Of a stretch of DNA of 36,552 nt, positions 1 through 36,552 are shown one piece after another. The position numbers were made by a program, and so were the translations under genes. The DNA is from an uncultured Verrucomicrobiota bacterium (GTDB lineage: Bacteria > Verrucomicrobiota > Verrucomicrobiia > Opitutales > Opitutaceae): NCBI GenBank assembly GCA_903904685.1, contig CAIVDS010000105.1, positions 1-36,552 on the forward strand, given 5' to 3'. Below the pieces are notes generated by a model. That model made no database searches and was not told where the DNA came from. It was given only the letters and a program-made list of their open reading frames with translations. The stretch's first letter is position 1. Each line of letters starts with the position of its first letter.

Positions 1-425
<425 letters not shown>

Positions 426-453
426 TCAAATCGCGAAGACTGCCTCCTTCCAA

Positions 454-483
454 GGCGCTCCGGATTCCGGAGCGCCTTTTTTT
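454..483 (+). terminator. Rho-independent terminator of tsf
   Basis: A perfect GC-rich stem of 10 bp (454-463 pairing with 467-476, loop ATT) is followed directly by seven T residues (477-483). It begins 28 bases after the tsf stop codon. The A/T bases flanking the stem can extend the pairing further. Confidence 0.93.
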
Positions 484-569
484 CGGCAAATCCGGAGATA
501 CTGCGCGCCTCCGCCGAAAACGAGTTCGGCATTTGCACTGGAGGCCGCGGGCCGTCTTGTTTGTTCGTC

Positions 570-977
570 ATGCCAGTCACCCGCCGCCAGATCTTCATCC
601 GAGGCATCACCAACGGCTGTCCCAACTGCGGTGCGAAAAAACTTTTCAAGGACGGCACCCTGTTCGAGCTCAACGCCGAGTGCCCCGCCTGTGGCCTCAA
701 AATCGAACGCGACGAAGGCTTCTTCCTCGGCTCCATGTCGCTCAACTACGGCGTGACCGTGATCGTTTTTCTCCTTCCCGTGCTGGTGCTTTATCTCGCC
801 GGGGTGCTCTCGGACCTGACCGCCGCCATCCTGGCGGGCGTCGGGGCCGTCGGCGTGCCCGCCTTGTTTTACCGGTCATCCCGCAGTTGGTGGCTGATGA
901 GCTACTACCTTTTCCTGCCCCGGCATCTGCCGGCCAACTTGGGCGAACTTGCGAGAGGGGAGGACGAAAACATCTAG
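570..977 (+). CDS. DUF983 family zinc-ribbon membrane protein
   Basis: This 135-residue protein has two CxxC knuckles (CPNC at residues 17-20 and CPAC at 38-41) that should form a zinc ribbon. Two hydrophobic segments follow, roughly residues 59-80 and 83-103. That order, together with the GCPNCG...LF...CPxCGL pattern, is the DUF983 family, small inner-membrane proteins of unknown role, often near respiratory or envelope genes. The ATG at 570 (MPVTRRQ) was preferred to an in-frame TTG nine bases earlier. The gene stands alone between the tsf terminator and a tRNA, with a weaker hairpin just downstream. The family call is good; the function is unknown. Confidence 0.85.
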   Translation: MPVTRRQIFIRGITNGCPNCGAKKLFKDGTLFELNAECPACGLKIERDEGFFLGSMSLNYGVTVIVFLLPVLVLYLAGVLSDLTAAILAGVGAVGVPALFYRSSRSWWLMSYYLFLPRHLPANLGELARGEDENI

Positions 978-995
978 CCGGGAAACGCGGGCCGG

Positions 996-1023
996 AGCCG
1001 AAACAACTTTCGGCTTCCGTTTT
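996..1023 (+). terminator. Probable weak terminator after the DUF983 gene
   Basis: An 8-bp stem (996-1003 with 1008-1015, loop CAAC) rich in G/C at its base is followed within a few bases by a short T run (1020-1023). It lies about 20 bases past the stop codon and before the tRNA. The T tract is short, so the call is moderate. Confidence 0.5.
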
Positions 1024-1058
1024 GGTCGCGGCCTTCTACGTTTTCGCCTCCACGCGCC

Positions 1059-1146
1059 GGAGAGGTGGCAGAGTGGTCTAACGCGCCGCACTCGAAATGC
1101 GGTGAACCGCAAGGTTCCGGGGGTTCGAATCCCTCCCTCTCCGCCA
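1059..1146 (+). tRNA. tRNA-Ser (anticodon CGA)
   Basis: The sequence folds as a class II tRNA of 88 bases with an encoded CCA end. The acceptor stem is GGAGAGG (1059-1065) with CCTCTCC (1136-1142), then discriminator G1143 and CCA at 1144-1146. The anticodon stem is CCGCA/TGCGG (1086-1090 with 1098-1102) around the loop CTCGAAA, giving anticodon CGA at 1093-1095, which reads UCG serine codons. There is a long variable arm and the T loop GGTTCGAATCC. Just downstream, 1152-1167 is a perfect 16-bp palindrome without a T tract. Confidence 0.97.
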
Positions 1147-1285
1147 GTTTTGCGTTTGGCCAAACGCTGCCCCCGCCCGCTTCAGCTCGACGGACGATGA
1201 TTCAAAACCCCAACGCCCCCCGCCCAATGAGCCTCTTGCGGCCTGATTCCGGGCGACGTCGCCTCTCCAAAAACAATTTCATCCC

Positions 1286-2347
1286 ATGAACGGTCATCTT
1301 GCAAAATTCCAGTTCGGCATGCATTTCGGCTTTTTGGCCGGGCCAGGCTACTATTCCAGCCGGGAAGCGCGGGATCAGGTCGACCAAATGGCTTTGATCG
1401 GAGTGCGCTGGATTTGCCTGAACGTCGCGGTCCTGCAGGATCATTTCGCCAGCCTCCATATCTATCAGGATTTCCGCCTGAGCCCGGCGGATCATGAGGT
1501 CGTCGAGATCATCGCCTATATTCATAAAAAAGGCCTGTCCGTGTTCTTGAGGCCGGTGCTCGAACTCCAGGATGGAACGTGGCGCGGTCGCATTCGTTTT
1601 CCCGAAGAGAACGTCCAAGTCATTCCGGGACGCTCGCAGACTTTATGGTCCCAATGGTTCGACAGCCTGCGTCCGTGCCTTTGCCATTATGCGAAGCTCG
1701 CCCAGCAAACCGGCGCGGAACTCTTTTCCATCGGTTGCGAGATGGATGGGACGCTTTTCCAGCATGAGCAGTATCAACGCACCATCAAGGCCGTCCGCGA
1801 GGTTTATGCGGGCTTGGTGACCTATTGCGCCGATTGGCCGCCGATCGAAGCCGCGCGCACCTGGGTGGAACACGGGTTGACCGAAGGCGACGATTGGATT
1901 CAGCCCGCCTATGAACCTTGGTATAAGGACCTCGATTGCCTCTGCACCTCCTATTACACGACCGTGGCGGGCGAACCCGGCGCGAGCGTTGCGGACATGC
2001 AGGGCAAAATGGCAATCGACCGCGAGATTTTCCGGGCCCTGCACCAGCGGATCGGAAAACCCATCATTCTTGGAGAGGCCGGGTGCAGGTCGGTGCGCGG
2101 CGGCGCGATGCTCCCGTGGGCTTTCCAAAGGATCGACCGCTATGACCCGCAGGAGCAGGTCAACTATATGAAAGCCCTCTACTCCACGTTCAAAAACGAA
2201 CCGTGGTGCGCCGGAATCTATTGGTGGAAGTGGCAGGCGTTGGTGGATCGCCCGGAAAATTCCACCGATCCGGCGGGCGATACGGGCTTCAGTTTGTCGG
2301 GCAAACCCGGGCTAACAGAACTGCGGTCTATTTTTACGCAGCCCTAG
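1286..2347 (+). CDS. Glycoside hydrolase, GH113-like (beta-mannanase family fold)
   Basis: This 353-residue protein looks like a single TIM-barrel glycosidase of the GH113 type, a family known for beta-1,4-mannanase activity on mannan and mannooligosaccharides. Supporting motifs, in order, are a beta-alpha start (GVRWICLNV), the strand-4 segment SIGCEMDGT with candidate acid/base Glu152, the YYTT strand, the strand-7 segment IILGEAGCRS with candidate nucleophile Glu264, and a final aromatic strand GIYWWKWQ. No signal peptide is visible, so it is probably cytoplasmic and would act on imported oligosaccharides. The ATG at 1286 has no obvious Shine-Dalgarno sequence. It is monocistronic. A relative outside GH113 in the same clan is possible, and the substrate is inferred only from the family. 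Confidence 0.75.
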   Translation: MNGHLAKFQFGMHFGFLAGPGYYSSREARDQVDQMALIGVRWICLNVAVLQDHFASLHIYQDFRLSPADHEVVEIIAYIHKKGLSVFLRPVLELQDGTWRGRIRFPEENVQVIPGRSQTLWSQWFDSLRPCLCHYAKLAQQTGAELFSIGCEMDGTLFQHEQYQRTIKAVREVYAGLVTYCADWPPIEAARTWVEHGLTEGDDWIQPAYEPWYKDLDCLCTSYYTTVAGEPGASVADMQGKMAIDREIFRALHQRIGKPIILGEAGCRSVRGGAMLPWAFQRIDRYDPQEQVNYMKALYSTFKNEPWCAGIYWWKWQALVDRPENSTDPAGDTGFSLSGKPGLTELRSIFTQP

Positions 2348-2529
2348 ACGGTCGCCCCGAAGGAGTCGGCCTTGCTTGGGTTCGCGGGCGGGCTTGCGCA
2401 GGTCTCCGAGGGCATGACAGGGAGTGCGCGCCTGCGCAGTCATCGTTCTGTTTTTATCGGGACGGTCGGGGATTCATTCATGGATGCAACTCGCTCCGCC
2501 CCCCCCTTTGGATTGGCCCCTTTTGATTG

Positions 2530-2859
2530 TCACTGGTTCGGCTCTTTTTTTATGGGCTCGATCGGATGGCGATTTCCCACAGACTCGCCGCCGAAAACAA
2601 GGGACACCAAAACGCCAGTTTTCAATACCGGCTTAAAGCACCAAATCGATGCTGATCCGTTGCTCTCGGGCTTTACGTCGATTTCCAGCGATCCGGCGCC
2701 AGTCCATCGATAGCCAGGAAAACTATAGCCGGAATACACCACGTAATCATCGTTTCGCCAAACGCCACAACGCCAGATGTGGTCGCCCTGCTTACGATCG
2801 GCGGGCGTAATGATCGGTCGAAGGACGGCACCGAAGAACCCAAACGGGCTTTTTTCCAT
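2530..2859 (-). CDS. Orphan hypothetical protein (109 aa), uncertain
   Basis: I do not recognise this ORF. It is the only plausible gene in the 600-base stretch between the GH113-like gene and the 94-aa gene. Its composition is protein-like, rich in Trp, Tyr and Gly (WRCGVWRNDDYVVYSG, YSFPGYRWTG), and does not look like a shadow of another frame. The ATG is preceded by an in-frame stop five codons upstream, so the ORF is complete. No signal peptide or membrane helix is seen and there is no convincing ribosome binding site. Local G+C is lower than in the neighbouring genes, which fits either a recently acquired gene or a decaying one. Bases 2348-2529 and 2860-2943 show nothing further. Confidence 0.35.
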   Translation of the reverse strand: MEKSPFGFFGAVLRPIITPADRKQGDHIWRCGVWRNDDYVVYSGYSFPGYRWTGAGSLEIDVKPESNGSASIWCFKPVLKTGVLVSLVFGGESVGNRHPIEPIKKEPNQ

Positions 2860-2943
2860 CCCGGCGACGGTTTAATCGCAGGCGCATCCTTCAGGCGGGC
2901 GCACCTTGCCCGTGTCGGCGCAGGTCCGGGGGCGTGGCATCTG

Positions 2944-3228
2944 TCAGCGGGGGGCGGGCGGAGTGGCGAGGGTTTGCCGAAGCATGAGCTTGGTCACGGC
3001 GACGCGGGGGCGGGTGAATTTCCAGAGACGCGCGCCGGTGGCGTCAAAGACGGCGACGGCGGTTTCAACGAGCGGACAACCGGCGTCGGCGCAGGCGATC
3101 TCGCCGACGGTGACGACGGCGTCATCGGGAAGGCGGAGGATTTCGCGCGTCCAGCGTTTGATCGCGGCGGTGTGCTCGGGATTGATGGCGGGCGGCGCTT
3201 CGCCGGCGACGGGGATGAAGCGGTGCAT
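2944..3228 (-). CDS. Small conserved protein (94 aa) next to WD40/CobW genes
   Basis: The product starts MHRFIPVAGEAPPAI and contains a central motif VGEIACADAGCPLVET, in which two cysteines five residues apart precede a conserved-looking P-V-E-T. I recall similar short proteins beside COG0523 GTPase and WD40 genes in other bacteria, but I cannot name the family with certainty. The Cys pair and the neighbourhood suggest a metal-related role, which is inference. The gene begins nine bases after the WD40 stop codon on the same strand, so the two are almost certainly co-transcribed. No signal peptide is visible, so it is likely cytoplasmic. Confidence 0.72.
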   Translation of the reverse strand: MHRFIPVAGEAPPAINPEHTAAIKRWTREILRLPDDAVVTVGEIACADAGCPLVETAVAVFDATGARLWKFTRPRVAVTKLMLRQTLATPPAPR

Positions 3229-3237
3229 GACGGCGAA

Positions 3238-4239
3238 TCACCCCTCGCACTTGAGAACGTAAACGACGCCTTTTTCGCTGCCGACGGCGAGAAGGCTGTC
3301 GTCGGGAGACCAGGCGAGCTTCGTCGCGGGGACGGGCATCTTTACGGTGGCGCGGAGAGGCTTGGGGCGCTCGGGACTCCAGATCCGGACCACGCCGTCG
3401 GCGCTGGCGGTGGCGAGGAGGCCGTGCGCGTTTTGGAAGGCGACGGCGCAGACCTTGGCGTCGTGCTGGAGCATGACGGGTTCGCGGCCTTCGGGGCCGG
3501 CGCCGGTGCAGTCCCATAGGCAGGCGTCCTTGCCGCCGCCGGTGGCGAGCCAGTGCGAATCGCGGTCGAAGGAGAGCTCCTTCACCTTGCCCTCGTAGCC
3601 GCTCATTTGAAATTCATCGGTGGATTCGGGGAGCCAGAGGTGGACGCTCGGGTCCTGGTTGCCGGAGACGAGCCAGCGGTTGTCGGGCGACCAGACGAGG
3701 GCGTGGATGCCGTTGGCGTAGGCGAACTCCTTTTGCGCGATAAAGTCGTCGGCATCCCACAGGCACACGCCGCCGAAATAGGCCGAGGCGAGGCAGCCGC
3801 CGGCTGGTTGCCACGCGATGGCGCTGATGGTTTTCGGCGCGGGATTGAAGGCGTGGCGGGTGGAGCCGTCGGCGTTGAGAAACGCGAGGTGGCGGCCGGC
3901 GGCGGCGGCGAGTTTGGCGCCGTCGGGAGACCATGCGAGGTGTTCGATCCACGCGCCGCCGACTTCAGCGGAGGCGGTGTGTTGGGCGGAGGCGGCGTCC
4001 CAGAGTTTGACCTTGGCGTCTTGCCCGCCGGTGGCGAGGAGGGGTTGCGACGGATGCCATGCGAGGCAGTTGGCGCCGTCGTCGTGGCCGGGGAGGTCAA
4101 CGCGCGCGCCGTCGGCGGAGGCGAAGAGAGAGACGGGGCCGGAGGACGCGGCGGCGGCGAGGCGCGCGCCGTCAGCCGACCAGCCGAGGTCGATCACGTA
4201 GTCGTCGAGCGAGGCGGCCCAGTACTTGGTGAGTTGCAT
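3238..4239 (-). CDS. WD40 repeat beta-propeller protein
   Basis: This 333-residue protein consists of about seven WD40-type blades, recognisable by recurring segments such as LAWHPSQPLLATGGQDAKV, VKLWDAAS, LVWSPDNRWLVSG, VHLW, VRIWSPERPK and LAWSPDDSLLAVG. It should fold as one beta-propeller acting as a protein-interaction platform. No signal peptide or membrane segment is visible, so it is probably cytoplasmic. It is followed nine bases later by the 94-aa Cys-motif gene. A COG0523 (CobW-like) GTPase gene lies further upstream on the same strand, an association I recall from zinc-responsive loci. Here the pair is separated by a leucine-rich-repeat gene on the other strand. The link to metal homeostasis is inferred from context only, and no Zur-type operator was recognised. 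Confidence 0.9.
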   Translation of the reverse strand: MQLTKYWAASLDDYVIDLGWSADGARLAAAASSGPVSLFASADGARVDLPGHDDGANCLAWHPSQPLLATGGQDAKVKLWDAASAQHTASAEVGGAWIEHLAWSPDGAKLAAAAGRHLAFLNADGSTRHAFNPAPKTISAIAWQPAGGCLASAYFGGVCLWDADDFIAQKEFAYANGIHALVWSPDNRWLVSGNQDPSVHLWLPESTDEFQMSGYEGKVKELSFDRDSHWLATGGGKDACLWDCTGAGPEGREPVMLQHDAKVCAVAFQNAHGLLATASADGVVRIWSPERPKPLRATVKMPVPATKLAWSPDDSLLAVGSEKGVVYVLKCEG

Positions 4240-4370
4240 GGATATAAAATGGCGATGGCAGCGTGGCGGATAGGCAAGGCTGAAGCGTCGGAAAACGAGG
4301 GCGGGAAATCCGCGCCGGGAAGAATAACACTTGTCGTTTGCGCGGGGTATGCGTTTGGCTGCAAACCGGT

Positions 4371-6200
4371 ATGAGTCCTGCCGAAACCTTTCGCGACTGG
4401 GCGCTCGCCCCGGAGCGCACCAACGACGAGCTCTACACCATCGAGCTGCTGGTCGATAGCGCCTGGGAGACGTGGTGCTACCGGCACCAGCGGCACGAGC
4501 CGATGGATTTGGATGTGCAGATAGCCCGCGCCAAGCGTCGCATGCTCAACCCGGCCTATCGCGCGCTCATCTCCCGCGAGAAGCTCGACGCCCTCGTGGA
4601 GGTGTGGGCCGATTTCCGCAGGTTCAGCTTCTCGTTCTCCCATGACCGCCCGGTGGGCGAAGTGGAGACCCTGCGGTTTTTCCCGCAGCTCACCGACGTC
4701 GACATCATGGGCAACTTTACCCGTATCGACGCCTTGGCCGGGTTGCGCGGGCTGAAGAATCTTTCGATCAACAGCGAGACTCTGGCGGACATCGGCGCGC
4801 TGGCCGGCCTGCCAGCCCTGGAGAGACTGCGGCTCAGATTGCACACGCCTTGGCCCGAGATATCCGCCTTGGCCACGCTTCCGGCGCTGCGGCATCTTCA
4901 CTATTACGGCAATCTGCTGGCCTTGCGCGATGTCCCGATGCTGCCGGCGGTGGTGGAGGCGGAGTTTAACACCGACTTTCACTGGAAGACTCCCCTGCGG
5001 GACCTGCGCGAGCTTCCCGCCATGCCGGCGGTGCGGCAGCTGCGCGTGGAGAGCGTGGCGACCTTGGCGGGCGTGGAGCGTTTCCCCGCTCTCAATCTCC
5101 AACTGCAAGGACCATTCACCAACTTGTCCCCGCTCGCCGCGCAAACATCCGTGACGTGGCTGCGCCTGCAGGGGAAGGAGTTCATGGACCTGCGTCCGCT
5201 GGCGCTCATGCCGGCGTTGCGCGAGCTGCGCTTGGAACGGGAACTGCCGCTCGATCTGTCCCCTTTGGCCGACGCCCTCCGGCTGCGCCAAGTGTGGGTG
5301 GAGGGGTGTGACATCGTTGCCACCGAGCTGGCGTCGATCAACGCCCTGCTCCCGCCTTGGTCGGATGATTTCCTGCTGCCCGAGCCGCGTCCGCTCGCGC
5401 CGGTGCGCTTCATCGCGGTGGACCGCGACCGTGAGGACACTAAGCAGGCCGCGCCCGAGCCGCCCGATCCCCGGCCGGCCTTTTACGGGGACGACCTGGC
5501 TTACGCTGCCGCCGAGGATCGTTGGTTTAATGCGGAGTTGCGCCGCCGTCTCGATGCGTTGCTGGGGCGTGGTTGGCGCGGACGGAAAGACAAATCGAAC
5601 TATTGGCCGGGTCACAACCGTCCGGGCAACGTCCAAGTCCACCTGAACCGTTTTGAGGACACGCTCAGGCTCAGGGAGGTGGTGCAGACCTTGCGCGAGC
5701 TGATGGCCGCCGCGCGTTTTCCATGGGACATGCTACTCATCATCGAGCCCCATGGAAACCTTGATGATGACATGGATGAGATCGCCGCCCGCGACGATGA
5801 CGACGAGGATGAGGCGGCCGCCGCCGAGCGTGACCGGCAGGAGCGGCTGGAATACAGGCAATACGCACGGGAGCGGCGTGCCTTTCTGGAGCGTCAACAC
5901 CGGCTCAGGCTTCAGCAGGAGCAGGGGCTCCCCATCGATCCCAACGACTTTTCCGCACCGCCCGGGCCCGAAGCGGACGACGAGACCGAAGAGGAGGAGG
6001 GCGGCGCGGTGCTCGACCTGGATGACGATGAAGGCGCCGACAGCCTCGGCTCCCAGTTCCACCTGTATGCCAGCCTGAGCGAACAGGTGCTGTCCGTTTG
6101 GCTCCATGACACCCAGCTTGCCGCCGATTACTACGGGCAAACGCCGGAAAACTGGCACGAACTCCCCGAGCCGCCCGAGCAACGGCCCCGCCCTTGGTGA
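4371..6200 (+). CDS. Leucine-rich-repeat protein with acidic C-terminal region
   Basis: The product is 609 residues. After about 100 non-repetitive residues comes a run of internalin-like leucine-rich repeats of roughly 20-24 residues (about 101-330), seen in phrases such as IDALAGLRGLKNLSI, IGALAGLPALERLRL and LRPLALMPALRELRL. A globular-looking segment follows (about 375-460, with RRLDALLGRGWRGRKD), then a charged stretch of Asp/Glu clusters (465-482, 535-555) flanking a probable helix (485-515). It ends in a Pro/Glu-rich tail. There is no signal peptide, so a cytoplasmic protein-binding role is likely; the partner is unknown. ATG 4371 was chosen over an in-frame TTG at 4338. The gene runs opposite to its neighbours and ends 27 bases from the cobW stop codon. 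Confidence 0.8.
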   Translation: MSPAETFRDWALAPERTNDELYTIELLVDSAWETWCYRHQRHEPMDLDVQIARAKRRMLNPAYRALISREKLDALVEVWADFRRFSFSFSHDRPVGEVETLRFFPQLTDVDIMGNFTRIDALAGLRGLKNLSINSETLADIGALAGLPALERLRLRLHTPWPEISALATLPALRHLHYYGNLLALRDVPMLPAVVEAEFNTDFHWKTPLRDLRELPAMPAVRQLRVESVATLAGVERFPALNLQLQGPFTNLSPLAAQTSVTWLRLQGKEFMDLRPLALMPALRELRLERELPLDLSPLADALRLRQVWVEGCDIVATELASINALLPPWSDDFLLPEPRPLAPVRFIAVDRDREDTKQAAPEPPDPRPAFYGDDLAYAAAEDRWFNAELRRRLDALLGRGWRGRKDKSNYWPGHNRPGNVQVHLNRFEDTLRLREVVQTLRELMAAARFPWDMLLIIEPHGNLDDDMDEIAARDDDDEDEAAAAERDRQERLEYRQYARERRAFLERQHRLRLQQEQGLPIDPNDFSAPPGPEADDETEEEEGGAVLDLDDDEGADSLGSQFHLYASLSEQVLSVWLHDTQLAADYYGQTPENWHELPEPPEQRPRPW

Positions 6201-6227
6201 CTACCCCGTTCCCACGCCGCAGACCTA

Positions 6228-7631
6228 TTAAGCAAGGCAGGCTTTGAAGCCTTCGTTGAGGGCGGTGCGGTCGAGATTTTTGCCGATGAAGACGAGGGTG
6301 TTGGTGCGCGGAGACGCGCCCCACGGTTTGTCGAACTTGGCGTCGAAGAGCATGTGCACACCTTGGAAGACGAGGCGGTTGGGCGAGCCTTTCACGGAGA
6401 GAACGCCTTTCATGCGGTAGATGTCGCCACCCTTGGTTTTGAGGAGCTGGCCGATCCAGTCGTTGAGGCGCTTGCCATCGAGGTCGCCGTGGGTGCTGAT
6501 GCCGACGCTTGAGACGTCGTCGGCGTGCGAGTGGCTGTGGGGGTAGTCTTCCTGCCAGGTGGGGCGGACGTTATCCTCGGAGCCGTCGGGATAAATGTGG
6601 AGCGGTTCCTCGCCGCAGCCTTCAAAGACGAGGTAGAGGCCGGGTTCGTCGATCTTGAGCGGGTAGTGGCCGTGACCGTCGTCGAGGAGAAGACGATGGA
6701 GCGTGCCTCCGGGTATAAACGTATCGCCGGCCTTGAGGCGCGTTTCCCAGTCGGCGAAGACGTGCACGGCGGCTTCGCGGGCGGCGGCGATGTCTTTTTC
6801 GTCGAGGGATTTTACGCGCATGATGACGACGTCGAGTTCGTTCTCGTTGCTGTTGTGATGATGGTGTTCGTGATCATGACCTTCGTGTGCGTGGTCGTGG
6901 TCGCAGTGGCCGATGGCGAGGTCGAGGGTGCCGGCGGGGAGCTGGTAGGCGCCGGCCCATTCGAAGGGGTAGTCGGGCTTGAGGAACTCGGGGTCGAGGT
7001 CGGTGGCGCGGGAGAGGTTGAAGCCGCCGACGTTCAGGACGTGCTTGAGGTCGAGGGCGGCGTTTTGCGTGCGGTGGATCTTGGCGGCGCCGTTCATCTT
7101 GTGGATGCGGGCTTCCAGCGCGTTGAGTTCGGCGGAGGTGACGAGATCGGTCTTGTTGAGGATGATGACGTCGGCGAAACCAATTTGTTTTTTCACCTCG
7201 GGGGAGGTGTCGATGTGGAGGAGGACGTGCTTGGCGTCCACCAGGGTGACGATGCTGTCGAGGCGGAAGCGGGTGCGCATCTCGTCGTCGGTAAAAAACG
7301 TCTGCGCGACGGGGCCGGGGTCGGCGAGGCCGGTGGTCTCGATGAGGATGCCGTCAAGCTTGTCCTTGCGCTTCATGAGGCGGCCGAGGACGCGGATGAG
7401 GTCGCCGCGCACGGTGCAGCAGATGCAGCCGTTGTTCATCTCGAAGAGTTCCTCGTTGGAGGAGATGACGAGTTGGTTGTCCACGCCGACTTCGCCGAAC
7501 TCGTTTTCGATGACGGCGATCTTTTTGCCATGCTGTTCGGTGAGGATGCGGTTGAGCAGCGTGGTCTTGCCGGCGCCGAGGAAGCCGGTGAGGACGGTGA
7601 CGGGAATGGGGGCGGGCTTGGTTTCGGACAT
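6228..7631 (-). CDS. COG0523 / CobW-family GTPase, putative metallochaperone
   Basis: This 467-residue G3E-family P-loop GTPase has the Walker A motif [11 protein letters not shown] (residues 16-26), the family's metal-binding CICC motif (69-72, in [11 protein letters not shown]), and the guanine-specificity motif NKTD (159-162). A His/Asp/Glu-rich stretch of the [15 protein letters not shown] type (242-259) is typical of zinc-handling members, and the C-terminal CobW domain follows (about 275-467). These proteins load or deliver metal ions in the cytoplasm; zinc is the most likely metal, though cobalt and iron members exist. The start is the ATG before SETKPAP. A much longer in-frame extension would overlap the sufE gene and is rejected. 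The gene lies 29 bases downstream of that sufE, so the two are probably co-transcribed. Confidence 0.93.
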
Positions 7632-7660
7632 GGGAGAAGGATGAAGGAAGACGGGGTGAA

Positions 7661-8086
7661 TTAAGTAGGCGAGAGGCGTGCGGCCTCGGCGTGGGCGAGG
7701 ATGCGTTTGACGAAGTGGGCGAGGCCGTTGGATCGATTGTTCGAAAGAACCTGGGGGAGTCCGGCATCGCGGATGAAGCCGTCCCCGACGGCGAGAATTT
7801 CTTCGGGAGTGCCGCCGCTGTAAACCTCTGCGAGGGCGGCGGCCACGCCCTTGGGAATGGCGGCGGCGGCATCGGTGCGGAACCAGAGCCGGCCGTCGCG
7901 TTGTTCGGGTGCGAGCCAGAGTTCGGAAATGCACCCCTCGATGCGAAAGGCGTCGGTGCGATAGGCGGGCGCGATAGCCGGGGCGCGGCGACCCTTGGCG
8001 AGCAGCCAGGTGAGGCGTTCGGTAGGATCGTCGATGAGGGTCATCGTTTCGACGAGGGCGCGGCTGCGTGCGAGGACATCGGACAT
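7661..8086 (-). CDS. sufE: SufE-family cysteine desulfuration protein (copy 1)
   Basis: SufE accepts persulfide sulfur from a cysteine desulfurase (SufS) and stimulates it during Fe-S cluster assembly in the cytoplasm. The 141-residue product shows the family signature: [15 protein letters not shown] near the N-terminus, the persulfide-accepting cysteine in [11 protein letters not shown], and a C-terminal helix with [18 protein letters not shown]. The ATG at 8086 (MSDVLARS) was chosen because a terminator hairpin for the upstream pyk sits at 8140-8172, inside any longer version. A start at 8107 would also be possible. The gene is followed by the CobW GTPase at 29 bases. A second, divergent SufE is encoded at 34599-35000. 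No SufS gene is in the window. Confidence 0.88.
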
Positions 8087-8139
8087 AGAGCGGTCAACGT
8101 AGCGCATGAAACGGACCGCGCAAGCCGCCGGAGAAACAT

Positions 8140-8172
8140 AAAAAGGCGCGCTCCCCGCGGCGGGAATGCGCC
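8140..8172 (-). terminator. Terminator of pyk
   Basis: Read on the minus strand, a GC-rich hairpin (ggcgc at 8145-8149 with gcgcc at 8168-8172, continuing with 8152-8155 against 8162-8165) is followed by five U residues (8140-8144). It lies about 20 bases past the pyk stop codon and upstream of the sufE start. Confidence 0.7.
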
Positions 8173-8192
8173 AGAATGAAAAGCAAGGCGGG

Positions 8193-9626
8193 TCAGCGCA
8201 CGGTGCGGAGCTGGACGCTGTCAACCAAACGGTCGCGAGTGAGCAGATCTGTGGCGATGATGAGTTTGTCGCCCGTTTGAACGCGGCCCGCTTTAACGAG
8301 GAGGGCGATGGCGTTTTCGATGGTGTCGTTGGGCTCCGAATCCAGCGGAAGTATGTAGGGCTCGACGCCGCGCAGCAGGCGGAGTTGGCGGAGCGTTTCC
8401 ACCGAGTTGGTCATTGCGAAGATCGGCGCGCAGGCGGGACGGAGGGCGGCGAGGCCGGCGGCCATGAAGCCTTGGCGGGTAAACGTGATCAACGCGGAGT
8501 CGGACACCTGATGCGCAAGGAGCACGCCGGACTGGAGCAGCTTGAGCTTGTCGCCGGTGACATGCTCGGGTTCGGCGAAGTCAAACGGACCCTCTTCCTC
8601 GATGCGACGGGCGATCTTGTCGAGAATGCTGACGCATTCGAGCGGATATTTGCCGATGGTGGTTTCGCCGGAGAGCATGACGCAGTCGGCCTTTTCGTAG
8701 ACGGCGTTGGCGACGTCGGTGATCTCGGCCCGGGTGGGCATGGGCATCGTGATCATCGATTCGAGCATGTGTGTGGCGATGATCACCGGCTTGCCGTGGT
8801 CGAAGCAGGATTTGACCGCGCGGCGCTGGATGACGGGCAAGTCTTCAAAAGGGCATTCGATGCCGAGGTCGCCGCGGGCAACCATGAGCGAGTCGGTGGC
8901 CTGGATGATTTCCTCGAGGTTGGAGATGGCGGTCTGGTCCTCGATCTTGGCGATGATCTTGGCCTTCGAGTGATGGGCTTGAAGGTATTCGCGGAGGAGC
9001 TCGATGTCCTTTGCCTCGCGCACAAATGACAGGGCGACGAAGTCGATGCCTTCCTCGATGCCGACCTGGGTATCGCCGCGGTCCTTCTCGGTGAAGGAGG
9101 GCAGGTTGACCTTGACGCCGGGGAGGTTGATATGCCGGCGCGACTTCAACTCGCCGGGGATGAGCACGCGGCAGCGGAGGTGGGCGTTGTCTTTTTCGAG
9201 GACTTCGAGGCGGATGAGGCCGTTGTCAACGAGGACGGTGTCGCCGATCGTGATGTCGTTGACGAGATCCTGATAGTTGACGTTGACCGAGCGGACCTCC
9301 TCGCCGTTGTCGCGGTCGGCGCCGGGCTTGACGGTGAAGTCGAAAATCTCGCCGGCCTTGAGTTCCATCGGAGCATCGACGTCGCCGGTGCGGATCTCGG
9401 GTCCCTTGATGTCCATCATGATCCCGATCTCGCGGCCGACCTTCTTGGAGACGGCGCGGATGCGGCGGATGACTTCGCGGGTCCAGTCGTGCTTGGCGTG
9501 CGCCATGTTGAGGCGGGCGATATCGACCCCGGCGAGGATCAGCTTTTCCAGCATTTCTTCGCTTTCGGTGGCGGGGCCGAGCGTGAAAATGATTTTGGTG
9601 CGACGGAAGTGGGTCATCTGGTTCAT
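8193..9626 (-). CDS. pyk: Pyruvate kinase
   Basis: The enzyme converts phosphoenolpyruvate and ADP to pyruvate and ATP, the last step of glycolysis, in the cytoplasm. The 477-residue length is standard. Diagnostic segments are TKIIFTLGPATESEEML at the N-terminus, MMDIKGPEIRTG, the active-site signature IIAKIEDQTAISN with the catalytic lysine, VARGDLGIE, THMLESM and SGETTIGKYPLE, followed by the C-terminal regulatory domain. The start is the ATG of MNQMTHFRR; an alternative ATG lies nine bases inside, at 9617. The gene is followed by its own hairpin terminator, so it is transcriptionally separate from sufE, and it lies 73 bases downstream of the metallo-hydrolase gene. Confidence 0.97.
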   Translation of the reverse strand: MNQMTHFRRTKIIFTLGPATESEEMLEKLILAGVDIARLNMAHAKHDWTREVIRRIRAVSKKVGREIGIMMDIKGPEIRTGDVDAPMELKAGEIFDFTVKPGADRDNGEEVRSVNVNYQDLVNDITIGDTVLVDNGLIRLEVLEKDNAHLRCRVLIPGELKSRRHINLPGVKVNLPSFTEKDRGDTQVGIEEGIDFVALSFVREAKDIELLREYLQAHHSKAKIIAKIEDQTAISNLEEIIQATDSLMVARGDLGIECPFEDLPVIQRRAVKSCFDHGKPVIIATHMLESMITMPMPTRAEITDVANAVYEKADCVMLSGETTIGKYPLECVSILDKIARRIEEEGPFDFAEPEHVTGDKLKLLQSGVLLAHQVSDSALITFTRQGFMAAGLAALRPACAPIFAMTNSVETLRQLRLLRGVEPYILPLDSEPNDTIENAIALLVKAGRVQTGDKLIIATDLLTRDRLVDSVQLRTVR

Positions 9627-9699
9627 CGTGTTGGAAAATGGAGGAAGCTGGTCATGAGCATGGCGAAGGCCAGTCTGAACAGGCATTGCCATAAAGTGA

Positions 9700-10515
9700 T
9701 CACACGCCTGTGACGTCGGTGATTTCAACCAGCGGGGTGCCGCCACCCGGGGCGACGATGTAAAATCGGCAGCTCAACCGTGCGCGGAGTCCGGCGAGGG
9801 CGATTTCAACCGCCTCGTGGCTGTTGCAGTCCCTGCTCAAGTGGGTGAGGACGACATGCTGCCAGCGCGGGCTGGCGACGGCTTCGAGCAGGTCGCGCAC
9901 GTTTTCGTTGGAGAGGTGGCCGTGGCGGCCGGAGATCCGCTGTTTGGTGGGCCAGGGACGCTTGACGTCGGCCTGGAGCAGGCGCGGGCAATGGTTGGAC
10001 TCGACGACGACCACGTCCACGTCGCGGATACGCTCATGGATGTGCTGAGGGGCGTGCCCCAGGTCGGTCAGCCAGACGATGCGCCGGCGCGGGGCGGACG
10101 GACCGGCCTCGTGGCCGCTCGAGAACGTGAATCCCACCGGTTCCTGGGCGTCGTGCGGCACGTGGAAGCTTTCGATTTCCAGGTCGAGAAACTGGAACCG
10201 GGCGCCGGTTTCGAAGAGTCGCCAGGACGGCTTGAAGTCGAGTTTCGCCTGCACGGCGCGCGCGGTGGCGGCGTTGGCGAAGACGTGGATGTGGGGGAAC
10301 TTTTTCAGCCCGTCAATACCTGCGGAATGATCGCCGTGTTCATGGGTCAGGAAAATAGCATCGATAGTTTCCAGCGCCTCGCCCGCCTCATGCAAAAGCT
10401 GACGGAGTTTGCGCGCGGAAAACCCCGCGTCGACCAGCACCCGTGCGCCCTCGGTGCGCAGCACGGCGCAATTGCCCGAACTGCCGCTGCCGAGGATGGA
10501 AAAACGCATGCCCAT
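9700..10515 (-). CDS. MBL-fold metallo-hydrolase, WalJ/YycJ type
   Basis: This 271-residue metallo-beta-lactamase-fold protein carries the metal-binding motif THEHGDHSAG and the features of the WalJ (YycJ) branch: SILGSGSSGNC at the start, DAGFSARKLRQLL, VVVESNHCPRLL, the long KQRISGRHGHLSNENVRDLL segment and the final histidine motif THLSRDCN. WalJ-type proteins are exonuclease-like enzymes linked in Firmicutes to DNA repair and cell-wall control, so a nuclease or phosphodiesterase is likely. In YycJ the SNH motif is usually followed by Asp, whereas here it is Cys. The start is either the ATG at 10515 (MGMRF) or at 10509 (MRF). It is transcribed divergently from the pterin operon. Confidence 0.87.
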   Translation of the reverse strand: MGMRFSILGSGSSGNCAVLRTEGARVLVDAGFSARKLRQLLHEAGEALETIDAIFLTHEHGDHSAGIDGLKKFPHIHVFANAATARAVQAKLDFKPSWRLFETGARFQFLDLEIESFHVPHDAQEPVGFTFSSGHEAGPSAPRRRIVWLTDLGHAPQHIHERIRDVDVVVVESNHCPRLLQADVKRPWPTKQRISGRHGHLSNENVRDLLEAVASPRWQHVVLTHLSRDCNSHEAVEIALAGLRARLSCRFYIVAPGGGTPLVEITDVTGV

Positions 10516-10567
10516 GTATAAAGCCGATGAAGGACCGTGCGTGCGTGCGGGCAAGGGGTTTTTGCGG

Positions 10568-10581
10568 GTTTGCCGGCAAAC
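10568..10581. promoter_or_regulatory. 14-bp perfect palindrome in the divergent promoter region
   Basis: GTTTGCCGGCAAAC is a perfect palindrome, loosely extended by a GCGG/CCGC pair with a one-base bulge. It lies 30 bases upstream of the pterin synthase ATG and about 50 bases from the divergent MBL gene start. It could be an operator or a leader hairpin; no known regulator motif is recognised. Confidence 0.3.
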
Positions 10582-10611
10582 TCCGCCGCCGCATTGACCA
10601 AGCAGGCTTTT

Positions 10612-11109
10612 ATGATACCTAATGAACCTTCAATGCCGAAGAAAGCTGCGAAGTCCAAAGTCGTTCCGCCTGCCGTGCGCCCCTTGAAGGGCACGGTCAT
10701 CATCACGCGGCAGGTGCACTTCAATTCCGCCCACCGGCTCTACAACCCGTCGAAAAGCCAGCAATGGAACGTCGCCCATTACGGTCTTTGCACCAACCCC
10801 CACTGGCATGGTCACAACTATGTGCTGGAGGTTTCCGTGCGCGGCGAGCCCGATCCCGAGACCGGCTACATCATTGACCTCGGCGAACTGAAGGGCCTTC
10901 TCCACGCGGCGATCGTCGACAAGTGCGACCATCGCAACCTGAACGACGAGGTCGATTTTCTCCGCGGCATCATCCCGTCCACCGAAAACCTTGTGATCGC
11001 TTTCTGGAACGAGATAGCGCCGCGCATCACCGCCGGAAAACTCCACTGCGTGAAACTTTACGAGACGCCGCGCAACTTCGCCGAATATCGCGGCCCCGAC
11101 GCTTCCTGA
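10612..11109 (+). CDS. 6-pyruvoyl-tetrahydropterin synthase family (PTPS-II type)
   Basis: The 165-residue protein belongs to COG0720. Visible features are the zinc ligands His41 (in FNSAH) and His66/His68 (HGH), the catalytic cysteine Cys60 in [12 protein letters not shown], the Asp/His pair in CDHRNLND (106-107), and the substrate-anchoring Glu151 in LYETPRN. The catalytic spacing is Cys-x5-HGH, as in the eukaryotic PTPS that makes 6-pyruvoyl-tetrahydropterin, not the Cys-x3-HGH of the queuosine enzyme QueD. It heads a three-gene cluster with folE2 and a sepiapterin-reductase-like gene, which supports a biopterin role. The ATG at 10612 has an AGCAGG element five bases upstream; ATG 10633 is an alternative. 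QueD activity remains possible. Confidence 0.88.
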
Positions 11110-11189
11110 AATCCCAATCTCTGCCAGTTTATCCCGCATCCGCGGGAACGGTTATCGGTCCCCGTCTGGCTCCAACCCAAAAACGAAAA

Positions 11190-12170
11190 ATGAAAGCCAA
11201 GAAAACCATGTATCTCCATCCGGCGGCGGGCGGGGAGGCTCCGCGCATCAAGCGGCGTTACGACTCGAAGTTCAAGGCTACGCCCGCCTATGTCGCCACG
11301 CTGCCCGACATGATGGAGGCCTGCAACGATACCTCCCAAGGAGTGCATGTGCCGATTCAGCAGGTCGGCATCTCCAACTTCAAACTGCCGCTCAACTACC
11401 GGACGAAGTCTGGAAAATCCCTCGTGCTCGAAACGAGCGTGACCGGCACCGTGTCGCTTCAGGCCGAGTTGAAGGGCATCAACATGAGCCGCATCATGCG
11501 CTCGTTCTACGATCACAAGGACGAGGCGACCACCGGCGAATGGATGGGCAAAATTCTCAAGGCCTACATGCGCCGGGTGGAAAGCAAGACCGCCCGGCTG
11601 AAGATCCGGTTTTCCTACCCGATGCTTCAACCGAGCCTGCGCAGCGGACTGGCGGGGTATCAGTTCTACGATGTGGCGTTCGAGGGCGTGATGACGGCCG
11701 ACGGCCGCTACCGCCGGTTCATCCAGTTTGATTTCGTCTACTCCTCGGCCTGCCCTTGCTCCGCCGAACTCTCCGAGCATGCGCGGGATAAGCGCGACGC
11801 CTACACCGTCCCCCATTCGCAACGAAGCAAAGCCCGGGTGACCATCGAGGAGGCCGACGGCAAAAAAATCTGGATTGAGGATGTCCACGCCCTTTGCCTC
11901 CGCGCGCTCAGGACCGAGACGCAGGTGATGGTGAAGCGCGAGGACGAGCAGGCATTCGCCGAGCTCAACGGCGCGCACCTCAAGTTCGTCGAGGACGCCG
12001 CGCGGCTGCTCTATGCCGAATTGGCAAAGGACAGGCGCGTCGCCGATTTCCAGATCGCGTGCTCGCATCAGGAGTCGCTGCACTCGCACGACGCCGTGAG
12101 TGTGATTTGCAAGGGCGTGAAAGGCGGCTTCTCCGCGGATTTCTCCGATTTTCGTTCGCTGGTGTGCTGA
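11190..12170 (+). CDS. folE2: GTP cyclohydrolase FolE2 (type IB)
   Basis: GTP cyclohydrolase converts GTP to 7,8-dihydroneopterin triphosphate, the first step of folate, biopterin and queuosine synthesis. The 326-residue product is the FolE2 type: [27 protein letters not shown] near the N-terminus corresponds to the family start, and the metal-binding cysteine lies in [14 protein letters not shown] (188-190), followed by [10 protein letters not shown]. FolE2 can use metals other than zinc and is often made when zinc is short. The ATG at 11190 (MKAKKTMYL) was chosen; it lies 80 bases after the PTPS gene and 8 bases before the SDR gene. Together the three provide GTP to tetrahydropterin. Confidence 0.93.
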
Positions 12171-12178
12171 ACTGAACA

Positions 12179-12889
12179 ATGAAAACTCCCGTCATCCTCA
12201 TCACCGGCGCCTCGCAGGGCATTGGCGCGGCCATCGCGAAGGTGTTCGCCCGCGAGCTGCCCGGCGTGCGGCTTGCGTTGGTCGCTCGCAACGCTCGCAA
12301 CCTCGCCGCCATGCAACGCGCCTGCGCGAAGCTCGGGGCGGTGGCCGAAGCATTCGTTTGCGACGTGACCGACGCGAAGGCGGTCGATGCGATGGCGAAG
12401 GCCGTAACCAAGCGTTTCAAGACGGTGGACGTGCTCGTCAACAACGCCGGCGTGTTTGTCGCCGCGCCGTTTCTGGAAACCAAGGTCGCCGACTTCGACC
12501 GCATCGTCGCGGCCAACCTGCGCAGCGCGTTCCTGGTGACGCGGGCCTTCGTGCCCGCGATGGTGAAGCGCAGGCAGGGCGACGTTTTTTTCATGAGCTC
12601 GATCGCCGGTCTCGATGCCTATCCCAACTCCACCGCCTACTGTGCGGCGAAGTTTGGCGTGACGGGTCTGGCCAAGGTGCTGCGCGCCGAGACACGCGGC
12701 CATGGGGTGCGCGTGTGTTGCGTTCACCCCGGCGCGACGTGGTCGCCGTCGTGGTCGGAGAGCGGGGTGAAGGCGGAGCGCATCATGCCGGCCGGGGATG
12801 TTGCCCGAGCGTTTCTCGATGTTTACCGGCTGGGCCGACGCACAGTGGTCGAAGAGATCGTGCTGCGTCCGCAGTTGGGAGACCTCTGA
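12179..12889 (+). CDS. Short-chain dehydrogenase, sepiapterin-reductase-like
   Basis: This is a classical SDR of 236 residues with the NADP(H)-binding motif TGASQGIG (9-16), the NNAG motif (88-91) and catalytic Ser-Tyr-Lys (Ser140 or 141, Tyr154, Lys158 in YCAAK). Its C-terminal end RTVVEEIVLRPQLGDL closely matches, from memory, the end of the Chlorobium tepidum sepiapterin reductase (RTVVEEI-LRP...GD), and the preceding PGA-W-P-W and MP-D segments also agree. That enzyme reduces 6-pyruvoyl-tetrahydropterin to a tetrahydrobiopterin. Position eight bases behind folE2 and downstream of a PTPS gene gives the full three-step set. A generic 3-oxoacyl-ACP reductase role is the less likely alternative. 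It meets the convergent MYG1-type gene with a four-base gap. Confidence 0.85.
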   Translation: MKTPVILITGASQGIGAAIAKVFARELPGVRLALVARNARNLAAMQRACAKLGAVAEAFVCDVTDAKAVDAMAKAVTKRFKTVDVLVNNAGVFVAAPFLETKVADFDRIVAANLRSAFLVTRAFVPAMVKRRQGDVFFMSSIAGLDAYPNSTAYCAAKFGVTGLAKVLRAETRGHGVRVCCVHPGATWSPSWSESGVKAERIMPAGDVARAFLDVYRLGRRTVVEEIVLRPQLGDL

Positions 12890-12893
12890 GAAA

Positions 12894-13766
12894 TCAGGCT
12901 CCGGCGAACGCGAGGTGCAGCAGATCGCGCAGGCGTTGCGGGTCGGTCGCGGAGGTTTTGGCGACGAAGCCACGGGCGTGGGCGAAGTGGACGTCGGGCT
13001 CGGCTGCGATGCGCGTGAAGTCGAGTCGGGCGCTATCGCGGTGACGGGAGAGTCCGTAACCGCCGCCACGCCGGTCGGGCGAAATGAGACCGATCACGCG
13101 TTCGCCGAGGCCTCGGCTCTCGACATAGCGTTCGAGCGCGGCGGACGGATCGTCGGGCAGCGGATCGGTGCGCGGGAGAAAAAGGACGCACGGCGCGCCG
13201 GCGACGTCGTCGAGCGTCCACAGTTCCGAGTGGCGGGCGATGAAGTCGAGGCGTTCACGGAGCGAGCGCACGTGGGTGAGCAGATCGTCGCCGATCAGGC
13301 GCATGATTTCCCAGAGCGGGTCGCCGGGGGAAAGTTGGGTGGAGAGGGCAAAGCGGCGGCGGAGCGTGCCGTCGATGGGGGAGTTGAGCTTGCCCATGAT
13401 GTTGCGCTCTACGCCGAGCCAGCGGGCGGTGTCGTTGGGGCCGCGGCAGTCGAACCATTCGGCGGGCTCAAGCCAGTCGCAGAACTGGCGGGCGTCCTCG
13501 TAGAGGCCGAAGTGCTGGAGGACGAGCGAGAGCGAGCAGGTAGGGACGTGGTCGCGCGGGAGCTGGTGGTGGTCGAAGTTGTTGAGCGCGGGGTCGTGGA
13601 CGTGGCCGACATCGACGACGGCGATGGAAAGATCGGCGAGATCGGCGGGGGTGGGTTCGCGGCGGACGATGGGCGCGGGGTGTTCGGCAAGGAGGACGCA
13701 GCAGGCGAGAAACTCGTCCTTATGCGCGCCGCCGGGGTGGGTGAGAATTGTGGAGAAGGACGTCAT
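12894..13766 (-). CDS. MYG1/UPF0160-type DHH-superfamily protein
   Basis: The 290-residue protein shows the metal-site pattern of the MYG1 family: THPGGAHKDEFLAC at the start (His and Asp ligands), VVDVGHVHDP and the defining FDHHQ (DHH) motif, with RFVAK-like basic segments toward the C-terminus. Human MYG1 is a 3'-5' RNA exonuclease of nucleus and mitochondria, so a nuclease or phosphoesterase activity is plausible here; the bacterial role is not established. No signal peptide is visible, so it should be cytoplasmic. It is convergent with the SDR gene. On its own strand the upstream neighbour is the HNH gene, 152 bases away; that gap contains nothing recognisable. Confidence 0.82.
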   Translation of the reverse strand: MTSFSTILTHPGGAHKDEFLACCVLLAEHPAPIVRREPTPADLADLSIAVVDVGHVHDPALNNFDHHQLPRDHVPTCSLSLVLQHFGLYEDARQFCDWLEPAEWFDCRGPNDTARWLGVERNIMGKLNSPIDGTLRRRFALSTQLSPGDPLWEIMRLIGDDLLTHVRSLRERLDFIARHSELWTLDDVAGAPCVLFLPRTDPLPDDPSAALERYVESRGLGERVIGLISPDRRGGGYGLSRHRDSARLDFTRIAAEPDVHFAHARGFVAKTSATDPQRLRDLLHLAFAGA

Positions 13767-13918
13767 GAATCAGCCCAAGCTAGGGCCGGTGTCAGGGTGA
13801 GCGAGCGAGATCGGGTTGCTTCTCGGTGCGCCAAGGAAACACGCAAACACCGCCAGTCCTACCTTGAGGGCTTTCTTAAAAAATTGACGAAACTCACTCA
13901 GACCTCTTCGGATCGACG

Positions 13919-14794
13919 TCACTCAAGTCTCGCTCCCTTAACAAGATTGCAAGGTTCGCAGAGGGTTCTAAGATTTTCTTCTACTGTTTCGCCTCCGCGA
14001 GACCAAGGAATGGCATGATCTACATGTAATTTTATCGGAGGGGTGCTCGTCGCGGGGCTTTGACCGCAAAGAACACAACGAAAGCAATCGCGGCTGAAGA
14101 TTTTGTAGCGCAGACCTAGAGGAATATTTCGTGAAGTGCGTTTTGGCGAAGCGTGAACATACGTTTTGATTTCGGGCGTTTGCTCTGCTGGCTCCTCATG
14201 CGAGGTATCTTGATTCGTGCGCTCAACAAATGCTTGAAGTGCTTTTCGCCACGAACCCCAACGTCCGACATAAGCTTTGGGTCCGACTTTAGAAGGCGGT
14301 TTGCTTAAATCACTGTAAAAGGGTTGCCGACCGAGTGCAGTCCAAACGGTGAGCAGATTCTCAAAGCACTCTTCATCGGTGTAGCGAACACCTCCTAGTG
14401 ATTGATATAGTCCTGCTGCTTCGAGCGCGGCTCGATAAGAACCAAAAATGCGTCGGATGGGGCGCTGAGTAATTCCGATCTGAGTGCCCAGTTCGTTTAG
14501 GGTGACGTAAGCTTTCCCCGTTGACCGTGCAATGGCCTGAAGCTGTCCGATTATTTCATCGCGAGACCACATATCCGTGCGATCATCGAATCGGTCTTCC
14601 AGTCCAGCGGCGGCCAGCGCTTTACGCCAGTTTCCAAAACGGTTGTGAAGCGTGGAAGCGTGGACTTTACTCAGTCGGTTAAAGTCAGAACGAGAAAGTT
14701 TATCGGAAGAAACAAGTTCGGCTACACGCTTCAGTTCGTTGATCAAAGACTGATCATCGTAGTTGCTCAGTCTTTCGAGTTCAAATGCAGCCAT
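13919..14794 (-). CDS. HNH endonuclease with homing-endonuclease-associated repeats
   Basis: The C-terminal part of this 291-residue protein is an HNH nuclease with zinc knuckles: CVLCG, then the catalytic LHVDHAIPWSRGG, an Asn in EENLRTLC, and CEPCN. The N-terminal two thirds contains about three copies of a helical DNA-binding repeat recognised by its ending: FGNWRKALAAAGL, FGSYRAALEAAGL and WGSWRKALQAFV. This architecture is typical of free-standing homing-type or mobile HNH proteins. Base composition is clearly lower in G+C than the flanking ruvB and MYG1 genes (30 of 60 bases in one stretch counted), which suggests recent transfer. It starts 19 bases behind the ruvB stop codon. No intron, inverted repeat or integrase is seen. 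Target unknown. Confidence 0.87.
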   Translation of the reverse strand: MAAFELERLSNYDDQSLINELKRVAELVSSDKLSRSDFNRLSKVHASTLHNRFGNWRKALAAAGLEDRFDDRTDMWSRDEIIGQLQAIARSTGKAYVTLNELGTQIGITQRPIRRIFGSYRAALEAAGLYQSLGGVRYTDEECFENLLTVWTALGRQPFYSDLSKPPSKVGPKAYVGRWGSWRKALQAFVERTNQDTSHEEPAEQTPEIKTYVHASPKRTSRNIPLGLRYKIFSRDCFRCVLCGQSPATSTPPIKLHVDHAIPWSRGGETVEENLRTLCEPCNLVKGARLE

Positions 14795-14813
14795 AATGCT
14801 CGCTTAAGTGATC

Positions 14814-15857
14814 TTACAAAAGCGACCCTTGGTCGCCGCCGGTGGCGGATTTTAGGCCGATGGCGGCGTAGCCTTTCGTCGTCAACATGCGGCCTTGGGG
14901 CGTGCGTTGGAGGTAACCTTCCTGGATGAGGAAGGGTTCGTGGACTTCTTCGAGGGTTTCGGTCTCTTCGCCGACGGCGACGGCGATGGTGCCGAGGCCG
15001 ACGGGGCCGCCTTTGTAGTTTTCGGCCATCACGCGGAGCATGCGTTTGTCCATCTCGTCTAGGCCGGCGGCGTCGATTTCAAGCAGTTCAAGCGCGGCGG
15101 CGGCAACGGGTTTTGTAATTTTGCCCTGGGCGCGTTCCTGGGCGTAGTCGCGGCAGAAATTGATCAGGTTGTTCGCGATGCGGGGCGTGCCGCGGGAACG
15201 GGTGGCGATCTCTTTCGCGCCGCCGGCGTCGATGGCGACTTTGAGCAGGCCGCAACTGCGGGTGACGATGCCTTCGAGGGTTGGGATGTCGTAGTAGTCG
15301 AGGCGCGTCTGGAGGGTGAAGCGCGAGCGGAGCGGGGCGGTGAGGAGGCCGGCGCGGGTGGTGGCGCCGATGAGGGTGAAGCGCGGGATCGAGAGGCGGA
15401 CACTGCGGGCGTTGGGGCCTTGGTCGATCATGATGTCGAGGCGGAAGTCCTCCATCGCGGAGTAGAGGTATTCCTCGACGGTCTTGGAGATGCGGTGGAT
15501 CTCGTCGATGAAGAGAATGTCGCCTTCCTCGAGGCTGGTGAGGAGGCCGGCGAGATCGGAGGCTTTTTCGACGACGGGGCCGGAGGTGACTCGGACGTTG
15601 CGGCCCATCTCGTGGCCGAGGATGAAGCTGAGGGTGGTCTTGCCGAGTCCGGGCGGGCCGGAGAGGAGGATGTGGTTGAGGGCTTCGCCGCGACGCTTGG
15701 CGGCGCCGACCATGACTTGGAGGCGTTCGACGGTTTTCGGTTGGCCGGTGAAATCGGCGAAGGAGAGGGGGCGCAGCGCGGCTTCGACGGGCGACACGGG
15801 CGTGGCGAGCGTCGAGGTGATGTAGCCGAGGCCTTTGTTGTTATCGGGAGCGGGCAT
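14814..15857 (-). CDS. ruvB: Holliday junction branch migration ATPase RuvB
   Basis: RuvB is the hexameric AAA+ motor that, with RuvA, drives branch migration of Holliday junctions in recombinational repair. The 347-residue product has Walker A GPPGLGKTT, Walker B FIDEIHR, sensor GATTRAGLL, the arginine-finger region RSRF, and the C-terminal winged helix with GPVGLGTIA and EGYLQRTPQGR, all standard RuvB. The start is the ATG of MPAPDNNKGLGY; longer versions run into murA. It starts four bases after the murA stop codon, so the two are probably co-transcribed. RuvA and RuvC are not in the window. Confidence 0.97.
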   Translation of the reverse strand: MPAPDNNKGLGYITSTLATPVSPVEAALRPLSFADFTGQPKTVERLQVMVGAAKRRGEALNHILLSGPPGLGKTTLSFILGHEMGRNVRVTSGPVVEKASDLAGLLTSLEEGDILFIDEIHRISKTVEEYLYSAMEDFRLDIMIDQGPNARSVRLSIPRFTLIGATTRAGLLTAPLRSRFTLQTRLDYYDIPTLEGIVTRSCGLLKVAIDAGGAKEIATRSRGTPRIANNLINFCRDYAQERAQGKITKPVAAAALELLEIDAAGLDEMDKRMLRVMAENYKGGPVGLGTIAVAVGEETETLEEVHEPFLIQEGYLQRTPQGRMLTTKGYAAIGLKSATGGDQGSLL

Positions 15858-15861
15858 GGGA

Positions 15862-17151
15862 TTATTTCCACTCCACTTCCGCGCCGAGGGTGCGGAGGTT
15901 TTCGACGAAGCGGGGATGGGCGCGTTTGATGATCTCGGCGTTGCGCACGACGGATTGGCCGGGGATGGCGGCGGCAACCATGTAAAGCGCGACGGCGGCG
16001 CGGATGATGTAGGGTGAGTCAACCACGGCAGGGCGGAGCGGGCGGTTGCCGAAAACGACGATGCGGTGCGGGTCGCTCACGAGGGCGTGCGCGCCGAACT
16101 TCGCCAGCTCGGGAATCCACGAAAAGCCGTTTTCGTAAACCTTGTTCCAGAAATGAATCGTGCCGTCGCAACGGGTGCTGAGGGCGATCATCAACGGCAG
16201 CAAATCCACCGAGAAATACGGCCAGGGCGCGGCCTCGATCTTCGGGAGTAGGTTGGTCGTGAAGGGCGTCTCGATGACAAGCCTCTGGTTGCGACGAACG
16301 ATGACGGCGTCGCCCTCGTGCTCGATCATGACGCCGAGTTTTTTAAAGGCTTTGGTGATGAGGTCGAAGTGGTGGGGCAGGGCTTTTTCGACTCGGACCT
16401 CTCCGCCTGTGATCGCGCCGAGGGCGAGGAAGGTGACGATCTCGTGGTAGTCGGAGTTGATGGTGATCTCGGCGCCGTGGAGTTTTTTGACGCCGGTGAT
16501 CTTGAGCATCGAGGTGCCGATGCCATCGATCTTGGCGCCCATGGCGACGAGCGCGGCGCAGAGATCCTGCACGTGCGGTTCGCTGGCGGCGTTGATGAGG
16601 GTAGATTCGCCGGCGGCGAGCGAGGCGACCATCGCAAAGTTTTCCGTGACGGTGACGGACATGTAGTCGCACCAGTGGCGGGCGCCTTTGAAACCGTGAG
16701 GGAGGCCGATGACGAGCGGGTCGCCTTCGTTGACGATGGCGCCGAGCGCGGAGAGAATTTCGAGGTGCGGGTCGATCTCGCGGACGCCGAGGGAGCAGCC
16801 CTTGGTGTTGGCCTGGATGGTAATCTTGCGCAGGCGGTGGAGGAGCGCGGGGTAAAGGAGCACCGTGGAGCGCATGTCCTGCGGAAGCTCGTCGTTTTCA
16901 AGGGTGCTTTTGAATGTAGCGTGGCAGACGCGCATCTCGCCGCGCTCGCGGTTCCAGTCGATCTTCGAGCCTTGGGACTGGAAGAAGGCGACGAGCTTGT
17001 TGAGGTCGGTGATGTCGGGGACGTTTTTCAACGTCACGGGCTCGTCGGTGAGCAGCGTGGCGCAGAAGACGGGCAGGATGGAGTTCTTGTTGCCCGAAGG
17101 AATGATGGTGCCGGTGAGGGGCTTGCCGCCGTGGACGATGAGATCAGCCAT
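15862..17151 (-). CDS. murA: UDP-GlcNAc enolpyruvyl transferase (MurA type, variant active site)
   Basis: MurA transfers enolpyruvate from PEP to UDP-N-acetylglucosamine, the first committed step of peptidoglycan synthesis. The 429-residue length fits. Conserved elements are Lys22-Asn23 in SGNKNSILP, Arg94 in DMRST, the PEP-binding and fosfomycin-target cysteine Cys119 in TKGCSLGVREIDPHL with Arg124, Asp316 in YFSVDLLP and Arg384 in IIRAAVALY. Unusual points are the PGGC motif changed to TKGC, and Gly342 (YENGF) where E. coli MurA has Arg331 (FENRF). It may be a lineage-specific MurA or a paralogue with shifted specificity. Start ATG follows a short leader; ruvB follows after four bases. Confidence 0.88.
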   Translation of the reverse strand: MADLIVHGGKPLTGTIIPSGNKNSILPVFCATLLTDEPVTLKNVPDITDLNKLVAFFQSQGSKIDWNRERGEMRVCHATFKSTLENDELPQDMRSTVLLYPALLHRLRKITIQANTKGCSLGVREIDPHLEILSALGAIVNEGDPLVIGLPHGFKGARHWCDYMSVTVTENFAMVASLAAGESTLINAASEPHVQDLCAALVAMGAKIDGIGTSMLKITGVKKLHGAEITINSDYHEIVTFLALGAITGGEVRVEKALPHHFDLITKAFKKLGVMIEHEGDAVIVRRNQRLVIETPFTTNLLPKIEAAPWPYFSVDLLPLMIALSTRCDGTIHFWNKVYENGFSWIPELAKFGAHALVSDPHRIVVFGNRPLRPAVVDSPYIIRAAVALYMVAAAIPGQSVVRNAEIIKRAHPRFVENLRTLGAEVEWK

Positions 17152-17190
17152 GAGAGGGAGGCGCGGTGCGCGCGGAGAAAAACGGGAGAA

Positions 17191-17224
17191 TAAAAAAGGC
17201 GTCCGTTGGTGAAACGGACGCCTT
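17191..17224 (-). terminator. Terminator of the disordered-protein gene
   Basis: A 12-bp perfect stem (17196-17207 with 17213-17224) around a five-base loop is followed, on the minus strand, by a run of T residues (17192-17197). It lies about 45 bases beyond the stop codon of the 17269-18447 gene and separates it from murA. Confidence 0.92.
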
Positions 17225-17268
17225 GAAATGCGTTCGGCCTAGGCGGCCTTGGCAAGGTTTAACTGGTC

Positions 17269-18447
17269 TTAGCTGGCGGGACCTTGGCCGCCGCCTTCAG
17301 GACGGGGACCGCCGCCGCCGTTGCGATTGCGTCCGCCGCGACGACGGCGACGACCGCCGTGGTAGCCTTGGTCGCCTTGGCTCTGGCCGTGGTGTTGACC
17401 TTGGCCGCCGTGGTTGGGGCTGTGGCCTTCAGGACGAGGGCCGCCGCCTTGGAAGCCGCCGCTGCGACCGCGTCCGCCGCGCTGGTGGCGACGCTGATTG
17501 CCGTCGCGGTCGCGCTCGCCGTAGGGGGGCGTGTCGTGCTGGGCGGGTTTTTCGGTGGAAGAACCACCGCTGAACAGTCTCTTGAACCAGCCGATGATCC
17601 CACCGGATTTCTTCGGTTTTGCGGCGGAGGGAGCGGGAGACTGGAACGCAGGCTTTGGCTCATAATCGCGTGGGTCACGCGGTTGGCGGGACTCACGGGG
17701 ATCGCGAGGCTGGCGTTGTTCGCGCGGGTCGCGGGGTTGGCGCGGCTGGCGGGAATCACGCTGGTCGCGATGCGGATACTGCTGCTGCTGGCCTCCCGCG
17801 TTGGGGGCGGATTCCAGCATGGGAACTTCGCTGCGGCGCTCCGGTTTGAAAACCTCGCGGTCGGCGAGTGAACCGGCGACGGGAGCGGCGGGGGCCGGTT
17901 GGTCGCGACGCGGAGCGGGTGTGTTCTTCCCTTCGTAAGGGAAGGCGGGCGTTTCCCAGCTCTGCGACGGACGCTTGAGTTCCGCAGCGGGGAGGATGTT
18001 GAGTTCGGCCTTTTCCGCGACCTTGGGGGTCGAGACAGGATTGATGACAGGCGCGGCGGGCGCGACCGGAGCGGAAGCCGGAGCTTCCACGGGTTGGGCA
18101 ACGAAGGCAACCGGAGCGGGCGCGACGACCACGGGGGTCGGGGCGGATGCCGCGATGGGCGCCGGTTCTGCAACAGGAGCTTCGTCCGCAGGCGCGAACG
18201 GGTTCTTGTATTCGCTCGCCGAGGTCACGATTTGGACTGCGGACGGCTTGTAGGTGCCGGTGACGGCGTTGCTGCTGGCGGGGGCCGACGCGGAGGCCGG
18301 CGAACTGACGCGCTTACCGCGCGCAAGGCCCGAACCGCGGGTGGCGCCAAAAGAGGCGCCCCAATCGGCGGCGGGCGCGGCAGGCGCGCTAGTGGTCTCG
18401 GCAGGAGCCCCTGAGGGCTTGCTGCCGGACGTAGTTTGATCTGACAT
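17269..18447 (-). CDS. Intrinsically disordered Ala/Pro-rich protein with Arg/Gly-rich tail
   Basis: No enzymatic domain is recognisable in these 392 residues. Residues 1-200 are Ala/Pro/Val-rich and low in complexity. Residues 227-261 are repeats of RQPRDPRE type. Residues 284-292 form a lone hydrophobic-basic amphipathic segment (IIGWFKRLF) that could touch membrane or a partner. Residues 310-392 are an RG/RGG- and His/Gln-rich tail with GGRRRRRGGRNRNGGGG and two GGGPRPEG units. Such tails bind RNA and favour condensates in many organisms; that role here is inferred. There is no signal peptide, so it is probably cytoplasmic and nucleic-acid-associated. The gene has its own strong terminator and is transcribed divergently from the CBM9-like gene. 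The ATG at 18447 is the only sensible start. Confidence 0.8.
   Translation of the reverse strand: MSDQTTSGSKPSGAPAETTSAPAAPAADWGASFGATRGSGLARGKRVSSPASASAPASSNAVTGTYKPSAVQIVTSASEYKNPFAPADEAPVAEPAPIAASAPTPVVVAPAPVAFVAQPVEAPASAPVAPAAPVINPVSTPKVAEKAELNILPAAELKRPSQSWETPAFPYEGKNTPAPRRDQPAPAAPVAGSLADREVFKPERRSEVPMLESAPNAGGQQQQYPHRDQRDSRQPRQPRDPREQRQPRDPRESRQPRDPRDYEPKPAFQSPAPSAAKPKKSGGIIGWFKRLFSGGSSTEKPAQHDTPPYGERDRDGNQRRHQRGGRGRSGGFQGGGPRPEGHSPNHGGQGQHHGQSQGDQGYHGGRRRRRGGRNRNGGGGPRPEGGGQGPAS
17668..17769 (-). repeat. Degenerate tandem repeat encoding RQPRDPRE units
   Basis: The coding DNA for residues 227-260 of the disordered protein is internally repetitive, giving alternating R-Q-P-R, D-P-R-E and R-D-P-R-D blocks (about four imperfect units). 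Such a tract could change copy number by slippage between strains. Confidence 0.65.
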
Positions 18448-18567
18448 ATCTTTATTTATCTGTGGGTTAGATCGCGTTCACCGCGTAGGGCGGGAGCTGC
18501 GAGGTTGTGCCGACTGCGGAACGCGGAAGCGCTCGACGGGGGCAACAAGAGAAAAAAGTCGTCTCAT

Positions 18568-18632
18568 TTGCCTTTGGGGGCAACTGCTAATTTTGGCACC
18601 CCGCCTCCCCAGCGACCGCCCATGGGGAGGCG
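18568..18632. promoter_or_regulatory. Two hairpins in the divergent 266-base intergenic region
   Basis: Between the disordered-protein gene and the CBM9-like gene are a short hairpin (TTGCC...GGCAA, 18568-18583) and a perfect 10-bp inverted repeat (CGCCTCCCCA at 18602-18611 with TGGGGAGGCG at 18623-18632, 11-base loop). Neither has a T tract, so they are not obvious terminators. They may be leader structures or operators for the plus-strand gene, whose ATG is 81 bases further on. Confidence 0.35.
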
Positions 18633-18713
18633 TAACAAAGCGACGGACGGGGTGGTGTTGCTAAAGTGTTCCAGCTTTCCTTCTGGTTGGGTTTCTGGTT
18701 TTTTCATCGGTTT

Positions 18714-19394
18714 ATGCCATCTTTTCCGAGTGCCTGTCCTCTCGTGTTGATTCCCCGAGTCGACGATTTTGCCTTGGGCGACTGGGCCGCGACGACGCGC
18801 GCGATGAAACATGGGGCGCGTTTCTGGCTGCGCCAGTCATGGCTGCCGCAGCGTTCGCCGACCTTTCGTCCCGGATATGTGCGGTTGGGGGTGAACGGCG
18901 ACGACTTGGTGGCGCATGCGGTATTGCGGGATGACCGGCCGAACAATCGCGCCGTGCAATGGAACGAGCGCACGTGGGAAACGGGCGACGTGCTCGAGGT
19001 TTTTTTCCAGGCCGAGGGCTGGCAGGGTTATCATGAGTTCCACGTAACGCCCGAGAATCAGCGGCTCCAGTTGGTCTTCCCCCGCAAGGATGCCTTCCGC
19101 ATGAGCCGTCCCTGGGGAGCTTGGGCGATTCAGGAGAGCTGTTTTGAAAGCGCCGTCGTCATCAATGCCCCTCTCACGCACTGGCAGGCGGTCGTGCGCT
19201 TGAAGTTGCCACTGGTGCTGGGTGGGACGGGCGAGGGGGCGGCCGTGCCGGGCTCGCGCAAATTCCGGTTCACGTTCAGCCGCTATGATTATCAGCCCGG
19301 CCAGGCTGGCCCGATCACATCGGCCACCGCACCGTTGACCTCAGGTGATTTTCACAACGCCGACGAGTGGTCGTGGGCGGAGGCGGCGCGTTGA
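18714..19394 (+). CDS. CBM9-like (DOMON-fold) carbohydrate-binding protein
   Basis: The 226-residue product resembles family 9-like carbohydrate-binding modules: an early VRLGVNGDDLVAHAVLRDD, a central DVLEVFFQAEGWQGYHEFHVTPENQRLQLVFP (the D-x-hE-hFh ... Y-EF-h-P pattern of these domains), and an aromatic end FRFTFSRYDYQPG. The ATG at 18714 (MPSFPS) was chosen; a longer in-frame extension is possible but hydrophobic and less likely. There is no clear signal peptide. It lies 48 bases upstream of a GH31 glucosidase gene on the same strand, so the two are probably co-transcribed and act on the same sugar. The ligand is unknown. Confidence 0.72.
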   Translation: MPSFPSACPLVLIPRVDDFALGDWAATTRAMKHGARFWLRQSWLPQRSPTFRPGYVRLGVNGDDLVAHAVLRDDRPNNRAVQWNERTWETGDVLEVFFQAEGWQGYHEFHVTPENQRLQLVFPRKDAFRMSRPWGAWAIQESCFESAVVINAPLTHWQAVVRLKLPLVLGGTGEGAAVPGSRKFRFTFSRYDYQPGQAGPITSATAPLTSGDFHNADEWSWAEAAR

Positions 19395-19442
19395 GACGCG
19401 TGTCGTCCACGATCGATTTCATTTTCCACCGCTACTCCCAAC

Positions 19443-21842
19443 ATGTACTTCAGCAAAATCCGTCACCCTTCCAACTTCGTCTTTGTCCGTAGCGCCGAAC
19501 CCGCCAGCGGCATCCTTTCTTTGGAGGGTGAAAAGCCCCGCCTCATTATCGAGCCGATCGGTGGCGATGTCCACCGCGTGACCGTCGAGCATGCGCGCTG
19601 GCCCGCCCATTCCAGCCAGGCCGAGCTGGAATCCGCGCTGTCCGGTCCGACGGCACATGCGCTGGCCTTGGACGCCAAGGGCGTTCTTTCGATGACCAAC
19701 ACTGTTTCGGGCGATGTGGTCCTTAGCGGCGCTTCGCACGGGATGTTCGGCTCAAGCGGCAAGGCGTGGATGTTTCAATTCCAGCACGAATCCGACATGC
19801 AGTTTTACGGGCTCGGCGAGCACAACAAGAACCTTGAAAAAAGCGGTCAGCGGACGAAGTTCTGGAACACCGACGTGATGGGCGACTTTTCCGCTCACGA
19901 GGTGGCGCATGGCCATCCCAACCCGATGTATGTCGCCATCCCCTGGCTGATCATCAAGCGGGGCAACCGCTACATCGGCATCCTTGTCCACAATCCCGGC
20001 GCGGTCTTCATGGACCTCGCGTCGAATTTCATCTGGGTCAACAGCAACGCCGAGGACCGGGCCCGGCAGTCGTTCTACGTCGGCGCGCCCGATGGCCGGC
20101 CCGAGCTTTATTTCATCGCCGGTCCCTCGCTGCCCGAGCTTACCCGCAAGTTGCAGACCCTCGTGGGACGCACCCCGCTGCCGCCGCTCTGGGCGCTCGG
20201 CCACCAGCAGTGCCGATGGGGCTACGCCGGCCCTCGCGATCTGAAGGAACTCGACTCAAAATTCACCGAGCACGCCATTCCCACCGACGGCCTGTGGCTG
20301 GATATCGACTACATGGACCGCTACAAGGTCTTCACGTTTTCTCCTGAGCATTGGGGTGACGAAGCCGCGGTAAAAAAGGCGATGGCCGCGCTCGCCAAAA
20401 AAGGCCGCCGCGTCATCCCCATTCTCGACCCAGGCGTGAAGGTTGAGCCCGGGTATGCCGTGTGCGAGGATGGTCTTAAGGCCGGCATCTTCTGTCTCAA
20501 TCCCGCCGGCACGCCGTTTGTCGGCTTCGTGTGGCCGGGGCAGACTTATTTTCCCGACTACAGCCTGCCCGAAGCCTGTGCCTGGTGGTCGGAGCGAGTG
20601 AAAACCTTCGCAGAAACCGGCGTGTCCGGCGCCTGGCTGGACATGAACGACCCGTCCGTCGGAGCCGTAGAGCTTGACGACATGCTGTTCGACCACGGCA
20701 CCAAAGCCCACGAAAGCTACCACAACCAATACGCCTTCGGCATGGCCCGCGCCTCGCATGCAGGTTTCCTGGCGGCGCGGCCAGATACCCGTCCGTTCCT
20801 GCTCGCGCGCAGCGCCTACATTTCCAGCGCGCGATACACGGCGATCTGGACCGGCGACAACGTTTCCAACTGGCACCATTTGCGGATGACGATTCCGGTT
20901 TCGGTCGGGCTGGCCCTCTCCGGCATTCCCTTCAACGGGCCCGACGTATGCGGTTTTGGCGACAGCACCACACCCAAGCTTGCCATCGCCTGGTACAAGT
21001 CCGGGTTCCTGTTTCCTTTCTTGCGCAACCACTCAGTCTTTTTCTCGTTGCGGCAGGAACCGTGGGCGCTCGGCGCCACCGCCCTTGGGGTCATCTCGCA
21101 CTACATCCGCCTTCGCTACAAACTGCTGCCGTATCTCTATCAGCTCTTTGTCGCCCAGGAGGCGGCGGGCGAAGCCATCCTTCGCCCGCTCTTCCACGAT
21201 TTTTCCGACACGCCCGAATTGCCGCTCGGCAAGATCGAAGACCAATTCCTCGTCGGCCCCGCGATTCTGCAGGCTCCAGTGCTTCAGGAAAACGCGACCT
21301 CGCGCGCCGTCGTGCTGCCGGGCGCCGGTCGCTGGCTCTCCGCGCTGGACGGCCGCTGGCTTGCCGGCGGCACCCATCAGGTGAAAACCGCCGCCGCCTC
21401 GACGCCGCTTTACCTGCGCGAGGGCTCGCTCGTGCCCATGCAGGCGGGCGAGCGCACGCACAACCGCAACGACCTCACGACCATCGAACTCCATTGCGTG
21501 CTGCGCGCCGACACCACCGGCGAACACCGCCTCGACTATGTGTGCGACGACGGCGAGAGCTTCGCCTACCGCCGCGGCGAACGCACATCGGTGACCTTTT
21601 ACGCCGAGGTGGTCCCGGGCGTGGCGAAGGCCAAGCCCGTCCTGCGCCTGACGATTTCCGACGTGAAGATCGGCTGGCGTTCGCTGAAGCTGCGCGTCGT
21701 GGCGTATGGCGCCTTCTCCCGCGTCGAGGTGGTGCGCGCCGGCGCCCGAGCGAAGATTTTGGCGCTGGCGCCGCACACCTGGCGCTTCACCGGCTCCCCG
21801 TTGCGGACCCGCGCCACCGGCTGGATCGCCGTAAAAACCTGA
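19443..21842 (+). CDS. Glycoside hydrolase family 31 (alpha-glucosidase type)
   Basis: This 799-residue enzyme has the full GH31 plan: an N-terminal beta-sandwich (to about residue 230), a TIM barrel beginning PLPPLWALGHQQCRWGY and DGLWLDIDYMD, the catalytic nucleophile Asp400 in GAWLDMNDPS, the acid/base Asp472 in IWTGDNVSNW, the downstream GPDVCGFGD segment and LRYKLLPYLY, and C-terminal beta domains. GH31 members are mostly alpha-glucosidases, with alpha-xylosidases and others. Exact specificity cannot be read from the sequence. No signal peptide is visible, so it probably works in the cytoplasm on imported oligosaccharides. It follows the CBM9-like gene and precedes the dUTPase gene, 67 bases away. 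Confidence 0.93.
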   Translation: MYFSKIRHPSNFVFVRSAEPASGILSLEGEKPRLIIEPIGGDVHRVTVEHARWPAHSSQAELESALSGPTAHALALDAKGVLSMTNTVSGDVVLSGASHGMFGSSGKAWMFQFQHESDMQFYGLGEHNKNLEKSGQRTKFWNTDVMGDFSAHEVAHGHPNPMYVAIPWLIIKRGNRYIGILVHNPGAVFMDLASNFIWVNSNAEDRARQSFYVGAPDGRPELYFIAGPSLPELTRKLQTLVGRTPLPPLWALGHQQCRWGYAGPRDLKELDSKFTEHAIPTDGLWLDIDYMDRYKVFTFSPEHWGDEAAVKKAMAALAKKGRRVIPILDPGVKVEPGYAVCEDGLKAGIFCLNPAGTPFVGFVWPGQTYFPDYSLPEACAWWSERVKTFAETGVSGAWLDMNDPSVGAVELDDMLFDHGTKAHESYHNQYAFGMARASHAGFLAARPDTRPFLLARSAYISSARYTAIWTGDNVSNWHHLRMTIPVSVGLALSGIPFNGPDVCGFGDSTTPKLAIAWYKSGFLFPFLRNHSVFFSLRQEPWALGATALGVISHYIRLRYKLLPYLYQLFVAQEAAGEAILRPLFHDFSDTPELPLGKIEDQFLVGPAILQAPVLQENATSRAVVLPGAGRWLSALDGRWLAGGTHQVKTAAASTPLYLREGSLVPMQAGERTHNRNDLTTIELHCVLRADTTGEHRLDYVCDDGESFAYRRGERTSVTFYAEVVPGVAKAKPVLRLTISDVKIGWRSLKLRVVAYGAFSRVEVVRAGARAKILALAPHTWRFTGSPLRTRATGWIAVKT

Positions 21843-21909
21843 GTCGTCGCGGCCGGCGCGCGGTCACTTGCCACTTGATCCGCGCCGCCGGTCCGCCAAG
21901 CCTCTGCAC

Positions 21910-22281
21910 ATGGACAAGCTCGAAGAAATTTTCAGCATGCAGGCGGCTCTCAACGCGCGTATCGGCGTCACGCTGCCTCCCGCCTCCGAAGAGGAGAAGA
22001 CCAAGTGGATTCTCAACTACACGCGGGCCATGCAGCAGGAGACGGCCGAGCTGATCGACAGCGTGCCGTGGAAGTGGTGGGCAAAATACCAGAAATTCGA
22101 CGAGCAGAACGCCAAGGTCGAAGTGGTCGATCTCTTTCACTTCCTCGTGTCGCTTGCGCAGACGCTCGGCATGAGCGCCGATGACGTTTACCAGGCCTAT
22201 CTGAAGAAAAATCAGGTCAACCACCAGCGACAAGAGTCGGGTTACGTCAAAAAAGACGCCGGCGATTCGAAGCATATCTGA
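21910..22281 (+). CDS. Dimeric (all-alpha) dUTPase family protein
   Basis: The 123-residue protein matches the all-alpha NTP pyrophosphatase fold of dimeric dUTPases (dUTPase_2 family, related to MazG). It begins MDKLEEIFSMQAALN and contains the metal-binding helix QQETAELIDSVPWKWW and the second metal helix KVEVVDLFHFLVSLAQ, with paired acidic residues in both. These enzymes hydrolyse dUTP to dUMP and pyrophosphate, keeping uracil out of DNA and feeding dTMP synthesis. The ATG at 21910 was chosen because the family's conserved N-terminus starts there. The all-alpha type is less common in bacteria than the trimeric Dut and is frequent in phages and in some Epsilonproteobacteria. Confidence 0.83.
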   Translation: MDKLEEIFSMQAALNARIGVTLPPASEEEKTKWILNYTRAMQQETAELIDSVPWKWWAKYQKFDEQNAKVEVVDLFHFLVSLAQTLGMSADDVYQAYLKKNQVNHQRQESGYVKKDAGDSKHI

Positions 22282-22364
22282 GCGGGCGTGGTACTGCGGG
22301 CATCGCCGATCAAGCGGTTGGCGGCTTGCGGCGGCGGTTGAGGCAGGGCAGCGTCATTGGCCCC

Positions 22365-25300
22365 GTGAACACTCACGATCATATCAAGGACATCCGCGTA
22401 GGCTTGGCTCGCGCGGGGAAAAACACCCGCCGGCGTCGTCAATGGTGTCTCGGCGTGCTGAGCGTCTTGGGCATGACGTTGCTGTTTTGTTTTTTCGGCC
22501 TTCCGCCAATTGTGAAGGCGCAGGCGATCAAGCGGCTTTCGTCCGCGTGGCAGCGCAAGGTTGCGATCGAGCGGGTGAGAATAAATCCTTTTGTGCTGTC
22601 CGTCACGGTCGAGGGCCTTGCGATAAAGGATCGTGATGGCGGTCCGTTGGTCGGTTGGAAGAGCCTGTATCTGAATTTTGACTCATGGTCGTTGTTTACC
22701 GGCGAGTGGCGTTTTCAAGAAATCGCCCTCGATGGTTTTTCCGGGCGGGTGGTGATGAACAAAGACGGCTCCTTTAATTTCTCAGATCTATTGCCGGCAC
22801 ATGTTGGCGCACCGGCTCCCGTCGCGTCGGCAAGGCTGGGTCGGCCGTTTTATATCGGCAAACTGGCCATTACTTCGGCGGCGGTGGGGTTTGCCGACCA
22901 CACGCGTGGCGCGCCGTTTTCAACCGCAGTGGGGCCGCTGAGTCTCACGCTCACGGATTTCCGTACGGCCGGCGATCCGCGGGCGCCGTATGCGTTTTCC
23001 GCCGTCACGGAATCGGGCGAGACGCTGGACTGGCGCGGTACGGTATCGGTCAATCCGGCGCGCTCCGTGGGCGAGTTCAGCGTTGGGAAAATCGCGCTTG
23101 GAAAATACGCGCCCTACTACGCCAACTGGGTGCGCGCCGATGTTCTCGGAGGCACATTGGATGTTTCGGCGCACTACGTCGTCGATCTTACCGAGGGTGA
23201 GCGTGTCATAACGTTCAACCATGCCGTGATTACGTTTGCTGATCTCCAGATTGCCGAACGCGGCGCGACCACCCCGGTCATTGAACTGCCTTCGGTCGTC
23301 ATCGAGGGGCTTTCCGCCGACGCCTTGAAACGGTCCGCATCCATCAAACGCGTCGTGTTCGACCGGGCGCATCTGAGCGTGCGCCGCGATGAGGGTGGCG
23401 CGATCAACCTGCTTTCCATGTTTGCGTCGGTCCTAGGCTCGACGGTTCTTCCTGATGCGAAGGTGGCGGAGGTGTCTGTCACCAAACTGTGCGTTGACTT
23501 TGAGGACCTCACGACACCCGCACTGGTCAAAACCACCATCGAGAAACTGGATTTGTCTGGGGCGAACTTCTCGCTTTCAGAGCCTTCATTGCCGATGGCG
23601 ATCAGGGGGAATGCGGTGCTCGCGAAAGGCGGCGAGCTTGGCGTCGAAGGCAGTGTGGTGCGCTCGCCGTTCGCGGCGGATCTCGCGATCAAGATCGCGG
23701 CTGTGCAGCTCGCCGGGTTCACGCCCTACATCGAGCCTTTGCTTAATCTGCGCATTACGGGCGGCTTCATTTCGGCCGGGGGTAAGGCTCGCGTCGTCTG
23801 CACCGCCGCGACTTTTCAGGGCGACGTGAGCGTGGACCATTTTTCCGCGGTGGACGGTGCGCGGATCGAGGAGTTTGTGAAGTTCGCCGCCCTTGCTATC
23901 GAGGGAATCGATGCCGGCACCAAGCCGCTTACGGCCAAGGTTGCCGCCATCAACCTCGTTGATCCCGTTGTCCGTCTTACCGTGAACGCCGACAAGACGA
24001 CCAACGTTTCCATGGTTCTTCGTAAAACGGACCCCGTCGCCGATGCGGGAAAAAACGGCATCGCCTTGCCTCGGTCGCCGAGGGTGGCGCCAAGAACGAA
24101 CACCGTGGCGGTCACCGCGCCATCGCCCGTGTGGTCGCTGGGTAAATTCACGGTGGACAACGCTACGGTTGCGTTGACGGATCGTTCTATCAAGCCGGCC
24201 GTGCAGACCGCGCTCAATCAATTCTCCGGAATAATCGGCGGGCTCTCGTCCGCGGATTCGCCGCGAGCCGACGTCGAGTTTCATGGCAAGGTTGATGGTG
24301 GTGGTTCTGTCGCCATCACGGGCAAACTCGACGTAGGCTCAGTCACGCCGTCAACCGATGCCGCCACGGATCTCGCCATCGCCATCACGGGCGTCGATTT
24401 GTCACCGTTTTCTCCCTATGTCGGCACCTATGCCGGCTACGAACTGGCGAGCGGCAGCTTTGCGGTGGATATGAAAACCCATCTCGCGCGGCGCAAACTC
24501 AACAGCGCCAACGTGGTCACGTTGAACCAGTTTTCTTTGGGCGCGGCCACGGGCAGTCCCGACGCCACGAAGCTACCCGTGCGCCTCGGCATCGCGTTGC
24601 TCAAGGATATTGATGGCAACATCGTCATCGACCTGCCCGTCAAAGGTGCTCTGGACGATCCCGCTTTCAAAATAGGTGCCATCATCAAGCACGAGATCGG
24701 CAACCTGCTGGAGAAGGCGTCGTCGTCGCCTTTCGCTCTTATCGGTTCGATGTTCGGCGGCGGTGGGGCCGAACTGGCCTGGCAGGAGTTTGCGCCGGGC
24801 GCGGTCAATCTTCTTGATTCCGAGAGGCCAAAAATCGAGATCTTGCGCAAGGCGCTTAAGGCACGTCCAGCGCTCAACCTCGACATCATTGGTGGCTACG
24901 ATGTCGTCGCCGACACCGAGGCTGTGCGCCAGCAGCGACTCGACCAGCAGGTGCGTGCGCGTTTTTTGGAGGAGCTACGCGCGAAAGATCCGTCCGCGGC
25001 GGCTTCGAACGTGATCGCGGTATCGGCGGAGAACGAAACCCGACTCGTGAGCGCTCTTTTTGCTGAAAAATTCCCGGCTGGCGCGGTGGTAAATCCTGCT
25101 GGTGCGGTCATGGCCGTGCCATTGCCCAAACCGGTTGTTGAACCTATCAAAATCGTGCGCACTTATCAGCGGGGCGCGCCGGGTTCCTCAAAAAGCGCCA
25201 CTGCCCCCGCGCTCCAATCGTTTGCCCCCGCCGCGTCCATCGTGACGGTTTCGCAGACCATGCAGGTGCAGCAGATTTCTGTCGCTCCAGCTCTGTCTGA

Positions 25301-25487
25301 CATGCGCCGACTGCTTGCCGCCGGCATCACCGTGACGGCCGACGATCTTCGTCAGCTCGCCACGACGCGCGCTCAAGAGGTGCGCGATGCCCTGTTGTCT
25401 GGCGGGCAGGTGGAGGCGACGCGCCTTTCCATCATGCCGGTGCCTGAGCAGACTAGGGGGGCGCGCGTTTTGCTGCAGTTCAAATGA
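22365..25487 (+). CDS. Large AsmA-like / DUF748 envelope protein
   Basis: The product is about 1,040 residues. After a basic N-terminus there is one membrane helix (WCLGVLSVLGMTLLFCFFG) and the rest should lie in the periplasm. Family signals are RVRINPFVLSVTVEGLAIKD near the start, a repeated beta-rich pattern, the segment PVRLGIALLKDIDGNIVIDLPVKG, and a C-terminal LRKALKARPALNLDIIGGYD region, all typical of DUF748 within the AsmA/TamB-like group thought to handle outer-membrane lipids. The start is uncertain: GTG 22365 is used here; in-frame TTG codons upstream and an ATG at 22476 exist, but the ATG would cut into the membrane helix. Its stop overlaps the next gene by four bases (ATGA). Confidence 0.85.
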   Translation: MNTHDHIKDIRVGLARAGKNTRRRRQWCLGVLSVLGMTLLFCFFGLPPIVKAQAIKRLSSAWQRKVAIERVRINPFVLSVTVEGLAIKDRDGGPLVGWKSLYLNFDSWSLFTGEWRFQEIALDGFSGRVVMNKDGSFNFSDLLPAHVGAPAPVASARLGRPFYIGKLAITSAAVGFADHTRGAPFSTAVGPLSLTLTDFRTAGDPRAPYAFSAVTESGETLDWRGTVSVNPARSVGEFSVGKIALGKYAPYYANWVRADVLGGTLDVSAHYVVDLTEGERVITFNHAVITFADLQIAERGATTPVIELPSVVIEGLSADALKRSASIKRVVFDRAHLSVRRDEGGAINLLSMFASVLGSTVLPDAKVAEVSVTKLCVDFEDLTTPALVKTTIEKLDLSGANFSLSEPSLPMAIRGNAVLAKGGELGVEGSVVRSPFAADLAIKIAAVQLAGFTPYIEPLLNLRITGGFISAGGKARVVCTAATFQGDVSVDHFSAVDGARIEEFVKFAALAIEGIDAGTKPLTAKVAAINLVDPVVRLTVNADKTTNVSMVLRKTDPVADAGKNGIALPRSPRVAPRTNTVAVTAPSPVWSLGKFTVDNATVALTDRSIKPAVQTALNQFSGIIGGLSSADSPRADVEFHGKVDGGGSVAITGKLDVGSVTPSTDAATDLAIAITGVDLSPFSPYVGTYAGYELASGSFAVDMKTHLARRKLNSANVVTLNQFSLGAATGSPDATKLPVRLGIALLKDIDGNIVIDLPVKGALDDPAFKIGAIIKHEIGNLLEKASSSPFALIGSMFGGGGAELAWQEFAPGAVNLLDSERPKIEILRKALKARPALNLDIIGGYDVVADTEAVRQQRLDQQVRARFLEELRAKDPSAAASNVIAVSAENETRLVSALFAEKFPAGAVVNPAGAVMAVPLPKPVVEPIKIVRTYQRGAPGSSKSATAPALQSFAPAASIVTVSQTMQVQQISVAPALSDMRRLLAAGITVTADDLRQLATTRAQEVRDALLSGGQVEATRLSIMPVPEQTRGARVLLQFK

Positions 25488-25756
25488 GTGACAACGCGCT
25501 GATCGTCTGCCGCGCCGGTTGTGGGGCATGCTGCATAGCGCCCTCGATCACCTCGTCGATCCCGGGAATGCCGCGGGGTAAGCGGGCCGGCGAACGTTGC
25601 GTGCAGCTTTTGCCCGACATGCGCTGCGCGATCTTCGGGCAACCCGAGCGCCCGGCCTTCTGCGCAAGCCTGCGGCCGACTCAGGAAATGTGCGGTGGAT
25701 CGCGCGACGAGGCGCTGACTTTTCTTACGCGGCTTGAAACTATGACAAAACCCTAG
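25484..25756 (+). CDS. YkgJ-family cysteine cluster protein
   Basis: This 90-residue protein has the pattern of the YkgJ/UPF0153 zinc- or iron-chelating family: CRAGCGACC near the N-terminus, followed by CVQL, MRCAIF, ERPAFCASLRP and a final MC. The eight spaced cysteines should bind metal in the cytoplasm; no activity is known with certainty. Translation is probably coupled to the DUF748 gene because the ATG overlaps its stop codon (ATGA). EttA follows 13 bases later, so the three form an operon. Confidence 0.86.
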   Translation: MSDNALIVCRAGCGACCIAPSITSSIPGMPRGKRAGERCVQLLPDMRCAIFGQPERPAFCASLRPTQEMCGGSRDEALTFLTRLETMTKP

Positions 25757-25769
25757 ACGCTGTTCCCCC

Positions 25770-27458
25770 ATGGCTAAGCCCGACGAACCCAAGATCATCT
25801 TCTCGATGATGCGCGTCTCGAAGAAAATCGAGCGCAAGGAAATCCTCCGCGACATTTCGCTGTCGTTTTACTACGGAGCGAAGATCGGCGTGCTCGGCTT
25901 CAACGGCTCCGGCAAGTCCTCGCTCATGCGCATTCTCGCCGGGCGCGACAAGGAGTTTGACGGGACAGTCCACTTTGAACTCGGCTACACCGTGGGCCTG
26001 CTCGAGCAGGAGCCGCAGCTTACTATCGGCAAAACCGTGCGCGAATGTGTGGACGAGGGTGTGAAACACCTCACCGATCTCACCGCCGCCTATGATGCGA
26101 CATGGGATGAACTCGCCGAGGCGGTTGACGACGCAGCGAAAGACGCAATTTCAGACAAGCAGGCGAAGCTTCAGGAAAAAATCGACGCGCTCGGCGCTTG
26201 GGATGTGGGTCCGCAGGTCGAGATGGCGATGGACGCGCTGCGTTGTCCGCCCGGCGATCAGGTAGTCGATCATCTTTCCGGTGGTGAACGGCGTCGCATC
26301 GCGCTGGCACGTTTGCTTCTGCAGAAACCGGATATTCTCCTTCTTGACGAGCCGACTAACCATCTTGATGCCGAGAGCGTTCAGTGGTTGGAGCAGCATC
26401 TTTCGCGTTACGAAGGCACGATCATCGCGGTGACGCACGACCGCTATTTTTTGGACAACGTCGCCAAGTGGATTTTGGAGCTCGACCACGGGCACGGCAT
26501 TCCGTGGAAGGGCAACTACTCCGAATGGCTGCAGCAGAAGCAGGCTCGCGCGACTGTGCAGCAGAAGACCGAAGACCGTAGGCAGAAAGCGATGGCACGC
26601 GAGCTGGAGTGGATTCGCCAGTCGGCCAAGGCCCGCGTCGCCAAGTCGCAGGCGCGCATCACCGCCTACGAGACGATGCTCAAGCAGAACGTCGTCGAGA
26701 AGGAGCGCGAGTTCGAGATCATCATCCCCGCCGGCCAGCGGCTCGGCGCACTCGTGGTTGAGGCGCAGAAGCTCGGAAAGAGCTACGGCGAAAAGTTGCT
26801 TTTTGAAAACGTCAATTTCTCCCTGCCGCCCGGCGGTATTGTTGGCGTGATCGGGCCGAATGGTGCTGGCAAGACAACATTATTCAGACTCATCACTGGC
26901 GTGGAGCAGGCCGAGTCTGGTGCGCTCCGTGTCGGCCCGACCGTGCAAATTGCGCATGTAGACCAATCTCGCGACTCGCTGCCTGATGCGCAGACGATTT
27001 ACGAGGCGATCAGTGACGGGAATGAGATTCTAAAGCTCGGCCCGCGCGAGGTGAACGCCCGCGCCTATTGCGCGCAGTTTGGCTTCACCGGTGCGGATCA
27101 GCAGAAGAAAGTCGGCGTGCTCTCCGGCGGCGAACGCAACCGCGTCCACCTCGCGCGTCTCCTCAAGAGCGGCGCGAATCTCATCTTGCTCGACGAGCCG
27201 ACGAACGACCTCGACGTGAACTCGATCCGCGCGTTGGAGGAAGGCCTGGAGACTTTCGCCGGATGCGCGGTGGTGGTGTCGCATGACCGCTGGTTTCTCG
27301 ACCGGGTGGCTACGCATATTTTGGCGTTTGAAGGCGACAGTTATGTCCACTGGTTCAGTGGAAATTATTCGGCTTATTTGGAAGATTTTCGCCGTCGCAA
27401 GGGTAAGGAAGCGGATCAACCGCATCGGTTGAAATACCGCAAACTTGCCCGTAATTGA
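25770..27458 (+). CDS. ettA: Energy-dependent translational throttle protein EttA (ABC-F ATPase)
   Basis: EttA is a soluble ABC-F ATPase that binds the ribosomal E site and gates early elongation according to the ATP/ADP ratio. The 562 residues contain two ABC domains: Walker A GFNGSGKSS and GPNGAGKTT, signature LSGGERRRIALARLL and LSGGERNRVHLARLL, Walker B ILLLDEPTNHLDAESV and LILLDEPTNDLDVNSI, and the linker between them (about 240-325) with the EttA-like WIRQSAKARVAKSQAR sequence. The end WFSGNYSAYLEDFRRR is also EttA-like. There is no membrane segment, as expected. It is the last gene of the DUF748-YkgJ-EttA operon. Confidence 0.95.
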   Translation: MAKPDEPKIIFSMMRVSKKIERKEILRDISLSFYYGAKIGVLGFNGSGKSSLMRILAGRDKEFDGTVHFELGYTVGLLEQEPQLTIGKTVRECVDEGVKHLTDLTAAYDATWDELAEAVDDAAKDAISDKQAKLQEKIDALGAWDVGPQVEMAMDALRCPPGDQVVDHLSGGERRRIALARLLLQKPDILLLDEPTNHLDAESVQWLEQHLSRYEGTIIAVTHDRYFLDNVAKWILELDHGHGIPWKGNYSEWLQQKQARATVQQKTEDRRQKAMARELEWIRQSAKARVAKSQARITAYETMLKQNVVEKEREFEIIIPAGQRLGALVVEAQKLGKSYGEKLLFENVNFSLPPGGIVGVIGPNGAGKTTLFRLITGVEQAESGALRVGPTVQIAHVDQSRDSLPDAQTIYEAISDGNEILKLGPREVNARAYCAQFGFTGADQQKKVGVLSGGERNRVHLARLLKSGANLILLDEPTNDLDVNSIRALEEGLETFAGCAVVVSHDRWFLDRVATHILAFEGDSYVHWFSGNYSAYLEDFRRRKGKEADQPHRLKYRKLARN

Positions 27459-27573
27459 TCATTTTATTTATTATTATTAAACAGGTAATAAAATTTTCGG
27501 TGTAAGTGAGATTTCCGAAAAACGTGGGTAGTGCGCCATGGGGAATTTTTATGGGGGTTTATCCCTATTTTTG
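27459..27573. promoter_or_regulatory. AT-rich upstream region of the PEP-CTERM gene
   Basis: This stretch is markedly AT-rich against the genome background, with TTTATTTATTATTATTAAA near 27468-27481 and a small hairpin (TTTTCGG at 27494-27500 with CCGAAAA at 27515-27521). No gene or clean terminator for ettA is visible. G-run elements (GGGGAA at 27540, GGGGGTT at 27554) precede the promoter and echo the dyad in it, and may be regulator or bending sites. Confidence 0.4.
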
Positions 27574-27603
27574 TTGACCTGAGGGGAAACCCCTGCTTAA
27601 TTT
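27574..27603 (+). promoter_or_regulatory. Probable sigma-70 promoter with internal dyad, PEP-CTERM gene
   Basis: TTGACC (27574-27579) and TAATTT (27598-27603) are separated by 18 bases and placed 22 bases before the ATG at 27626. The spacer contains a perfect inverted repeat AGGGGAAACCCCT (27582-27594), a good candidate operator because a bound protein would block RNA polymerase. The expected start site is about 27610, leaving a leader of roughly 15 bases. Confidence 0.5.
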
Positions 27604-27625
27604 ACCCCATCAAACACCTACTGCC

Positions 27626-28453
27626 ATGAAACGCTTCACACTTGGAACCATCCTTCTCGCGGCCCTTCTTGGGGCGACTGCTCGGGCCCAGATCATCACT
27701 AACTATGGTCCTGGAGACTACACCAACACCAATAGTGGTGCCTATAATCCGGCCAACGGGTTTCCCGTTCTTGATTGGAATGGGAGCTGGGATGGTGGTT
27801 CAGGTAAGGCCATCAGCCCAGGTACATATGCCGCCCAGACTTTTATTACGCCAGGTGCGTCTGGCACGGTTCAGCTGTATGCCTATAATTTTCAGTTGAA
27901 CATTCAGGCGCCGAGCACCCCTAACTCGAATTTCCATCCCGCCTTTACGGCGGCTATCTATGCGTGGAATCCCTCGGGCACGGGTTCTGGTGATAACACA
28001 TCGGCCGGCTCTTTAGGGACTGAGGTTGCATCCACTGCGTTCAGCGTCACTCCCGTGATCGGTGAAGGATTTACGTTGTATGGAATGAATGCCGTGGTTG
28101 CTCCCGGGTTTGGAGCGACCCTTAATGCCGGGCAATTCTATGCGTTGGTCATTCAACGCACGGATACACCCAGTGGCAATCTCACCGGTAGCGTTGTGCA
28201 GTATGGCTGGGATGTCGGCGGCACTTTCTCTGATGGTGGTCTTTATGCCAATACTGGTTCGGGCTATGTTCGCTCCGGAAACCCCGGTGCTCAAGACATG
28301 GCGTTTTGGGCCAGCTTCGATCCGGCATCGCTGTCTCCCGTGCCTGAGCCTGCGGTCAATGGAGCCATCCTCGGTGGCGTGTTCGTGGCTGGTTTGCTCG
28401 CATGGCGTCGGTATGGTCGCAAGTCCGCGGTCCAAGCCCCGGCTGCCGTTTGA
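27626..28453 (+). CDS. PEP-CTERM exosortase substrate, secreted protein
   Basis: The 275-residue product starts with a Sec signal peptide (MKRFTLGTILLAALLGATARA, cleavage likely after ARA). A Gly/Ser/Thr/Asn-rich extracellular region with no recognised domain follows. It ends with a PEP-CTERM sorting signal: VPEP at about residues 239-242, a hydrophobic helix (NGAILGGVFVAGLLAW) and a basic cluster RRYGRK. Exosortase should cut near the PEP motif and the protein then goes to the surface or matrix. The tail after the basic cluster is longer than usual (SAVQAPAAV). G+C is lower than in the neighbouring genes. It has its own promoter and a strong terminator, and the exosortase genes lie directly downstream. 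Confidence 0.9.
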   Translation: MKRFTLGTILLAALLGATARAQIITNYGPGDYTNTNSGAYNPANGFPVLDWNGSWDGGSGKAISPGTYAAQTFITPGASGTVQLYAYNFQLNIQAPSTPNSNFHPAFTAAIYAWNPSGTGSGDNTSAGSLGTEVASTAFSVTPVIGEGFTLYGMNAVVAPGFGATLNAGQFYALVIQRTDTPSGNLTGSVVQYGWDVGGTFSDGGLYANTGSGYVRSGNPGAQDMAFWASFDPASLSPVPEPAVNGAILGGVFVAGLLAWRRYGRKSAVQAPAAV

Positions 28454-28487
28454 TGTTTCAAATTTTCTTTTGACGTTTTAAGCAGTG

Positions 28488-28538
28488 AACGCCTTGGGTG
28501 CGGTGTCTCGAACAGAGATCCGCTCCAAGGCGTTTTTT
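28488..28538 (+). terminator. Strong terminator of the PEP-CTERM gene
   Basis: A 10-bp perfect outer stem (AACGCCTTGG at 28488-28497 with CCAAGGCGTT at 28525-28534) encloses a second, mismatched stem, and a T run (28533-28538) follows. It starts about 35 bases after the stop codon. Confidence 0.92.
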
Positions 28539-28548
28539 GCATAACCCA

Positions 28549-28578
28549 TTGCAAATTGGTCAAATCTTGTTCTGATAT
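28549..28578 (+). promoter_or_regulatory. Possible promoter of the TPR-exosortase operon
   Basis: TTGCAA (28549-28554) and TGATAT (28573-28578) have an 18-base spacer. The ATG at 28585 is only about seven bases from the -10 element, so transcription from here would give a leaderless mRNA. No Shine-Dalgarno sequence is seen, which agrees with that idea but does not prove it. Confidence 0.3.
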
Positions 28579-28584
28579 TTTTCT

Positions 28585-30390
28585 ATGTTGATGCAGTTTA
28601 AACGTCGCAGACGACATGCGCGTCTTTGGTGGGGACTGCTGACCGTAGTGGCTGTCGGCCTGATTTCCTTTGCCGGTCCCGACGCCCTTAAAGACGGACG
28701 CAAGGCTTATGCGCAGTGGAAATGCGAACGGGCGTTGGCAAAGGCGCACGTCGCTTTCAAAGCCAAAGACATGGCCAGTGTTGCGCTGGCTTTGCAAGTG
28801 GCGATCCGCGCCGACCGGGGAAACCCGGAAGTCTGGAAAACCATCGCCGACATCACCGAGTCAATGGGGGCGCGTGAAGCGATTCAGCAGCGCCAACAGG
28901 TCGCCATGCTGATGCCCGGCAATGTCGAGGCCCAACTCGCTCTTGCGGTCACCGCTCTGCGCTTCGGAGATATTTATACCGCGAGAGATGCTCTCAAGGC
29001 GGTCCCGACCGATTTGCGCGATACGATGTCTTATCGCCGGGTCGTCGCGCTCTATGCCATGGTTGAGGGCAATGGCGGCACCGCCGAGGACGTGCTGGCT
29101 TCGGTGATGAAAAACGATTCGAGCGATGGTGTCCGGCTTGCCTATACTGCGGTGCGCATGTCGCATCCCAATCCTGCCATTGCCGCATCCGCCCGTCAGG
29201 AAATGGCCGGCATGGTCGAGAATCCCGCGCTGGCGGCGTCGGCCCTGCGCGAACTCGTGGGGGATGCGGTCTTGCGCAAAGACCATGAGGCGGCCCGGAC
29301 TTGGGCGGAGCGTCTGGTCAAATTACCCAACCCCCAGTATAGCGACCACCTCGCTCTGGCCACCTTGCGCTTGCTCGACGAGCATCGTCCGCTGGAGGAA
29401 TTAATGGGACCCCTGATGGAAAAGGCCAAAGTCAATCCGAGTAACCTGGCCGACTTGGTCCGCTGGCTCATGGTCCAGCGTCAAGTTGAACGTGCTCGCG
29501 CGGTGGTGGACGGCCTGCCGCCTGAGACGAGAGATACTTTTGTGATGAAAGCGGTCCGGTTGGATATGGCGGTTGCCCAAAAAGATTGGGCAGGCGTGGG
29601 CGAATTGCTTCGCCAAGGTGCCCTTGGCCCGGTGCCCGATATCGCCCTGCGTCTCGCGATGGAGTCCCATAGCATCGGAGAGATCGAGGGAGAAAAAGCC
29701 CGACTCGCCCACTGGCAGCAAGCGATTGAACAGAGTAAAACGAATATTTTCGGCTTAAGAATGCTCTACAAACTGGCGCTCACGTGGCAGTGGGCAGCTG
29801 AAATCGAGGCCACGCTTCAGTCGATCGCCGATAATTTTCCCGGGCAGACGTGGGCGCATGAATCGTTGGTGCGTGGATATACCTTGGCGCAAAACGGACC
29901 GGCTTTGCTCAAGATTTTTGCCCTCTGGCACCGGCAGCAAGGAGGGGTGAACCGTCTCACCAACGACTGGGCCTTGATGGACATGTTGGTGTCGCCGGTG
30001 GATACATGGAATTCGTCCAAGGTGGCTGCCGAGCAGCTCTATCTGAACGAATCCAGCAACCCCAACTACGCCATCACCTGCGCCCTTGGCTACACTCAGG
30101 CGGGACGTAATGCCGAAGCCTTGGGCGTTGTGGATAGACTCAAACCCGAGGATCGGCGTGATCCGGCTCGCGCACCTTATCTTGCGTTTATTTATGCCCA
30201 AGGAGGACGTGCCAAGGAAGCGCGCGAGCAACTGGCGCTGCCCCATCCCGACCATGCGTTGAAGGAGGAGGTCCAACTGGCGGCACTCGCCAAAAAACGG
30301 ATCGAGCAAATCGAACAGCAGGAAGCTGAAATTCGCCGGCTCACCGGCGTGTCCGAGGATCAATCACCCGCAGGAGCCGCCAAACGGTGA
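28585..30390 (+). CDS. Membrane-anchored tetratricopeptide-type repeat protein, exosortase-associated
   Basis: After a basic N-terminus (MLMQFKRRRRHAR) comes one membrane helix (LWWGLLTVVAVGLISF, about residues 14-29). The rest of the 601 residues is a helical array of TPR-like repeats, seen as recurring helix pairs rich in Ala/Leu (for example ALALQVAIRADRGNPEVWKTIADI, ARDALKAVPTDL and AYTQAGRNAEALGVVDRL). It should be a periplasmic scaffold. It is translated in overlap with the exosortase gene: the GTG start of that gene overlaps this stop by four bases (GTGA), so the two products are probably stoichiometric partners. TPR proteins accompany many exosortase systems. ATG 28591 is an alternative start. 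The exact role is unknown. Confidence 0.83.
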   Translation: MLMQFKRRRRHARLWWGLLTVVAVGLISFAGPDALKDGRKAYAQWKCERALAKAHVAFKAKDMASVALALQVAIRADRGNPEVWKTIADITESMGAREAIQQRQQVAMLMPGNVEAQLALAVTALRFGDIYTARDALKAVPTDLRDTMSYRRVVALYAMVEGNGGTAEDVLASVMKNDSSDGVRLAYTAVRMSHPNPAIAASARQEMAGMVENPALAASALRELVGDAVLRKDHEAARTWAERLVKLPNPQYSDHLALATLRLLDEHRPLEELMGPLMEKAKVNPSNLADLVRWLMVQRQVERARAVVDGLPPETRDTFVMKAVRLDMAVAQKDWAGVGELLRQGALGPVPDIALRLAMESHSIGEIEGEKARLAHWQQAIEQSKTNIFGLRMLYKLALTWQWAAEIEATLQSIADNFPGQTWAHESLVRGYTLAQNGPALLKIFALWHRQQGGVNRLTNDWALMDMLVSPVDTWNSSKVAAEQLYLNESSNPNYAITCALGYTQAGRNAEALGVVDRLKPEDRRDPARAPYLAFIYAQGGRAKEAREQLALPHPDHALKEEVQLAALAKKRIEQIEQQEAEIRRLTGVSEDQSPAGAAKR

Positions 30391-32018
30391 ACGTGGGAGG
30401 GCAATCGCAGGAGCGTGCTCCCGGCGTGCCGACCGGGGTATTTGTTGCCGCGGTGTTGCTGGCCTTGGTGGTGCTTGGTTTGCCGTTTGCGTCGGCTTGG
30501 AGCGCATCTCCCGACCTAGGACACGGCTGGGCTTTGCCTTGGTTGATCGGCTGGTTGTTGTGGGAGCGTCGGTCGTCGGTCGTCTCTGCGCCGCCATGGG
30601 AACTTTCGTGGTATGCATGGCTTGGACTGGTTGGTCTGGCTGCTGGCGTGTTGGTCACGCGATTGCTTCTGGGGGCTTATCCGCTGCTGCCTACGGTGCT
30701 CTGGGCCTTGGGTTTTATTTTCGTGATTTTCGCGTTGAGCGCGGCTGCGTTGCTCGGCGGTAGGAAAGCGGTGCGTGTCCTGGCCGTGCCGTTGCTCCTG
30801 ATGCTTGCCGGGTTGCCTTGGCCGAGCGTGGTGGAAAACGCGGTGGTGCTGCCTTTGCGAGCAGGGCTGACGACAATTACAGTGGAGGTGTTGAATGCCG
30901 CCGGCGTGCCGTCGCTGGCGAACGGAACTGTCATCCAGATCCCCGGTGGAACAGTGGGTGTTGATGAGGCGTGCGGCGGGATGCGTTCGTTGCAGGCGTC
31001 GCTCATGATCGCACTTTTTGTCGGCGAGGTTGCGTTGCTGGGCTGGGGGCGTCGCATCGCGCTGCTGGGGCTTTCGGTGGCGACCGCTATGGCGGGCAAC
31101 TTGTTCCGGGTGGGCTTGCTGACTTGTGCGGCCAATTCGGGCGGCGAAGCCCGCCTGCATGCATGGCATGATCCGGCGGGTTATCTGGCATTGATCTGCA
31201 CACTGCTTGTCATCGGCGTGTTGGGTTGGCGATGGGGTGGCGGTGGGGCCATGCTTGCGCCTTCCCCGGATGGGAATTGGTCAACGGGCCTGCGCGTGAG
31301 CAAACGCAAGCTGGTGTGGGCGGTGACGGTGCTGGCGATTGTGGTGTCGATCGAAATTTTTGTTCAGGGTTGGTATGGCGCGAGGAGTCACGCACTGGCT
31401 TCGCAACCCGAATGGCGGGTGGCTTGGCCGATGAAGGCGGATGGTTTCCATGAGGACAAACTAGGTCCCACCGGGGTGGAGGCTTTGAACGCCGATGTCT
31501 ACGCAGCCGCATCTTGGCGTCCGCCAGCCGGTGGCGAGCGATCCGCCTATACCGTTGAATGGCGAACCGGTCAGAAGGCCCGGATTTTTTCCCTCCAGCA
31601 TCGTCCGGATATATGTTTGCCGATGATGGGCAGCCAGCTCATCGGGCGGTTTGATGTGCCGCCGGTCCGTGTCGGTGTTTTGACACTTCCTTTCTCTGGT
31701 CTTGAGTTCCGGCGCAACGAGAAGCTCGTCTATATTTTCACCTTGTTGTGGGATATGGACGAAGCGCGCGCCTTTGTGCATGTACCGGTGACTCAAGGAT
31801 GGTTGATGGAGTTTCGCTCGCGCTGGCTGGATGTGTGCGAACGCCGCGCCCGGGTGCGCGTGCAGCTTTGCACCTATCAAGTGACGGGTGCGTCCAGCCG
31901 TGAAGAAGCGGTTGAGATATTTCGACGGGAGATCGAGGGCGGCTTCATGGTCGCAGCTTCGGATTCGGTCATGCGTTCCAAAGTGCCGATCTTCGGGCAG
32001 ATTCATACTGGCCGGTGA
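30387..32018 (+). CDS. Exosortase fused to EpsI-type domain
   Basis: The first 285 residues are a multi-helix membrane protein with the exosortase catalytic triad: Cys196 in VDEACGGMRS, Arg241 in NLFRVGLL, and His261 in HAWHDPAGY. The early HGW-LPWLIGWLLWERR segment is also typical. Exosortases are Cys transpeptidase-like proteases that process PEP-CTERM proteins at the periplasmic side of the inner membrane. After a further membrane helix (about 310-330) follows an EpsI-like periplasmic domain with the marker HRPDICLPMMG, common as a fusion or partner in exopolysaccharide-linked systems. The start is GTG 30387, overlapping the TPR stop. The system subtype cannot be assigned by eye. The one visible substrate is encoded just upstream. 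Confidence 0.93.
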   Translation: MNVGGQSQERAPGVPTGVFVAAVLLALVVLGLPFASAWSASPDLGHGWALPWLIGWLLWERRSSVVSAPPWELSWYAWLGLVGLAAGVLVTRLLLGAYPLLPTVLWALGFIFVIFALSAAALLGGRKAVRVLAVPLLLMLAGLPWPSVVENAVVLPLRAGLTTITVEVLNAAGVPSLANGTVIQIPGGTVGVDEACGGMRSLQASLMIALFVGEVALLGWGRRIALLGLSVATAMAGNLFRVGLLTCAANSGGEARLHAWHDPAGYLALICTLLVIGVLGWRWGGGGAMLAPSPDGNWSTGLRVSKRKLVWAVTVLAIVVSIEIFVQGWYGARSHALASQPEWRVAWPMKADGFHEDKLGPTGVEALNADVYAAASWRPPAGGERSAYTVEWRTGQKARIFSLQHRPDICLPMMGSQLIGRFDVPPVRVGVLTLPFSGLEFRRNEKLVYIFTLLWDMDEARAFVHVPVTQGWLMEFRSRWLDVCERRARVRVQLCTYQVTGASSREEAVEIFRREIEGGFMVAASDSVMRSKVPIFGQIHTGR

Positions 32019-32072
32019 GCGGATATCGCGTCGGCTGCTTTACATCGGGCGGCTTTGGGTAACGCTGTGGGC

Positions 32073-32873
32073 ATGCTTGAATCGACGCCCGTTAATCCCG
32101 ATAACTCCGGACTGGAAGTGAGCTGTTGGTTTGTGCGCCGGCGCAATGTGCTTCTCTCCAAGGCGGATTTCTCCAAGCTCTACGTCGACTACTACCTGCA
32201 CCTTGCCGACCAGGGGGTGAAGGTTGCGCCCGAGCACGACGCTTTGTTCAAACGCGCGCTTGCCGGGTTCGTGCTGCACGCGGCGTCGCGTCCGCATAAC
32301 GAGCTGAGTGCATGGACGATCAATTTTCAGGCTCCGCTCGTGAATGTTTTTCTCACCGGTGACAATGCCGACGGCTCCGTCGCCGGCCGGGTGTTCACGG
32401 ACAATGTGAAGGCGATGCCGAACAACCTGTTTTTTACCGACGTGGTGCGCGGTCCGCAGCCCAAGCAGCGCAGCTCTGTGGAGTTCACCGGCGGTGACCC
32501 GCTGACGGCGGTCGAGGCCTACTACCGAAAAAGCGAGCAGCGTCCGGCGCGGTATTTCCAGACCGGCGAAGAGGAGTTTGCCCTCGTGGCGGCGCATCCC
32601 GACTACGAGGAGGCGTGGTTCGAGGCGCTCACGGTGGACCAAGTGAAGGCGTTTGATACCACCGAGGAGCTGGGGCTGCTGGAGAAGCGCATCTACCGCT
32701 GGCATTGCGGGTGCAACCAAGCGCGCATGCTGCAGGTGCTCGCGCCGGTTTTTAAGCAGGATGCGGACAGGCTGTTCGGGGCCGATGAGAAGATTGAGAT
32801 CCGTTGTCCGCGTTGCGCGGCAAGATATGCGATCACGCGCGAGGCGATGGAGGCGTTTGTCGCCAAAAGCTGA
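32073..32873 (+). CDS. hslO: Redox-regulated chaperone Hsp33
   Basis: Hsp33 is a cytoplasmic holdase activated by oxidation, which protects unfolding proteins during oxidative heat stress. The 266-residue product has the usual N-terminal domain (VSCWFVRRRNVLLSKADFS and similar) and the C-terminal redox switch: CGC, a 30-residue spacer, then CPRC. This C-x-C-x30-C-x-x-C arrangement falls in the family's 27-32 range and binds zinc when reduced. The ATG at 32073 was chosen; a TTG 18 bases upstream is less likely. It follows the exosortase gene by 54 bases and precedes tcdA by 18, so it may be transcribed with tcdA. Confidence 0.92.
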   Translation: MLESTPVNPDNSGLEVSCWFVRRRNVLLSKADFSKLYVDYYLHLADQGVKVAPEHDALFKRALAGFVLHAASRPHNELSAWTINFQAPLVNVFLTGDNADGSVAGRVFTDNVKAMPNNLFFTDVVRGPQPKQRSSVEFTGGDPLTAVEAYYRKSEQRPARYFQTGEEEFALVAAHPDYEEAWFEALTVDQVKAFDTTEELGLLEKRIYRWHCGCNQARMLQVLAPVFKQDADRLFGADEKIEIRCPRCAARYAITREAMEAFVAKS

Positions 32874-32891
32874 ACAAGGGAAGCACGACAC

Positions 32892-33695
32892 ATGGAATCC
32901 GATTACCAGGATCGTTTTGGCGGAGTGAGCCGATTGCTGGGCGCAGCGGCGCTTGATCGTCTGCGGGCTTCGCATGTCGCCGTGGTCGGCGTGGGCGGGG
33001 TTGGCTCGTGGACGGTGGAGGCCCTCGCGCGCAGCGGAGTGGGGGCGCTGACGCTGATCGATCTCGACGACGTGTGCGTGACCAACGTGAACCGCCAGCT
33101 TCCGGCGCTCAACGGCCAGATCGGGCGTCCGAAAATCGAGGTACTCGCGGAGCGCGTGAAGTTGATCAACCCGGCGTGCCGGGTGACGACGGTGCATGCG
33201 TTTTCGACGGAGGGCACGGTGAAGGAGTTGCTTGCGCCGGGGTTCGACTGTGTGGTCGATGCGATCGATCGGATGAGCAACAAGGTCCACCTCATCGGCG
33301 AGGCGGTGCGGCGCAGAATGGGTTGTGTGACGGTGGGCTCGGCGGGCGGCAAGCGCGACACGTCAAAGATCCGCATCGGCGATCTGGGCGAGGCCTTCAG
33401 CGACGAGCTGCTGCGGCAGGTGAGAAAAAAGCTGCGACGCGACTATGGCTTCGAGCACGGCGAGGATGTAATCTTCGGCGTGCGTTGCGTGTGGTCGATC
33501 GAGGCGCCGATTTATCCGCGGGCTGACGGGACGTGTTCAAACGAGCGCGAGCCGGGCGACAACCTGCGGATCGACTGCGCGACGGGCCTCGGCTCGGCGG
33601 TGTGGATCACGGGCGCGTTTGGCCTCGCTGCAGCGCAGGAGGTCGTGGGCGTCCTGCTGGCGGGCGAGAAACAAGCACCGGTCCTGCCTAATTAA
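32892..33695 (+). CDS. tcdA: tRNA threonylcarbamoyladenosine dehydratase TcdA
   Basis: TcdA (formerly CsdL/YgdL) uses ATP to dehydrate t6A37 of ANN-decoding tRNAs to the cyclic form ct6A. The 267-residue ThiF/E1-like protein has the ATP motif GVGGVGSWTVEALARSGVG, the LIDLDDVCVTNVNRQ signature with the Arg that senses ATP, DAIDRMSNKVHLI, and the TcdA-type tail GLGSAVWITGAFGLAAA. In E. coli it works with the CsdA/CsdE sulfur pair. A SufE/CsdE-like gene lies about 0.9 kb away on the other strand, which supports a similar arrangement. It overlaps the convergent TatD gene by four bases at the 3' ends. Confidence 0.95.
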   Translation: MESDYQDRFGGVSRLLGAAALDRLRASHVAVVGVGGVGSWTVEALARSGVGALTLIDLDDVCVTNVNRQLPALNGQIGRPKIEVLAERVKLINPACRVTTVHAFSTEGTVKELLAPGFDCVVDAIDRMSNKVHLIGEAVRRRMGCVTVGSAGGKRDTSKIRIGDLGEAFSDELLRQVRKKLRRDYGFEHGEDVIFGVRCVWSIEAPIYPRADGTCSNEREPGDNLRIDCATGLGSAVWITGAFGLAAAQEVVGVLLAGEKQAPVLPN

Positions 33696-34531
33696 ATTCC
33701 AAAGAAGCACCGAAAATTGGCGTCCACTTGGGTGGTGAGATCGGCGATGGGAATGCCGAGGAGGGACGCGAGGCCGGCGTAGGCGGACTCGATGTTGCCG
33801 GGGTGGTTCACAGACGAACCGTCGAGCGCGGACGGGAGCTTGTGGGTGCGCCAGAGCTGCGGGGGGATCATCGCGGGGGCGTCGGTTTCCACGAGCAGGC
33901 GGTCGAGGGGGACGGCTTTGAAAGTCTCCTGGTGTTTCGCGTGCTTGGGATCGAGGAAGGCGCCGTTGAATGAAAAATAGGCGCCGCGTTTGGCGAAGGT
34001 TGGGACGAGTTCGTCGGGGCCTGCGTAGGCGTGGAGGAGGAAGCCGCGCTCGGGGACATTTACGCGGGCGATGATTTCGGAGAGCGCACCCCAGGCTTGC
34101 AGGCAGTGGATCGTGACGGGGCGGTTTTTGGTGCAGGCGAGGGCGAGCTGTTTGAGGAAAACTTCGCCTTGCTCGGGGAGCGGGGCGCGGCGTTGGCCGG
34201 CGAGACGCGGGTCGTCGGGGCGCGCGCTGTCGAGAATCCAGCGGTCGATACCGATCTCGCCGACGGCGGCGTGTGGGTTGGCGTCGAGGTGGGTTTTGAG
34301 ATTTTGAAACCAATCGGGGGAACGGTCGCCAGCGTCCCAGGGGTGGAGGCCGTAGCTGGGGCGGACGAAGGGGAAGCGTTGGGCGAGGGCGGTGACGCGG
34401 GGCCAGTCGGCTTCGCAGGTGCCGTTGACGACCATGAAGCCGAAGCGGGCGGGGTCCCAGGACGCGGCGATGCGGTCGAGGTGCGGGGCGAGCGTGTCGT
34501 CCTGAAGGTGGTTGTGGGCGTCGTGGAGCAC
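33692..34531 (-). CDS. TatD-family metal-dependent hydrolase
   Basis: This 279-residue TIM-barrel metallo-hydrolase carries the TatD motifs: DAHNHLQ at the start, GLHPWDAG, AVGEIGIDRW, a VTIHCLQAW segment with the histidine ligand, HAYAGPDELV and LLVETDAPAMIPPQ. TatD proteins are 3'-5' DNases/RNases or related phosphoesterases, working in DNA repair and nucleic-acid turnover. It is the last gene of a minus-strand run NERD-SufE-TatD, 67 bases after sufE copy 2. Substrate is not decidable by eye. Confidence 0.9.
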   Translation of the reverse strand: MLHDAHNHLQDDTLAPHLDRIAASWDPARFGFMVVNGTCEADWPRVTALAQRFPFVRPSYGLHPWDAGDRSPDWFQNLKTHLDANPHAAVGEIGIDRWILDSARPDDPRLAGQRRAPLPEQGEVFLKQLALACTKNRPVTIHCLQAWGALSEIIARVNVPERGFLLHAYAGPDELVPTFAKRGAYFSFNGAFLDPKHAKHQETFKAVPLDRLLVETDAPAMIPPQLWRTHKLPSALDGSSVNHPGNIESAYAGLASLLGIPIADLTTQVDANFRCFFGI

Positions 34532-34598
34532 GCGGGAGGGAAGTCGAAGGACGGACTGGGAGGGAGAAAGAGAAGGATAAAGAGGAACGAGAAAGATT

Positions 34599-35000
34599 TT
34601 ATCGGGCGAGGGACTTGATGCGGGCGCGGACGGCGGTGAGGCCGTTTTGGCGGGTGGGGGTCAGGTCTTGGAGGAGGCCGAGCGCGGAGAGGATGACCGG
34701 TTCGGTGGCGATCACTTCGGCGAGGAGAGCGTTGTCGTAAAGTTCGACGAGGAGGCCGACCAATCCTTTGACGAGCGGAGATTCGGCGTCGTAGCGGAGA
34801 TGGAGGCGTCCGTCGGTGATCGTTGCGAGGAGCCACACGGAGGAGACGCAACCGGGGACGCGGTGGGCGTCGGTTTTTTCGTCGGAGGGGAGCGGTGGGC
34901 GTCGGCGTGCGTGGGCGACGACGGCGGCGAGGCGTTCTTGCCGATCCTCGATGATGGCGAAGTCTTCGATGAGCCGGGTCTGTTTTTCGGCGACGGTCAT
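34599..35000 (-). CDS. SufE-family sulfur acceptor, copy 2 (CsdE-like by context)
   Basis: The 133-residue protein matches SufE: an N-terminal RLIEDFAIIEDRQERLAAVV, the sulfur-accepting cysteine in RVPGCVSSVWLLATITDG, LVKGLVGLLVELYDNA and the end LTPTRQNGLTAVRARIKSL. It diverges from sufE copy 1 at 7661-8086, so it is a paralogue and not a duplicate. It sits 12 bases behind the NERD gene and near tcdA, as CsdE sits beside CsdL/TcdA in E. coli, hence the suggestion that it serves a CsdA-like desulfurase. No desulfurase is in the window. Start ATG follows the NERD stop. Confidence 0.88.
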   Translation of the reverse strand: MTVAEKQTRLIEDFAIIEDRQERLAAVVAHARRRPPLPSDEKTDAHRVPGCVSSVWLLATITDGRLHLRYDAESPLVKGLVGLLVELYDNALLAEVIATEPVILSALGLLQDLTPTRQNGLTAVRARIKSLAR

Positions 35001-35012
35001 GGAGCGTTGGAA

Positions 35013-35897
35013 TTAAAATTCCACGTCGCGGCAGCGGGCTTCGAGCTGACGGGCGACGAGGTCGATCTGGTCGGCGGTGAGCGTCGGTGCGCCGCGCAGG
35101 GCGACGGCGGCGGGGATTTGCTTGGGGTTGAGAACGGTGACGATGCCGCGCGCGCGGGTGATGACCATCCAGCCGGGGAAGGTGAGGATGGGCTGCACGG
35201 GGATGTCGGTGCCGAGGAGTTGGCCGAGCCACTTCTCCAACCAGCGCGCCTGGCGGAGGGCTTGGTCGAGGCCGTGGCGGTCTTCACCCCACGGGTAGGC
35301 GAGGACTTGGCCGTCGTAGATGATTTCGTGCTCGGCGAAGCCGGAGCGGGCGCGGCCTTTGCGGCGGGTTTTGGTTTCGATGGCGAAGACACCGGACGGG
35401 CCGACGATCACGTGGTCGAGGTTGAAGGGATTTTTGTCGTCGCCTGCGGGCACGTCGTGAAACACGCGGAAACCCTGCGCTTTCAGCGGGTCGAGGGCTT
35501 CGCCGACGATGCGTTCGCCGAAGTGGCCGAGGTCGTGGTTGGTCCAGCGGTCGAGGACGGCGAGGAGTCGGCGAATGGAGAAGACAAGGCTGGCGATGAG
35601 CGCAACGACCGTGATGACCAAGCCGTAGAGTTGCTGGCGGCCTTCGAGTTGGGTGGTGACCCAGAGGAAAGCGAAACTGACGGCGAGAGGGATGCCCATC
35701 GCGAAGCAAAAATACATCATCAGATTCTCGCTGAGCTCGGCGGTGCGGCGGCGAAGGGTTTCGCCGGGGCCGCGGAGGAGCTTGAAGTTGTCAGGGAATG
35801 GCCGGCGGTCTTTGCGGGTGCGGCGCTGGTAAACGCCCGCGGCGACGACCAGCCCGAAAAAAATGACGATGTAAGCGATCAGGATAAGCCAGCTCAT
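35013..35897 (-). CDS. NERD-domain membrane protein
   Basis: The 294-residue product has three membrane helices (about residues 3-23, 60-81 and 88-109) followed by a nuclease-related NERD domain (about 122-235): GHFGERIVGEAL, FNLDHVIVGPSGVFAIETKT with the Asp and Glu-x-Lys of the PD-(D/E)xK fold, and a later RWLEKWL helix. NERD proteins are widespread and their substrates are mostly unknown; several occur with DNA-processing or defence genes. Tail residues face the cytoplasm by the positive-inside rule (RRTRKDRRP after helix 1). It heads the minus-strand NERD-SufE-TatD run. Upstream of its start is 600 bases without a recognisable gene. Confidence 0.87.
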   Translation of the reverse strand: MSWLILIAYIVIFFGLVVAAGVYQRRTRKDRRPFPDNFKLLRGPGETLRRRTAELSENLMMYFCFAMGIPLAVSFAFLWVTTQLEGRQQLYGLVITVVALIASLVFSIRRLLAVLDRWTNHDLGHFGERIVGEALDPLKAQGFRVFHDVPAGDDKNPFNLDHVIVGPSGVFAIETKTRRKGRARSGFAEHEIIYDGQVLAYPWGEDRHGLDQALRQARWLEKWLGQLLGTDIPVQPILTFPGWMVITRARGIVTVLNPKQIPAAVALRGAPTLTADQIDLVARQLEARCRDVEF

Positions 35898-35981
35898 GGT
35901 TCAATCAACCACGGGCGCAGCTTGGCAGTCGAGCGCGGGTGTGCGGCGGGCGTCAGTTATCCAGACGGACAGCCCAGCCAA

Positions 35982-36041
35982 TGTAGGCCCGACCGGTGGT
36001 CGGGCTTTTCCAGAGGAACCCGACCACCGGTCGGGTCTACA
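35982..36041. repeat. REP-like inverted repeat pair
   Basis: Two 23-base arms (35982-36004 and 36019-36041) form an inverted repeat with one mismatch; each arm is itself palindromic (CCCGACC-GGT-GGTCGGG core). The 14-base spacer is TTTTCCAGAGGAAC with one flanking C. This is the shape of a REP/BIME or small MITE-like element. I cannot count genome copies from the window. Confidence 0.75.
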
Positions 36042-36090
36042 CTAACCCGCTGTAAAATCTAAAACCAAGTGGTGATGGGTATAACAACGG

Positions 36091-36137
36091 GTAGGGCGAG
36101 GCGTCCCGCCGAGCCGCGGCTCCCCGTGGAGCTCGCC
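36091..36137. repeat. GC-rich dyad region, possible second REP-like element
   Basis: A 12-bp perfect palindrome GAGCCGCGGCTC (36110-36121) lies within a G/C-rich stretch that can also pair GGAGC/GCTCC and GGCGAG/CTCGCC segments. It is likely an intergenic hairpin or repetitive element. It lies between the REP pair and the tandem array, in the same gene-free region. Confidence 0.45.
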
Positions 36138-36276
36138 GACTGCGCATATTTTGGCCTATTAAATTCACGACAAAACACTTGCGCGCCGCCGCACGGTTGT
36201 TCTTTCTCTGCGCGTCCCGTTGCCGCTCATGCACCGCCCCGCTAAAGCTCAGCCCACGTCCGCCCCGATCCGCGTT

Positions 36277-36329
36277 CTCACGGCTCACGGCTCACGGCTC
36301 ACGGCTCACGGCTCACGGCTCACGGCTCA
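36277..36329. repeat. Tandem array of CTCACGG (7 copies plus 4 bases)
   Basis: Seven perfect copies of the 7-base unit CTCACGG occupy 36277-36325, then CTCA, after which the sequence turns into a short hairpin (GGCTCA with TGAGCC at 36335-36340). It is a simple-sequence tract prone to slippage and has no CRISPR-type spacers. Confidence 0.95.
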
Positions 36330-36494
36330 TCACAGTGAGCCGGGGGTCTCCGTACCCGAACCCCATTAAGTGACTATATCCCGGCAAGGGGGGGCCTGAT
36401 GGCCGGCACGTGGGAGGGGATCTCACGTCACAGGTTCCTGGGTCCGTGGGGTGTGTGTGGGGTCGGCACCGCCAGGCGGCGTCCGTCCGGCTCC

Positions 36495-36552
36495 TCAGGC
36501 GTCGTCGTCAGAGTCCTCGCTCCCGCCGTCGAGGTCGCTCCCGCCGTCGAGG
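36495..36552 (-). CDS. 3' end of an acidic Gly/Ser/Asp repeat protein (truncated by window edge)
   Basis: On the minus strand an open frame enters from the window edge and stops at TGA (36495-36497). The visible peptide is LDGGSDLDGGSEDSDDDA, two copies of a six-residue unit (LDGGSD/E) and an acidic end. At DNA level the unit is an 18-bp perfect tandem repeat (36517-36534, 36535-36552) that may continue beyond the window. Only 18 codons are visible, so a real gene is probable but not certain. The same bases in the plus direction read as Arg-rich and are considered less likely. The flanking 36341-36494 has no other gene. Confidence 0.4.
   Translation of the reverse strand, partial: LDGGSDLDGGSEDSDDDA

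Follow-up and report, generated by a model that had tools for sequence, protein, structure and literature searches.

Tetrahydrobiopterin (BH4) is a cofactor best known from animals. The sepiapterin reductase (SR) of the bacterium C. tepidum is reported to make the L-threo form of tetrahydrobiopterin, and the organism itself is said to make a GlcNAc conjugate. BH4 synthesis in bacteria is already known, and about 50 COG0720 proteins were predicted for it in 2016 according to the accessible text of PMC5041015, which names the PTPS-II of Synechococcus sp. PCC 7942 as a PTPS-II and assigns the motif CxxxxxHGH to PTPS-II, CxxxHGH to QueD and ExxHGH to PTPS-III. Phe99 and Trp196 are given as substrate-site residues of the C. 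tepidum SR in the accessible part of PMC7520308, and the BH4-dependent enzymes named in that of PMC4423366 are the aromatic amino acid hydroxylases, the NO synthases and alkylglycerol monooxygenase.

The locus described here lies in the genome of an uncultured bacterium of the Opitutaceae (Verrucomicrobiota), within a window of 36,552 nucleotides, by which we mean the whole stretch of DNA that was analysed. Genes for a PTPS, a GTP cyclohydrolase IB (FolE2) and a short-chain dehydrogenase (SDR) follow each other on one strand (Table 1), and our ORF analysis agrees with the sequence-only reading on this order and on the intergenic gaps of 80 bases (PTPS-FolE2) and 8 bases (FolE2-SDR). The PTPS start placed by that reading at 10612 is doubtful, as relatives keep the ATG at 10633 (MPKK..., alignment of 10 rows), and the ATG at 10612 falls within a TTGACC-N11-TATGATA stretch. 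This stretch is the sole match in the window at one mismatch or fewer (0.06 expected; one arose in 6 of 100 shuffles), a similar one was seen by eye before the PTPS gene in most of 13 relatives compared, and it is possibly part of a promoter. Of the best 80 of 576 loci, 78 have enough upstream sequence, and 3 of these carry the exact TTGACC-N11-TATGNTA form, which can therefore be no more than a feature of near relatives. A 14-base palindrome, GTTTGCCGGCAAAC, at 10568-10581 was also considered as a regulator site; no 14-base palindrome was found upstream in 13 relatives, and three further ones occur within the window, so that reading was dropped.

Table 1. Features of the PTPS-FolE2-SDR locus, in window coordinates
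Feature	Position	Strand	Assignment or context
TTGACC-N11-TATGATA stretch	10594..10617	+	just 5' of the conserved PTPS start
PTPS, PTPS-II type	10633..11109	+	PF01242 1.2e-33; conserved start MPKK
FolE2, GTP cyclohydrolase IB	11190..12170	+	PF02649 (GCHY-1) 1e-71; NCBIfam FolE2
Sepiapterin-reductase-like short-chain dehydrogenase (SDR)	12179..12889	+	adh_short 9.2e-54; best structure 2bd0

Upstream, on the opposite strand, are genes for a metallo-beta-lactamase-fold protein and pyruvate kinase, then for SufE and a CobW-type GTPase, the last about 3 kb from the operon; downstream follow a MYG1-like protein, an HNH protein, RuvB and an EPSP-synthase-family protein. Twenty-five further ORFs, chosen from the 97 window ORFs of at least 120 aa, were scanned with Pfam (8 of the 25 matched nothing), and no match to an aromatic amino acid hydroxylase or glycosyltransferase model was found among them, in line with the absence of both from the window suggested earlier.

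The PTPS carries the motif CTNPHWHGH, which has the Cx5HGH spacing that had been claimed for it and not that of QueD, and Cx5HGH is found in 80 of 80 named loci (throughout, the best 80 of 576, to which some bins contribute two loci). Its best solved structures are human 1b66 (5.6e-31) and rat 3i2b (6.2e-31), then the C. elegans enzyme (2e-24), with P. aeruginosa 2oba (1e-11) as the best non-animal chain and 6-carboxytetrahydropterin synthases from 1.4e-9 (4ntm). A profile of ten PTPS relatives reached 1e-39 with human PTPS vs 3.5e-13 with 2oba, and over 132 aligned residues the window protein shares 38% identity with human PTPS. Clustering with QueD, an outcome that would have spoken against the proposed pathway, was not seen in a tree of 38 rows, which held ten operon PTPS chosen from those fetched and the human, rat and C. 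elegans enzymes: operon and animal PTPS form one group instead (support 99/97), which also takes in the third domain of each of two further proteins from Verrucomicrobiota; 98% of 200 bootstrap trees keep all 23 Cx3HGH (QueD-type) rows apart from it. This is the second tree computed, and unlike the first it leaves out two long-branch domains of G047.

QueD identity of the operon PTPS is rejected on motif and tree, and judged by its sequence the protein is a biopterin-type PTPS-II. It scores 64.5 bits against the NCBIfam QueD model (cut-off 89.25), and its score also lies below the curated cut-off of the NCBIfam 6PTHBS model. With the animal PTPS-II (COG0720) it shares, besides the tree group and the Cx5HGH motif, the histidines, the Asp-His pair and the C-terminal Glu, but it differs from them in adjoining FolE2 and, counted from 10633, in about 15 additional residues at the N-terminus. 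Plasmid and phage collections gave distant PTPS matches (125 and 3 records, all below 60% identity); among the 40 plasmid matches listed, the annotated ones are QueD or 6-carboxytetrahydropterin synthase, bar one '6-pyruvoyl tetrahydropterin synthase family protein' that has queC and queE as neighbours.

FolE2 matches the GCHY-1 and FolE2 models over its full length and above their curated cut-offs (NCBIfam FolE2: 281 bits, cut-off 215). It aligns with 3d2o/5k95 (NGO0387; 2.7e-23) across the whole domain and keeps the CPCS stretch, but its N-terminus is about 38 residues longer than that of 3d2o, and it scores below the second FolE2 of G304 and the FolE2 of G287. A single FolE2 copy was found in the window's genome and FolE1 had no match there; FolE1 occurs in 3 of the 37 genomes searched, in G015 and G019 alongside PTPS-II, and FolE2 in 54 of 55 genomes, with PTPS-II present or not. 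With no other GTP cyclohydrolase I found in the genome, FolE2 must also serve folate; the pathway would draw on this resident enzyme, and a special argument from zinc is not required, despite the CobW-type GTPase gene about 3 kb upstream. The proposal of a FolE2-fed pathway stands, and its description as a zinc-sparing version gives way to FolE2 as the sole GTP cyclohydrolase I found.

For the SDR, the best structure from the single sequence is 2bd0, the C. tepidum SR (1e-40, next 1.4e-34), as it is for a 12-row profile (7.6e-56, next 8.6e-45) and for the AlphaFold model (pLDDT 91.9) in Foldseek (9.8e-24, next 4.1e-21; TM 0.92), although the last result backs the ranking only, because the fold is common to all SDRs. 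Searched in reverse against the whole genome, the C. tepidum SR has its top match in the window SDR (6.7e-41), well ahead of six further matches (next 3.9e-20). The SDR triad (Ser141, Tyr154 and Lys158) is invariant in 21 of 21 relatives, and the C-terminal tail RTVVEEIVLRPQLGDL aligns with RTVVEEIILRPTSGDI of the C. tepidum SR, a likeness that the earlier reading had pointed out. Grouping with FabG was the alternative to be feared, and here the C. tepidum SR ranks above every FabG in the PDB by sequence, profile and fold; FabG identity is rejected on these structure rankings together with the reciprocal best match. None of the 25 NCBIfam SDR models listed reached its cut-off for the window SDR.

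A tree also joins the C. tepidum SR to the window orthologs (95/98), on long branches and with an unsettled bootstrap, and separates the SDRs of the G047 and G196 clusters from this group; it holds no named FabG row and three of the six other SDR loci of the window's own genome, with C34, C53 and the second match of C58 left out. The window SDR is thus classed as sepiapterin-reductase-like on its family resemblance: it shares with 2bd0 a reciprocal best match, 37% identity, the fold, the Ser-Tyr-Lys residues, Trp196 and an EEI-LRP--GD tail, but lacks Phe99 and has five residues fewer in the region of the first helix.

Our survey of the phylum covered 387 genomes drawn evenly from a larger group, with a PTPS-II cut-off of E <=1e-20. 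PTPS-II was found in 33 of them, namely in 30 of the 37 listed genomes of the same family and in three outside it, two of these weakly. Across the named loci FolE2 directly follows PTPS in 79 of 80 (the contig of the 80th ends 31 bases on), and in 62 of 80 an SDR comes next, no more than 1.5 kb after FolE2, so that the order of the three genes, whose conservation the earlier reading had put up for checking, recurs in full in relatives. Of the other 18 loci, 6 lie on contigs that stop within 350 bases, and 12 continue for at least 1.3 kb with no SDR next; by eye, no replacement gene is shared by all of 11 loci without an adjoining SDR. L097 and L098 have an SDR match elsewhere in the locus. The 18 relatives compared with their flanks show PTPS-FolE2 in 18 and an adjoining SDR in 14; in G007 a contig end cuts the run, and SR is found with the remainder of FolE2 on a different contig, in G009 SR is likewise on another contig, and in G013 and G019 no SR was found.

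Because it recurs in dozens of related loci, the gene order is far from chance, and by these comparisons the PTPS-FolE2-SDR operon is a trait common to the Opitutaceae. Moreover, SR goes with PTPS-II at the level of whole genomes. Within a set of 55 genomes, 44 with PTPS-II and 11 of the same family without it, an SR ortholog (E <=1e-40) is present in 40 of the 44 and in none of the 11 (Fisher 1.1e-8, kinship ignored). G009, with its SR on another contig, counts among the 40. The four PTPS-II genomes that lack it are G013, G019, G117 and G290; the latter two carry an NO synthase.

GTP cyclohydrolase I, PTPS-II and SR are hence found together in the window's genome, and we consider it highly probable, from the families of the three proteins, that their genes form a FolE2-fed operon for a tetrahydrobiopterin-type cofactor. 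FolE2 would open GTP to give 7,8-dihydroneopterin triphosphate, which would also feed folate and queuosine; PTPS-II would remove the triphosphate and rearrange the side chain to 6-pyruvoyl-tetrahydropterin; and the SR-like SDR would use NADPH to reduce both carbonyls of the side chain, giving a tetrahydrobiopterin. The route from GTP to a tetrahydropterin that had been read from the three genes is supported by these family assignments. The sequences themselves show which families the proteins belong to, how the genes are ordered, that they occur together across genomes and that the known users gave no match; from this we infer the reactions, the product and its use.

The explanation that survives best beside this one is that the route yields a different reduced pterin, either the L-threo instead of the L-erythro isomer, a product reduced in one step only, or one that is glycosylated elsewhere. 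It is a sub-reading that overlaps with the tetrahydrobiopterin reading, and we regard it as possible, if rather unlikely. The L-threo product and the GlcNAc conjugate reported for C. tepidum point in its direction. So do the pterin glycosides of Chlorobium and cyanobacteria, the function of which is described as unknown in the accessible part of PMC3546692. Also on its side is the substrate site, where Trp196 is kept (its equivalent is present in 56 of 57 full-length SDRs from the named loci, 7 partial or reversed matches being left out) and Phe99 is not (its equivalent, set by the distance from NNAG, is A in the window SDR and F in 0 of the 57). Since Phe99 is not conserved, the SDR is classed as SR-like and not as the L-threo-making subtype, and the stereochemistry of the C. 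tepidum product cannot be transferred to it; no sequence feature fixes the isomer. Against a different pterin also stand the lack of a glycosyltransferase model among the 25 ORFs scanned and the SDR of G287, 61% identical to that of the window, which adjoins an aromatic amino acid hydroxylase and thereby fits an ordinary cofactor.

In a second explanation, queuosine (or a folate bypass) would be the purpose of PTPS and FolE2, with the SDR as an ordinary ketoreductase and chance neighbour. It draws on the place of FolE2 as the only GTP cyclohydrolase I found, which must feed queuosine as well as folate, on the 4 of 44 genomes in which PTPS-FolE2 is kept without SR, and on G010, G013 and G019 (97-99% complete), where queC is present with the operon PTPS alone and a second PTPS was not found. 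PTPS-II might also serve queuosine in these three genomes; alternatively, their QueD may lie on a missing contig. However, the operon PTPS has neither the Cx3HGH nor the ExxHGH motif and does not cluster with the Cx3HGH rows, and the SR ortholog in 40 of 44 PTPS-II genomes vs 0 of 11 others is at odds with a chance neighbour. A queC gene elsewhere in the genome with no other queD had been named as a warning sign; queC does lie on another contig (G000:C26), but a separate PTPS with Cx3HGH (CKFPHGH) is encoded at G000:C33, and because both are present the operon PTPS is dispensable as QueD in this genome. The queuosine explanation is therefore highly improbable, and we return to the FolE2-fed operon for a tetrahydrobiopterin-type cofactor.

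Which enzyme might use such a cofactor was approached through the three known user families, including PF04116 (FA_hydroxylase), which we take to be the family holding alkylglycerol monooxygenase. Neither PF00351, the aromatic amino acid hydroxylases, nor NO synthase nor FA_hydroxylase had a match in the window's genome (99.98% complete), so the check for phenylalanine hydroxylase found no hydroxylase user there. PF00351 was found in 0 of 37 genomes in a first set and in 10 of 31 in a further one. All 10 hydroxylase-bearing genomes among the 55 carry both PTPS-II and SR, and the distribution over that set (10 of 44 with PTPS-II vs 0 of 11 without, p 0.18) is not significant alone. The other two families do not track PTPS-II: NO synthase (PF02898) is present in 8 of 44 PTPS-II genomes vs 1 of 11 others (p 0.67), and above-cut-off FA_hydroxylase in 14 of 44 vs 3 of 11 (p 1.0).

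Outside the family, each of the three genomes with a PTPS-II match has an aromatic amino acid hydroxylase gene within 2 kb. One of these, G287, has a strong match, and its hydroxylase adjoins SR with PTPS beyond on one contig. A triple PTPS is encoded in each of the other two, G047 and G196, and its third domain gives the weak match. The G047 hydroxylase lies 1.7 kb from this gene, and the cluster further contains an SDR, FolE1 and the tyrosine-degradation genes for homogentisate dioxygenase and hydroxyphenylpyruvate dioxygenase; G196 has the same arrangement, its hydroxylase being read from translation only. These clusters, from another Verrucomicrobiota family, resemble the window's operon in bringing together a GTP cyclohydrolase, a PTPS-II domain and an SDR, but they differ in having FolE1 and not FolE2, a triple-domain PTPS, an SDR not close to that of the window, and the hydroxylase and the two dioxygenases alongside. 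In G093 the hydroxylase is also near hydroxyphenylpyruvate dioxygenase.

This neighbourhood outside the family and the co-occurrence within it tie PTPS-II to a BH4 user, and in some Opitutaceae the pterin can, on this genomic association, serve an enzyme of the phenylalanine hydroxylase type. The least likely explanation of the window's operon, that it is a remnant of ancestral BH4 synthesis for a phenylalanine hydroxylase since lost in this lineage, with its genes undecayed, would fit the hydroxylase in 9 of 43 same-family PTPS-II genomes and in 0 of 13 of the window's genus, but the PTPS, FolE2 and SR frames are stop-free in 13 of 13 genus genomes (in G007 split over two contigs), the catalytic motifs are kept, and a need for FolE2 alone would not preserve PTPS and SR.

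As many as 21 of the 44 PTPS-II genomes gave no above-cut-off match to any of the three user families; SR is present in all 21, and 9 of them belong to the window's genus, which is represented by 13 genomes. The 21 take in G001, G003 and G018, with FA_hydroxylase matches below the cut-off, and G001, G004 and G005, which are 77-88% complete; six are single-contig genomes (G015, G016, G122, G170, G301 and G304). Because no known BH4-dependent family was found in the window's genome, the pterin there probably has another use, with a free or glycosylated redox or light-protective pterin, a signal, or the cofactor of an unrecognised enzyme as candidates. We lean slightly towards the view that the window's bacterium and many members of its family make BH4 for a purpose outside the three known user families.

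Compared with described pathways, the window's FolE2 stands out by its place within a biopterin-type operon, whereas the accessible text of PMC5041015 gives FolE as the first step. Our literature search, mostly without subscription papers, found no report of a conserved FolE2-based BH4 operon in the Opitutaceae that persists where known users are missing. The legend of Figure 3 of PMC5041015, in the part accessible, has FolE2 among its abbreviations, and given this the FolE2-PTPS neighbourhood may already be in print. If the reading proposed here is true, GTP cyclohydrolase IB would feed BH4 in addition to folate and queuosine, and the pathway would run on FolE2. The Opitutaceae, in which some members have a known BH4 user and many do not, would then offer a natural comparison for other roles of BH4.

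A multi-gene cluster of another Verrucomicrobiota family, found in G047 and G196, carries genes for hydroxyphenylpyruvate dioxygenase, homogentisate dioxygenase, FolE1, an SDR and a PTPS with three domains, of which only the third has the Cx5HGH motif, while an aromatic amino acid hydroxylase lies on the opposite strand (the gene content of the G196 stretch was read from its translation only).

A contig labelled as Proteobacteria, probably wrongly, also bears a PTPS-FolE2 pair that is 72-82% identical to that of the window; after the pair come genes for an acyl carrier protein and a ketoacyl synthase. In addition to its operon copy of FolE2, G304 has a second one that belongs to a different type and scores higher. 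FolE2 of the window possibly has a zinc-related link to the nearby CobW-family GTPase and SufE.

The SR ortholog is missing from four genomes that retain PTPS-II and FolE2, and two of these, G117 and G290, possess NO synthase. The NO synthase reading frame of G387 is interrupted by one internal TAG stop. Three genomes (G010, G013 and G019; 97-99% complete) have queC, with PTPS-II as the only PTPS-family copy found, and their PTPS-II may have a second role as QueD.

Window features and compared loci
Feature	Source	Position	Strand
CobW-family GTPase; SufE (near FolE2)	window	6228-7934; 7661-8224	-; -
HNH endonuclease with homing-endonuclease-associated repeats	window	13919-14794	-
Exosortase, EpsH type	window	30387-32018	+
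Multi-gene cluster	G047; G196	L245 104-7811; L246 37-7303	
PTPS-FolE2 pair	Proteobacteria-labelled contig	L084 89-3512	
NO synthase with internal stop	G387	C66 481-1482	
Second FolE2	G304	C1 3755503-3756273	
SR-less loci	G013; G019; G117; G290	L053; L050; L240; L241	
PTPS-II loci	G010; G013; G019	L017; L010; L006	
queC stretches	G010; G013; G019	L242; L243; L244
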